Source: Symbiodinium natans
Lineage: Eukaryota > Sar > Dinophyceae > Suessiales > Symbiodiniaceae
Reading direction: 5' to 3'
DNA: 64,000 nucleotides
Assembly: GCA_905221605.1 (NCBI GenBank)
Contig: CAJNDS010000413.1
Location: 62,001 to 126,000, forward strand
Each line of letters begins with the position of its first letter. Position 1 is the stretch's first letter. The notes below the pieces were generated by a model. The model had not been told where the DNA came from. It saw nothing but the letters and a program-made list of their open reading frames with translations, and did not search any database. Made by a program: the position numbers and the translations under genes. This document shows, piece after piece, positions 1 through 64,000 of the stretch.

Positions 1-947
1 TCCGCGCAGCCCACGATCGCGGTGTGAGGTGCCTGTCCTGACTTCACCAGGGCTTTGCGCATCGGTGAGTTGGCCGCCACACTGGCGGGGGCGCCTGTCA
101 CGAAACGGTCGTTGCCCTCCTTCAACATCTCCAGGGCCTTCTCGGGCGCGACGGATGCGTCGTCGCCCGTGCGGACGCCATGGACGCCACGCTTGGCAGC
201 TCCCGCCTTGCTGATCCGAAGCATCGAAGGCGGAATGGCCGCGGAGGCATCGCTCAGGAGCTCCGCTTGCCTTGGGGATCGGCCGATGAACTCCACCAGT
301 CCAGTGGACAGGTCGTAGACGCCGCCTTGGATCTCAATCTGCCCACTCTTCACGCCCTCGCGGATGCCCTTGCTGTACTGCAGCAGGAAGTTGATGGTGT
401 GGAAGACGTTCACGCGCACCGCGTGAGCGGCCACGAACTCCTCGTCCGCCAAGGGGCCCATGTCATACTCGGCCTGTTCGGCCACGGCGCCGAGCCCTTC
501 CAGAAGGCCCTCAAGTGCAGACTGGGACTCGGCTGCTTGCTGCTTCCTTGCGAAATGCGCCTTGGTTGCCCCATAGATCGCCCCACACTTGGTGTGGCCC
601 AGGACGAGGACGAGACGGCTGCCCAACTTCCCAGTGCAGAACTCCAAGCTACCCAGCATGCTGCCTTCCGCGTGGGTGCACGTGTTGCCTGCGTTGCGGA
701 GAACGAAAATGTCGCCCGGCAGGGCATCGAAGATGACTTCCACCGGGGCCCGTGAGTCGGCACAGCCGACCACCGCTGTGTGCGGCGCCTGGCCATCGTC
801 CACCAGCTCCAATCGCTGGCCATCGCTTGTGGTTGTCGCCTGGGGAGTACCTTTCACAAAGCGCTGGTTCCCTGCACGAAGCATCTGCATCGCCTCGCCC
901 GGTGACACCGCGGCGGACTTTGTGGTACGCACCTTGAGATCCGCCAT
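1..947 (-). CDS. Beta-carbonic anhydrase with tandem catalytic domains (partial, runs off the window)
   Basis: Interconverts CO2 and bicarbonate; beta-class enzymes use one zinc held by two Cys and one His. The minus-strand frame is open for 315 codons from an ATG at 947 to the window edge. Domain 1 shows CADSR (C62, with the D64/R66 dyad) and GHTKCGA (H118, C121), so the zinc and catalytic residues are intact. After a conserved C-terminal part, a second domain starts near residue 265 (ALEMLKEGNDRFV matches AMQMLRAGNQRFV of domain 1) and reaches its own first zinc Cys (IVGCA) at the edge. At least two fused domains are therefore present, and more may follow. No targeting peptide precedes the ATG; an upstream exon could supply one, since the frame stays open upstream and a CCAG lies just before the ATG. 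In a photosynthetic host a carbon-concentrating role is an inference. Confidence 0.9.
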   Translation of the reverse strand, partial: MADLKVRTTKSAAVSPGEAMQMLRAGNQRFVKGTPQATTTSDGQRLELVDDGQAPHTAVVGCADSRAPVEVIFDALPGDIFVLRNAGNTCTHAEGSMLGSLEFCTGKLGSRLVLVLGHTKCGAIYGATKAHFARKQQAAESQSALEGLLEGLGAVAEQAEYDMGPLADEEFVAAHAVRVNVFHTINFLLQYSKGIREGVKSGQIEIQGGVYDLSTGLVEFIGRSPRQAELLSDASAAIPPSMLRISKAGAAKRGVHGVRTGDDASVAPEKALEMLKEGNDRFVTGAPASVAANSPMRKALVKSGQAPHTAIVGCA

Positions 948-1479
948 CGCTGGTATGGCTGCTGGGCAAGAAGGCTTTCGGTGACTAGTGTTGCAAACCG
1001 CAGATCCAGCCGAAATGGCTCAGGGTGTTCCATGGCTAGTTTGGGTTGCCTCAATTCGTACAGCCCATGTGCCAGAGACTTTCCTGAATCGGCACCCTGC
1101 GACCCTCAGCATTCTAAAGCAGAACCAGCACGGCATGATCAACCCAGAGAGTCCACTTCCCCCTGAATCAAGCATGTCGTCAACGCGATGCTACTAGGAA
1201 ACCCTACTACCATTCAAGATACACATTCTGTGGCTAGGGGTCTTGAGCTCTCTTGACACCAAAAGAATCCCGACATGCGACACGTTCAGCTCCATGTGGG
1301 CATTGGTGTCCAGGTGAAAGCCCACCTTCAACAAGGTCTCTCTCCGGAAAGGTGTTACACATGGGAGGTGAAAGAGCCGGGTGCCTACAATTGCACAAGT
1401 TCACGTCTGCCATATGTCGGACGGTTAGCCTAGGATTCAGTAGGCGCCCTTGCCAAAGCCAAACAACGCGCCTGCATCT
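948..1479. other. No recognisable gene
   Basis: Ordinary mixed-composition sequence upstream of the carbonic anhydrase. The short ORFs on both strands show no family signature. The anhydrase 5' UTR or a leader exon may lie here. Confidence 0.4.
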
Positions 1480-1900
1480 CTATGCCTGCGCTTCGGTGGC
1501 CGCGAAGGGTTTCTGCGACCTCAACAGCTGCAGCTGAGTGGCCGTGGCAAAGAAGCTGGCTGTCACCCAGGGCAGCTGAGATGCTGTGATTGGCCCGAGA
1601 GACGGCGGGGTATCACCCAAGCGGAAATACTTGAAATGAATGTCCTCCAAAGCATCTGATCTGCAGAAGAACTCGCAACCACATGATGCCCGAATGCTGG
1701 ACTTAAGGCCACGGAGGGCATCTTTGCAGTAGCCACCCTTTAAACGCTGTCCTTCAGAGGGCCTGGCATCTTGGCCTGCAACATCTGTGTAATCAGGCCA
1801 AAGCGGTCTTCCATCATCCGCGCGATGATGATCGATATCTTCGGGTGCAGCTTGCCTCGAAGAGGCGCTTTTGGGCACACGCAGCGAGCCCCTATCCGAA
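1480..1900 (-). CDS. Possible exon of an unknown protein
   Basis: An open minus-strand frame encodes a Cys- and Gly-containing stretch with a protein-like composition (for example SCGCEFFCRSDALED and HFKYFRLGDTPPSLG). It has no usable ATG. The nominal ORF begins inside CCCTAAA repeats, so its first 20 or so codons are spurious. No family recognised. It lies upstream of the anhydrase on the same strand and could be the last exon of the preceding gene. Confidence 0.3.
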
Positions 1901-1911
1901 ATACTTCTTGC

Positions 1912-2005
1912 AACTAAACCCTGAACCCTAAAGCCTAAACCCTTTTTTTCCGACTGAAGCTGGCGCAAGCACCAACCCTAAGCCCTAAACCCTATAAAGC
2001 CTAAA
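1912..2005. repeat. Interstitial CCCTAAA telomere-like tract with a spacer motif
   Basis: Degenerate CCCTAAA units, interrupted by a CCCTTTTTTTCCGACTGAAG spacer that resembles the motif following other tracts in the window. Confidence 0.85.
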
Positions 2006-2159
2006 CCCTTCTTTGGCTTTTCGCTCAGCCGACTTCCTGCTCAAGCAGAACCTTGAAACCGTAGGATGGGTCGCACCATGCACAGCCCTTTCGCCCAGCA
2101 TGGAAAGCGGGGCAGGCTGCACTTCTCTGCGTTAAGCCGTAGCAAGCTACAAAGTACTG

Positions 2160-2260
2160 CTTGGAGATTCATGGGTAGTTGTAAGAAGTAGGGCAACATG
2201 GTTCTGGCCTCCTTTAGGGCACCTATAGCCCTCGCTCATGAGTACCCATGAACCTCCAAG
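2160..2260. mobile_element. Family-1 inverted-repeat element (ACTTGGAGGTTCATGGGTA termini)
   Basis: Starts CTTGGAGATTCATGGGTAGTT and ends GAGTACCCATGAACCTCCAAG. The ends are inverted copies of each other, about 100 bp in all. No ORF. Confidence 0.75.
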
Positions 2261-2435
2261 CTACAACCCTCCAAACCCTAGAAACACACGGCCCACTTCT
2301 TGGAAGGCCGAGATGCCATAGATGGAGTTCACCCAATGCAACGTAAACGAGCGCGCGACGAGCGAGATGCTCGCCTCTCCTTCTTCGTCCGCAGACTCGG
2401 CAGACTCTTCCTGGAGCCAGGCGTTCAGAAGGTGC

Positions 2436-2556
2436 ACTTGGGGGTTCAGGGCACTTCTGACCCAAATTATAACTGTACTTATCAGCCAGTAAGTCTCCTA
2501 ACTCTGTTGTAAGTAAACTTATAATTGGGGTTCCTGAGTACCCCTGAACCTCCAAG
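2436..2556. mobile_element. Family-1 inverted-repeat element
   Basis: ACTTGGGGGTTCAGGGCACTT at one end and its inverted counterpart, ending CCCCTGAACCTCCAAGT, at the other. AT-rich interior with TTATAA motifs. Confidence 0.75.
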
Positions 2557-2789
2557 TGCGACCAAAGGCGGGGAGGAATCCGGAGTCCCTTTTTTTTTAA
2601 GGCAGGTTTTGGGCCCTAAACCCTAAACCCTACACCCGCTGATAACGGCAGACCTTTGGGTGCCAGGGAAGGGCCTCCTCTGTGCTCTCGATCGCCAGGC
2701 GCTTCACGGCATCCTGGTGCTTGATCTTGTGGAGGCCCATGAGGCGCACCTGTACCTGAGCTTCTTCGGAGAGTCGTGGGCTGCTTCGT

Positions 2790-2812
2790 GTGTGTGTGTG
2801 TGTGTGTGTGCC
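2790..2812. repeat. (GT)n microsatellite
   Basis: Uninterrupted GT dinucleotides. Confidence 0.95.
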
Positions 2813-3261
2813 TAATTCGCATCTCGAGGTTGATGTGACTTTGCTGAATTTGCTTGGCTGTCACACTTGGACATGTTGCAGCTGTTGCAGGGGGCTGTGC
2901 GGCTTAAGGCGTGTGCGAGGTGCTGTTGCCACTTGTGTAGGCCACACCCCTCCCACGGGGCCCCTGTAGATTCTGTAGATTGAAGCCAATGATAGCAGGA
3001 TCTCTGCAGCTGAGAAGCCTCTGCTGAGATGGATTGGTCACTCTGATCCTCCAGCCGCAAGTTGCACCTGATAGTTCCGCACATGCAGCCCCCCCCCCCC
3101 CCACCCCCCTTGCACGCGGCTAAGTGCCTGCCTTCGCAAACCAAGAAGCTCTCGCACTTGTGCTACTACAAATTATCGCAGCATGCGCGGATCTATGATG
3201 GAAAGGAACTTGGATGGATGCCCGAAACCCTCCCAAGTCCGAAACCACTGAGGAGCCGTGG

Positions 3262-3388
3262 CACGGTTCGAAGGCTATGGTATGCATGGGCGCTTTGATG
3301 AGGTGATGCAGCTGGAACGCATGCCGGGCGATGACTTTGCCTCCAGCACGGGGCCGAGTCATGGCCCCTTCCGGGATTCTAGATAGTA
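3262..3388 (+). CDS. Possible plus-strand exon, unknown
   Basis: A GC3-rich plus-strand frame reads FEGYGMHGRFDEVMQLERM and on to a TAG near 3388. Its codon choice is exon-like, but it is short, has no family match, and runs against the prevailing minus-strand orientation. The opposite strand is also open here. Confidence 0.3.
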
Positions 3389-3515
3389 TATGTAGGGAGG
3401 TATCCTATAAAACCCCTTTAAAGGGTATATATATATATATATATGGCCCTTTCTCACCCTATTGGCCCTTTGCACAGTGGGATTCCTTGCGCAATACACC
3501 CTAAGAAGGGACTCC

Positions 3516-6219
3516 CTACAAGTAGCGCAGGCTGAGGCGGCCTCCTTCGTTGAGCGCGGCGATCTCCAGGCTCTGAGTGTCCATGGCGAGTCGGGAAATC
3601 GGCAGTCGGAGAATCGCTTCGATCTTGCCCTCAGCTTCCTGGTGGCAGCAGAGGGTTTAGGGTTTAGGGTTTAGGGTTTAGGGTTTCCGAACTTGAGATT
3701 GCAGCCACAGATCCTCGCCCCTACTAGTGCGGACGGCACATGGATGGCCAATAAGCGCACCTTTTTGTCCCCAAGAAGAGGTTTCGACGGATTTCGACGG
3801 AGCCATCAAGGCTCTTAAGGATACGCCATGGCGGGTCGAGGCCTCAGGCCTGGACCCACAGCATTCCGGGAGTTCGACGAGGGGCTTCGGACAGCCTCGT
3901 GGACCACACGAAGGTGGCACTGCCTTTGTGCCTTTTACGTGGGGGGGCTTTACGACCCACTTACACTAAGTTGGCACTTAAGTGCCTGTTTCTTGTTAAA
4001 TTTACGGAAGGCCCCCCCCATTTCAAGCCACCACGGTGGGAGGAACATAGGGGCAAGGCAAGCCCGGGGGGTAAGCGGGAGAAAACACGCCATCCATGCA
4101 GCAGCTCGAGGCGCAGGCCTCCGCCGGCGCCGCGGGTGGCACCGCCTTTAGACTGAACTTGGAACCCTGGCAAAAAATCAGAATTTCTTATGCTGTTTCT
4201 TATGGGAATTATCGTCCCCAAAAGTAAAAAGAGAATATTCCCCAAGGCATCACAAAGCTGCGTGGTACCAGGAGGTGGAGAAAATGGGAGACCCTGGCTG
4301 CAAGAACACATCCGTGCATGGCCGCGCGGCGGGAGCAGGGCCCTTGTAGACAAGCTCAACCGGGTCAGTGGAGAAGATTGTTCCTATACTCCCCTTGGAA
4401 CCTTAATAAAAATAATATGTTTTTAATCCTCTTGGGTTTTTATATAAACAAAAAATAAAAAAAGTCCCAAGGGGGATGTAGGTTCCTTTGCAGGCGTCGA
4501 TGGATGCCGACAGCTCGTCTTTCGGCTTGCCCAAGGCAGCAATGTAGCATTCGATCCGCTTCACGATCCTCCACTCTGCCTTCGCGGCCACTTCTGTCTG
4601 CTTTCCCATGCTTTGGATGTCCTGGTAGATGTCCGCCTTCTCCGCATAGCACTTCGAGAACTTGCTACAAGTAAATGTCTTGTGTACCTCACAGGATCGC
4701 TGCTCGAATGCTGCCTGCTGCGTTGAGCACTCAAGCCTTCTGTCCCAGTAGTGGCACATCAACTGCTTGCAAAGCTCCATGTTCTTGAAGGGTGTTGTTG
4801 AGGCATTTTGGCATTTCAGCCGCTTTTCCACCACTGCCTGGTACTCACCCTTGAAGTGAGCAGCCATGCCTTTCAGGTAGTTGCCAATCGTTGGAACTGG
4901 CGTGCCCAACTGCATGACACAGGTACTCGTTGGGTCCGGGAGTGTCTGGGCCTGCACATAGTTGTTGCAGATTGCTTGGATCCGCTCTGCATAGATCTTC
5001 CAACCGACGACGCACGTGGTCTGGAAGTCTGCGTACAGGTCGGCTTCCGACTGCCGGCACTGAATATGCTGGGCATCCAGGTCTGCCAGCTCTTCGACGT
5101 AGTGGGTGTCATTGGGCTGAATACAGGTACTCAGGTTCTGCCACGCCTCATCGAGATCCATCTGGGTCCTAGTTCATGGTTCGGAGAGTATTCAAAAATT
5201 TCGATTTCTATCCTTATTGAGTTTAAGTAGCCTTAAGTATATATATATATGTATATATATATGTATATATATATATGTATATATATATGTATATATATAT
5301 ATATATATATATGTAAAGTGTTGCCCCACTACGGCAAAGTGTCTGGTTCATGCGCTGCAGGATGTTCTGCTTCATGCTGGAGTCGATGAGCCGCTGGATC
5401 TCCTTCTCGGTGGCCCAGTAACCCTATTCTAACAAGGGCACCCTTTTTTTTGGTTTGGTTACTTTATAGGGCACCCTTGAAGCCCCAAAAAAAAACTTTT
5501 TGGGTTACTTTGTTATAGGGCACCCTTGAACCCCCCCCCCCCCCCAAAAAAAAAAAAACACTTTTTTGGGGTTACTTTATTATCGGGGAACCTTGAACCC
5601 CAAAACGAAACCTTTTTTGGTTACTTTATTATAAGGGAACCTTGAACCCCCCCCCCCCCCAAAAAACAAAAAAAAAAAAAAAGAGGAAACAACTTTATAG
5701 GGGAACCTTGAACCAACAAAAAAAGGGAAAAAAGGGTACCACTGGATCCATCAAGCCTTCAAGAAAGCGGTCAGGTTCGTGGAGGCAGAGGTGCCTTGGG
5801 ACTGGAGCCTTGCCACGTTCAGGACCGACTTCTCCATGTTCCTATGCTGAGTCAACTCGGAGCCCTAGCAAAAATTAAAAAAATGCTTGCTGTTTCTTAG
5901 AAATTGAAGTGCTCAAAGTTAAGAAAAGATTTCTTAACATCCCCAAGGTTCGAGAGGGTGGCCTTCTCTGGCGCCATGGACTTCATGCGCGCCGACATCC
6001 GAAGCTCGGCAGACGTCATCTTCGTCTTCCGCAAGGTAGCTGCATTCCTTAGTAGCCCAGTAAGCATCTTATAATTTAATAAGGGCACCCTTTCTTGGGT
6101 TGGTTACTTTATGAGGGAACCTTGAACCCCAAAAACAGGGAAAAGGGTACCACTGGGCTAGCAAGATTCAGGCAGAGGAAGGAGCTCACAAGGAGCAGGT
6201 TCCAGAGCCAAATCTTCAT
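3516..6219 (-). CDS. Secreted Cys-rich protein, nine short exons split by introner-like introns
   Basis: Modelled minus-strand exons: 6219-6159, 6039-5952, 5841-5757, 5405-5325, 5161-4486, 4383-4254, 4152-4029, 3923 to about 3840, 3638-3516 (stop TAG). Exon 1 starts MKIWLWNLLLVSSFLCLNLA, a clear signal peptide. The large fifth exon (225 codons) has about 16 Cys and reads as helical, Cys-spaced sequence; exons 7 and 8 carry SSCCMDG and ELPECCG. The frame runs through exons 1-8 if the donors are GC, GA, GC, GC, GA, GT and GC, each with AG at the acceptor. The exon 8 donor is unsure; GAG|GCC would be in phase. A GA-AG intron also seems to interrupt the 5' UTR (about 6223-6320). No family recognised; a secreted or cell-surface role is inferred from the leader and the Cys content. 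The exon 4/5 boundary is the least certain of the others. Confidence 0.6.
3653..3687. repeat. TTTAGGG telomere-like tract
   Basis: Four to five uninterrupted GGGTTTA units, lying between the last two modelled exons of the Cys-rich gene. Confidence 0.95.
4153..4253 (-). mobile_element. Introner-like intron, GT-AG (family B)
   Basis: Minus-strand intron of 101 nt beginning GTGATGCCTTGGGG and ending AGGGTTCCAAGTTCAG. CCTTGGGGAA near the start is inverted as TTCCAAG near the end. It shares motifs (GTTTCTTA, CTAGGGTTCCAAG) with the copies at 5842-5951 and 16142-16241. Confidence 0.7.
4384..4485 (-). mobile_element. Introner-like intron, GA-AG (family A)
   Basis: 102-nt intron starting GAACCTACATCCCCCTTGGG and ending TTCCAAGGGGAGTATAG. 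The next exon starts GAAC, so GAAC occurs at both edges, as a target-site duplication would give. A second copy at about 6223-6320 has the same ends with GAAT at both edges. Confidence 0.75.
5237..5312. repeat. (TA)n microsatellite
   Basis: TATATATG/TA repeats inside the modelled intron between exons 4 and 5 of the Cys-rich gene. Confidence 0.95.
5406..5756 (-). mobile_element. Intron-borne element with internal tandem repeats and C-run/A-run tracts (family C)
   Basis: Bounded by CCAGTGGTACCC and GGTTACTGG on the minus strand. Inside are about four copies of a unit containing TTACTTTATTATAGGGAACCTTGAACC; two units carry long C runs followed by A runs. A shorter, simpler copy with the same ends lies at 6040-6158 in the first intron of the same gene. 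Confidence 0.7.
5842..5951 (-). mobile_element. Introner-like intron, GA-AG
   Basis: 110-nt intron beginning GAACCTTGGGGATG and ending ACTCAGCATAG, followed by GAAC in the next exon. It combines the GAAC edges of family A with the interior of family B. Confidence 0.65.
6040..6158 (-). mobile_element. Introner-like intron (family C, short copy)
   Basis: Carries inverted ends AGCCCAGT and ACTGGGCT and one TTGAACCCCAAAAA unit. Interrupts the Cys-rich gene directly after the signal-peptide exon. Confidence 0.65.
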
Positions 6220-6222
6220 TCC

Positions 6223-6320
6223 TATACTCCCCTTAGAACCTCAATAAAAACACTATCTTTCATACCCTCCTGGGTTTTATATACACAAAAACAAAAAATA
6301 GTTCCCAAGGGGGATGGAGA
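6223..6320 (-). mobile_element. Introner-like intron in the 5' UTR, GA-AG (family A)
   Basis: Begins GAATCTCCATCCCCCTTGGG and ends TTCTAAGGGGAGTATAG directly before GAATG, where ATG is the start codon of the Cys-rich gene. Near-identical ends to 4384-4485. Confidence 0.7.
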
Positions 6321-6416
6321 TTCTGGGTCTCGGGGCTGTCCCTCGAGACTGGGAGCTGCCGCTGTCAGCTCCCACATTCTCGAGCCACGACGCTTTGCAG
6401 GGCACAGAAGAAGCAG

Positions 6417-6507
6417 GGTTCAGGGTTCAGGGTTCAGGGTTCAGGGTTTAGGGTTTGGGGTTTGGGGTTTGGGGTTTGGGGTTTAGGGGTTTGGGGTTTA
6501 GGGGTTC
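6417..6507. repeat. Degenerate TTTAGGG/TTCAGGG/TTTGGGG tract
   Basis: A run of GGGTTCA units passing into GGGTTTA and GGGGTTT units. Confidence 0.9.
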
Positions 6508-6609
6508 AAAGGCTATTATATGCGCGCGGAATCACGGGATCAAGGGCGGAGCAATCTCTCTCCTACGAAAGGAGCACGCGCCTGGCGTGAAAGCCTAGCA
6601 GCTCAAACG

Positions 6610-6610
<1 letters not shown>

Positions 6611-6679
<69 letters not shown>

Positions 6680-6686
6680 AAAAAAA
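6611..6686. repeat. 67-base poly(C) followed by poly(A)9
   Basis: Sixty-seven uninterrupted C (6611-6677) and then nine A. The largest of several C-run/A-run tracts. ORFs drawn through it (poly-Pro or poly-Gly) are artefacts. Confidence 0.95.
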
Positions 6687-6964
6687 GTGGAGCATGATGA
6701 AATCTCAAGAAATCTCAAGAAATGCCCAGCACCACCCCGGCTCCTGGAAAATCTGGCTGCGCGCCACAGAGGACCTCCGCTTCCCTTCCTGCTTCCCTTC
6801 TTGGTCGGATGCCTAAGTTGCCAGGCCAGGCAGTTTATTTTAGGACTAAACCCTGAAAACCTTTCAAGGTAACAACCCCCACCCCCCCCCAAACCATACA
6901 GCTTCAAGGGAATCAACACAGGAGAAATGGCATCGCCTGTCCCTACTTTCTGAAGTTTAGGTGA

Positions 6965-7147
6965 CCATGAGCCGCTCGACAGGTTGTTGAGAAGTGCTCC
7001 ACCATAGCTGAAGCTAAACCTCTCAACTGCCTGCTTAGCAGCCTCCGCTTTGCATCGCACCAAACCTGTCCGCAGCTGTTCTTCTCCCACCCGCAGGCAG
7101 AGCGCGATCTGCTGCATGTGAAAGGCTTCGGGGAGGAAGACCTCCAT
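6965..7147 (-). CDS. Exon of an unknown protein
   Basis: The minus-strand frame from ATG 7147 reads MEVFLPEAFHMQQIALCLRV and continues with Lys/Ala/Glu-rich sequence to a Ser/Gly stretch near 6965, where a splice donor is likely. Codon use is exon-like. A following exon may lie at about 6700-6815 (ASDQEGKQEGKRRSSVARSQ frame). No family recognised. Confidence 0.5.
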
Positions 7148-7186
7148 GTGCCGAGGCAGTGTTTGGGGTTCAGGGTTTAGGGTTTC

Positions 7187-8440
7187 GATTGCCGGATGAT
7201 GCGCAGAAACCTGTCATAAGCCGCACGAGGTGCAATGGTCGAGGCAAGCAAGCTCCGCTGCCTCGTCAATGTGACACTGTAGCAGGCAGTGATCATAGTC
7301 CACCTAGGTTGCCGAAGCCCGCTGATCGCTGTACCACACCTCCCCAACTCAATGGCAGACCTGCGAAGACTCTCGACCTGCGACTCTCTTATTGCATTAG
7401 CACAACGACACACATACAGAACGTTGCATCTAGCCCTTACGTCGCAATCGCAACATTCTGGCTGCCGAGCAGCTGAGTGCGGGATGATCCTCAAAACTTG
7501 TCAGGTCATGGGCTGGGTCGCATGACATGGTCGGTTCTGGCAAGTATGGTCCGCTATACGCGGAGCGTCAGACGGGACCAGAACTTCCAGTGAAGCAGGG
7601 ATCACTGAACATTTATTGAAGAACTGCGGGGACATCGGCCACACCTTGAACCCCAAGAAACGCTTCGACTCTCACACTAGCGCGAGCGGGCGGGGCTCTT
7701 GGTGTGGAGGGACTCCTGTCGCTCCCTGAATTCTGGTAAAGCGCTCTTGCAAACAGGCCATCCGACGTCGAACGCTGAGCCAAGTCGCTCCAGCCAATCG
7801 ACGTGGAGCGTCACTGCGCCAAGGGTCACCTTATGTCACACCGACTCACTTGCACTCTTTGTCTCTCTCCTCACCTGCGAACATCTCCTACAAACCAGGG
7901 TGCCGTTCAGCCACTTCATGCACAAAAACACAGAATATCCCGGGCGTGAGTATGCTTGTAAGGTGGTGATGTGAGTAGCACTTTAACACCCTGGTCATCA
8001 GCAAGCATGAGGGACTAGACGTTACGCAATGAAGGCAGGACATGCTGCATTGGCTGTTCTCCACCACTTTCACATGGAGGAGCAGGAAATGCTGCAAAGT
8101 CAGGCGCTGTCGCTTCACCACCCTATGAGCCCCTCCCCCCCCCAAAAAAAGAAGAGCCTCTGAGTTCTTTGGCAAGTCGTGGAGGTTCATGCGAACGGAG
8201 CCGTGGCAGCAACCTGTACAGATACAGTTTGGGACCCTGGTTGGGATTTTTGTGGGTCACCCGCCCGGCCATGCTCTGCGCGGGTAAACTGTTGCGGTTC
8301 AGGTATAGGAGGTGTCTTGCGCATCGAGCTAGTGGTTCATGCGTTTGCTGTTTGCCGATCTGGACTGAGGAACATAGGGCTTTAAGGACTTTGGGACGGT
8401 TGAGAGTTGTGAGTGACGGCTGAGCACCTCCCCAGCACAG
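7187..8440. other. Mostly no recognisable gene
   Basis: Short ORFs on both strands without family signatures. A C-run/A-run tract lies at about 8138-8152. A minus-strand frame at 7190-7330 (TRQRSLLASTIAPRAAYDRF) may be an exon, but I cannot support it further. Confidence 0.35.
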
Positions 8441-8518
8441 CAGCTCCGCGATCTTCCGATTCTTCGCGGTGCCCATCAGCCGAGGTGAGCCCCATCGCCC
8501 GACGTCGCTCACGGAAAC
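8440..8518 (-). CDS. Short exon of an unknown protein next to a family-1 element
   Basis: Minus-strand reading VSVSDVGRWGSPRLMGTAKN, then RKIAELLCWGG, starts right after an AG that ends the family-1 element at 8522-8644. A donor-like AG|GTGCTC follows. The exon before the element would end ...CATCC|GTACTTGC, so here the element itself may be the whole intron. Product unknown. Confidence 0.4.
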
Positions 8519-8521
8519 CTT

Positions 8522-8644
8522 ACTTGGAGGTTCATAGGTACTTGCACGCGGGGTTAGAAGTACCCCAAGTAAGGTTATAACCAGTCTGATATCTAGCTAC
8601 CTAACTTCTAACCCCACTTATAACTACCCATGAACCTGCAAGTA
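8522..8644. mobile_element. Family-1 element, possibly the complete intron
   Basis: Plus strand: ACTTGGAGGTTCATAGGTACTTG to TACCCATGAACCTGCAAGT. On the minus strand it runs from GTACTTGCAGGTTCATGG to CTCCAAGTAAG, which gives GT and AG edges. Confidence 0.7.
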
Positions 8645-9617
8645 CGGATGGACTGCATGGAGGCATGGGTTTGCTCGGCCGAAGTCTTTGCAAACAAGGC
8701 TCTTGCAGCTTCTGGTTGTAGTCAAAGACAAAGAAGTCATGCACATTCCTGGCACCGAGGCCCCCCCCACTCTGGCTACTCTCAGTTCAGACTCTCATGT
8801 GCCAACCTCAAAGACCGCCAGGCACCAGCGCCACATTCATGACAACAGTCCGCAGCTACTGAGCTACTGTTGGAGATGACAAGGCGAATACAGCAGCCAT
8901 GGCTTGTGCACCAAAGAACTGACTGAAGTGGCAACCTTTCAATGGCGAGCGAAGAAATATGCTCATGTATATGCAACAGTGCAATACCTGGGCAGAGAAG
9001 TAGCACAGAAAATCGGACTCTGCTGCACCAAATCGGACCCTGCTTCACCGGAAGCGTATTCTTGCGCGGCAGTGACGCCTGCCGACGTGGTACGCGGACG
9101 ACGCAGCGAGTGGCTCAAAGCGCACGTCATACCTCAGCTGCACAAAGCGATGAAACAAACACAAGCACACGCGGGCCGCCAGAACTCCTCGATAGTCGCA
9201 AAACCGACCCTTCTGTAAGGGTGTTTAGGCTCGAGGCTGAGCTGGTCACGGACCATCAGAATAGCACGGCAACGTGAGTCAGTGAAATCGGAGGTCTTGC
9301 TTGGGCTTGAAGATCTGCGTGGCCATACGGCTCCAATCCAAAAAACGTAACGGCTTGATTCAGGGCCGGGGCGCTGTAAAGTTGCGTGCTCTTTCGGCCG
9401 AACCCGCCGCATCATCGAGTGCCATCCGCCTGCTGTTAACCGTTAACCGCTCGGGGGGGATCGAACTTGAAGCTCCCTGAAAAAAAGCGTTTAGGGTTTA
9501 GGGTTTAAGAGTACCCTCGGATCCATGGCCACTTTCTCACGGTGCCGACCTCCCTCAAGTGCATCCGCCAAGCCGCAAGTCCGCAAAGATCCGAAGAATC
9601 CCCAACCCTCAGCCCCT

Positions 9618-9727
9618 TTAACCCCAAACCCTAAACTCAAAATAAACTCAAAAAACCCCTAACCCTAAACCCTAAACTCTATAAAACCCTAAGCCCCTAA
9701 GCCCCTAAACCCCTAAACCCTAAAACC
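9618..9727. repeat. CCCTAAA tract (degenerate)
   Basis: Many CCCTAAAC, CCCCTAAG and CCCTAAACTC units. Confidence 0.9.
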
Positions 9728-9835
9728 CCCCAAACTGGCCTGCTTCCACTTGGTCCAAATCTTCCTCCACGAAGCCCAGGCTCTGATCCCATGCCAAGCT
9801 GGGGTGCCAAACCTCCAGCCCTGGCGCCGGTTTTG

Positions 9836-9889
9836 AGGTTTAGGGTTTGGGGTTTAGGGTTTAGGGTTTAGGGTTGAGGGTTTAGGGCT
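9836..9889. repeat. TTTAGGG tract
   Basis: GGGTTTA units in the opposite orientation to the tract 110 bp before. It abuts the family-1 element at 9890. Confidence 0.9.
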
Positions 9890-10004
9890 ACTTGGAGGCT
9901 TATGGGTACTTATACGTGGGGTTATAAGTAGGGTAACTATGGTTATAGAAGCTTGTTTAGGGTACGTTTTACCTTACTTATAAGTAGCCTAATGAGCCTC
10001 CAAG
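9890..10004. mobile_element. Family-1 inverted-repeat element
   Basis: ACTTGGAGGCTTATGGGTACTTATA at one end, TATAAGTAGCCTAATGAGCCTCCAAG at the other. Confidence 0.8.
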
Positions 10005-10469
10005 AAGGGTTTATAGGGTTTCGGGTAGATCGGGAGGCATGAGGTCGCGTTCTGTTTCAAAGGCTCACTATCCTCTTTGCGGTAGGTTGGGCTGCGGAGG
10101 CTGCTGGGATCTCCGATCTCCGATTTAGGGTGGCGTGGTGGTCGACTCTGCTTCGGGCTCTCCCATGGCTTGGGCACATGGCAAAATTTCCACCCGATCC
10201 TTGCGAGGGGGTTAGGGTTTCGTCGGGATGAGTGAGCTAACCTAGGATGGCACTGAAAAACCCTCTGAAAAAACACTCCTGAATAGGATCCTCCAAACCC
10301 CAATGAGGGACAGCATAAAATGTCCCAAAGGGCCTACCCAGTAAAGGCATCGAGTTGCTCAGCAGATGATCTTCTTCCCCAACCAGGAAGTCCAGCTCGT
10401 TACCTCGAAAAAACCCTAAACCTTAAAACTCTAAACCCTAAACCCTAAACCCTAAACCCACCCCAAAAC

Positions 10470-10700
10470 CCTAAGCGATGGGAGAGGTCGAGCAGGGGTA
10501 CTCTGGTGAACCACAGGTTCGTATCAGGCTGCCCTTCATGGAACTCCAGGCTCAGCCCTTGTGCTCCAGCCCGAAACTCTAAACTATGGCTATTTTGAGT
10601 TGCAGTCTGGCTCGACTTCGCATCGATTGTAGCTAGGCCAGGCGTTTCTCTTGCATGTCTTGACTTGGGCTGCCTGTGCCATACCAGCAACCTAATAACA
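10470..10700 (-). CDS. Possible exon, unknown
   Basis: Open minus-strand frame with protein-like composition (HARETPGLATIDAKSSQTAT, then SLEFHEGQPDTNLWFTRVPL). No start codon, no known motif. CCCTAAA repeats flank it at 10405-10460, where an intron is likely. Confidence 0.35.
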
Positions 10701-10969
10701 ACAAGCCCTTGCATTCAGCCGAGCTTCTGTCGGTCCTGAGTTCGGGCATCCACGCATCCCACATTTGATCTCACGTTCGAGAGGGAACCCCGGTCCGGCC
10801 CGGTCCCCCTCAACAACGAGTTCGGAGTTTAGCCGCTCATTCAGTGTAAGAGGGCGCTAAGGTGCAGCGATGCACACAAGATGCCTAATGAATGTGGTCA
10901 GCATGCCCAGGTCCAGCAATACTTTCTTTTCTGCAGCCAGGAGCCCTAAGCTCTATAGCATTCGGGCTA

Positions 10970-11019
10970 ACCCCTAAACCCTAAACCCTAAACCCTAAAC
11001 CCTAAACCCTAAACCCTAC
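10970..11019. repeat. CCCTAAA tract, regular
   Basis: Seven nearly perfect CCCTAAA units. Confidence 0.95.
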
Positions 11020-11275
11020 TGAGCCAAGGCAAGTCTCCAAGCCGAAGTGAACCAATGAGGTACCGCAGCAGTTCGCTGTTGCTGACCTCCCACCTCGCAA
11101 GAGAAGCTTGCCAACCATCACACAGCAACACGTCACGGGCAAGGCCCACAAGCTTCAGGGTTCAGGGCCACTTCAGGGGTTCTCAGGAGAAAAAATCCAT
11201 GGTACCTCTTATATATATATATACACACATGCATGTTCCTCGTTTTAGGATTTTAGGGTGCCAAAAGAAGGCCCT

Positions 11276-11289
11276 CATTTTGGCTCAAG
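11276..11289 (+). other. Relic of the dinoflagellate spliced leader
   Basis: CATTTTGGCTCAAG matches exactly the 3'-terminal 14 nt of the dinoflagellate trans-spliced leader (…GCCATTTTGGCTCAAG). The preceding bases are GGCCCT, so the 5' part has diverged. No SL-RNA donor site or Sm motif follows, so this is not an SL RNA gene. It looks like the leader of a reverse-transcribed, reinserted mRNA. Confidence 0.5.
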
Positions 11290-11430
11290 CCCCTAAAGAG
11301 TCCCCCTCAAGAAGCCCCACCTGCGCCACGATGTAGCAAGGGCCGGAGCTGTGGCTGTCGGGGAGCCCCGTCGCTCCCTGGGGTCCAGGAAAACTGATGC
11401 TGAGTACACGTCATGCATCTGGTTCGTTAC

Positions 11431-11535
11431 TGGGTTTCCGACATTCGGGGGTGCCCTTATTGGGGGTTCGTACTACAAAAAAAGCCTACGATTTGAGGGC
11501 TATATTGTGGGTCCCTTATTTTCGAAAACCCCCAG
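11431..11535. mobile_element. Family-2 inverted-repeat element
   Basis: Starts TGGGTTTCCGACATTCGGGGGT, ends CCTTATTTTCGAAAACCCCCA. Interior motifs are CCCTTATTGGGG, TACTA and GGGTCCCTTAT. About 105 bp, non-coding. Confidence 0.75.
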
Positions 11536-12516
11536 TTCTCTACCAAGTCTACTCAGCAAATGCTGATTGAAGGGAAGATGGGGACTCCCCCCCCCCCTCC
11601 TCCCCAAACGCCAGCCCATCTTGGATTCCACAGACTTGGGGCCTTCTTGAACCCCTCACGACGATGGATGAGCCGAGTTTGGGGGTGCCGAGTTTGCTAC
11701 GAGGCTTCGAACTCGAAAACCCGAACCAAAGTTATGCGGCCGTGCTGCGCGGATGCGGATGTAGGCTCGGCCCCGGCAGGGCTGGGAGCCTTAGCATCTG
11801 CATCTGGTAGTTTAGCCCTCATGATGGAGATGAAGAAGGATATGGGGATTTACGAGTAGGATTCCCTTATAACAAGGACCCCAATCAGGTATTTTGGAAA
11901 CCGCCAAAATACCTAAACAACAAAAGTTCGGGGCATTCTGGGTGGGGTTGAAGATTGAGGGGAAGGATTCGCGTGGGCCCAGAGCTGAAGGGCTTTATAT
12001 AGTTTGGCATATATGCGTAGAATACATACTTATATACATGTAGAAGTATAAACGCAGTATACATGAGGAAGGGATCACCTTTGCAGTCTACCGAGTCTGA
12101 TGATGATACCAGCGGGTTGATCCAAGAACTACACAAAGGGAGCCGAGCTTAGAACAACCCTCACCCCCCCCTATCCTGGACGCCTCTAGCCGATAAGGCA
12201 GCAGTCAATCCTGTCAAGCTACCCCCCAAGACTACACGCCAAGTAGCGGAAGTTATAAAGTTCTGAACTATGGCGCTCCAGCACTGGGCTGCACCACTCC
12301 TGCGCGCACGACTTCCGCCCAAGACTCGGTGACTCGGACTGTCTCAGCAAGACCCACGCACTGCACCATTGCGAGTAGCGCATCCACAACAACGATGATA
12401 GCCGCTGATGGCCCCTGAGATCCCACACTCCCAAAAGCTAAGGCAGCAACATGGCCAGAGCTACCTGAAGTCCTGACTTAAGAGCCCTGGACTTAAGATG
12501 CCCCCAACCCCCAACC

Positions 12517-12547
<31 letters not shown>

Positions 12548-12549
12548 AA
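12517..12549. repeat. C-run/A-run tract
   Basis: About 20 C followed by 11 A. Confidence 0.9.
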
Positions 12550-12686
12550 GAACGAAAAGTAGGAATTCTTCCATACTTCCGAAGTCCTCAGCGCCGATTT
12601 GCAGCCGCACCTTGGACGTCTCGGAAGCAGAAACTTGGGCTTCGACGCTCGCGCTCGCACAAGGGTGAGGTGTTTTTTGGGGGTGT

Positions 12687-12755
12687 ACTTGAAGGTTCTT
12701 AGAAGTTGGTTTTTAGGTACCCTAAATAAGGTTCTCACCATACTGAACCACCAAG
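12687..12755. mobile_element. Degenerate family-1 element
   Basis: ACTTGAAGGTTCTTAGAAGTT and the inverted CTGAACCACCAAG, only 69 bp apart. Confidence 0.5.
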
Positions 12756-12811
12756 CAAAGGGTTGCTATGAGTATGTGTTTTGCCAGCTCCTTTTACCTC
12801 GTCCCCCTCAC

Positions 12812-12892
12812 TTCAAACCCTAAAAAACCCTAAACCCTAAACCCTAAACCAACCCTAAACCCTAAACCCTAAACCCTAAACCCTAAACCCTG
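12812..12892. repeat. CCCTAAA tract
   Basis: About ten CCCTAAA units with small interruptions. Confidence 0.95.
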
Positions 12893-13883
12893 CACCGCCG
12901 AAGCACCTCTGGGGCGAGCTCCCGGGCCAGCCACGGTCTCAGGCCGGCAAAGCAGCTGCCAGGGCTTTCGGGAGGCACTTGCACGGAGGAAACCTTGGGA
13001 AGCAGGGCTTAGGGTTTAAAGGGCTTAGGGTTTAGGGTTTTGAGGGCTTTTTGCCGAGCTTCCTGTGCGCAACACTTGCAGGGGCAACTTGAAGACACAA
13101 GGAGGGTTTGGGGCGTATGGAAACAGGGGTGGGCTTATGTTGCCCCTCAACGGAAAGTGTTCAACTGTTGCACGAGCTTACACTCAAGTCATGGCTGCCG
13201 GTGAAGATTAAGATGGGCCACTGCGCCGACACAGGATCGTGCTGTCTTGGGGTGCACGTGAGGACCGCCCCCCTTGCCCCCCACAAGGGCTTCTTTTCTA
13301 CTGTCTTCGCAGTCCATGCATCGTCAAGCTGCAAGGAGCCAGAGGTGTCATCTTTATGTGGCCTCTGGCCCTTTGCCTTTCCCTATGGGCAGAGAGTGCA
13401 TCTATATGTCCGTGCTCTGACGTGCGGTGCCTCTTGCTGCGCCCTAGAGGGCCGTGCTTAAAACTGGACCTCCCAGAGGGACCGTTATCTAGAGACCGGA
13501 CCATCTGTACAAGCTGGAGGCTTTGCCTCTTCAGGCCGCCAACAAGGTGGCGGCCCGCCAAAAGCTCGATAGCAAAGCTCGGTCCCACCGAAATTCAGAA
13601 GTGGGGGCTTAGGATAATAAGGGCCGGAATATAGAATATTGACCCCTTTGGTAGGAGCCCCCTGTATTGAGCTCTTTCCTTGCTGCCGTTCCGGGCTGCT
13701 GTATCTATACGAATGCTGTGGGGCGAAGCCTAAAGGCATGCGCAAATGCTGCCTAAAAGCAGCCGTCTAGCCCAAACTGGTGTGGGCGTGAGTTTGACTG
13801 GGTTTACTGTAGGGTCCTGCAAGGTTGCATAAAGGACCCGCACTGGCGAAGCAGTGACGGAATTCAACTACGGAATTCTCACA

Positions 13884-16491
13884 TCAGCAGCCTGCAATGC
13901 CCGGCGTGTCGACAATCTCAGATTTCTTTGCGCCGCAATACCCGACCATTCCACTTGAGTAAAGAGAGTAGTCTCGTGATCCACACGAAATTTCCCTGGC
14001 ATTGTAGCCCTTATCCGCGAATGGTCCGATGTTCTCTGTGCGGTCGCCGTAGAAATGCACTTTGTTTGCCGGGATGGTGACGCCCTGCTTCGCGTACCAG
14101 GACACGATGCCCTCAGCAGCCTTTGGGAAATGATCGGCGTACATGCGATGTTACCCACATGTTACTGCTGTTGGTATCACTGTTCGGTCAGCAAGCTACT
14201 CGTACAGCTGAATATCTCTAAGATCTCGAAGTTCGTCGTGCACCGAATCTACATGGAAGTGCATAGCTAAGGACATGCAGAGCACTCTCATTTCAGCTGG
14301 GGGTCGTTTTGCTTCTCCCGGTTCGGCCATCCGAGAACGAGTGGTGAATCCACTGCTGGATAATCGGACCAAGCAGACCTCGCTAAACATGGGCATCAGT
14401 ACCACAAGTAGACTTCATGGGGCTGTTCATACTTCCGCAGCAGTCCCAGACCCACATGATTTAAGATCTGATGCCAGGGCACGCTTGGCTGTTCTCGGAT
14501 TTCATCTTGTTGAACTTCTCACTGTTCAGAACATTGTCCAGGAGAAACGGCCTTTCTGGTGAGTGATGGCCCCCCGCATCGCCTGCTGACACAACACCCA
14601 AGTAGCAGGAGTTGCAGAAGGTCTCCGGCAACTTCTGCGCAGCCTCCGAGAGAGTGAGCCAGCCTCCGCCATAAGCCGTGTCCCAGATGCTTGATTCCAA
14701 CTTATTGTCTGGACAGGTTGAGACGTCACCCTGCTTACCGGTCAGAGTCCTGTCAATGTCGAAGATGCACACGCAGTCCTCTGTGGGCGTGGGCGGTTGC
14801 GTGGGCGGTGGCGGGGGCAGGGGTGTGGGGTCACTGCAAACGGCGACGCCCTTGGCATCCACGATTTCGTCCTGCGGCGCGGCTGACTGTCACATGTGTG
14901 GCCCTTCAATCTTTCCACATGTGCCGGAAGCATGGGGCATAGTTCTGGGTTGAGGATTAGCATGATACATGTGGGCTGCTGAGCTGCCAAGCGGCAGTTG
15001 TTGCGCCGCAAAACCCGACAATGCCGTTGCCAATGCTCATGTCACGAGAAGCGCAGGAAATCTCACGAGCATTGAAGGCTGTAGCGCTGAAGGGAGGGAT
15101 GTTCTCAGTGCGATCACCGTAGAAGTACACGTCTGTGTCCGCCACTTGGATGCCCTGCTGCTCGTACCACGCGACGATGCCAGCAACGGCATTCTGCTTC
15201 TCCCGATCAGGCCACCCAAGAACCTCGAGCGCCAACTCAAGCAGCACTCAAGCAGCACAGACTACACGTTGCTCAACCCAGGTCTGCCCGGGAGAAAAAG
15301 CAAACAGCACAAGAGCCAGAAGGGTTTGCTTAACGTCTCTTAGTAGCCAGCGGCGAATGCACGGCCCCGACGGACCAGTGGGAAGCCCGGTTGTTTGAGG
15401 AGAGCAATGCCTGGAAGGGCTCCCCAACAAGCACATTCTGAAGCAAGTAAGTTCGCTCCTGGGAATTCCGCCCGCTGGCCATTCCAGCGGAAACGATGCC
15501 CATGTAGCACTTGTTGCAGAACGTGTTCTTGAGGTTCTGGCCGGCCTCAGAAATCGTCAGCCAGCCCCCACTGTACGCAGTGTCCCAAATTCCGTAGATC
15601 TGCTTGTCGTTTGGGCACTGGTTTCCGGCGGTGCCTTGCTTTCCCGTCAGCGTCCGGTCCACGTCGAAGATGCAAAGACAGGCGGGCCCAGTTCCGGGAG
15701 GCATCGTTGGAGGCTCGGGGGCATCTGCTGGATCATAGCAATAATCAAAATTCGGAATGCCGACTCCTGAGCATCCGGGCACCGTCGTGACCCCGGACCT
15801 CTGGAAGCAGCGGAGTCCCGAGGCACAGTCCCCATCATCGTCACAGTCTCCAGCGCACTTCGGCATGTTGGTGGAACCATGCTGCCCATAGGTGCTGTCC
15901 AAGGGTGGCAGGCCCGGCTCGCCATCTTCGCACTGCGGGTTGTAGCAGTAGTCCCAGTTTGGCCAGGAAACTCCACCGCTGCATCCGGGAACAGCCTCAC
16001 CAACATGCCTCTGCATGCACTTCAACCCAGCCGCGCAGTCATCATCTCCGTCACAGTCCCCTTGGCATTGTGCCATGCTGATACCGCCGTTCGGACCAGG
16101 GCTGCTGTCGAACGGAAGGGTCTGGCACTCGGAACTGGCACCTGGACTTGGAACCCTAGCAACAAATCTAATGTTACTGTAGCCGTTTCTTAGTCTTAGC
16201 AAGTAGAGTCCGAAAACTATTCCCAAGTATCCCGAAGGCACTGGGAAGAGCAGGCGCCGGCTGGGCCGGCTCCGCCGGCTCCGCCGGCTGGGCCGAGCGC
16301 TCCTCCGCAGGCTCCCCAGGCTCCGCAGGCTGGGAGGCCTGGGAGGCCTGGGAGGCCTGGGAGGGCTGGGAGGGCTGGGAGGCCTTGCGCAGGTTGCTGC
16401 TGGCCTGCGTGGGCTTCGTGGCGGCCGAGTTGGGCTCACCGACCGTCAGCCATGCCATGGCCAAGCCCATCAGGAGCTTCAACATCATCAT
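13884..16491 (-). CDS. Secreted protein with two Cys-rich repeats and two HAD-like domains (complete gene model)
   Basis: Exons 16491-16242, 16141-15348, 15223-15007, 14882-14483, 14378-14306 and 14120-13884 give an unbroken 656-codon frame from ATG to TGA. Introns (100, 124, 124, 104 and 185 nt) are GT-AG, GC-AG, GC-AG, GT-AG and GA-AG. Order: signal peptide MMMLKLLMGLAMAWLTVGE (1-19); Pro/Ala/Gln/Ser-rich linker (to about 80); two Cys-rich repeats of the form C-GDCD-DDDCA-GL-C-QR (about 85-235); HAD-like unit 1 (FDVDRTLTGKQ near 245, FYGDRTENI, REISC); HAD-like unit 2 (FDIDRTLTGKQ near 463, FYGDRTENI, REISC). In each unit DxDxT fits HAD motif I, Ser in VSAG motif II, Lys in REKQ motif III and GDR motif IV. 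The units are a tandem duplication: exon edges agree near LGWPxREKQ. A phosphohydrolase role outside the cytosol is inferred; the substrate is unknown. A pyrimidine-rich CTTCTGCAG near 16553 could accept the spliced leader. Confidence 0.8.
16142..16241 (-). mobile_element. Introner-like intron, GT-AG (family B)
   Basis: 100 nt, starts GTGCCTTCGGGATACTTGGG, ends TAGGGTTCCAAGTCCAG. GTGCC occurs at the start of the intron and of the next exon. It is first intron of the HAD-like gene; similar to 4153-4253 and 5842-5951. Confidence 0.75.
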
Positions 16492-16573
16492 GGCACGGGG
16501 CTCAGGAGATGAACTAACCGTCCAACACTGCCAACAGACACGGCTGCAGAAGGAGAATCGTGGTGCAAGTGCT

Positions 16574-19500
16574 TCAGATGCCTGCGTTGAATCCGTAAAG
16601 CAAACTCGCTAATAAGCCTTTCCAAGGGGCAGTAACTCTCAGCACACCAAGGGGTTTCGCATCTTTCACGCTGGCCGTGTCGACCAGGTCCTCGTCGTCC
16701 ACCATGGGAATGTGTATGACCTGGGGTGTTTACTTGGAGGTTCATGGGTACTTATAACCCCAATTAAGTATGTTATAAGTAGACTTATACAAATGGGGTT
16801 ATAAGTACCCCTGAACCTCCAAGTCGACGTGATGGCTCAGGAACTGCGCCAGACGAAGCTGCCAAAGGCGTGTGGGGGATCTGATGCGGGCCAAACCTAT
16901 GCCCAAAGAACCCGTCTGAACTTACCATCTGCCAGCTGGCATTAGGAAGAAGGAGCTGGTCGTGGATGGTGGACTCGATTAGATTTCGCAGCACCTCGTT
17001 CAGAGGACCCTGCTCCGCCACCTGCCACAAGTGGTTAGTTGGCTTCAAGCAGGAACGCTGGCAACGACGAAAGTAACTCAGCAGAAACTTCCATTCTTCT
17101 GAGGGGATCCTGACAGGCTGTCATGCGTGTGCCTTGGAAAATCGAAAGTCTTTGCAGGGTTTTAGGCTACTGCTGCTCTTTACCCTGCAGCCTTGAAGGC
17201 ATGACACAAAACAAGTTGTTCATGCTAATGTTTGTTCTTGGTTTTTTGTTCTTAGGGTTTAGGGTTTAGGGTTTAGGGTTTAGGGTTTAGGGTTCTTCGT
17301 GCAGCAGACGAGTGGAGCCAGCTTGAAACTCAACCGCCCTGGTGCCTGAGCAATGCCGGGTGTCATGCGGAAGTCCACCACTGGGGGGTCGATGAAATAG
17401 GCCACGATGCCTTGCGCATTCCAGCCTTGCCCCTTGTGCTTATGAGTGTCAGAGTTTGAGGCTTAGGGCTATGCTTCTCGGCAGAACGTCTGCCCACTTT
17501 GCAGGATACACCAGCAGCAAACAAAGAACCACAAAGCCAAAACGACCTGCCCCCACAAAGACGTCACTCCTCCCACTAAGAGTTATTACCCGGACACCTC
17601 CACGGCTGCCATCGTGTGTGTGTGTGTGTGTGTGTGTCATATTAACTATCTATTCATATCGAATATTTTTTGTAGATATATCTATATAATACATATATAT
17701 ATATGTATACACAGCTCTTGGTGCCTCCAACCAAAGGCTCCTCGTTCAGCAGGGGGTCGAGCCGGATAACCAGGCCTCTGGTGTTACGTAGGGTTAGCCC
17801 AAAACCAGTGAGCGTCCTCTTTCATAAGGGTCATACGGGCTTCTAGAGTCTTTGGGGTATGTTTGTTACAGGGCCCTGGGTTTTTTTCGACACCCCTTCA
17901 GACCCGGCTGAAGCAAAACGCCAGTTTCTGCAACAGCCAACCTCTTCCAACAACAGCCGGAATCAGTACTTTTGTGCCGCCCGCCTAGCACATGTGTGCG
18001 GGGCACACTGGGCTGCCCGCATCACACAATCACACCGCAAATGCCAGAAAGAGATGGCAGTAGCCCCGGGCAAACCCTGCTTCACAGATCCTAGCAGCCA
18101 TCCTCAGCGGATGTAAGGAGATCTTGATCCCTTATATAGAACCTGTGAGTTGCAAGCTGACAAGATGCCCCCCGCTCCGCCACCCCCCTTGCAAAGCCTT
18201 AAAAGATTCGCAAAGCCGAGAAATGACGACCCCCCCCCCCCCCCTCCACCCTGCAATCTTGCAAAGGAACCCCGGGGTGGGTGGGGGGAGGGTGGGAGGG
18301 GAAGGGGAACAGTTTGCCAATTCTCCAAACAGCAGGGTCTGCCTGATGCTTTGGCAGCGAAAGAGCAGCCAACCCAGGGTTCGACCCCTCGTCTTGAAGG
18401 CCTTACATAGGGGCTGTAAATGGCCTTCATCAAAATGGGATTTTGGGGGCCAATTCTCGTATAGTTAAATACTAAAAGGGACCATAAGGGAATACTATTA
18501 GTAATTATTCCGCCCCTATATTCCTCTTGTTTTGCGACAGCAGGTGCAGACCCCACAAGAGGTCCATGATTGATGCTCCTTCGGATGGTTTGTGCCAAAC
18601 GCCCTCATGAAAGACCCGCAACCCCTAAACCCTTTTTGCAGCCGGACTGAGGGCGTTGCCGGAATACTGCTAAACCCTAAACCCCTGAACCCTAAACCCT
18701 CCATCTCAGGCCCAGGAGCTGCCCTTCAGGGAGAGGTAGCTGAGGCCAGCAGTGATGCCCAGGACCGAGGCTGCGATCTCCACGTCTGACCTTGGGCGCA
18801 GGTCGCGGCGCGCAAGCGGGAGAACGTGGGCTTCGGCTCACATGGTTTAGGGTTTAGGGTTTAGGGTTTAGGGTTTAGGGTTTAGGGTTTAGGGTTTAGG
18901 GTTTAGGGTTTAGGGTTTAGGGTATGGGAGTTTACGAGAATAGGGGTGCCCTCCTAGGGGTCCTCGTTTAAGGGGACTCTGCTATGTCTGGGGGAAAAAG
19001 GGGTACCCCTATGATGGGAAACCCCCATATATACTCATCCCCAATGCGTAGACCATGACGGCCGGGCGACCATCGATATCATGGACCCCCTGAATACTTC
19101 TTGTGGAGTATGCGGCGTACACTCATTCAACAACATCTGGACAAGAAGGCAATGCCTTCCGGGCCTTATAAGCGCTGGTGCAGCTTGCGGGGCCTTCAGG
19201 TATTGTAGGATGAGCAAGTTCCTACCCTGAGCCCTGAACCCTAAATCCTAAAAAAAGAACCTAAACCCTAAACCCTAAACCCTAAGCCCTAAGCCCTAAA
19301 CCCTAAACCCTAAACCCTAAACTGAGCAATCAAACTCTGAGTGCGGCCCGGGGCTCTGGAGTTTAAAAGAGACGTGGATCTCCACGCCTTGCCTCTTGGC
19401 ATCTTGATCTCGGCATGGCGCATCCCACACTTCCTTAGTTGTCCAGTACCTAGGGGTTTTAAAGGTTAACCTTTGGGAATATAAGGGGAATATATTAACC

Positions 19501-20046
19501 CAAAAAGGTTAAAGGTTACCTACTCTACTACTAAGCCTCCAGATTGTGCAAATCTGGGATGCCGTGGCCAAAATTGAAGTGCTTGAAGTGGAAGCTCTTC
19601 CTGGGCCAAGCAGCAACATGAGGGTTTAGGAACAAAGGAACATAGGGGGGACCCCCCAATATAGATCGCAAATAGCAGGATTCCCTTATGATACCAGTAA
19701 TCAGTAAAACCCCCCACATCGGGCTTGACACTCGCCCGCTTTACGGAACTTTGAGGCGGGTCAGGCTGAAGGATGGCAACAGGCAGGAAAGGCATGAGTA
19801 ACATAGGGATCATAGGGGTCCTAAGAATTAGACTTTTTTTTTTTTTTTGGGGGGGGGGGGGTGTATAGTGTAGTTATATATAGGGACCATACGGGAATAC
19901 GCTTTCGTCTTACTAGTTACTCTAGTTACTCCGACCCCTTAAGTAGATGCAAGTGCCCGACTTCTCGGAATTCCGAAAGCCTGCCCAGCCGCAAGAACTT
20001 CGGCAGCTCTTCGCGAATCTGGGGCTGCACCTCTTCGACCATGAAC
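16574..20046 (-). CDS. SMP-domain (extended-synaptotagmin-like) lipid-transfer-type protein, 5' exons missing
   Basis: Exons 20046-19993, 19600-19537, 19089-19035, 18836-18712, 17432-17346, 17021-16926 and 16720-16574 (stop TGA) join in frame. Donors are GC, GC, GT, GC, GC and GT. The joined sequence follows the SMP fold order: EEVQPQIREELPKFL, then HFKHFNFGHGIPDLHNLE (like the F-K-F-LG-PP stretch), SDVEIAASVLGITAGLSYLSL, GIVAYFIDPPVVDF, then STIHDQLLLPN (the hallmark ..QLVLPN), then IPMVDDEDL leading to GVLRV, where a C2 domain normally begins. Here the frame ends 25 or so codons later, so no C2 domain follows. SMP domains move lipids between the ER and other membranes. The N-terminal membrane anchor and first SMP helices were not found; an exon near 20180-20360 is possible. 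The third exon's acceptor is least certain. The HAD-like gene starts 83 bp downstream on the same strand. Confidence 0.65.
16732..16824. mobile_element. Family-1 element nested in an SMP-gene intron
   Basis: ACTTGGAGGTTCATGGGTACTTATAACCCC and its inverted end, 93 bp in all, inside the 205-nt GTAAGT...CCCCAG intron 16721-16925. Confidence 0.85.
17253..17294. repeat. TTTAGGG tract within an SMP-gene intron
   Basis: Six regular GGGTTTA units, about 50 bp past the splice donor of the exon 17432-17346. Confidence 0.95.
17614..17637. repeat. (GT)n microsatellite
   Basis: GT repeats in the 1.3-kb intron of the SMP gene. Confidence 0.95.
18844..18923. repeat. TTTAGGG tract, regular, directly upstream of an exon
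   Basis: Eleven or more perfect GGGTTTA units; only about 8 bp separate the array from the acceptor of SMP exon 18836-18712. Confidence 0.95.
18924..19028. mobile_element. Family-2 element abutting a splice donor
   Basis: TATGGGAGTTTACGAGAATAGGGGTG to GATGGGAAACCCCCATA. On the minus strand the donor GTATAT of the SMP gene leads straight into its end. Confidence 0.75.
19224..19321. repeat. CCCTAAA tract
   Basis: Degenerate, then regular CCCTAAA units, inside the intron between SMP exons 2 and 3. Confidence 0.95.
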
Positions 20047-21140
20047 CTGACAGGCCAATCCAAGGCTGGCGGCTTTGACTTCTGGGCAACGGAAGCCTTG
20101 CAGGATAGTTTCCCGGGATGTGCTGGTGAACTTATGACACGGTTGGACGCAAGATCCTCTTGGGTTAGTGAATCTCGGGTGGAGCCTGAAGCATGGCTTT
20201 CCTGGCAGAAGAATGCACCAACCAGTGGTCTTCTTGCACAATGTACAACTTTGTGGGGCACACCGTCCTGTACCTACCACAAACATGCACCAGCAATGTG
20301 CGCCCGGCTTCTCCACCGCGGCGTTCACCTTGGGCCAGAGCCTTGGCGAGCAATCTATCCCCTCGAGCCACCTTAAGGCCTTGTTAACTCCCCTTTTGGC
20401 TCCCCTAAACTACTCTACATGAAACTTCTCAAAGCCCTTGCACATCCCCATGTAGCTTCCCCTGAGTCCCTTTTTTTGGTTTGGGGGCGTCAGTTGCTCT
20501 CAACCCTGGAAAAACCAGGAGTGAGACGTGGGTTTGGAGGCTCTTTTTGGCATGAGGCGCGGCCAAATCTTGCTGTGACTTTCATGCAGGGGGACCCTGT
20601 GCCAGCACCGTGACACAACATCTTGCTTGTGCCTTCGAAGCTTACAAACCAAGCCCAAACCGAGCTCTTGCGGATATTCCCGGAGACCCCAATCTGAATT
20701 GAAGGCGTTCAAACAAAAACACCCCCCCCCCCCAGAACTCGATATTCCTTCCTTCTGTGCGGACTTCTTGAATGCCAGCAGCAATCCCAATTCATAATAT
20801 CTTACATCATGGCTGGGAGGTGATGTCAGTTAATCCTAATTCTACTTGTTGCATCCGGAACTTCCTTACTAGTTCATGGTTGGGATAGTATTAAAAAATT
20901 TAAATCTATCTTCCTTATTGGGTTTAAGTACCCTTAAGAATGACAAAGCCTAGTTGCATCCAGGACTATGCAGTTCTTGCGTATTCCTGAATACAACCGG
21001 GACTGTTGAGCCCATGCCGCCAATGTCACAGCACTCGTGGCATCACACCCTCCATAGTAGTTTCGTAAATCCCTAGACCCTTTTTCTGGACTATTTCCTT
21101 TTTTACACCTGGACTTGCTGAATACCAGCACCGCCGTTGT
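20047..21140. other. Probable 5' part of the SMP gene plus repeats
   Basis: Minus-strand frames near 20180-20360 (CPTKLYIVQEDHWLVHSS) and 20700-20790 (GLLLAFKKSAQKEG) look exon-like but could not be joined. The segment 20865-20945 is a family-D copy (AAGGGTACTTAAACCCAATAAGG to CCCAACCATGAACTAG on the minus strand), which hints at an exon edge there. Confidence 0.35.
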
Positions 21141-21141
21141 A

Positions 21142-21183
21142 GGGTTTATAGGGTGTAGGGTTTAGGGTTTAGGGTTTAGGGCT
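21142..21183. repeat. Last TTTAGGG tract before a 13-kb gap
   Basis: Regular GGGTTTA units. The next telomere-like tract I can see is near 34490. Confidence 0.9.
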
Positions 21184-22145
21184 CGAGGAGTCCTGCTGCA
21201 AAAAAGGCTTTCTTTTTCAGGCATCCAGCATGTCCAGTTTCAAAGGGGTGTGGGGCCTAGGAATTTGGGGTTTCGGGTTTCGGGCCCGGCTAGACTTCAG
21301 CCCAGAGGCAAAAGGGGCCCGTGCTGAAAAAGGAACTAGGGGTTTTTTTTTGCCACCCGACTAGCCACGGCAAAGCGGGGTAAATGGGTCGGAGGAACGG
21401 AAAAAGGACACCCAATAGGCACATGCCAGCTGCCCAGGGATATTGCCAGGAAGGCATTAAGGGTAGGAAATTGGCGGTGGGTTCATTCGGGAGAGATCAA
21501 TGTTCCCAGACCAACATGCACCAACACCAGATAAACAACGACGGCTAATGATCCCCCCCAGCGGAACCCAGTCTTGGTATGTTTCCCTGGGGCACCTCCC
21601 CTTCAGAAAGAGCAAGAGCCCTGTTCGCGATCCTCCGTCACAAAGAAGGGTTAGAACACAGTACAGCCAGTGCAGCCAGTAAATATAGCTTGAAACACCG
21701 AGTACGGGGATCGCCACTTCAGAGCTCGCCTGCTTTGTACACACTAAGCCTTACCGTCCCTCGCCAAGTTACCTCCAGATATATTGCAGACTAGCAACGG
21801 GGACTTACCAGTAAGGGTTAACCAGGGAGGGAACTGTCATGGCTCGGATGTCAGTAAGGACTACGTCACGTCCCTTCACTACACTGCTATGCTTACAAGA
21901 GGGTCCGCTCGGCAGCCTAGTTCAATTTTCAAATGTCCGGCTGCGCTTTCAAAGGAGCCAGACCTCTCAGAAATGTTCCTGCCTGACTTCCCGGATTCTT
22001 GGGTTGTGGAATGGATGAGATGTGTGCACGCCTGTGGCCCATGTCATGAGATGCATCCGAGGTTGGGGAATCCGGGCCAGGCGCGGCTCCGTGCCCAGCT
22101 TGAAATGGGGGTGGCCCCCTGGGCTAGCTCTGCTTGCGCCGTGAG

Positions 22146-22383
22146 TTTTGAATTACGAATTACGAAGTGCAAATTGTCGATTAGGCCGTGGCCCCAGGGC
22201 TCTGGAATGCACTAATTACAAATTAGGGTGCGCGGATTTTGTGTCGTACTAGTGGCACCAATTACGAATTAAAGTGCACGACTTTGTTGGTCGAATTAGT
22301 TGCATATCGGCAGGGTAATTACTAATTAGACGGACTCCCAGCACTAAATTAGGAATTGACATGCAAGTGCAGTCGTGAATTGT
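22146..22383. repeat. AATTACGAATT repeat array A
   Basis: Irregularly spaced AATTACGAATT, AATTACAAATT and TAATTACTAATT motifs separated by 15-40 bp of unrelated sequence. A related array is at 26805-26945. Confidence 0.8.
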
Positions 22384-22827
22384 AGTGCGATCCGGGAAGG
22401 AAGGGGGGGGCGGCTTCTGAATGAGAGTTACCGTCTAGGCACGCCTGTGGCCAGTGCATGGGCTGGTAGATTCTTTGGCCTCCCCCCCCTTTCAGACTTA
22501 CAAACCCTTTCAGACTTACAAACTTGGCCGCAATCCGTTGCGGCTCACAGTTCTACCGTCGGAAGCAGTAGGAGGCAGCTGATATGTACCGGTGTCTTGA
22601 GCGCCGTGCCATTGGTCTCTACCAGTAGGATGTCAGGATCCCGACTTTGCGGCATAGGGCCCAAGCCATTCTGGAATGACAGTATCGCCGCATGTCCCAC
22701 GTCATTGTTGAGGTGCTGGCAGTTGTGTGGGATGTGCGCGGTCGTCATTGCAATAAGCTCACGACACTTCCTGTCCAGATCACCTCAGGGTGGCCGAATG
22801 TCCCAACTGACTCGTTGGGGGTGTAGT

Positions 22828-23395
22828 TCACATCCCAAGGTCCAAGGTCTGCAGGTTGTCAGGCAAGGTCTGATTCTCCCAGCTCTGCTTGAAGTCGTGT
22901 CCAAGGCTTAAGGACTGTAAGTTGTCAGGCAGAGCAGTATGCTTGAGGTACCAGCGAAGACAGCCCGTGACTCTCCAGGGTGGGATGCCTCTCCGCATCA
23001 TCTTCCACTGCGCTTTGTGCCAGTCGTGTCGGGCCATGGCTTCAGCAGGTGAGTTGCAGGTCGTCAGGCAAGGCCTTATTCTCCCAGCTCTGCTTGAAGT
23101 CATGTCCAAAGCTTAAGGACTGTAAGTTGTCCGTCAGGGCAGTATTCTCGAGGTGCCAGCGAAGACAGTCCCTGACGCTCCAGGGCGGGATGTCTCTCAG
23201 CATCATCGTCCACTGCATTCTGCGCCAGTCGTGTCGGGCCAAGCTTAAGGACTGTAAGTTGTCAGGCAGAGCAGTATTCTCGAGGTGCTAGCGAAGACAG
23301 TCCTTGACGCTCCTGGGTGGGGTGTCTCTCAGCACCATCGTCCACTGCGCTCTGCGTCAGTCGTGTCGGGCCATGGCTTCAGCAGGCGAGTTGTC
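22828..23395 (-). pseudogene. Degenerate FNIP/LRR-like tandem repeats
   Basis: The minus strand encodes repeats of the form LPDNLQSLSLGHDFKQSWEN, matching the FNIP-type consensus (L-LP-L-L-FG-FNQ). At least three DNA copies of a 190-bp unit (about 22905, 23105 and 23240) alternate FNIP coding with a second segment that is interrupted by stops. No intact ORF spans them; the longest is about 93 codons. FNIP repeats are abundant in dinoflagellates. It sits in the block that also holds the LINE. Confidence 0.6.
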
Positions 23396-23660
23396 AACAT
23401 CTTATCATATTAGAGTAATACACGTAAGAGGTTAAGGTCGGGGGTTAGGGGAGATAGACAGTAAGGAGGTCAGTAGAGGGGGGAGTGGGAGAGTCGAGGC
23501 GGAGAGAAAAGTGAGCTGGTCCAGGGCGTGGTTATGTGTTCTTTTTGTTGTCAACCCTCCCCTGTCGTTTGTTTGTCAATCCTTCCCTGTCGGTCTGGGC
23601 GAGGTCGGTTTTTTTTTTTTGGCGCAATCCAGTGTGGTGCAGCCGTCGTCGTCGATGTAT

Positions 23661-24310
23661 GTTGCTCTTCCCATGCTTGTGCCGGCATGGCGGTGGCGGG
23701 AGCCCGTAAGGACAGTACATGGCTGTAAGGTACATCACAGCGTACAGGCCATGTCACGACATCACAACACGCAGGTACTGACATGACTGGCATGTCTTGG
23801 CATGGCGGCGGCTGGAGCCTTCAAGAACAGCATACTAGCAATGTCACAACGTCGCAACATGTAGGTACTGACATGACTGGCATGTATTTGGCTCGGCGGT
23901 GGCTGGAGCCTTTAAGAGCAGCACATGACCGAAAGTGACTTCATGACACCGCAGCATGTATAGAACAGCACGACATCCTCAGGTATTCCCATACTGCCGG
24001 GCGGCATTTGCCATAGGCTAGTTTTTTTTTTGGGCGGGTAACGGCGCAAACCTTCAGGGTGCAGCCTTCTTCGTCGATGCGTTTCGTAGTGTCTGCAGGC
24101 ATGGCGGTGGCGGAAGCCCTTAAGGACAGCACATGACTGTTGGACATGGTGCATATGCAGGGCACAACATGACATGGTCGCACGCAGGGGACAACATGAG
24201 TCTGCCACATCGTCTCACTAAATGCGAGGCAGAGCGGCGGTGGGAGCCTGTAACATCATTCGATATTACGTCAAGCCACGGCTGTGATCACACGCAGGCG
24301 TGCAGAGGCA
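23661..24310. repeat. Degenerate tandem repeats of about 90-100 bp (GCATGGCGGTGGCGGGAGCC core)
   Basis: At least four copies of GCATGGCGG(T/C)GGC(G/T)GGAGCC followed by AAGGACAGCACATGAC and CATGACTGGCATGT motifs (about 23683, 23800, 23890 and 24090). No coding signal. Confidence 0.75.
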
Positions 24311-24420
24311 ATGCCGTGTTGTAGGGTATTTGGGTCACGGCCAAATTGGTCATTGTATCCTACCTTGAGTTAGGGCGAATTAGCAACCTCATCCCCTCTG
24401 GGTCAGGTGGGAGGGGCGTG

Positions 24421-25551
24421 TCAGCGATCTCTGCTCGGCAGTGTTGCCGGCATCGTTTTGGCTCTCTTGAGGGGGGGGACGGGGGTTGGGGTTGTTTGAG
24501 GTTGTTCCACTTCCAGCCGGGCCATGCGGCGAGGTCCATCCCTACCCTCATGCATGGCGGCCCCCGTCATGCAGCTGCTTTGGGACTGTTCACTCAGTGC
24601 TCCAAGCCAAGGCACTCCATTCTCGAGGTCCCTCTGATCATCCGCTAAGAGCCTAGTGATGAACCCCGGTGACGGGGGCTTGAGGCGGCCTGTGTTGCGG
24701 AGACCTGAAGCTTGAGGCTCATCCTCCGAGCTGGAGATTTCTTGGGGGGGGCGTCTTTCCTGCAGCTCGGGCTGGGGGGGGCGCTCCTGTTGGACAGCTC
24801 TGGTTCTAGCTATCAGGTTAGGGATGGAGAGTTGTACGGTGCCTGGTCGGACCAGGTTGTGCCTGAACCTGCTCAGCTGGGCTGGGGTCGGGAGTGCAAA
24901 CCCCTGTGTGAGGAGGAGAGATCTAAGTTCAACGGAGAGGGTCTTTACATTGCGGGGAGTAAACGCAATGAGAGTTAGGCGTCTACGTCCCGTCCACGGC
25001 ATGGCCCCATGAAGTAGAAGGTTGGATGTGAATATCGCAGGGTGAGGGAAGAGGGAGTACGCTTTACCCTGAACTCGTCTACCTTCATGTTCTCTCTCTA
25101 CCGTCCCCTCTGGGTGTTCTATCCACAGTTCACCGCCTTCATGGTCAGTTAGGCTAATTGCGATGGAAGGGACATGCGAGTTCTGTACATCTTTGTGCAG
25201 CCCTCTCATAGACCCCTCACGAATCGTAACACTGCAAAAGGGAATCCCCGTATAGAGACTACGTACAAAGCTTGTAACCGCCTGCGTGGTGCACGGCACA
25301 TCGTACGTATTGTTTATGGGCGCCATTGAGCTTCTCGGGCTCGCCCCTGACACGAAAGACCGTCCTCCTGTCGGCCCCTGTTTGCATTGGCGGGGCATGG
25401 TATCCCACAGTTCCACAATGTTTTCCCTGCATATGGGCCCCGATTCCCTGATCATGTGGAAGGCCCTTTCCTCCAGTTGTTCCACCATGACACCTGTCGA
25501 AGTTTGAACCTGGTTTGAGGCTCTTTTTGTCAAAGTCTGAAGTTTGTTTAG
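24421..25551 (-). CDS. 2OG-Fe(II) dioxygenase-like ORF, probably from a mobile element
   Basis: Open frame of about 375 codons ending at 24421. It has no ATG near its 5' limit; the first is at MVEQLEER. The middle shows the facial triad of a double-stranded beta-helix dioxygenase: LHKDVQN (His and Asp), then GGELWIE, FPHPAIF, LLLHGAMPWTGRRRLTLIAF (distal His and the 2OG-binding Arg). The C-terminal 140 residues are Pro/Arg/Glu-rich and look disordered. Similar HxD...H modules occur, to my knowledge, in ORFs of dinoflagellate mobile elements. Here the ORF shares strand and block with a LINE and lacks telomere-like repeats around it. Substrate unknown; protein, DNA and RNA bases are all possible. 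Confidence 0.55.
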   Translation of the reverse strand, partial: LNKLQTLTKRASNQVQTSTGVMVEQLEERAFHMIRESGPICRENIVELWDTMPRQCKQGPTGGRSFVSGASPRSSMAPINNTYDVPCTTQAVTSFVRSLYTGIPFCSVTIREGSMRGLHKDVQNSHVPSIAISLTDHEGGELWIEHPEGTVEREHEGRRVQGKAYSLFPHPAIFTSNLLLHGAMPWTGRRRLTLIAFTPRNVKTLSVELRSLLLTQGFALPTPAQLSRFRHNLVRPGTVQLSIPNLIARTRAVQQERPPQPELQERRPPQEISSSEDEPQASGLRNTGRLKPPSPGFITRLLADDQRDLENGVPWLGALSEQSQSSCMTGAAMHEGRDGPRRMARLEVEQPQTTPTPVPPLKRAKTMPATLPSRDR

Positions 25552-27100
25552 GGTCCCTTTGTTCTTGCTTCTAGGCCCACCGACCCCCTGCTCCTATATC
25601 TTTGTGGCTAACACAGTGGCGGAAGGTGGGTCAGATTGAGGAAGCGAGAGCGAGGGAGGGGCGAGTCGTGGGGGTGCAGGAATGCGCGTGTTGAGATGAA
25701 ATTGTCGATATGGCCTGTTTTCTGGAGCACAACCTTCCGCTAGGAGCATCATAGGGAACCGTTTTAGGGCCTTATTGTCCGAGCGGTATCCCGCCAACCT
25801 CAAAGTCCAAAGTCCAATGTAGACCCCAAAAGCCTGAACCTTGCGGAAACGAAGAGACGTATGGATTAGGAGTGGTTTGATCCTATTCGGGGATGCTGCT
25901 CAGTGGTGGCTCGGGCAATGGGGTATGAACGGTTGGATATACATACATACCAACAACAGCTTGATTAGAATCAATTCAGGTTGGGGGTGCAGACATTGGT
26001 GGTTTGGGCTAGGGTATTTATGGGAGGGTAGTGGGGGAGCTAAGGTAAGCACCGGTTCGTAGTTTATTAGGGCACTACAGGGTAGGAGGCACGGGGGTAA
26101 GGCAAGGGGGTATGGTTCGCAAGTATCCGAGCATGTCCGGGGGTTACGGGGCCAGGGGCACAGGAAGGAGAGAGTAGTGGGCTTTGGATAGTTGAGCGAA
26201 GGTTTTTTTTTTTTCTTTTTTCGGGGCGGGGGGAAAGGGAAGGTGTTGAAGGCTGTCACTTTGAGGCGTTGCAGTCTTGAGGGTACGCAAAGTCGAGCAC
26301 AGCTGGTGATTTTATGGTGGTGGGGCAGGTGCTTCAGGTTAGGGTGTTACATGGCAAGATCATGCAGTGTACCTCAGTTGCATTCATCGTACAAGTGCGA
26401 AGGTTTGTGGGGGGGGGGGGGGGGGTAGGTAGGAGCCGGGGGTGGGGGTGCCTTTCACGCTCTTTTTAGCTGCACTCATCTCAGCACGAATCCAGCGGCA
26501 GGATTAGTTTGCTATCTGGGACAGAGTGTTGGAGTATACCAGGGAGTAGAGGAGGATTGGGCCTAGGCCTAAGTGGGGGGAGGTGGGGGGGGGGGCAAAA
26601 GGTCGTGTCAGGTACTGCCCCAGGGCCTTTCCGACTGTGGTTGAATTACGTGCAGTAGGACATCATCCCTTAGGGGGGGCCTTCTTGTACTTCTACACAA
26701 GGAAGCGTCCAAGTCAGCAAAACAAGTCAGCAAAGGCAAAGGTATTTAGGGCATTGGGATGGAAGGACCCCTCTTCACGTTCTCAGCACAGAGTCGCATT
26801 GGCTAATTACAAATTAGGATGCTGTGTAATTATGAATTCGGAGGCCGGCATGTCGGCTGAAATTACGAATTGGAAGCTGGTTGAAATTACGAATTGGAAG
26901 CTGGTTGAATTATGAATGCAGGTCGAATTACGAATTGGCCCCTTTCAGAGGGGGTTTGTGGGTAATCATTCTGAATTAGTCGTCGGATAAGGCCTATGCA
27001 AAACGTGGAAGGTTGCTGGCGTGCAAGATTCAGGACGTGGCATAGCATACGGAAGCCCCTTACCAGGCTTTCGCACTATGCCGTCGCTATGGCTTCGCCA
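25552..27100. other. Non-coding part of the mobile-element block
   Basis: G-rich sequence with a T-run/G-run tract (26199-26230), a G18 run near 26410 and AATTACGAATT array B (26805-26945). No convincing ORF. Confidence 0.5.
26805..26945. repeat. AATTACGAATT repeat array B
   Basis: Includes two perfect tandem copies of GAAATTACGAATTGGAAGCTGGTT (26869-26912), plus single AATTACGAATT, AATTATGAATT and TAATTACAAATTAG motifs. Confidence 0.85.
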
Positions 27101-27331
27101 TTACTGTCCAGGTGCAGGGGTTATGTAATCAAGGGCCGCCCGGAGGGCCTCAGCTCGTTGCGCTGGGGACATCGGTCCCGGCGGGACCATGGGCCCTTGT
27201 TGGGTTTGCGAAACCTGTGGCGGGGGCTGAGGATACGGCTGATTCACAAGCGGAGCTATCTGAATGGGCCTGACGCTGGGGAGCCCTCCCGGGATCGGAG
27301 ACATCACGTCTGCCATGCGGGGGTCCTGCAT
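27101..27331 (-). CDS. Small Pro-rich ORF following the coiled-coil ORF at TAACATG
   Basis: 76 codons from ATG 27331, Pro/Gln-rich (QPPPQVSQTQQGPMVPPGPM). The stop of the upstream ORF and this start form TAA-C-ATG, a +1-shifted near-overlap. It could be reinitiation, a frameshifted C-terminal part of the same protein, or a broken reading frame. Confidence 0.4.
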   Translation of the reverse strand: MQDPRMADVMSPIPGGLPSVRPIQIAPLVNQPYPQPPPQVSQTQQGPMVPPGPMSPAQRAEALRAALDYITPAPGQ

Positions 27332-27332
27332 G

Positions 27333-28841
27333 TTAGGCGCCAGGGGTGCGAATTGTGTGCCCCCTCATCTGGCGGGCACCCATGCGGTCAAGCATCTCCT
27401 TGAGGACATCGAAGATGGCATCCCATTTCTGCTCATTGGCAGTTGTCTGGTTCTCCTGACGACCCAGCCGGCCTGTCATGTCCTTGAGGATGTCGTAGAT
27501 GGCTTCGTGTTTCTGGTCATGGGCATGGGCCTGGTTCTCCTGGCGACCAAGCTTGCCCACCAGGTTAACCAAGCTTGTTTCCTGGCCATCCACTCTTTCT
27601 GTCAGGTCAGTGAGGGCCTCTTTGATCTCCGCAAGGAGGAGCCCCAGCTTGCCCATGTCATCCACATGCTTGACTTGCCATCCTCGCGGCTCCTGGGCGT
27701 CCGTCCTGTGGAGGATGCTGTCGAGGGATTCTTTCATGCCCTTCATGTAGGAGTGGTTCCCTTTGAGCTGCGAGTTGAGGGTGCCATGCGATGAGGCTGC
27801 TTCCGAGGACGCTTTGTCAAAGCCCTGAGATACACGGCTATTCAGGAGTTTGATGTCCGCCTGGATTTGGAGGGTCTGGTCCTGGATGGTCTGCAGGGTC
27901 TGAGCCAGCTTGGAAAGGTCATCTCGGCATTCCTTCAGTTCCGGGCTTGTTGTAGAGCTTGTTGTCGACCCCGGGCTTGTGGTGGCTGTTCCCAGGGCCC
28001 CCTGAACGTGTTGTTTAATTTCTTGCGCAGCAAGCTGGGTTGCCGCCACAAGCTTGACGCGAACCTCCTCGATCTGGGCCTTGAGGGCTGCGAAGTTGGC
28101 GGTGAGGTCCGGAGGACTGGCCACCAGCTTGGACATATCCTGGAAGCTCTGCTTGAATTCGGCCACAAGCTTGTTTCTGCTGCCTTCTATCTGCGATGTG
28201 ATGGCCGAGAACTTGGTCTTGAGGTCCGCCTCCTGGAAAGCTTGCTTGATCTCCGATAGGACCTTGGTCTTGGATGTCTCAAGCTGGGTCGTCATGGTTG
28301 CCAGCGTAGCTTTGACATCCATTTCCTGGAAGGTCTGGAGAAGGTTTGTGAGGAGGACTTTGACGTTCTCGACTTTCTCCAAGATCGGCTTCAAGTACGT
28401 GTCAGCCAAGGGCGCGACCATGTCGTGCAGCGGGGCAAGGTAGTCCAGGAGGGTTTGGGTCTGGGCCCTTGGGTCGGCGGCGGACTCTTTTTCTTCTTCG
28501 GCTTGACCACCCAGAGTTCGCCTGGCTCCTTTACTGCGTCCACAGCACTTCGGTAGGGAGGCGCGGCCATAGACCCATTTGCAGCAAAGTTCCAAGAGGT
28601 CATAGAGCGTCCCAAGGCACACTCGTGTTGTCTTCATGATGAAGGGGAGGAGCAGCGTAGCCAAGACGCCGACGGTCACTGGCAGTAGTGACTTCACCAT
28701 GGGGCTGAGCTCAAGCGCCTCCATCCACGACCGCGGTTCGGGTTGGGGCATCATGGCTGCACAAAGCAAAGGCAGCAAGAAGAACTTTGAAGGGAGCAAA
28801 GCTACCAGAGGTCTGTACGAGCCACGGCAGTGCGTCCGCAT
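27333..28841 (-). CDS. Membrane-anchored coiled-coil protein, probably part of a mobile element
   Basis: 502 codons with ATG at 28841; a second Met pair near residue 30 may be the real start. A hydrophobic segment (SLLPVTVGVLATLLLPFIM, about 50-70) is followed by a Cys/Arg-rich cytosolic-type stretch and then about 350 residues of heptad-like helix with repeated A-F-Q-E-DLK motifs. Near the C-terminus KLGRQENQ and GRLGRQENQ repeat. No enzyme motif. It is 384 bp downstream of the RNase H ORF, on the same strand, in the block free of telomere-like repeats. A structural protein of a retroelement is one reading; a captured host gene is another. Confidence 0.55.
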   Translation of the reverse strand: MRTHCRGSYRPLVALLPSKFFLLPLLCAAMMPQPEPRSWMEALELSPMVKSLLPVTVGVLATLLLPFIMKTTRVCLGTLYDLLELCCKWVYGRASLPKCCGRSKGARRTLGGQAEEEKESAADPRAQTQTLLDYLAPLHDMVAPLADTYLKPILEKVENVKVLLTNLLQTFQEMDVKATLATMTTQLETSKTKVLSEIKQAFQEADLKTKFSAITSQIEGSRNKLVAEFKQSFQDMSKLVASPPDLTANFAALKAQIEEVRVKLVAATQLAAQEIKQHVQGALGTATTSPGSTTSSTTSPELKECRDDLSKLAQTLQTIQDQTLQIQADIKLLNSRVSQGFDKASSEAASSHGTLNSQLKGNHSYMKGMKESLDSILHRTDAQEPRGWQVKHVDDMGKLGLLLAEIKEALTDLTERVDGQETSLVNLVGKLGRQENQAHAHDQKHEAIYDILKDMTGRLGRQENQTTANEQKWDAIFDVLKEMLDRMGARQMRGHTIRTPGA

Positions 28842-29224
28842 TTGCCAATTTCCGGGCCGCCCCGCCCCCCCCCCATTTAGGGTCTGCTTGGAAGGTATGG
28901 AAACAACTAGCCGTCATGTGTGGTTCACTCAGAGCCACGGACGTGCCTACACAACTCAGGCTCAATTCAGGGGTCATGTTAAGCGTTCAAAGCCCGTGTC
29001 TCTTCCATGTATGTCGAATAGGCGATTGCCGGCAGCTGCTAGTCTGGACTTATAGGTCGTGTTTTCGCCCCCCCCTCCCCAATCCTAGCTAGTCAGTCTT
29101 GAGCTACCAGCGGGTCAAGATCAAGATAGTGTGAAAGGGAAATTGCGAGGGTCCGCGGGTTAGGCGGGGGTTACTCGAAATGACCTGCGGTGCCAGACAG
29201 GAGCGCCTGGCGGTTTGAGTCTTC
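28842..29224. other. Spacer between RNase H and the coiled-coil ORF
   Basis: No gene seen. Contains C-runs near 28861 and 29070. Confidence 0.5.
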
Positions 29225-30240
29225 TTACCATAGCCACAGGGGGCATGTGATGTGTTGGTCTTGAAAATACGAGACCGCATAGTCTCTTCTCCTGATCACC
29301 ATACGAGTATGCGGCAGGAGTACAGCTTGCTTAGCACATTCATCTGCTAATTCATTCATAGGTTCACCTCGGTGTGCCCGGACATGTTTAACGGCCGTGT
29401 ATGCCGAGACTTCTTCCCAAAGGAGTAGCAACGCTGAGGTATCTGATGCATGTACAACTGAGTGTATTGCTCCCTGAAGGAGTTGAAGAACGTGTTGCGA
29501 GTCAGACATGAAAAGGAAGGACCCCGAAGGAACAAAAGTCCGGAGTCGCTTGATGGCCTGCAGTCCCTTGCAAGCTGCTACCAATTCAGCCTTTATGTTG
29601 GTACTTCTGCCGGGAATAGCTTGTTGTATGATCACCGCATCTGTCTGAATGTCCCCATAGGGGGGGAGTATGACTGCTGCCGCTCCTCCCTGTCCTGCCA
29701 TACAGCTACCATCGGTGGATACTCGTATGGCATCCTCCACATCTTCGGGGGTCAATTCAGGGTGTTCTATGTACGCTGTTACATAAGGGGTTTCAACCGG
29801 AGGGTGTCGCATGGGAAGGAGGTGGAAGTCCCCACCCACTCTGCTGAGCGCCCTGCCTCGGAGGTCTACATGAGCCAGAATTGGGTAGAATTCGGGAGCG
29901 ACATTCTTCTTGCGGAGATAGTCTTCAGTGAACTGTTTCCATATGAGTCTGTTCTGCGCAGCTCCTTCCCAAGTGATAGGCTGACCTGCCTTACGATGGT
30001 CCTGCCAGGCAAGGTGGAGCCAACGGCTGCAGTTAGGCCAGTACCCCGGTGCCCTACGCTGTTGTGCAACATTCAGGAGTTGCCACGATGAGCCTCGTAT
30101 GCTGAGGGCTTTCGAGATCGGTCGGACTTGTGGGTTGGGGAGTCTGGCAGCATGACCCCAGTAAGAAAAAGCTTTGGGTCTGTATATGCGTCCATGTTTC
30201 ATGTCCTGTCGCCTGTGCCGCCATCCTTGCTGCTCTTCTC
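29225..30240 (-). CDS. LINE RNase H domain, frame-shifted relative to ORF2
   Basis: Continues the C-terminal RT region (YWGHAARLPNPQ) and then shows RNase H residues: STDGSCMAGQGGAAAVI (Asp), IKAELVAACKGLQ (Glu), MSDSQHVLQLL (Asp), VRAHRGEPMNELADECAKQA (His/Asn/Asp). RNase H removes RNA from the RNA-DNA hybrid. The frame differs from ORF2; the switch falls at or near a (TG)n run around 30238-30248, where TGTGTGTGTGAGAAG puts a TGA in this frame. This is either a slippage mutation or a site of recoding. The ATG at 30202 is internal, not a likely start. Confidence 0.85.
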
Positions 30241-32792
30241 ACACACACCCAGCTATCAGTGACGGCCTGAAGAGAATCACGTGGGAATTTACATATCCAA
30301 ACAAGGAAATTAGTTTGGGTGACCTTCAGGGATTGATGTACTGCTGTCGTGGGCCTGACTGCCGCGGACATCCATCGCCAGCGGCTAGTTACAAATGTTG
30401 ACATCAGGTGAAGCCTTTTACACAATGGGGCTGAGCATTGCGTAAGGAAAGAGAGATACCCAAAGAAGGCGTTAGTGGCTTGGACCAGTCGGGCTGCCAG
30501 AACAGCTTGGCAAGTTAATCGAAAGCCTAGGAGGACACCCAAGTAGAGAAAGGTCTCCACTTCTTCCAGTTGGGGTCCCTCCCCAGCTGAGACGGGGCCT
30601 GATGGCACCTGTGGTGATCGCAGGTATTTGCATTTCTCCCATGAAAGGTGCAGTCCTATGGCTTGGAGGGTCCGCGAAAGATCCTCCAGCATACGGTTCA
30701 ACTGTGGAATAGACGTAGCAAAGATGAGTATGTCATCCGCGTACTCCATGCAGTGCAGGGGCATGTTTCCTACAGTATTACTGAGCCAAGTGTACTCACA
30801 CCGTTGCCATTTACAGAGGACTGGTTTCAGAAAGAAATCCAAAACACGCGCAAACAGTTCAGCACCATATGGGGTGCCCTGGAGGATGCCTTGTGTAAGC
30901 GGTTGTTTCCAGGTGGCATCCGCGAAGGAAATCTCTACCTTTGCTTGTGTGACCAGCCTAAGTAGGAGCATGGATTCAGGTGTGGCAGGGACTGAGGCCA
31001 GATATTTAGCGACTGCTGTATGTGACAAAGTGTCGAAGGCTTGTGAGATGTCAAGCTTGGCTACAACAAGGGGCATGGACCATTCCGATGCAAGGTGAAC
31101 TGCATGTCTAGCTGCTGTGATGCCATCCATTACCTGGGCTCCCGGAATTCCCAGGATCTGTCCTCCTTCACCTACGGGGGGGAGGGTTCGTCTAAGTCGG
31201 ATGAGCAGAATTTTCGTGAAGAGTTTGTAATCTGCGACCGACAGCACGATGGGCCTAAGATGTTTAGGCAAACACGGTTCTTTGATTTTAGGCAGTAAGG
31301 TTAGACGCGACGTGAACCAGGTTTCTGGGGGGGGCAACTCATTGGAGAGGTACCGATTAAAGGTCCGAAGTAGGTGGGAAGAGGCCTGGGTTTGGGCTAG
31401 AATTTGCAGCAGTTCGTAGGTGACCCCATCAGCGCCAGCACTTTTGCCTCCTTTGAAGGTGTTGAGGGCTCCTTCAAGCTCATCTTTGTCAATGGGATGC
31501 GCTGGGGATGGAGGAGTTACACACGTGGCCTGCAATATGGCTTGTGGCAAGAGGGGGTCAGGATTGTTTGGGTCAGTAAATTTGACTTGATAAAAGTGTT
31601 TCAATGCTGAAATCGCTCTATCCTTGCCCCCCATACGGAGCGCGAAAAGGCCATGTGTCGTTCGAACAGCCTGACGTTTACGGAAATAGGAAATAGCCTT
31701 ATAGTCTCCCGCCGCTGCCCTTTCCAGGAGTTCAGTTCTCCAGACTCTCTTGTCTTGAGATCTTTGCTGCACTATCTGGAGCGCCAGTTCTTTCGATAGC
31801 TGGGGGTCTGAACCTTTGCGGAGCGCAATCAGCTGCTGAATGTAGGCGGAGTCCTGATACCTGCACGGCTTGGGCCTACGGGAGCTCGCCGTAGCAAGAG
31901 CTTCAAGATCTAACGGTGAGATCGGCGCGTGGTTCTGTTCCAATCTTTCTGCAAGTTGATTGCAAGCTAGTAGTGCTGCGGTTACGTCAACATCCCACGT
32001 GCCGCATTTATTCGTGTGAGGACATCGTCTGTGTTTCTTTGAGGGCTTGTGGGATACCAGGTTAACCCATACCAGTCTATGGTCTGATCTCAATATTGAG
32101 TCTGAAGAGGTGGCGACTCCCTGATCCGTAGTCTCTTGATAGGGTGTGGAAAACAACAAATAGTCTATTCTGCTGTGGGAACCTCTGCTATTAGACCACG
32201 TATGTGCATGTGGTGTCGTATGAGTGGTCCCAAAGGATCTAAGAAAGTGCTGAAGCATCGAGCCTCTAGCGTCCTGAGCATCCGGCTGAACATGCATTAA
32301 TTCGTAATTAAGGTCACACGCAAGAAGGAGGGAGTCCTGTAGTCTGTAGTCATGCAGCATGTCGTGCAGGGTTGTAATTTGATGGTGCCACACGTGCATG
32401 CAATCATCCCTCTGGGTATGTGGGAGATGTAGGCTTGCAACAAATTCTCTTGCCCCTGCATGCTTCAGAGTGACCATGATGCCAGTCGATAACGGTTGCA
32501 CATTAATTACATCACAGAGCCTATGCACGGGGATTCCGACCGCCGATCCTCGGAATGCATCCGGCGGCGAGGTGCAAAAGAAGGCGTATTCCTTACCAGC
32601 CAAGGTACATTCCTTGAGACACCAACTGTCACTGTTTACATCTGACAGAGAGCCTACTTCCTGAAATCCCAGAAAGTCAAAGCGTCCCACATCCATTACA
32701 TCCCAAACATCTTGGACTGCCTCAAGTGATTTCCCCTGAAGGTTCCAAGAGGCCAAGGAAGTCGGGCGGGGGGGGCTGGGGGAGTGAGCTAG
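30054..32792 (-). CDS. LINE ORF2: endonuclease and reverse transcriptase
   Basis: The frame is open from the codon after the ORF1 TGA (32792) to 30054 and has no ATG at its start; the domain begins LASWNLQGKS. Endonuclease motifs: SWNLQG, FLGFQEVG, LLACDLNYEL, SRIDYLLF and RSDHRLVWV. RT motifs: GADGVTYELL, RPIVLSVADYKLFTKIL, KLDISQAFDTL (Asp), GILQGTPYGAELF, MEYADDILIFA (catalytic YADD), GLHLSWEKCKYL, FLYLGVLLGF. All key residues look intact. The last 60 codons, after the RNase H frame takes over, are probably spurious. The order EN-RT-RNH fits LINE clades of the I/R1/Tad sort, but the clade needs a tree. Confidence 0.92.
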   Translation of the reverse strand, partial: LAHSPSPPRPTSLASWNLQGKSLEAVQDVWDVMDVGRFDFLGFQEVGSLSDVNSDSWCLKECTLAGKEYAFFCTSPPDAFRGSAVGIPVHRLCDVINVQPLSTGIMVTLKHAGAREFVASLHLPHTQRDDCMHVWHHQITTLHDMLHDYRLQDSLLLACDLNYELMHVQPDAQDARGSMLQHFLRSFGTTHTTPHAHTWSNSRGSHSRIDYLLFSTPYQETTDQGVATSSDSILRSDHRLVWVNLVSHKPSKKHRRCPHTNKCGTWDVDVTAALLACNQLAERLEQNHAPISPLDLEALATASSRRPKPCRYQDSAYIQQLIALRKGSDPQLSKELALQIVQQRSQDKRVWRTELLERAAAGDYKAISYFRKRQAVRTTHGLFALRMGGKDRAISALKHFYQVKFTDPNNPDPLLPQAILQATCVTPPSPAHPIDKDELEGALNTFKGGKSAGADGVTYELLQILAQTQASSHLLRTFNRYLSNELPPPETWFTSRLTLLPKIKEPCLPKHLRPIVLSVADYKLFTKILLIRLRRTLPPVGEGGQILGIPGAQVMDGITAARHAVHLASEWSMPLVVAKLDISQAFDTLSHTAVAKYLASVPATPESMLLLRLVTQAKVEISFADATWKQPLTQGILQGTPYGAELFARVLDFFLKPVLCKWQRCEYTWLSNTVGNMPLHCMEYADDILIFATSIPQLNRMLEDLSRTLQAIGLHLSWEKCKYLRSPQVPSGPVSAGEGPQLEEVETFLYLGVLLGFRLTCQAVLAARLVQATNAFFGYLSFLTQCSAPLCKRLHLMSTFVTSRWRWMSAAVRPTTAVHQSLKVTQTNFLVWICKFPRDSLQAVTDSWVCVRRAARMAAQATGHETWTHIQTQSFFLLGSCCQTPQPTSPTDLESPQHTRLIVATPECCTTA

Positions 32793-32795
32793 TCA
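32787..32795 (-). promoter_or_regulatory. Candidate stop-codon readthrough signal TGA-CTAG between ORF1 and ORF2
   Basis: Codons read ...AGA GAG TGA CTA GCT CAC, and ORF2 remains open without an ATG. UGA followed by CUAG is the established leaky-stop context known from animal readthrough genes. In-frame ORF2 without its own start makes readthrough the simplest expression route. Efficiency in a dinoflagellate is unknown. Confidence 0.5.
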
Positions 32796-34409
32796 CTCTC
32801 TAGTCCTGCCACGGCAGTCAAGCCAGAGCTGCGGGAGCTGGTCCGGCGAATATCCTGTTGCCTCCGAGAAACGAACTGCCGACAATGCCCATCCTGTATG
32901 TCCCCCTTTGACATCAGTGAGTTGAACATCTGCTGGATGAGAGTGGCGTGGGGCATGGGCATTGGGGGAGATGAGTACTTGGGAGGATCCTACGTACACA
33001 TTCCCTCGCCAGTCAAATTCTGACTGGGGATGTGGGGAGGAAGGGGTGTGGGGGGGTAGCTGATCACAAAAGTCTTTCACCTGTAGTATGGCACGAATTT
33101 TGTGCCTCTCCTGTAGCGAGCGATGTCTAGCAATCCATAAGACGGCATTTTCACTACCAGATATACTACTCTTCCATTTGTCACGACGCAGCTTCTTGAG
33201 GGCTTCCATCTGGAAGGATCTTTGCTGCGGGAGAGTGACGCAATCTGTAGGGAACTTGAGCGCTACTCGCAGGAAGTTCGTCCGAGCAAAGGGGGACCAA
33301 CACGACCCTAGACAGTCTTGGAGATCAGAAATCCGAAAAAGTGACTTGACTTCTTTTTCTGCAAGGTGTTTAGGTGCTTGTCTCCAACCGCCCACCACAA
33401 CTTGCAGGTCCATTTCATTCTCCTGTGGCGACCCCGTAATGCGCGGGGTGCCAGAACCCCTAGGCGTGCCTCCTTGTCGGATGTGGTGTTGAATTTCCCG
33501 AACTCGTTGTTCCAGGTCCTTAAGTTCCTGGACTTGTGCCTCAAGATCCCGAAGCTGGGCTTGTGTAGCATGCTCTTGAACCTGGGCTTCCAAGGTGTCC
33601 AGGCGAGCCATAGACACTTCATGCAGGGAGTTGTGTTGCTGCAGGGTGTTCTGCATGACATCCAGCCTATGGGCATGTTGTTGTATCTCTGTGCCAAGCG
33701 TGCCCAGGTCCTGTCTGAGTTTACCTACTGTGTGGTGAAGTTCGTCCTGCTTGCCCAGCATACCTTGCATGCTATGTTGCAGTGCCTGGACCCAGGGGGG
33801 GGGTGGGTCATCCCTTCCAAAAGGTTTGTTGGCGGGCGCTGCCGAAGGCTGAAAGGGTGTTTGGGTATGGCCCCTTCGAGGTCGCATTTCCTCGTCCTGG
33901 CGTGTGAGGTCATGATACACCGCGAGAGCCCCCGAAGCCGCCCCACCAAATTCAGGCAACCTATCCCCAACCCGGAGGCGCTTAGCATCTGGGGCAGACC
34001 CTTCAGCACGACTCAGATCCCCCGGCGGAGGATGGGTTAGTTCTTCCCTGCCCAGTGCAGCATCGAGAGCCGCCTGCTCCGCTGTAGGGGGGGGGTGTGG
34101 GGGGAGTTCAGCAGGTACAGTCGAGTCATCATCTTCCGGTTGGGGTAGAGTGCGAGGGGAGGGAGCATGGAAGGGGAGAGTACTACGCTCTTGACTGATT
34201 GCCGCTCTAGCACGGGCGTGCTGATCATGGGCGTTCAGAAGTCCGTCGACATCAATCGGAATCACCTGTCCCCGCCCGGCCCCGCCTTCATCCCGCTGAA
34301 TTTCCACATCAATCGGTGCATTTCCCCCCCCAATCGCGCGGCCCCCCCCGAGTGGTCCAACCCCGAAGAGTTCCTCTTCGCCCTCCGCCCCCCCCGCACG
34401 CCCCGCCAT
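32793..34409 (-). CDS. LINE ORF1: coiled-coil, putative nucleic-acid-binding protein
   Basis: 538 codons from ATG 34409. The N-terminal 200 residues are Pro/Gly/Asp-rich. A strong coiled coil follows (about 215-320, repeated Q-L-D-LE-QVQE heptads), then VVVGGWR and a domain with alternating strands and helices that could be an RRM-like fold (about 340-450). Such ORF1 proteins bind element RNA. The stop is TGA followed by CTAG, and ORF2 continues in the same frame. Confidence 0.8.
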   Translation of the reverse strand: MAGRAGGAEGEEELFGVGPLGGGRAIGGGNAPIDVEIQRDEGGAGRGQVIPIDVDGLLNAHDQHARARAAISQERSTLPFHAPSPRTLPQPEDDDSTVPAELPPHPPPTAEQAALDAALGREELTHPPPGDLSRAEGSAPDAKRLRVGDRLPEFGGAASGALAVYHDLTRQDEEMRPRRGHTQTPFQPSAAPANKPFGRDDPPPPWVQALQHSMQGMLGKQDELHHTVGKLRQDLGTLGTEIQQHAHRLDVMQNTLQQHNSLHEVSMARLDTLEAQVQEHATQAQLRDLEAQVQELKDLEQRVREIQHHIRQGGTPRGSGTPRITGSPQENEMDLQVVVGGWRQAPKHLAEKEVKSLFRISDLQDCLGSCWSPFARTNFLRVALKFPTDCVTLPQQRSFQMEALKKLRRDKWKSSISGSENAVLWIARHRSLQERHKIRAILQVKDFCDQLPPHTPSSPHPQSEFDWRGNVYVGSSQVLISPNAHAPRHSHPADVQLTDVKGGHTGWALSAVRFSEATGYSPDQLPQLWLDCRGRTRE

Positions 34410-34744
34410 GCCCCTGCCTGTGTGGACTCAGTCAGAGAGAAGAAAGGAGGAGAGAGAGGGTTCAGGCTTTAGTGGGTTCAGAAAGGTGGAAGGGTTTAGG
34501 GCTGAGGGTTTCTTGCCCGAAGTGGATTGGCGGTAGTCTTCTGTTGCGAGTTAAAGGCTTGCTTTGGGCACTAACTGGGAACAGTCTTCTAACTAGGGGT
34601 TTAGGCTCGAGGGTTAAACCCTAAACCCCCAATTCCGCGCGCCAGGTGGCATGCCCAGTGCTTCCTTTAACCAGCGCAGATCTTCGGCTTGATGCCGCAC
34701 CAGGCGACGCCGCGGCTTCATCTCCTTCATCTCTGGGAAGGGGT

Positions 34745-34790
34745 TTGGGGTTTAGGGTTTAGGGTTATAGGGTTTAGGGTTAGGCTTCCT
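34745..34790. repeat. TTTAGGG tract
   Basis: Regular GGGTTTA units with one single-base interruption. Confidence 0.9.
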
Positions 34791-35026
34791 CGATACTGGG
34801 GTTTGGGATGTCTATGACCAATGAGTTTCCATCACCCATGTAGGGGCTAAGGATGTATGTTGGGGGTTGATATTTGGGCTTCGGGGGTTAGAGATGTTTC
34901 GGCCTTATGGGTCTTTTTTAGGGGTTCGGTTCGGGGCTGGTAACCTGACTTTCTTTTTACATTCGTGCAAGGCAGGCAAGGCAACGGAAGGTCTCGGATC
35001 CGCTAACTACCCACTTTGCCAGCTCG

Positions 35027-35130
35027 TAACCCTAAACTTTAAACCCAAAACCCTAAACCCTAAACACTTTTTAAGCACGGACTGAGGAAGCCCTAAACCC
35101 TCAACACTAAACCCAAAACCCAAACCCTAA
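35027..35130. repeat. CCCTAAA tract with the CACTTTTTAAGCACGGACTGAGG spacer
   Basis: Telomere-like units on both sides of a spacer resembling those at 18630, 50610 and 54366. Confidence 0.85.
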
Positions 35131-35708
35131 AGATAACCGACAAGACTTACGAGCCGGACGAAAAAGTCCATCTTCACATCTCGAGGAGTCTAAGCCGCAA
35201 CAGGGTTCTGCCGGGCTCTGCCGTCTGATTCTGATGCGAGATGCAATCCTCCATGGCCATGCCAGTTTAAAGCTGAATTTCGACGTCCATTGTCGCGAAC
35301 ATCTGAGAATGGTGCCTGATCCTGGAAAAACGGTGAGTTTCACATGTGGTAAGCCTGGCCATCGAAACAACTCGTTGGTTGAGGATGTTGAAAAAGTACA
35401 GCATGGCGTCATGTGCGATTTGTGCAGTGCCCAGCACGATCTCTAACTTTACGATCGGACTTTCATAACATGACCGCTTGTGGATGACTCCGGCGCAGCA
35501 CCTTGCATGGCACATGGGGCCACAAACTTGAGAAATCGTTCATCCAACTACACACCCGCCCGTGAGAAGCAAGTGCTTCTACCTCCTGACTTGTCGGCGC
35601 CTCTTCCGTATTTTGTGGCAGCAATGCTTTGCAAAGCTGCGTAGGGGGACTGGCATGCTGCAGCTATCTACACATTCACTGCGCTGCAAGGTTGAGATCG
35701 CCTTCAGG

Positions 35709-36641
35709 CTAGGAGGCCGCTCTCCGAGTTGTCCGAGTTGTCGGCTGCGCAGAAGCTGGACGGCTGCGCTGCGACACCCGCGGATTATTCCCTTGCGCTC
35801 GGGCTTCGTTGGCTTCGGTTGCGGACAGCAACGGAACGTCAGAGAACAAGCCACAGGAAGAGTCCCCAGGCATACACTTGTAGCGCCGCCCGGGAAGATG
35901 ATGGAGAGCAGTCTGACGTCCTCCGTGCGCGCAAGGTCGCCAAGGTTCACCACTGCTGCTTTGCTTCTGCTGTTTGCAGAACTGCTCCGCTCTGCGCCGC
36001 CTGAGTTTCCCATCGCGGGCTTGCTTCACCTCTTGCGCAGCTGCTTGATGTGCATCTGCCTCCAGTTGCGCGCCAGCTTCTCTGAAGTCGAACTCTTTTG
36101 GGCCCCACTTGAGATGCAGCCACTCAACAGGTTGGCTGGCAGCTATCTCCACGAAGCTTTGAGGAACTGTTCGTGCCACGCGCCATCGAGATGGACTCTT
36201 GCCAGCATGACCCAAGAAGGCATCGTAGCTGTACAAATTCGAAGAACCTGCACCTGCAGAGGCCGGCCGCGAGCTTCGCTGTGCTGACTGGGGCCTGGAT
36301 CGTGATGTTCGGCTCGTCTCACTTCCTGGAAACTCCTTTCCATCTCGTGCAGCTACCGCACTTGCCACCATGGCTCTGCTTTTGGCGTTGAGATTCAACA
36401 CCATGGCTTGAGCTTTGCTTGAGGCAAGTTGCTGGCAAATGTGGACAGTACGGCGGAGGCCCCGCATGGTGGCTAAAGTGCGCTTTTCAAGGCTGAAACA
36501 TTTCTCGGGTCTCACAGTCTCGCGCTTGCTTGCTACTGTAAAGTGCGTGTTCATGGTTTGGCGCTTGTCTGATGGACGACCGAATGACATGTGCAAGATG
36601 GCAGCGGCGGAAGCTGATTTGGCAAAGGTTCGCTCACGCAC
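35709..36641 (-). CDS. Basic protein with RPASA/RPQSA motifs, unknown function
   Basis: 310 open codons. The nominal first codon is GTG; the first ATG gives MSFGRPSDKRQTMNTHF, so the true start may be there or in an upstream exon. It carries SRSRPQSAQRSSRPASAGAG and SRPASAQPTTRTT near the two ends. These Arg-Pro-Ala-Ser-Ala motifs recur in many alveolate proteins, often cytoskeletal ones. In between lies a charged helical part (VEWLHLKWGPKEFDF, then Ala/Gln/Lys/Arg-rich). Function unknown. The long plus-strand ORF over 35562-36287 is its antisense shadow. Confidence 0.55.
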   Translation of the reverse strand: MRERTFAKSASAAAILHMSFGRPSDKRQTMNTHFTVASKRETVRPEKCFSLEKRTLATMRGLRRTVHICQQLASSKAQAMVLNLNAKSRAMVASAVAARDGKEFPGSETSRTSRSRPQSAQRSSRPASAGAGSSNLYSYDAFLGHAGKSPSRWRVARTVPQSFVEIAASQPVEWLHLKWGPKEFDFREAGAQLEADAHQAAAQEVKQARDGKLRRRRAEQFCKQQKQSSSGEPWRPCAHGGRQTALHHLPGRRYKCMPGDSSCGLFSDVPLLSATEANEARAQGNNPRVSQRSRPASAQPTTRTTRRAAS

Positions 36642-36993
36642 AATGCCCGCCCACCCCCGCCCCCACCCTCTCCTAAGAAGATAAGAAGCTGGCTGGACAG
36701 TGCCGTGCCGGACTTTGCATACGATGCTTTAGAGGCTCTACCGGCCAATGACGAGTTCAATTCGAAGAACGACTACGTGACTACATGGAGAAGCCCAGCA
36801 TTGTGTCCACTTTCCGGATGTCCAAGATGCGCCCTCAGCTCGAGAGCGCCTTCGGCTAAACATTTGAGACCCTGTTGTCTTTGACAAAAGGGCCTCTGCG
36901 AGAAGCAAGACCTCATAGGTCAATAATCTGTATGCTTAATCTGTCTGCCTACACGTACTAGAACGATGGCTACCCATTCGGTTCTCGGCGCTG

Positions 36994-38499
36994 TTACAGC
37001 CTTGCAGTCTGCAAGCGGTGCTGGATGCACTGCGAGAGATGCTTCGCGTCCTGACTCTTGAAGCTTCCACTGTGATGGTAGAACCAACTCTCCAATCCAC
37101 CAGGGTAAGACTTGAAAGAGACCACACAATTCCTGGGCCCATGCTTGGGAGAGCATGAAAAAACATAAATTCCTATTCCTTATTGAGTTGAAGTACCCTT
37201 AAAAACATGTAGTAGAACGTTACCCCACTATCACACAAAGGTTCGAGTTCAGGACGCCAGCCACCCAGGAGAAGCTGCTTGGGGCCTGCACAAGAACATC
37301 TGCCTGAGCCATGTGTGCCAGATCACCCAGCTCATCACCATTCAAGTGTACCTAGCTTTCATGGTTGGGATAATACAAAAAATATCCAAAGAAAAACACG
37401 TGGCTCATTCCTTATTAGGTTCATTAAGTACCCTGAAAGGTTTTTTAAATGCTACCCAAACTATGAGAAAGGTACCGTCATGCCGGCAGCCTCAAAGGCC
37501 TCGAAGTCGCTGCTTGCGTGCGTTCCCTCCTTGGTGGTGCTGAAGACGTGGATGTCGGTCAAGCCATGGGCCATCTCTTTGATGGCCCTTGCAACCTGGA
37601 GGTAGACGTTGTTGGGCACATCACGGTTCGTCTGCCTCGAGACGTCGATGTCCCCCCGGCGAACATGGACGGCGACGCGGAGGGCGCGCTTGTCCTGGAG
37701 GAAGTAAGGGGTTGGCTGTGTGAGCAGCAGCGTGTGCTTTCTCAACTTCTCCAGGAAGTCCGGTGTCAAGAAACCGACGATGTCCTTGCCAAACCCGCAT
37801 TCCTGGAACAACACGTTCCGGCCGACGGGGGCGACGGTTTGATTCCCTCCCCCAAGGGTTGAGAGCAGAACGTGGCTACCGAAAAAGCAAGTATCAAAAC
37901 TGGCATGCCTCACCCGCTTCCGCAGGGCTGTGTAATCGGTACCCACAACGGCGCTCAAACAGGCATGTACGTCTGCACCATGAACTTCAGTGGAAGGGTG
38001 CGGAAGGAGGCCCCCGAAATTGAGCCCCAAGTGATTTGCAAGTGCCATCATCACAATGAGGTGGGCTGCCCTCTGCCCCATGCCGTCGAACCGCTCAATG
38101 CTGTACAACGCAGCCTCGGTTCGCCAACGACCCGGCAACCAACAAAAACGGGACTCCCTTTCTTGCCCCAGCAACTCTAGAAATCAACAAACCAGAGGAA
38201 AGGGCACCATTGAAGATCCTAGAGGCTGTGGCGCCAGGGGTGCTGCACAGAGGACAGTGCGCGGGGGTGATGGCAACATCCGGCATGGCCTTGGACATCT
38301 TTTTCATGCCGGCGGTGGGCCCATTGTGCATGGTGCCGAGCGTGTTCTGGCAGCTCACCTGCGGTACTGGAGGGCAGCCCAGGCCACTGCCTAGCTGTAG
38401 CAGCGAGTGGTCCTCACAGGCCTCAGCCCCTGAGGCCACCGCCAGGACCGCCGGCACCTGCAGCAATGCCAGGCTGGCCTGAGATGTGAGCAGCCTCAT
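36994..38499 (-). CDS. Secreted or Golgi fucosyltransferase-like enzyme (HVRRGD motif), complete gene model
   Basis: Exons 38499-38208, 38176-37476, 37351-37224 and 37132-36994 give 419 codons. N-terminal signal sequence (MRLLTSQASLALLQVPAVLA) with the EDHSLLQLG motif common after dinoflagellate leaders. The second exon has GMGQRAAHLIVMMALANHLG and VAVHVRRGDID, the basic motif that binds the nucleotide sugar in GT-B fucosyltransferases. The third has DLAHMAQADVLVQAPSSFSW, as in the C-terminal half of these enzymes. It likely transfers fucose to a glycan in the secretory pathway; acceptor unknown. The first intron would be only 31 nt (GT...CTAG); if it is not an intron, the gene has a frameshift there. 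The second and third introns are family-D elements; the donor of the third is ambiguous by a few bases (GT or GA). Confidence 0.7.
37133..37223 (-). mobile_element. Introner-like intron (family D), 91 nt
   Basis: Contains AAGGGTACTTCAACTCAATAAGG and ends CATGGGCCCAG. TTGTGTG occurs in both flanking exons, compatible with a target-site duplication. Confidence 0.7.
37352..37475 (-). mobile_element. Introner-like intron (family D), GT-AG, 124 nt
   Basis: Starts GTACCTTTCTCATAG, ends ATTATCCCAACCATGAAAGCTAG, and GTAC occurs at both edges. Removal joins ...AGMT to VHLNGDELGD in frame. Shares CAGGGTACTT...AATAAGGAAT with 37133-37223, 5162-5240 and 20865-20945. Confidence 0.8.
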
Positions 38500-38832
38500 G
38501 CTTGCCTATTCCTCGAAGTTCGCTATCAGAGGCGCTTGCACCTTGGGCCGCAAGCTGAGCACAGGCAGCTGCCATGAGAACTGCAGAGAAAAGCGGAGGC
38601 ATGCCATGCAAAGGGCACAGTGTGGAGTCAGGTTCAGAAGCAGCCGCATGCATCTTGAAACATGCGTTGATGGTCCTTCGGCGTGCTGTCCCTGGAGTTG
38701 TCAAGAAGGTTGCTCTTGCTCTTCTCTCCCAACATCCTGGAGGCTGAAAGGAAATGGCGCAGGATTCTAGTAGGGGCCCGTGTTTAGGCGTTCACAAAGG
38801 AAAGCTCCGGCCTCAGCAATGTGGCAAGCTTC

Positions 38833-39000
38833 TTCGGAGAGCCTCAAGCAATGTCGGGCTTGAGACATGATGGCGTGGAAGATACAGCCGACTACACTGC
38901 AATGTGGCGTCAGGCATGTGCGCAACATCAAGACTGGAAACACCGCAAGTGTCCGGCATTCACCTTCGAGGACCTCGAATTCCCACGTCAGATTGTGAGT
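38833..39000 (+). CDS. Possible plus-strand exon, unknown
   Basis: Plus-strand frame FGEPQAMSGLRHDGVEDTAD, then TAMWRQACAQHQDWKHRKCP and AFTFEDLEFPRQI, ends at a GTGAGT donor-like site. Reasonable composition but no family. It would run opposite to its neighbours. Confidence 0.35.
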
Positions 39001-39148
39001 GAAATTGCCTTTCGGCCGTCGGTCGTGGGCAACGCATCTGCCACTCGAGGACGGGGGGGGGGGGGGGATGATGGGAGGGAGGGAGAGGGGCGAAGCTGGT
39101 CTCTTGAGGCATCCTGGTCCTCTTGCCATGTCGGTGCCCTATCTGGCT

Positions 39149-39200
39149 AGACCCTAAACCCTAAACCCTAAACCCTAAACCCTAAAAACCCCAAACCCTA
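39149..39200. repeat. CCCTAAA tract
   Basis: Six regular units. Confidence 0.95.
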
Positions 39201-39567
39201 AGCTGGTTCCTTTGCACACGGTGCCCAAAGAACCGCTTCACTCGCAAGGGCCGGTCAGAGTCGGACAGACAACGCGAAGCCTTCAACCCCGGTACCCTTC
39301 GATAGACTTCGCCTCCGCACCGTACTGCTTGCATTATATACAAAAATAGTAGATTACGTTCTAGTAGTGGTAATATCATCTGATGTTATTAGTATACTCT
39401 TTGCTTCTCCCTTCTCCCAAACTGTTGGCCCTCAGCACCCCTAACAGAGGGCGAGCCGCGGCTGAACTCCACCGGGCTGATCTGCCTGTGAAACGTCTGC
39501 GTCTGGAAGTCGCCCGAGGGCGTTCGCGAGCGGATGAGCGGGATTGAGTCCAAGCCTGGGCTCTGAA

Positions 39568-39666
39568 AAGGGTTTAGGGCCAGGGTTTAGGGTTTAGGGT
39601 TTAGGGTTTAGGGTTTAGGGTTTAGGGTTTAGGGTTTGGGGTTTGGGGTCTGTGGGGTTTAGGGTT
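39568..39666. repeat. TTTAGGG tract
   Basis: About eleven GGGTTTA units, then GGGGTTT units. Confidence 0.95.
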
Positions 39667-40229
39667 TCGGGAGCCCAACAACATATCCTTCCCCTCGGCA
39701 ATGCAGCATCTTCACCCTGAAGCCATACCTCGCCCTGAAGGGGTTTCAAAAAACAACACCCCCTCATCCTGAACCCTAAGCTCTTGCAAGGTGTGTATTC
39801 CAGGGGTGCTCCCAGGGTGGGGGAGAGATGGAGTTAGAACCCAAAGACTAGGGCTTAAGGGTTGAGGGCTTCGGTCGTGAGCTGTCGGATGTGAGGTCAC
39901 AGCACCCCTTTGAGGGATCCTGTTCGTCATGCTCTCACTCATAACAGTCATTGCTGCCCCCCAGGCTAGGGGCTTGAGGTAAGCAACGACACTGGTGTCT
40001 TCAAGTCCCCTCAAGGATCTGATCCAAAGTTCCCCCCTAAACCCTAAACCCTAAACCCCTATGGAGGGAAAGTACGACAGAAGACGCCAAACCTGGGGAT
40101 TTGCCGATCCTGGAGCCTCGAATGTACGCAGTCACTCTACTCCAGCCCCGACTGATTGCCTGGCGACGCTTACGGCATATGATATACCAAATAGTGTGTA
40201 AATATATTGTATAGCACACATCTTAGTAC

Positions 40230-40490
40230 GTATATGATACATATATGAATATATATATATATATATACATACATATATATATATATATGTATACATATAT
40301 ATATATATATATGTATATATGTATATATATATATATATACGTACACATATATATATATATATATATATATGTTTATACATATTTTTTGTTTATGTGGTTT
40401 TTTATATGTTTATATATATATATATATACATACACACACATATATGTATATTTATTTAATTATTTATTGATTTTTTACTTATTTATTTAT
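40230..40490. repeat. Long (TA)n-rich microsatellite
   Basis: TATATATACATACATA and TATATATGTA stretches. ORFs here encode only Tyr/Ile repeats and are not genes. Confidence 0.95.
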
Positions 40491-40799
40491 ATTTACACGC
40501 CAGAAAATCGGTCGTAAAAAATCTTTCTCTCTTTGCCTGGCAGCCCAAGCCCAAGTCGGGTTCCGGGTGTGGCTCCCCTCCATCCGATGCCGACACAGGC
40601 CTGTCTATCCTTTGCAAGAAAGGAACTATGGCTTGAGGGAAGGGAGTTTAGGGTTTATAGGGCTTCAGCTCTCAGTCTCCCACAATTCAGGCAAGGATTC
40701 GGTCGGTCGGGTTTAGGGTTTAGGATCATGAGGCCCTCCGCTTTCGTTTTGTGAGCTGCGGTGAAGGGGTTCGGCGGAAGTCTACGGGACGTTGAAGGT

Positions 40800-40935
40800 T
40801 GCTGACACCCCTCATTGCTCTGGTGCGTGTGTGAGAGCCCACATGACCAGCTTGTGTTTTAACTTTGCCAAGGTGCTCGGCCTTTTTGATCTGATCCTCG
40901 ACGAGCTCCACATTGTCGTCTTGCCTAAGTGTGTC
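40800..40935 (-). CDS. Possible exon, unknown
   Basis: Minus frame RPLDTLRQDDNVELVEDQIK followed by KAEHLGKVKTQAGHVGSH has helical, charged, exon-like composition and GC3-rich codons. The opposite strand is also open. Confidence 0.35.
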
Positions 40936-41200
40936 CAGGGGTCTGGTATGGGCTGGTTTATAGAAGCACATTGTTCAAGAGCCTCTCCGCCCCTTGTTCA
41001 TTGTTCATTGTTCAGCCCACTTACTCCTCCCTGCCCTGCCCTGCCCTGCCTGTCACATTCCCTCTCAAACCAACACGAGGAGCCGCCCAGAATCCCCGGC
41101 CCCGAACTCTCTCAGAAACCCTCCAAAACCCTAAGCCCTCCAAGCCCTTCGCCCTCAAAAGCCCCAAAACAACCCTCCCAACCCCTATACAGAAACCCTG

Positions 41201-41295
41201 TGGGATGCTCCCCCTGAAACTAATCCTTAATGGGGATTCTCATCGGGGGCACGAGGGTCGCTATTAGGGAGTGTTAGTATAGGGGGAACATGCCA
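41201..41295. mobile_element. Family-3 inverted-repeat element
   Basis: TGGGATGCTCCCCCT at one end, AGGGGGAACATGCCA at the other, with an ATCCTTAAT/ATTAGGGAGT-type interior. Confidence 0.7.
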
Positions 41296-41689
41296 AAAGG
41301 AACCCTCCTCAAGCCCAAGGGGGTGCAGGCATGTAGCCGGCCCGGGAGTTCACAGAAGCAAGAATTGCTCCTTGCACAGCTCAGGGTTGGTTTAGGGTTT
41401 AGGGTTTTGGCACGCGCTCTCTGCCAGCAGTGCTCAGCTTTAGGGTTTAGGGTTAAACGGTTTAGGGTTTAGGGTTTAGGGAGGAGGGCTCAGGGGCCTG
41501 CAGTGGCTTTGGGCTTTACTGTCGGGGTTTTGGGGGGTTTGGGGCCACAAGATTCTGGCAACTTTTTCTTGGGGCTGGTGCGAGTATTGGGCATCGGTGA
41601 GGGTTTGGGTGTGACTTCTCATGCCTCTTTGGGGGTCCAAACGTCGAGGGATCCTTGAATCCCTACACCCTCAGACCGTTTGCTGAAGG

Positions 41690-41729
41690 ACCCCCCGCCC
41701 CCCCCCCCCCCACCCCCCAAAAAAAAAAA
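41690..41729. repeat. C-run/A-run tract
   Basis: Interrupted C runs followed by ten A. Confidence 0.9.
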
Positions 41730-42365
41730 TAGAGAAAGACAACGGTCCACAAATTGCCCTTAAAAAAAGGAGCACTGTTTTTTTTTTTGGTGGGGGGTTC
41801 TGAAGGCGAAGAGAAGTAGGCAGGCATAGCCAGGGCTCCCAAACTGCAAGCCAAGGCATGGGTGCATATTGCATCCGGTGGCTGACAGTACCCGGGTTCG
41901 AGCCGATACTTTGCGCGAGCGCGCGGTTTAGGGTTTAGGGTTTGGGGTTTAGGGTTTAGGGTTTAGGGTTCAGGGCTCTAGGTGGGTTCGGGGGCTTCGG
42001 GCTTTGTTTTGTGAATTTCGGGTTGTGGGGACAAGTCAGGAGTGAGGGGTTCAGGGCTTCTTTTGCCGCCCGTCTGGCAGCTGAGGGTGTACATGTCTTT
42101 TCATGCCCGTCTCTGCAAACTTAGACGCAATGGCATCTTCACGACACTGAGGCAGACTTTCTGTAAACCAGGCACTCCCGAAGAAGGCGCATGCCAAAGG
42201 ACAGGGCCACGCATCCTGAAAAAATGAGCCTTAAGCACTCGACACTAAGTAATACTAGCCCCCACCCCTCCGCCCCCACAACATCCCTCACCCCTCAATC
42301 TTCTCTTGCTGGGCACGAGGGGTGCGAAGACCCCCCGCGCAGAGGTGCGCGTCTTCGGGCTCCAT

Positions 42366-42450
42366 CCTCCCTCTCCCTCCCTCTCCCTCCCTCTCCCTCC
42401 CTCTCCCTCCCTGTCCCTCCCTCTCTCTCCCTCCCTCTCCCTCCCTCTCT
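42366..42450. repeat. (CCCTCTCC)n minisatellite
   Basis: About ten CTCCCTCC-type units. The ORF across it is low-complexity Ser/Leu/Pro. Confidence 0.95.
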
Positions 42451-42649
42451 CACAAACTCAACCCTTCGGCTTAACCCTCAGGCCCCAATCCCAGCTGACA
42501 CTAGCCAATCCAGGCTCCAGGCGGGCAGGTGCTTCTTTTGGGATTCTGACCACCACTGGAGCTTGGCTGTGAGCTGGACCCACGCAGGTCGCTCACCTGA
42601 GTTCGGGTGTCTTTCTCCCCTTCATTCAAAGAGCCCGGGGAGTCCAGTT

Positions 42650-42651
42650 TG

Positions 42652-42683
<32 letters not shown>

Positions 42684-42715
42684 TCTCTCTATCTCTCTCA
42701 CTGTCTCTCTCTCGA
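42650..42715. repeat. (CT)n microsatellite
   Basis: CT repeats with single-base interruptions. Confidence 0.95.
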
Positions 42716-42811
42716 TCCCCCTCCGACCCAACATCGCAAGCCGCGGGAAAATGCCTCCTTTGGGCTTGTGACTTTATTTGTGAAAGTTCCCGAACTCTTT
42801 TGAAGCTGGTA

Positions 42812-42887
42812 CCCTAAACCCTAAACCCTAAACCCTAAACCCTAAACCCTAAACCCTAAACCCTAAACCCCCCTAAACCCTCTTCTC
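42812..42887. repeat. CCCTAAA tract
   Basis: Nine or more regular units. Confidence 0.95.
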
Positions 42888-44941
42888 CTAAACCTGATCT
42901 GAGAGCCCACACCGCTCGCAGAGGCTGTCCCAGAAGCCACGCCTCTGCACGTATCAATTGCTCTGAAATCTAGATTTAGGGCAATGGGTTAGGTTTAGGC
43001 TTTAGGGGTTTAGGGTTTCAAAGGGCTTTAAAGTAGCTTGGGGTATATGCAGGGTCCCCTCTCTCTGGGACATGCCCGTATTCCAAAGACTCGACCTAGT
43101 TCTTCAACAGGGTAGCAAAGGGTCTGCTCCCGGACTTGGACTGCTGTGTGCGCGGGAACAGGCAAGAAGCTCAAGGAAAGCTATGACTTAGCAAAGGGCT
43201 AAGCTTCGAACTTGGTCTACTACAACGGACTGGCTCTCTGGCTTTGGACTTGGCACCCATACGAGATCGGCGCAGTCAGCCAGATCACTCACGCTATGTG
43301 GCCATTCCAAGCACTGGCAGGTTCGTAATTACAGCCCGCAAATGCCTTTCCTTTCAACTTGCATGCTCTGTTGTTGAAACTACGAGTACCGACCTTCCGT
43401 GGGTTTGGCTTGGGTTGAGGCTCCCCCCTCCGCCCGGCGCCTGACTTCTCTTTGCTGGTTTTGCCTTGGCCGCTTCTTTGATCTTGCATCCGCAGACTAC
43501 ATTCGCAATGGCCCACGAAGTCAGCATGCTCGGAAGTAAGCACTTCCAAGCCAAGGCCGGATCTACACTTTTTCCCAAACAAGAGAATGCATGATAATCC
43601 CCATTCCGCATACCCTACATACAAGGCTCCGGAACTTGGAATTGCCCCCCCCCCCCCCAAGGGACCCGTAATTTACGTTCCCACATGGGACATGCTGAAT
43701 CTTTGCTGCGTGCTGGAGACGTGGCATTTCGTCAGGGGATCCCAACGTGCCAGTTCTACAACACCATAAACCCTCAACCCTCAACTCCAAGTCAAGCTAA
43801 ATGCTGAGTACGAAGCTGCCACGTTATTCCGCCCACGTGCTCGGCATGACACGACCCCTTAAACCTTTTTGAACCGTCTTCAGCCCTGGAATGCGGGAAC
43901 CCTAAACCCAAAACCCAAAACCCGAAACCCGAAACCCGACATGAAAACCTGACAGACCTGGGGTGCTGGCTCCCACTGCTCTTGGTGCTCTTTTCCTCTG
44001 GCATGGCCTGAGGGTTAGGGTTTAGGGCTTAGAAGCTAGGGTTTAGGGTTTCGGGTTTAGGGTGTAGGGTTTTGGGTTTAAAGTTCAAAGTTTAGGGTTT
44101 AGGGTGTAGGGTGAGAGCAGAAGCCGTGCCCTGAACGTAACGGCGAGATCTGCCCTAAGCTGCCCTGCTTGGACTTGGAGATTGATTCCTGGGTAGTTCT
44201 TGGGGGGGGTTTTTGAGTAGGGCCACCTAGCAGAAATCCAGCCAAGCCTACCGCACCCATGCCTCTCAGCTCCCAGAGCATCCTCAGACCACCCCTAAGA
44301 TGCCTTCGGCCACCCTGAACTAAGCTTAACAGGGAACGAGAGGCCTCTTGCTTCCCCTACGCCACCCTATCAGGAATTTCTATTGGAGGGAAGCTCCCCC
44401 TCAACAGGGACCTAGAGGCCTCTTACTGCCCCCCCCACACCACCCTTTCAGGAATTCTGGTTGAGGGGGGTTTCTTCCAAAATTCCCCCCACAAAAACCC
44501 GTAAAGCGCCCTCAAAGGCGCCCCCGGACCTCGGAAGCTCACAGGGCGGAGTCGCTCAGAGCCATCCCCGGGAGGCTCTGCGAGTGGCTGTGTGGCTGCT
44601 TGGGGTTCCCCAGGATGTCTCTCTCTGTCTCTCTCTCTCTCTCTCTCTCACTTGCTTTTCCTGTCTGAGTCTTCGAGTTTCGGGGTTTCAAGTTGAGTCT
44701 TATAGGGCTTGTGCAAGGCTCTAAGGGTCTCGGACTCTTGGCATGCTATGGGGTTCAGGGGGTTCAGGGGGGGGGGGGTGGAGGCTCAAGCTGCTGGGGA
44801 ACTGTAGGTCTTTAAGGCTGGCTTCGCAAGGTGGGCTGTGCTGGATGCGGTGGCTCTGGCTTGGTTTGCATGTCCCATGTGCCCACCCGGGGGATGCTCG
44901 AACGAGGTGCACTCGGCAGAGAGACATACATGAAGCGGCAC

Positions 44942-45028
44942 GGGTTTAGGGTTTAGGGTTTGGGGTTTAGGGTTTGGGGTTTAGGGTCTAGGGTTAGGGT
45001 TTAGGGTTTAGGGTTTGGGGTTTAGGGC
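44942..45028. repeat. TTTAGGG/TTTGGGG tract
   Basis: Mixed GGGTTTA and GGGGTTT units. Confidence 0.9.
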
Positions 45029-45614
45029 TTATGTTCGTGACAGCCGGGGCGTCGTGGATCTGGGGGGTCTTTTTCTCCCCTTACAGCTGGCAGCTTCCAG
45101 CGGAGATTGAGGGGCGCCCACCACACCGTGCCTCAGCCTGACCATCGGAGCTGTGACGTCTTTCCTACTTTTGCTTCAGAACCCCCAACCTATATTCTTC
45201 CTTATAAGGGCAATGTAGGGACCATTTTATTCTTCATTTTTTTTGGCGGGGGCTCTTAAGCAAATAGTAGTTTCCCATCACCAGGACTCTAATTATAAGG
45301 ACCCCGAATACAGCACAGATGCGCCATGAACATGTCGCTGCCCAGAGACATGTGTTCTGGGGGTTCCTCACTGTCTCGACTGCAGCAGAAGCTATGTCCG
45401 AGGCGCCTGGACCCTGGTTTAGGACAACCACCCCTTGCAGAGATCCCCTGCCTCATGATCCCAGGCCCAGGCTGCTGATCCAGCGGATGGCACCGTCGCC
45501 CTGCACTGTGGCAAACTCGTTTCGGCATATTCTTTGGAGTATGTTCTAGCATCTGGCTTCACATTTCAACTTACAGCACCTGTACGAAGCCTGCACTGTA
45601 TGGGATCGATTGCT

Positions 45615-46934
45615 TCATTGCACCCCTTGCCGGACCTGCATCACTGTCTCGCCTGACTCCTCGCGTTGGGACAAGCAGCTTTCAGTCCGCACGCTGCTCT
45701 GCATAGAACTTCTGCACATGAGCAGCAACATTCCGATAAATGCCCCAACCATTCCTGCAACCAACAGCCTAGGAAGAAGCACAAAAGCTCACTTCAAAGG
45801 GTGGACAAGCCTCGCAGACTTTCAAGCCACATGCTTCTGCATGGATCGACTGGACCCCTGCGCCTTTGCCCTACGACCCGCAAACCGCTTTTGTTGGCAA
45901 GAGGTTGCGGCATGCGCTTTTTCTCGCTCGTTCTCGATTGCTCACTTTCTGGAGGGCCTGCGATCTGCCGCTCTCACATTCTTTCACATCTGGACTCTTC
46001 ATCCCAAGGCCAATCCATCCAAGTATACTGCTCTTCGCCTCTCCTTGATCCTCTTCGGTTGTAAAACTTGGCTTACCCTTGCGCGTAGCAGGGCCGTCAG
46101 GCACATTTTCGACGACGCTTCGTCGCACACCCATTTCCAAAGAACTATAAAACTCAGAAGGCAGAACCCTCATGATCCCATGGGTCTGATAATTTGGCTA
46201 ATTTCATGACGACTTTCACAACGAGCAGGGCCTGTAAGGCTCTCCTCCAGCACTTTCAAGGGTGCGAGCGTCATCCAATGGGATTCTGATCGTGGAGGCC
46301 CGGAGACAGCTGCACTTCTGCCGCCCTGCTCGGTCCTTCTTGACGAGCTCTTCGCGAGTCGCCGCATCTGGGCCTGCACATGAACTGTGCGGCCCTAGTA
46401 TAGACCCCCAAATAGTAGGATCCCCTTATAGTCAGGACCATCAGCCAGCGACATTGATGTGGAACGCCACGGCCCAGCCGGCCTGTTGCACTCTCTTTCA
46501 CGAGCACAAAGAGAGATCCATCACCTCCCCTGGTAATGCGGAGGAAGTCGTCCAAGTAAGTTATGTCCTGAGATGCCACTGCGGTCATCGCGTTCCGAAG
46601 TGAAACTGCGGGTGGATGCGGGTGGGGTGGCTTGGGTTGGGTTAGGTTGGCTTGGCTTGGGTTGGGTTGGGCAGGCGACGGAGGCTCTCAGCGAGACACG
46701 AAAGCTGCACTGAGGGCCTTGAGGGCCTTTTGCTCTCAAGCGCACTGAATCTGACAGCTTCGCGTCTTGAGCAATGTCCAATTGGCCATGTAGCGATATG
46801 GCAATCGAAAAGTCATAGTTCTTGTGTCCCAACAAATTAGACACCAGTCGCCACAAGACAAATTGCAGTGTAAAGCCTCCGGCTCCAAACGAGCTCGCTG
46901 GGACTACGAACCGGCAAGGCTGCCGCAAAACCAA
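45615..46934 (-). CDS. Multi-exon protein with C-terminal membrane segment, unknown
   Basis: Exon-like minus-strand segments: about 46934-46690 (FTLQFVLWRLVSNLLGHKNY, then DFSIAISLHG...), about 46588-46447 (SQDITYLDDFLRITRGGDGS, then LFVLVKE), about 46377-46205 (AQMRRLAKSSSRRTEQ), about 46150-45880 (EMGVRRSVVENVPDG...) and 45768-45615, ending in a TGA. The last exon encodes a single hydrophobic helix (LLVAGMVGAFIGMLLLM) and a short Ser/Glu-rich tail, as in a type I or tail-anchored membrane protein. The intron at about 46396-46446 is a small family-2-like element with GC...CTAG edges. The joins between the middle exons are not settled. The first exon faintly recalls a beta-sandwich domain such as GOLD, but I would not assign it. 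Confidence 0.45.
46396..46446 (-). mobile_element. Short family-2-like intron
   Basis: Minus strand GCTGATGGTCCTGACTATAAG to GGGGGTCTATACTAG, about 51 nt, with GC and AG edges. It shares GGATCCTACTATTTGGGG with family-2 elements near 50260 and 50950. Confidence 0.6.
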
Positions 46935-47499
46935 ACTACATTACGCAACTACAAGGTGATCTTCAAATGACCAGCTCTTCAGCGGCTGGCACGGTGATCT
47001 GGAAGACCTGCTCATCCTCGACCTGTCTTTATGCAGTGCGCCGTGCACTTGGGATCCCAAACACAGACCCCTAAACCCGTAACCCTAAACCCTAAACCGT
47101 GGCGCCCAAACATCTCCAAGCGGCAGCCCCTCGAGAGAAGATGAGAGTGTGTTTGCCCGGATACAGCTTCTGCTCACCATCCTGTTCGACTTGCACGGCC
47201 ACACTGACACTACAAACGTTAATAATAACGTCTGAACATTGACAAAATCAGGTTGTTGACATGTTCAGGTTAGGTATTATGTAAAATTGGTAGCAACCTG
47301 CAATATGTAGGAAGACATGTCGGGCACTCTGAAGGGGATGCGAAAAAGGCAATGGCAAGCACGGGAGAGCAAACCAAGGCAAAAACATGGCGCGCTTGGC
47401 CTTGTCCCCCTAAACCCTAAACCCTAAACCCTAATCCCTAATCCCTAATCCCACACTGTCAACCTTTCGGCCTCCAGGCCCGACAAGGAGTTGCGGTCT
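46935..47499. other. Spacer between genes
   Basis: Contains short CCCTAAA tracts (47065-47095, 47408-47450) and no convincing ORF. Confidence 0.5.
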
Positions 47500-47646
47500 A
47501 CTTGGAGGTTCATCGAGAATTATAGGTAGGGTTTCGGGTTTCAGGGGGTACCTGGAAGTAAGGTTCTAAGTACCCGAGATAAAATTGTAAGCAAGAAGGT
47601 TCCCTTAACCCGAGCCCTACTTGTAGGTACCCGTGAGGCTCCAAGT
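47500..47646. mobile_element. Family-1 inverted-repeat element
   Basis: ACTTGGAGGTTCATCGAGAAT to TAGGTACCCGTGAGGCTCCAAGT. Confidence 0.75.
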
Positions 47647-47816
47647 AGAAGCCGAACTTTGACCCAGTACCTTGTGGTGCCTCTCGAGCACTTCGAAAGC
47701 GCTACTAATTGCAATGGCAACAGTCCGGAACCATCACTCGGAATCACTCGGACAATGCACAAAAGATTTGTTTCGCAAGGAAGAATGGGAGGGGAGCTCT
47801 TCCCAAACAGCCACCC

Positions 47817-50800
47817 TCACACCCAAAGCCAGGTTACAATCTGTGCAATTGGCACTGTCGCCCCAATTACGGGGAGAAGCCTGTTTTCTGCACTGGCCCT
47901 CCGTGCCTTGTTCACCACCTCCAGAATGGAGCTGTCGAAGTCGAAGGAGACGCTGTCCACTTTCCCAGCGTGCACGCGCACACGCTGGAAGCTTCTTAGG
48001 GCACGCTTGGGCACTGGATGGTCCACCTTGCCGATGTCAACGGCCGCATGGTAGACTTGAACAACCTCATCACCATCCAGGCTCCCAGTGTTGCTCACCT
48101 TGCCTTACTTGTCCAGTTTCCGCTGTTTTCTTGGGAAAAAGTAACCTCAACCCTGTGACATTATTTGTGATTTTCATACAGGGATTTCTACTACTACCCC
48201 AAATTCGGGCAACCTTCATACTGCCTTCTCCGCTGCTAAGGCTGCCAGGGCACAATGGAAGGCAAGGCTTGCCAGCTCCGCGCCTCGCGCCCGCTGGGCG
48301 CACTGCAGCTCGAAGGTGGTCAGGGACAGGCCATGCCCAAACCTTACTGTTGCTTGGTAGGGCATGAGGGAATGAGGTACTCGATAATCCCTTAAAGGGT
48401 AGATATAGGGGGATATAGGGTACCTCATTGAGGTACCCTATATAATCCCTTGAGGTATATATAGGGGGATGTAGGGTACCTCATTCCCTCTTTCCCTATA
48501 TTAACCAACAGTAAGAAGCGGGAAGAGCGCGGCGCCCTGGTAGTACTTGTACGTGCGCCCGGGCGCCCGGGACATGTCGTAGTTGGTCATGGGCTGCTCA
48601 AAGATGTACTTGTGTGGGTACATGGTAACAGGCAGCTTGCCCCAGCGGTTTTCCTTTCCAAAGAAAGTGGCCCCAAGGGCTTGGGCACCCTTGTGGCTGG
48701 GGAAGAAGGCCTGCACAATGGCGTAAGGAGCAGCTGCCCGAGTGGTTAGGGAGTCAATGGCCATGGGACCACCAGAAATCAGGACAAGAATGGTCGGCTT
48801 GTTGAGGGCCAGCACCTTCTGCGCGAAGCTCTCTTGCAAACCTGGGAGCGCCGTGTCCGTCCGGTCCTTTCCCTCCGTCTCGATCGTCCTGTCATCACCC
48901 AGGGCCAGAACCACCACGTCGGCCTTTCGAGCCGCGTCAAGGGCGGCTGGGATTCCTTCATCCTTGGTGCTGTTGATGTCGACGCCCTTGCTGGAAACTG
49001 TCTGACCCTCCGGGTTGGCCATGCTCAGGCCCTCAGTGATCGACGGCACACATGCATCCGTGCCGTCGTAGCAGTGGTGCCCGGCGGCATAGTCCGAGAA
49101 AAGCTGGCTCCGGCTCATGGAATGAGGGCCCAGAACTGCCACTGATGCCCTTGGGCGAATGGGAAGAGCGCCATCATTTTTCAGTAAGACGAAGCTCTGG
49201 AGGGCGGCTTCGTATGAGATCCGCTGATGTAGCGAGCTGTTCAAATCCTGCACTCCGTACCTTGGATGCGCCGAGGGCAAGCCGAGGGCAAGGCCATGTC
49301 ACACGAGTCTTGCTGCCTCATTCAGCAGATAAGTATTACATCATATCATATCATATCCGACAACATCATCTCTAACATAATATGATCTCATATAATGTCA
49401 TACAATATCGGCTAATATCACAATAAGGCAGGCGGCTGATGAAACTCTGTGCTGTTTGGCGGATCGAAGCGCCCCACTTCAAACTGAACTTGGAAAGAGC
49501 GCCGCACGGCCTGGCGGCTGAAGTGTGCAGTTTTGGGCCTGGCCTACTTGGAGGTTTAGGGTTTAGGGCTTAGGGTTTAGAGTTTAGGGTTTGGGATTTC
49601 TACTTGGAGGTTCATTAGATTGCTTAGAAGTAGGGTTGTAAGTAGGGTACGAATGGTGATAACCTTACGCATCAAAGATTTATGGTGGATCGGTTTCTAG
49701 GGCTCAGTATATCGGCCCCAATAAGTTTGGCGGCTCGCTGCTATGGAAAGCATGCGGGTGCCTCTTGCAGGTTGGGTGTGCTTCGTGGCAGTTCCTTGAG
49801 CTTCCTTGTTCTTGACCCCGCCCCTAGACGTAAAGTGCGTGACCCCATCACCACTGTATCCACAAAGTGCTTGTGCCATCAGAAACTTTAGCGTTGGCCT
49901 TCGTGGCGGAAGGATAATGAACCCGAAGCCTTCAACCCCTGCACCCTAATCCCGGCTTGAGCCTCCGTCAGCCGTGCTTCAGTTGCGAGGCCCATGTCGA
50001 TGGCCTGGGAGAGGGAGGAGAAGAGGGTGTCGCCCATCCTCGGAAGAAAGGAGCCGCTTTTGGCAAAGGGGTATGCTTTGACAGTTGTTCGTTCTGTGGA
50101 GGCTGGGGTTCCGAGCATGATGGGCAGCGACACTGTTGACTAAGCATGAACTGCGACCGCAGCCACCACTACCGGGCAACACTTGGAGGCTTCTAAGCTG
50201 CACTATGCGCGTCGTGAATCGTCATGCTATATGGGTGTTCCCGAAATTAGGGGTACCTTATTGGGGTCCTACTCTAAACGGGATCCTACTACTCCCAGCC
50301 CAGCTTCTCAAGGTCAGTTCCATTCATCAGCGCCATCGCAGCTGCGTGGGCATCGTCCGGTGCGTTCACGGGCGGGCCCTTCCTTGGGGTTGATTAAAAA
50401 TCCCAACCTTTCTGGGGGGCGGGGGGGGGGGGGGGGGGGGGATGAATGCAAGAACTGTACACATTATTTTTGATGTGTGTATATAGGGGGGGGGAGGGTT
50501 CGGGATCTCCAATCGAAAAATATCCCAGGCTCAAGTTGTTCACGGCACCGCAGTCGGTGGTGACATGTGCATCCTTTGCTGCCCAGCGAAACTGCCTTAC
50601 ACTCTAAACCCTAAACCTTTTTTGAAGCATGGACTGAGGTTGGCGCCAGCACACTGAAAGATGGACACTGCTCTCCAAGACTCGTGCTCGGGGAGACATG
50701 TCCAAAATGAAAGCATCAGTACGAATGTGAATGCGAATGGTTTGCAGCATGAAAGAGGACATCTGAAACAACCCTGAACCCCTAAACCCTAAACCCTAAA

Positions 50801-53800
50801 TCCTGGGCCCGTTCTAGCTTAACTTCTGCCTGGGATTGCAGAGCGTATACCCGACGAACTCACAGTCCGGTTCCGAGCAGGCTTACACGCAGAGTGGGGG
50901 GTTTCCCAAAATTAGGGGTACCTTGTTGGAGTTCTATGTTTAAGGGAACTCTACTATTTGGGGTTATTTTAGGGGTCCCTACTTTTCGTAAACCCCCAGT
51001 TGCCATTGGGTGGCTGGCTTCCAGCTCCGCAGCTGCTTGTTCAGGATGAAGTCGTTGGCACAGGAAGGGCGTCCGTTCTCAGCATTGTAGGAGCACATAA
51101 CGCCTCTGCAAGTTGTCTGCAAGTGGAGAAGCAACAAAATCTGAATATGTGCCATGAGGGCTCTGCCTGCGGGCTGCGCCGTAAAAGCCAGCTTGTACTG
51201 GGCGAGGTAGGTTTCAAAGAAGTCAAACGTAGAAATGTTATACCTCGAAACAGCCAGCTCCAGACGCAGGCGCGACGCAGGTTTCTGCTGTTCCTGCTGC
51301 CCGGCAACGTATCATGGCCCCGGTTCGCCTCTGTGGAGTAGGCGGTGTAATGCTTCCTGCATGAAAAGAAGCAGGCTGCAACTTTCTACGTTGATGACTT
51401 CTGCAATGAAGATGTAAACCAAGCTGCAAATAGGCCGCGATCTTCTTGTGGCCCGAACTGTCCTTTTCCTGCATACCCTTCACCATGTTCATGGCGTACG
51501 TCCCGCCTTTGTGGTTGCAACCAACTCCCAGGGTCCCATGTCTTACCCTGCACCAGCCAAAATGTAAGATAGCCCATGTTGAAATAAGACAGTTTTTCTC
51601 CAACAGGAGGAACCATCTACTCTTGGTGCCAACGAATCCATGTTGAGCCCAGGCAGAGGCCCAGCAACGCTGTTTGCCGCAAACCGCCTCTACGCAACAG
51701 CACCCAAACTCTACGCAATCCCTACTGAACTGGCAGCAACTTTGAGATGCGAAGCCCGAGCGATGGAAAAGACCCGCAACCTCGGAACTTGGCCTTACGT
51801 AAACCAAGAAGTCTCCAAAAAAATGTGGCCACCTACTCAAACTCCACAAAGTTCCAAAAACATGTCTCATAAAACAAGACGCCAGATGAAACGGCGCCCG
51901 GGTGCTAAGGAGTGGATCTTCGCCCGCGAGCTCGGAAGTGCGACCGAAGCGTGGATCCCTCGCCTCAGGTTGGTGTTTTTTTGAACCTTTAAACCCTAAA
52001 CCCTAAAGTTTGGGGTGTTCCCCCTTATAATTAACAACCCTTAAGAGGGATTATGGTAACCCCGATTATAAGCAATTATCATCCCTACTAGGGACGGTTA
52101 GTAGAAGGGGGAACATCCCAATTCAAAGCTTTTCAAAATTGACCTACGAAAAAGGGAAAACTAGATCCCACAAAGTGTCGAGTTGCTATGTTGATGTTCG
52201 GGCCGAAGCCGGTCAAGCACCTCAAGGGCTTCAAGGGTTCCGACTTTCGCGCGAGCACACACACACACACACCCACGCACGCACGCACGCACGGACGCAC
52301 GGGCAGGGCAGGCAAAGCTTCGTTTCCACAAAGTATCAGTCCCAGCACGTTCCTCACACTCAAGTGTTGAGACAGACTCGCAAAGGACCGGCCGAACTTC
52401 ATTGAAATCAGCCTCGTTAAACAGCCCCACGTGTTTGCACAGATTCCGGCGTCTCGCAAGATAATGCACAATATGCTATTTGACAGCTGCAACTTGGTCG
52501 GGACCCTCTGCCAACGTGGAAGCTGTTCATTGAGTGGGAAGCTTTTCTAGGTCACCCAAAGTCACCATTCGCTTTCTCCGGTTCTTTTTTTAACGCTGTG
52601 CGCCCTTGCAGCATCATTGCAGCCGCTGATGTACGTTCCAACTTCATTTCTGGGTTCCCTTTTGGATTCACATGGTGGGTGGTTTACGATATTCGGGGTA
52701 CCTTATTGGGGTCCTTTTTTATGGATCCTACTATTTCTGCCCCTTTATATTGGGGTCCATTATTATCGGAAACCCCCATACCTTCTCTGTGGAAAACACG
52801 TGCATGGGCAAGTTCGCAGACTTACACGGTAGGTGATCGCGCCTGCGGTATCAATCAAGCATGCCAAGAAACCTTCCTGAGTCATACCTAAGAACCCGAA
52901 ACCCCCAGTACCTTGTTGTAGGAATCCTATAAGGGCCTTCTACTAAGAACCCTACAAACGAAGTAAGTTTTGGGGTTCTTATAAAGGGGCTCATAATACG
53001 CACAACCTACACAAAACAAGGTAGGCTTTCGGATTCTTGAGGGCCGGTGTCGGACGTGGCGCACTGGATTCTTGTGATCCCGTTCGAAGCGCGAGCCGCC
53101 ATAGTTGGAGAGAGCACGTTGCTCTGTGCCCAAGACCTGCCCAGGGTTTAGGGTCTATAGGGTTTAGGGTTTAGGGTTTGGCACGCGCTCTCAAACCCTA
53201 GGGTTTAGGGTTTAGGGTTTAGGGTGACAACAGCGCACAGTCTAAAGTTTCGGGTTTAGGTTTTAGGGTTTATAGGGTTAGGGGTTCTAGGGTTCAGGAT
53301 TTCTCGGCACCCGCATGGCTGGACGAACCACTCCGCAGGGATTCCGACAAAAGAAGGCACGTGAGGTTTGGGGCGGCTAAAACACCCCTTTTCACCCTTT
53401 CTGTGAGCAGGGTTTAGGGTTTTCTTGGCTTTAAGGCTCAGGGCGGCGAGTTCCCGGGCAATGACCACCAACTTTGTCGATCAAAAGCTGTGTGGTTTAC
53501 GGTTATCCCGGATTTGGTGTCCCCATCACGGTTATCCCTCTTGAGGGCAGCTTGTCACATGTTCCAGGGCAGAAGGTTAGGATAAGATTCTGGCCAGGTG
53601 CGCTGGGGGATCGTTTAGAAGGTGCTGAATAAGACTTTGCCTTGACAGATCTTGGTCGAGATCCCCATCGGATTGGGCTGTGTTGCTGTGGTCAATGCGT
53701 GCGTGTACTACATCGGCTGGGGCACATGGCTGTGGTGGACTGGCCGAGGTTCCACGAACGAAAAAAAAATGAAAGGGAACTGCTGAGTTGGTGCCGTACG

Positions 53801-55857
53801 CGGGGAGGGGGGGGATTGTTCAAACTTAGCATTTTTAGGCCCACTTCTAGTGCCCCAACGCGGCAACAATGGAGGCCTTACCCTTGAGGAACCAGGAGGA
53901 CTGGTTGAAGGATGCAGCCATGCCCATAGGCCCAGCCTGACTGAAGGTTCTGGGGAGATCGAGGGTTCGGATCTTGAGACACTGCCCAGTCAACGTACTT
54001 GACTGCAAGACTTCTTCAGGCGCGCAGTGCTTTGGCATTGTTTACTGCATGGTGCCATTGTTTAACGTATCATGCTCTTGTGCTCAACAATGTGAGCATC
54101 ATGGCTGGTATGCAGGCCATGCTGAACAGGCTGCTTGACCCTATTGAAGGCTGCAAGGCTCTTGGGGGGGGGGTATCGAATGCCGCCCAGAGGCGAAATT
54201 TGTCACACAATGACCTTCAGCCGGGCATGCTGCATCCACGCCTCAGGGTTTGCTGCTGCACGATTACGACCCGACGTGCAGTAAGTGGGATCAGAGGCGT
54301 CCCTAGACCCTAAACCGTAATCCCTTTCGACTTGCTCACTGCCAGATGCCCGCCTAAACCGTAAACCCTTTTTGCCGCCAAACTGAGGGCGTTGCCGGAA
54401 TTCTGACTAAGGAACCCGATGTGCTGTGGCGGAAGATCTGCGTTCATGCCCACTTCAGCTTCAACTGGACAACAAGGCCAACCACTGATTCCGAGGGCGG
54501 CGCGGAACAAGGCAACCTAAACCCTAAACCTCGAGAAAGCCGAGTCCGTTGCCGGTGTTGGATTCGACCAGCCAAAGCCAGGGAGGAAGCCCAATCTCCT
54601 CCTTGCCCGTCGTGAAGGTGGTGCATGTTCCTGGCAGCGCTGCACAGCAACTCCCAGCCACCAAGAAGGGGATGTTATCAGATCATGATACTATCATATT
54701 AGTACAGTATAGAGTGGTTGGTAATATGTCCAATCTTGTGCGACTACTTTGTTGTTATATTGGCTTGAAAGACGGGAATGCCTCCGATCTTGCTGTCCGG
54801 GGTGATCTGGCGGATCTTGTCGTCCCGGTCGAGGCGCGACATCAAGTCGTCCAAACCTTGCGTATTCCATAGAGTCCATGTACACACACGCAGCACTTCC
54901 AAAACCAACGTTTCTGCACCCCGGCAGCATCATTCAGCATCTCTGCGGAAAGTGTACGTGACACAGCCCTTGAAATTAACGCCCCAGTTGTGGGCCCTCA
55001 CACCCTCCTCTTCTACAAGCCCCCTTGCATACCGCAGCCGCAGAGCGTTCCTTGATGGAGAGGCGGGTGTTGCAGTAGGGCAGGGCGACGGCCTGATGAG
55101 CATGTTGCAACCTTAAGAAAGACTACATGAACCCGAAGCTTGGAATCATACATCCCAGGTGGATAATATGGACAAGGTAACACTAGTGACACTACTTGGA
55201 GGTTCATGGTACTTAGCAACTAATTATAACTGTACTTATAACCCACTTACAAGCCCCTTAAGTGCCCTAATATAGTTATAATGACGGTTATAAGTACAGT
55301 TATATCTAGTTACTAAGTACCATGAACCTCCAAGTACGCGCCGGCAAACATTCCAGAGTGTGCTTGGCTTCTGGTAGGCTTCCAGTCGTACATAGTTGTA
55401 CTTTTAAAAGGGCAATCGAAAAAAAGTGGTACCCCAACCGACCACAAGAAGAGATGCTAAAGTTCACTGCGGCTGCCACTACAGTAGAGGAGCCCCGCGA
55501 GCTTCCCCAGCAGAGTCCCCCGGTCTCTGAGATCGTACTTTGGGGTGCCTCTGAACGGATGCCTGAGCGCCTGAGTCTTCCGCCCGATACTTATGCGTAT
55601 ACAGACGATGTAAATTTATGAGAGAGGCAGTGGGGCGTGATGTGGAGAGCTGACGAGGAGTCAGCAAAGCGGGAAAGCGATTGCTGGGTCATGGAATCTA
55701 CACCCTTCTGGAGGCAAAGAAACGCAACATCAATGTCGTCACTTCCCAACGGTCCCAAACTCTGTGCCTTGGGATCCACGCAGCCATGCCAGTTGGGTGT
55801 GGGCCAGTCGGCCAACGCAACGCCGGCTAAGGAGACTGCTCCTAGGAGGATCAGGCT
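47817..55857 (-). CDS. Secreted glycoside hydrolase family 3 enzyme (beta-xylosidase/beta-glucosidase type), at least 16 exons
   Basis: Exons whose joins keep the frame: 55857-55768, 55092-55047, 54856-54765; then 51510-51428, 51356-51309, 51243-51178, 51105-51004, 50595 to about 50535, about 50392-50305, 50038-49963, 49510-49437, 49260-48520, 48342-48302 and 48103 to 47817 or a donor near 47900. A further exon starts at 53936 (GPMGMAASFNQSSWF). They read: signal core (SLILLGAVSLAGVALA), LPYCNTRLSIKERLDDLMSR, KHYTAYSTEANRGHD, YNISTFDFFETYL, GVMCSYNAENGRPSCAND, VTTDCGAVNNL (catalytic nucleophile Asp), AAMALMNGTDLEKMGD, FEVGRFDPPN, ALQSFVLLKNDGALPI, GPMAIDS, FGHGLSLTTFELQ and NTGSLDGDEVVQVY (C-terminal Fn3-like domain). 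Eleven introns were resolved: ten GC-AG and one GT-AG. It removes terminal sugars from beta-linked glycans; the sugar is not known. Missing: the initiator Met exon, and the RDPRWGR region between 53.9 and 51.5 kb. Confidence 0.82.
48343..48519 (-). mobile_element. GC-AG intron that is a whole inverted-repeat element
   Basis: The 177-nt intron of the GH3 gene has inverted ends CTTACTGTTG and CAACAGTAAG reaching to within 4 nt of the donor and 0 nt of the acceptor. The interior has GAATGAGGTACCCTA repeated in both orientations around a near-palindrome (GGGTACCTCATTGAGGTACCC). Its exact removal restores LFPFGHGLS, a conserved GH3 stretch. Confidence 0.85.
49546..49680. mobile_element. Family-1 end split by a telomere-like tract
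   Basis: CTACTTGGAGGTT occurs at 49544-49556 and again at 49600-49612. Between the copies lie TTTAGGG-type units. The second copy continues as a family-1 left end; its right end is not clear. All within the GH3 intron 49511-49962. Confidence 0.6.
50230..50298. mobile_element. Family-2 element in a GH3 intron
   Basis: TATGGGTGTTCCCGAAATTAGGGGTACCTTATTGGGG to GGATCCTACTACTCCCA, abutting the GC donor of exon 50392-50305. Confidence 0.7.
50895..51000. mobile_element. Family-2 element in a GH3 intron
   Basis: TGGGGGGTTTCCCAAAATTAGG to CTTTTCGTAAACCCCCAG, about 105 bp. Only 3 nt separate it from the GC donor of exon 51105-51004. Confidence 0.8.
52009..52122. mobile_element. Family-3 inverted-repeat element
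   Basis: TTTGGGGTGTTCCCCCTTATAAT to AGAAGGGGGAACATCCCAA, about 114 bp. Confidence 0.75.
52681..52779. mobile_element. Family-2 inverted-repeat element
   Basis: GGTTTACGATATTCGGGGTACC to CCATTATTATCGGAAACCCCCA. Confidence 0.75.
53140..53300. repeat. TTTAGGG tracts, interrupted
   Basis: Three sub-arrays of GGGTTTA units. GGCACGCGCTCT separates two of them; the same GGCACGCGCTCT follows a tract near 41411. Confidence 0.9.
55194..55335. mobile_element. Family-1 element, near-perfect hairpin
   Basis: Plus strand ACTTGGAGGTTCATGGTACTTAG... with its inverted complement ...CTAAGTACCATGAACCTCCAAGT; arms of about 45 bp. Inside the GH3 intron between the signal-peptide exon and the next. Confidence 0.9.
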
Positions 55858-55904
55858 CTTTCAGCTACCCTCAAACCGAAAACCCGATAAACCTAAAAAC
55901 ATCA

Positions 55905-56006
55905 GGATCCCTAAACCCTAAACCTCAACCCTAGTTATCCCTAAACCCTAAACCCTAAACCCTGAACCCTGAACCCTAAACCCTAAACATCCCTAAACCC
56001 TAAACC
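55905..56006. repeat. CCCTAAA tract
   Basis: Degenerate to regular units, just upstream of the GH3 signal-peptide exon. Confidence 0.95.
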
Positions 56007-56200
56007 GGTTGCGAGAACTCGCTGAGCGAAGACAAGCGACCGAGGCTTCGGAGCATGGCCACCAAGACTATGCCCGCACCAAAGATGGCAAAATCTGCAG
56101 CGTACCGGGGCCCGGAAGACCCTTGTACGGTATGGAAACCCTATAGTCTTTACTAAAGCTACTTGTCTTCATTTGTGTACATATATATATATATATATTT

Positions 56201-56231
<31 letters not shown>

Positions 56232-56632
56232 TTTATACATACATACATAGTGAGATAAGATCTATATACTCCGCAATTTTCAGGGTACGGGGTTCCCTGG
56301 GCAAACCGTGGGTTTTCTAGCGCACAGAAGAAGAACGGTACTAGTTACACCATCTAGCGGACGAAGCCTCGAAACAGCCAGTCAAAACACGTTCAGCTTC
56401 ACACCGGCCAGAACTTGCCCGACCTTGGTCCCTGGCGGGAGTAGTGAGGGATATAAACAACACTAAACAACTTCCAGTGCCAGCACCGCGTCAATGGCCG
56501 GCTGGGGATCGTTCTCGGCGCGTGTGGGTGTGGCCACTTTTTGCAGGAGGGAGCCTGCGGAAACCAAACCGAGGCAACTTGCGCGCCTTTCGCCTCGCCA
56601 CTCGCATGCTCATGTGGTTTAGGGTTTAGGGC

Positions 56633-57045
56633 TTAGGCCATCTCTGCCAAGCTGCCTGTGGAGAGGCCAGCTAGCCGATCCACTGAAAACCTCTTGCGGG
56701 GGCAAGCGGCTCCACAGGGGCAGAAGCAGTGGCCTAGCATGCCTGAAACGCCCATAAGGTATTTGGGTGCGTAACCAGGTAGCACAAGGCGCTCGAAGTT
56801 GACGTCAATACCTGGACACTCCACACTAGAATTGGGGCAGTTCGACTTTTGACTCACGTGGCTGGGCTGCCTCGAAATCGCAATTCATACCTGAACCCAA
56901 AACCGTAAAGACTAAAGCTGCAATGCAGTAGCCGGGCCGAGGCACGGTTCCCAGCCGTGTTCACCACGCCCGCGGCATTCACCGAGCGGGGAGGAGCCGC
57001 GGCAAACGTGCCAACCACACGAAGGTTGCCCTTCACCTCAAAGAT
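56633..57045 (-). CDS. Two exons of an unknown protein
   Basis: Exon about 57045-56915 reads FEVKGNLRVVGTFAAAPPRS and then VNAAGVVNTAGNRASARLL with very high GC3, clearly coding. The next minus-strand exon, about 56855-56633, reads SSVECPGIDVNFERLVLPGY, then PKYLMGVSGMLGHCFCPCGA, ending DRLAGLSTGSLAEMA with TGA. The join is not resolved. Several Cys in the second exon (CFCPCGAAC). No family recognised. Confidence 0.5.
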
Positions 57046-57602
57046 ATGCAGGAAGAACTATGTGTAATAACAAAAACAATAATCAGAACAATAAACAGAA
57101 TATATATATATATATGTATATGTTAATATTATATATATATATATATGTATGTATGTAAAACTCAAGATATCAAATGTGTGTTTTGTCATTTCATCTCCAA
57201 AAGACCGGTTAATAGAGGAATGTACATGAATCGACAATATGAGGACACCGGGGACCAATTATAGTTTAGGGGATACTCCCAAAGACTCCCACATTTCAGG
57301 ACGTCGGGCTCCCTTGGCACTGTGTCAGGTTTAGGGTTTAGAGTTTAGGGTCACTGTGTCACCGGCAAGGTGCAAGACCGAGCTTTTGGACGATGGGCGA
57401 CTGGTTCTCGAAGGTCTTGGACCTCATCTAGGGAATCTAGGGGCTGTTCGGAGATTCTGCACCCCTTACAAAAACTTGTCGTGCCTAGGACCCACACAAG
57501 AAACTAATGACGAGCAAAAAACAAATTCATGACTCAGAACAACCCTTAATTATCCGCGGAATTCGAAACCTATTGTCTGAATGCTATCCAAGCTGCGCTA
57601 CA

Positions 57603-57800
57603 TCAATAGGTTGGTAGACAGGGCCCACCGCTAGGCCCAATGGCAAGTTCGCCAATCCAGTGATCTCCGGAGCATCGGAGAAAAGCAATCCTGAGCTCGA
57701 GGCTTTGTTTGCCCAGCCATGCTGGGTACTCGCGCGGCGAGCCTTCTAAAGACATTTTGGTCGGGAGTCGCCACCTCCCGCTCAACTGCTTCAGTTTGCC
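57603..57800 (-). CDS. Possible terminal exon, unknown
   Basis: Minus frame KLKQLSGRWRLPTKMSLEGS, then PREYPAWLGKQSLELRIAFL, ending GPSGGPCLPTY with a stop. Exon-like composition, no family. Confidence 0.4.
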   Translation of the reverse strand, partial: GKLKQLSGRWRLPTKMSLEGSPREYPAWLGKQSLELRIAFLRCSGDHWIGELAIGPSGGPCLPTY

Positions 57801-57825
57801 CGGATCCTGTTCGAGCGAGTGAGTG

Positions 57826-57890
57826 GTTTAAGGTTTCGGGTTCAGGGTTTAGGGCTTAGGGTTTAAGGTTTACGTAGGGTTTAGGGGGAA

Positions 57891-57921
<31 letters not shown>
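57826..57921. repeat. TTTAGGG tract followed by (GA)n
   Basis: GGGTTTA-type units to 57890, then about 15 GA repeats. Confidence 0.9.
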
Positions 57922-57930
<9 letters not shown>

Positions 57931-58104
57931 ACCGAATACGGAGTCGGCTACGTGTGCGTGCTTAGCACCTGGTTCTACTGACAGCTCTGGCCTGTCCTGG
58001 AGGATGTTTCTTTGCGAGGAAAAGCTGGCTTCTAACCTCGTCATGCCAACACTGTGAAACTGTCTAAACATACGGCCGACCCCCGCCTCCCACCTGTATC
58101 CCCT

Positions 58105-59290
58105 CTCCCCAACCCTAAACCCTAACTAAGCCTTAGGCCCTTAAACCCTACACCCTCATGCTCTGAAACATAAAACCTTAAAGACCATGGAACCCTTTTT
58201 GCAGCTGGGACACCCGATACGCCCTGCAACCCAAAAACTGCCAAACACTAAAACCCTTTTTGCATCTGGGGCTCCTTGCAGCCAGGCTGCGCGCAGCGGC
58301 TGATGCTGGTACCACGCGCCATGTGACTTTCACATGTACAACGAAAACGCGCGTGTCCGGTAGGGTGCCAGGACAAATCAAGGAGTCATGTGTCAGGCCA
58401 ATGAATCATCCAACACCCTGTTTCTCAATCTCTCGAAATGTTCCTTCGAGCGACAGACCTCTTTCGAGATCGCTGATGGCCTGACCCAGCTCAAGAGAGA
58501 GGCGGATGTACCAAGCGCGTCGTTTGGTTTCTGGCAATGACCCAGTTGTCCCTTTTCAAGACAGTTCGCAAGTGCTGATGTACTTGCCGGAGGCCGCCCA
58601 AGTCTTCGCTGGCATTAGCTGCTTGACAGAGAACGCTTCAGAAAGACGGCAGGGGCCCGAATTTTCACCGCATGTCATTGTCGTCGTTGTTCTTGTCTGA
58701 TGTCGCGGGGACCGCTGAGGAAGACTCAGCTGAACCAGCGAAACTCTCGGACAGCTTCATCGCAACTTCGCATGATGGCCTTGCGCTGGCGCTCAGAAAC
58801 GAGCTCTGCAAACCTCTGAAAACCCGAATCGCGCTGCACTCGTATCGATGCAGCATCGTTTCAAGCCTGAATCTAAGCTTCCTGCGCGGTGCACCAACTC
58901 GGAAAGTCGCAGCATATGAGCCGCGACGTGCGTCTATCTGCCATTCACCAAAGGAATTACAAATTCACTGCTCAGTAGCTACCCTTTGGCATTTGGGCCA
59001 GAACCCAAAAACCAACACCCTAAATCAGTTCATAACCACACCACAATGACCACCCCCCCCCCTCCGGGGAGGGGGAGAATGCCCTGGCCGGAGCGCAACC
59101 CTACATGTCCTGATAAAACAGGAAAATCCTGCCGAAAGGCAGCACGAGAAAGCCATAGCTTGCAATCGGGCGACGTCTCAGCGAGACTCCTCAGCTCCTC
59201 AGTAGACATGCCAGATGTCGGCAGCTAAGCTCATGAAGCCCTCGGACAGCTACATATAAGCGTGACTGCAAAACCTTTGCAAGGCCTGGC
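58105..59290. other. Repeat-bearing stretch without a supported gene
   Basis: CCCTAAA units with two CCCTTTTTGCA spacers (58105-58265). ORFs on both strands at 58660-59050 are of equal length and neither has a family signature. Confidence 0.45.
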
Positions 59291-59296
59291 CAGCTA

Positions 59297-59950
59297 GTCA
59301 GCAGGGTTCAGTACACGGCTCCGCCGTTGCAACCCAAACAATGGTGAACAGACAATGATGGGCCACTTGAGCACAAGATGATGTTGACGTGTGGTTTCCC
59401 GGGAATCAAGAAGACTGACTGTCCAAGCGTCTTTGGCCGTTGCAGGGTCGAGGCCCACCGGCGTGAGAGGAGCTCCCGCAGCATCTAAACGAGCCAGGTC
59501 CACCTGAGTGCTGCTGGCACTGAAGGTTTCTGGTGGCAACGAGGCCGGTCAGGTGGTGTGGAGGATTAGCTTCCGTCGGTGGACACGGCACGCACGAGAA
59601 TTTCATACGGAGCGTGCACTTACACCTAACACCTTGCCCCGCGCCATGCGGGTGTTGTTCTCAATGAGGTCCCTTATCACTGTCACTGCCCCCCTCCCTA
59701 GAACCTCGATATAGAAACCCGGCCCATGTGGGCATTTCCTCCGTCTTCGGCTGGCGAATCCCTTAAACACTGTAACAGCCCCAAACAGGTACCCTAATAA
59801 ACCCTGGGCCCCTTCTGCAGCGCTTTCGTTCGCCAAAAGGCCCGTTCCTGGAGGCGCGCAAGCAGCAGCTCCCGGGGGGATGCACCCCGAGCGAGGGCGG
59901 GACTTGCCAGAGATGTGGCAATCCTTAGATCCCATTTTGGAGGGCTTTAG
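59297..59950 (-). CDS. Two or more exons of an unknown protein
   Basis: An upstream exon, about 59830-59630, reads GLLGYLFGAVTVFKGFASRR, then KCPHGPGFYIEVLGRGAVTV, with a donor near GTGTAAGT. The downstream exon, about 59545-59297, reads PPETFSASSTQVDLARLDAA, then TAKDAWTVSLLDSRE, ending LQRRSRVLNPAD and TAG. A short frame between them (YEILVRAVSTDG) may belong too. No family recognised. A family-3 element lies just upstream. Confidence 0.45.
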
Positions 59951-59958
59951 GGCTGTAG

Positions 59959-60062
59959 CTTGGGATGTTCCCCTTCTACGAGCAGTCCTTAGTAGGGATG
60001 ATATAGCACTCCTTTGTATCATTCCTATTCAGGACTGTTAGTATCAGGGGAACATGCCAAGT
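59959..60062. mobile_element. Family-3 inverted-repeat element
   Basis: CTTGGGATGTTCCCCTTCTACGA to TCAGGGGAACATGCCAAG, about 104 bp. Confidence 0.75.
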
Positions 60063-60548
60063 TGTAGGGGTGTTCCAAATTCTGTTCCCTTGTTAGGATC
60101 AATGGCTCATGCAGGGTTGGGAGCTTGAGGCTTATGGCTTATCGGGCTTTCTAGGCTTATAGGGCGCATTTGGCTTACGTGACGCAATACACGTACACAC
60201 CGTCTGTCTCTTAAGCCGTTGAAACTTGTTGCAGTACGTAACATGTGGCACGCACAGGTGCATGTGCACACGCGGAAGCCTGGTGCGTGAGTGGCAGTCG
60301 TGATCTCCGACATAAGAAGCGTGACGCATGGCTAATGCAGGCCTTTAATGACTTTAATGGGACAGGCGTCCTGTGATTGCTATGCTTGCTGTGTACAGCA
60401 TCTCAGGAACAGGACCCAAAGCTGGATTCGTGCGTGGTGTGGTGATCCGGGCGTTCAGCATGTTGAGCACACGGGAGGAAAGTCGTATGCTGCACACACA
60501 TGGTGACCGATGAGGCTTCCAATGACCGACCCCCCAATGCACCACCTT

Positions 60549-61031
60549 TCATCCTGTCAAAGTGCCTGTATTGAAGTGCGAGTTGAAAACTGATGTGCAA
60601 AATCTGAGGGTCAGCTGCAGAAATTGCCGGCGACGGCTTGCAATTCGTTTGGCGCTTGGCTCACATGTCGCATCCAGGATCACAGCTTGAAATGCCAAGG
60701 GGGCCTGAACGCAAAAGCAATGTCCATTGTTCCAGATGCTGTCTGCCATTTGCCAGCTGCTGAGGGGTAGGCTTTGTCGCCGAGCTTGCTGTGCAAAAAT
60801 CGGCAGCTCCACGCCAAACACCTGCCGCTGCATGTCCCATGCTTCACGACTCATGATCCTTGGACTGCTCAGATGCTGTTTGGGGCGCGGGCAACAGCAG
60901 GCAGCAGGCGCATCTCTGCACTCCGCTACGCCCATTGAACATGCTGCATGTAGTGTGCTTCTAGTGCTGGCCACACGTGTTGCTGCTTTGGCGATATAGA
61001 CAGTGGCTGGCATGCAAATTTGAATATTCAT
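60549..61031 (-). CDS. Unknown protein or exon
   Basis: 160 codons from ATG 61031. The middle (SREAWDMQRQVFGVELPIFA, then SSWQMADSIWNNGHCFCVQA) looks like real protein. The first 40 residues are Cys/Ala-rich and may not be coding. No family. The plus-strand ORF here is its shadow. Confidence 0.4.
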   Translation of the reverse strand: MNIQICMPATVYIAKAATRVASTRSTLHAACSMGVAECRDAPAACCCPRPKQHLSSPRIMSREAWDMQRQVFGVELPIFAQQARRQSLPLSSWQMADSIWNNGHCFCVQAPLAFQAVILDATCEPSAKRIASRRRQFLQLTLRFCTSVFNSHFNTGTLTG

Positions 61032-61644
61032 AGACAGCAGTCTTCATACCCAAGGTGCATGGCACTCGCCGATGGCCCAATGCGGCTTGATCCATGCTGC
61101 AACCTTTCAAGATGAAGAAGTAGAAGAAGCAGGAGCGTGGCCTGCAGTCACAGCAAAGAAAAACTGCAAAACATCCACTGACGAAGTGTTGCCATCTCAC
61201 GTAGCAAATACATTTGGGCAGCCTTTCTTCGGTGCGGTTCGCGTCTGTGCTGACACGTGCCTTGGGCAGCATGCAGCTTCTTTATTACTTTCCTTCCGCC
61301 GTGCTGATAAAACTGCCGCGCGCCCCGGGCCAGGTCTCACAATGTTGTATTGGTAAGGCATGAAACTCAGAATGCTCAGAATCAGAAGCCCCTGCGAACT
61401 CTCCAACCATCCCCAGCCAGCGCGAGTCTCTAGGATATTCTGGGCTCCTTTAAATCCTAAGCCTCTAGCCCAGAGTATACCTTTAAGGAGTCATGGCTTC
61501 TCCCCAACAGGGCCTTCAGGGCTCCATGAGGCCAAAGGGCCCACACTTGGGGGGCGCAGCACCTTAACAGATGCATTTTGCGCGGACTACGGTGAGAAGC
61601 CCCCTCTTGGAGAGCTTAGGGTTTAGGGTTTAGGGTTTAGGGTT

Positions 61645-61757
61645 AATGGGTACTTGTAAATATCGGGCTATAAGTAGGGTAACTATGGGCTCATGGGTAC
61701 TTACAATTCGGGTACTTGTAACCCTGCTTATAAATACCCATGAACCCTCCAAGCTAC
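61645..61757. mobile_element. Family-1 element with eroded left end
   Basis: GGGTACTTGTAAATATCGGGCTATAAGTAGGG to TATAAATACCCATGAACCCTCCAAG. The left ACTTGGAGG is replaced by TTTAGGG units. Confidence 0.65.
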
Positions 61758-61759
61758 GG

Positions 61760-62000
61760 TCCGTCTCTTCACGTCGTATGGCTCCCAACCAGATTCGCCA
61801 TCAGGGCGAACACAATTGAAAGCTTCCAGAGAATCAGGGTACCCCCTTTTGAACCCCCAAAAAATATTAAGGATAATCCCCTTCAGAAACCCTGAAGTGG
61901 AGGCCTGGTCTGCATGCCTCATTGCATTCAAGCTCCTACCCGGCTTGGCATCCCCGTCTTTAGAGATGACGGGCGGCTGTTCTGTTGAGGAAAGCTGAGA
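61760..62000 (-). CDS. Possible exons, unknown
   Basis: Minus-strand segments PPVISKDGDAKPGRSLNAMR (about 62000-61890) and DSLEAFNCVRPDGESGWEPY, then DVKRRTV (about 61833-61757), lie on either side of a short GGGGGTTCAAAAGGGGG stretch that may be intron. No family. Confidence 0.35.
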
Positions 62001-62209
62001 TCTTCGGGCGCCCAGCGGGCAGAGTAATGGGTAATGGGAAACGTTTAAGCTTCGACGCTCACGGTCGGTCACGGGTCTGGGGGCGTGAGCTGAGGGCTTC
62101 GGGTTTTGCAATGCAGGACTTTGCCTGAACTCTGAAAAGCGACCTGAGGATAGCTTGCGGGTCGCACCTGGTTCTTCCTCAAGGTGCTCCCATCTTGCAT
62201 CGTGCATAC

Positions 62210-64000
62210 ACGCATATACAGTGCCATTGAAAATGGCCGCCCATGAGTACTACTGGGCTGCGGCTTGCAAGCTACGAGCAGCTGGCCTGCCCTAACATGC
62301 TGTCGCCTCTCATGCCCCAAAGCTACACGCAAGAACAAGAACAATGCATCGAAACAACGTCTTCACAATGCCTCATCAATCATCCCCTGCTTTGCATTTC
62401 TCTCCCCCGCTAAGGCCAGCCGTTACGGCACTACGATCATCCACCCATGTCGCTTATCTTTATCTGCTCACAAGCCCTCTCAAAAAACTTTTGCGGCAAG
62501 TGACATCAAGCGACATCACAGCGCGCAGCTCCATTGCCCAACAGTGCTCATGTATAACGCTTTTCACGGCACAGTCACAAGCACAATAAAAGAATGCATT
62601 GAACCGTCTTAGTCTTTGACTTTCTTGTTGGACAGATCGAGCTGCTGCGCAGCTGTCACCGCAACAATCGGTTGTAGCTGTCCTGTTCGCACGGTCTTTG
62701 CTCCCATCTAACGAACCTTAGCCGGACAAACAGCGATTTCCTTCTCAAGCATGTCGGAAACAGGCCTATTGCAATGGTGACTAATGTGGCGATGCGCCGA
62801 CATGTGCCGAGTGCCGTGCTGATCTTCGGACCAATAGCCGACTCGATAGTCGCCTTCTGCGGAGGTGTAAGCCTTAGCCAGGACAAACACAACAGCAGCC
62901 TACACTACGCAGAGTTACCAGGGCATGCGGCATTGCGACATGACCCAGAAGCATTCACAGACGTGTCTGCCCTTCGCTGCTACACGGCTGAGACTGTCAG
63001 TTGTGCCAGTGCGCGCACGACTCCTATGCATTTGCAGAATGCGGCAGGCTAGGACTTCCCACTCCGCGGCCATGTCGTTTGCCTTGCCTTGGCAATGTGA
63101 GACGAGAGATGGCAGTTCAGCCCTGAAACCTCATACTAAACTTTACTTGGAGGTTCTTGGGTATTTACGGGTCGGTTTTAAAAAGGGTATCTATGGAAAT
63201 ACGTAACATCATTTCGGGTACTTATAACCCTGCTAAGAAGTACCCTAGTGACCTTTAAGTACCAAGCCCTGCGCCCAAACTCAACCCAAAGCCCCATCGC
63301 ATCGCAGCATAGGTGTAGGCAGGGCCTCTGCCATTTGTGTTCGTGTCCCTCCCTGCGCCCCCCTTGATCCCCCCGCCTGCCTCGGATTTGATTCTACGAC
63401 TCAGGATTTGTTCTTCTTGCAAGCCGGCGAAATATCCGGAACCTCCTCAGTTACTAGGGTCTTGGCTGCCACTCTCCATCATAGCAGCGTCCATCGGCCC
63501 AGGTGAACTTGCCCATGCCATGCTTCATGTCCTCGCGGGGCCACGGGCCCTTCTCCCAGAAGCAAAAGGGATGTTATCGCTCAAGTGTTGGTTGTCTGCT
63601 CGCTTGACTGGAATGCAAGGCCGCACAAGATGGAATAACGTTTCCATGTTTGCATCTGAGTAAAAGGCACGGGTGCCTATATGATGCTTTCGAACCCTCG
63701 CAGCGCTGCTGACGGCTCAAGGCCAACATGCGACAATCGTTCACGAGGCGCGTGCATCGAGGTACTCGCCCTCGTAGGACATGGTGCCTGCACGACTGTT
63801 GCACTATGCCACTACGAATCCGCACAGCTCCCACACGACAACTGGTGCACCTTTGGGGGTCCTCCAAACCTTAGCAGCAGCAGATATAACATATATTAAC
63901 ATATTTATATATATATATATATAGCTTGTTCAAAAGAAATTGTATGAAAGAATATCCGACATCGAACTCCATGAGGGCTCGAGCTACGACATCCTGCGGG
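62210..64000. other. No supported gene at the window end
   Basis: ORFs on both strands are short and overlapping. A family-1 element lies at 63145-63261 and an AT microsatellite at 63890-63925. Confidence 0.5.
63145..63261. mobile_element. Family-1 inverted-repeat element
   Basis: ACTTGGAGGTTCTTGGGTATTTAC to AGTACCCTAGTGACCTTTAAGT. Confidence 0.7.

Follow-up and report, generated by a model that had tools for sequence, protein, structure and literature searches.

The window, which is the whole stretch of 64,000 nt analysed here (G000:C413:62001–126000), holds on its minus strand a Symbiodinium natans gene with a coding sequence at 6219–4023 and seven intervening pieces within the segment 6323–4146. 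With each piece taken as the upstream 4-nt repeat plus a repeated element, removal of all seven leaves a single frame of 405 amino acids (N-terminus MKIWLWNLLLVSSFLCLNAATLRK, C-terminus PPTVVA), for which a Pfam search returned nothing significant (best E 0.05). Exon 2 (6170..6221) contains the ATG (6219–6217) and, judged by eye, a hydrophobic N-terminal leader, MKIWLWNLLLVSSFLCLN. It is followed by exons 3 (5952..6047), 4 (5760..5841) and 5 (5344..5405), the main Cys-rich exon 6 (4486..5168) and exon 7 (4262..4383), all delimited by removal of the seven pieces, and by exon 8 (4023..4145), which runs to the stop codon of the 406-codon frame and whose end matches that of the open frame. Keeping any one of the pieces that lie within the coding sequence truncates the product, to 36 (C1), 66 (B1), 78 (C2), 136 (D1), 351 (A2) or 368 (B2) amino acids.

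The placed introns comprise two elements each of families A, B and C and one of family D, all on the minus strand. Intron 1 (A1, 6222..6323; target-site duplication (TSD) GAAT/GAAT, read directly; GA-AG) lies just 5′ of the ATG, as had been predicted for one element 5′ of the coding start, and its retention before the ATG leaves the product unchanged. Profile and frame together placed intron 2 (C1, 6048..6169; TSD GAAT/GAAT; GA-AG), intron 3 (B1, 5842..5951; GAAC/GAAC; GA-AG), intron 4 (C2, a long family C copy, 5406..5759; AAGG/AAGG), intron 5 (D1, 5169..5343; GACA/GACC; GA-AG), intron 6 (A2, 4384..4485; GAAC/GAAC; GA-AG) and intron 7 (B2, 4146..4261; GCAG/GCGG; GC-AG). The donor is GA in A1, C1, B1, D1 and A2 and GC in B2, and no GT donor occurs among the gene's seven introns. 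C2 measures 354 nt, with an internal tandem duplication, and when rewritten 3 nt later (5756–5403) it reads GC-AG with an identical product, a register that would be drawn from the AAGG repeat. At the level of sequence, the element thus gives the acceptor AG and the TSD the donor in six of the seven introns directly, and in C2 after the 3-nt shift.

Short repeated elements with common ends do coincide exactly with introns of this gene, as the original prediction held and as both the genome copies and the frame bear out, and the repeats behind its count of at least six introns from three families are real. That count was nevertheless too low, since there are seven introns and four families, family D (5343–5169) having been missed, and the proposed length of 100–120 nt does not extend to C2 or to D1, which reaches 175 nt because of an (AT)n expansion. 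RNA folding of A1, A2, C1, B1 and B2 paired the ends in A1, A2 and C1; compared with shuffled sequences, folding was clearly better only for C1 (z −3.6) and A2 (z −2.2), and not for A1, B1 or B2.

Recurrence elsewhere in the window, also predicted, was found for family B (one further copy) and family D (three further copies) but not for families A and C, which at the profile threshold used have no window copy outside the gene. The family B copy, identified by profile like the others, lies at 16140..16237 (TSD GTGC; GT-AG), and the family D copies at 20869..20966 (TSD not clearly read), 37133..37240 (GAAC/GAAT) and 37352..37471 (GTAC; GT-AG). All 11 elements of families A–D in the window (14 nhmmer rows) are on the minus strand, as would be expected if the window's genes run one way. 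The D copies within 37133–37471 (minus strand) lie in an apparent second gene, an exon of which reads, by eye, ...VHLNGDELGDLAHMAQADVLVQAPSSFSWVAGVLNSNCVV. The window also contains a run of 67 C (6611–6677) and many interstitial telomere-like arrays of the 7-bp unit AGGGTTT/AAACCCT.

Element families across the genome

The genome searched comprises 759,417,921 bases in 2,543 contigs. The elements read 5′-CT...AG-3′ with a 4-bp TSD on either side, and the profile consensus ends are CTATATCCCCCTTGGGAA...AAGGTTCTAAGGGGAGTATAG for family A, CTTAGGGGTACTTGGAA...GGTTCCAAGTTCAGTATAG for family B, CTTGGTAGCCCAGTGG...GGTTACTGGGCTACTAAG for family C and, in a profile built from five copies and traced from the (AT)n intron, CTTTGTCATAGTGGGG...CCATGAACTAG for family D; the 3′ ends of families A and B are alike. 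The end motifs first proposed for B (...TTCCAAG) and C (CCAGTGG...TTACTGG) belong to these families, with the true ends lying further out (CTTAGGGGTACTTGG...GGTTCCAAGTTCAGTATAG and CTTGGTAGCCCAGTGG...GGTTACTGGGCTACTAAG, respectively). The GAAC/GAAT that had been assigned to family A is in fact the 4-bp TSD and varies among copies (for example GCAC, GTTT, GCAT or CTCA).

Counting copies with exact ends on both strands gave 630 for A, 54 for B, 151 for C and 371 for D, which are lower bounds because a single end mismatch drops a copy. Reversed-pattern controls returned 0 for each family, and the repeated families A–D are not a product of chance. In a comparison of the 20-nt ends, terminal inverted repeats (TIRs) were clear in families A and C (equally good shuffles 11/2000 and 0/2000), whereas B (465/2000) and D (245/2000) were not set apart from shuffles; family B does show a subterminal ACTTGGAA pair.

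Profile searches of 37 other 3-kb loci (L001–L008 and L029–L057) found at least two families in ten (L001, L005, L032, L035, L044, L047, L052, L053, L055 and L057), although in two of these, L047 and L057, the matches to the second family are weak (E values from 5e-4 to 2e-5); L036, where an A match overlies a B copy, was left out of this count. The co-occurring families have the same strand in all ten loci, and the presence of multiple families in one gene is not peculiar to the window gene.

Two kinds of match were considered as sources of longer or autonomous elements and rejected. Partial-query matches to family C, of which a few are listed beyond the five fetched (L102–L106), proved in those five to be short copies and length variants. 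The pattern GGGGAGTATAGGAA has 203 mixed matches in the genome, and the first 100 places listed include at least ten inverted pairs about 19–21 kb apart; seven of ten such pairs, considered as the autonomous partner of family A, were fetched and are Polinton-like, and the count of 203 is not used for family A for that reason. These 19–21-kb elements (L009–L016, L022 and L023; G000:C199:136600–156000, C624:678700–698100, C1546:492400–511700, C585:68800–88700 and C264:112000–131999) are probably Polinton-like elements of a protist genome. They have long terminal inverted repeats that start AGTTAG (AGTCAG in one) with the 14-mer about 60 nt inside, and in two elements inspection by eye gave TSDs of about 5 bp. 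The proteins encoded by two elements matched an rve integrase (at E 6e-6 and 7e-5, short of the Pfam cut-off), a Pox_A32 ATPase and Peptidase_S74. At L017, L018, L019 and L021, pairs of similar terminal repeats stand 1–2 kb apart, and these loci look like cut-down, non-autonomous versions of the 20-kb elements. Within the terminal repeats of the long elements lies TTCCTATACTCCCC (at about position 120 of L009 and its equivalents), which equals the 14 nt at window 4381–4394, where it consists of the introner A end plus the GAA of the target; this common 14-mer may be due to chance or may be a shared candidate binding site.

Target sites and uninterrupted relatives

Target sites were analysed in copies from a genome search with one window copy per family, which gave 2168 (A), 241 (B) and 2033 (C) initial candidates, of which the 40 best per family were scored. 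Copies entered into the TSD and frame tests numbered 20 for A, 29 for B (without a 30th locus, L028, which is the window's own copy) and 20 for C; they are the best matches to the window's own copies and not a random sample. The four flanking nucleotides matched perfectly in 13/20 (A), 14/29 (B) and 9/20 (C) copies, compared with 0.5%, 2.0% and 0.3% of cross-paired flanks, and at three or more positions in 16/20, 19/29 and 15/20. Over 68 copies (L038, a duplicate, excluded), the match rate at every one of the four positions was 72–76% against 25–34% when cross-paired, and the positions bordering them were at background level. As the match is limited to four flanking positions, the TSD is 4 bp long and lies outside the element. 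Among six family D copies inspected by eye, the TSD was exact in three (GTCC, GTGT, GTAC), matched at three of four positions in two and was unclear in one.

Fifty copies match at three or more of the four positions; their TSD starts with G[TCA] in 27 and otherwise in 23, and never with GG. With the element and one TSD copy removed, the sense frame was open over ±75 nt in 23/27 copies with a G[TCA] TSD, 6/23 with another TSD and 7/19 without a TSD (Fisher p 3.6e-5; 1e-5 with the duplicate pair L037/L038 counted once), a test that gauges the openness of the target and not splicing of the element. The antisense frame was open in 16/27, 8/23 and 4/19, respectively. Among the open G[TCA] copies (23), the intron length is not a multiple of three in 18, and only three copies stay open with the element kept.

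To look for empty sites, the flanks of G[TCA] copies were joined and searched in two queries, one of 18 and one of 20 junctions; together these cover 24 distinct junctions from the 27 such copies. Contiguous relatives were found for four of the 24 junctions, drawn from families A, B and C: L081 (C), with 17 other places among the matches listed, eight of them in one tandem array; L088 (C), with tandem repeats on several contigs; L058 (A), with a relative at C1832; and L032 (B), with a relative at C569 of 74% identity. Alignments of 13 fetched relatives each lack exactly the element plus 4 nt. At all four loci the spliced source frame is open over the junction (for example GWTVVGHNNSV at L081), and at L032 the relative's translation also agrees through the junction. 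For the remaining 20, nothing beyond the junction's own flanks or matches on one side came up, and no empty site was found; 19 of these were covered by the second query, with all 24 candidates scored, and L031 by the first query only, with the best 40 of 450 candidates scored.

A protein search of the genome with the gene's product found no close paralogue with empty sites, only distant ones. Two of these, L098 and L099, are about 23–27% identical to the window gene and read in a single frame. L098 (C2517) continues in one frame through the sites of C2, D1, A2 and B2, and in its alignment (23% identity) 13 of the 18 Cys in the compared stretch of the window protein meet Cys. In L099 (C1980), residues 13–347 were matched in one open frame (E 9e-6), and tblastn gave no alignment; in L100 and L101 the matched region is interrupted. 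The single-frame paralogues would fit intron gain in the window gene, intron loss by retroposition in L098 and L099 being a possible alternative. For the gene's own seven introns we infer insertion rather than loss.

Origin of the seven introns

We consider it very probable (roughly 0.92) that the seven introns are introners from four families of non-autonomous, MITE-like DNA transposons, which would have inserted into exons with a 4-bp TSD. Each landing would duplicate 4 bp of the target, the terminal AG of the element would become the 3′ splice site, and the upstream TSD copy would provide the 5′ splice site if its first base is G and its second A, C or T; the donor of C2 would consist of the last TSD base and the first element base (GC-AG, 3 nt on). 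Splicing would then take out the element plus 4 nt and give back the original coding sequence, and insertion would therefore be harmless to the protein. Copies on targets that do not start with G[TCA] could not be spliced out by this route; they are seen mainly outside open frames. A transposase supplied in trans would move the elements; no transposase-bearing partner was found among the seven fetched inverted pairs of GGGGAGTATAGGAA and the five fetched partial matches to family C. The genome copies, the TSDs with their G[TCA] bias at open targets, the restored 405-aa frame and the four exact pairs of filled and empty sites elsewhere all favour the originally predicted picture of introners of several families apparently acting as introns. 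We hold the anatomy and the insertion mechanism with high confidence, and with lower confidence the splicing of the elements, for which the sequence suggests that the spliceosome would cut at the upstream TSD copy and the terminal AG.

The alternative that survives best, though improbable, is that these are ordinary MITEs that never undergo splicing and sit in a gene that is dead or not expressed. As such MITEs would, members of the same families also lie where no frame is open and where the TSD does not start with G, but a 405-codon frame that survives only exact removal of TSD plus element, and that is truncated by any piece kept within the coding sequence, would be hard to reconcile with a dead gene. 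The 13 of 18 Cys aligned with Cys of a paralogue only 23% identical, and the strong bias of open targets towards G[TCA] TSDs, likewise argue against it.

RNA-based propagation through reverse splicing appears more improbable again. A unit whose length is that of the intron, and the common strand of families at one locus, are both compatible with it; however, the 4-bp TSDs outside the element, the non-G TSDs and the non-open sites point to DNA transposition, and reverse splicing is not known to leave a TSD. Least credible is an origin as old spliceosomal introns that resemble one another because genes were duplicated or because repeats entered existing introns: segmental duplicates do exist (L037/L038; L102/L103), but the flanks of copies otherwise look unrelated, TSDs vary by site, repeat boundaries equal intron boundaries in the gene, and at four loci the relatives are shorter by precisely the element plus 4 nt. 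Reverse splicing has been proposed for fungal introner-like elements, according to the account in PMC9860276.

If the seven introns are introners, the entire placed set (7/7, from four families, with no GT donor) might even have been built by elements of one transposase, with a landing becoming an intron almost only by virtue of two random target bases (G, then A, C or T) and the unusual GA and GC donors of these algae being a by-product of transposition. We put this forward tentatively and regard it as rather doubtful; a common transposase is suggested by the shared CT...AG ends and the 4-bp TSD. The elements offer a readable case of intron origin, with filled and empty sites within one genome, and a simple rule (TSD G[TCA]) that parts copies at open targets from the rest. 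As a gene with its entire placed intron set from introners, the window gene could also serve as a test bed for the minimal 5′ splice-site information used by the dinoflagellate spliceosome.

Comparison with known introners

The introner principle itself is already published, and no priority is claimed for the donor rule. The novelty implied for a gene that had collected several families does not hold, as introners built like these in Symbiodinium, and multi-family genomes, are described in PMC9860276 and PMC11453091. Dinoflagellate introners, as PMC11453091 relates of Roy et al. 2023 (five genomes, with P. glacialis in detail), include several families per genome, as here, with recent activity and many introns gained, and the same source gives GC/GA-AG boundaries of 25–74% for Symbiodiniaceae. 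Introner elements are also reported in P. cordatum, in a paper whose table of compared taxa includes S. natans (PMC10666404). The introner elements of Amoebophrya, as described by Farhat et al. 2021 (PMC7789003), have inverted repeats at intron ends and direct repeats of 3–5 nt over exon/intron boundaries, as here for the direct repeats and, in families A and C, for the inverted ones; their splice dinucleotides are very variable, whereas an AG acceptor and a GA or GC donor can be written throughout the present gene. Up to 43 introner families are given for one genome by Gozashti et al. 2022 (PMC9860276), where the introners of S. microadriaticum are described as having 4-bp TSDs and TIRs, carrying the 3′ splice site and taking the 5′ site from the TSD. 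The layout described for family 1 in that species (an example in Fig. 2B of PMC9860276 measures 115 nt) matches that found here, and what the present locus sets beside that account is four families of this layout in one gene.
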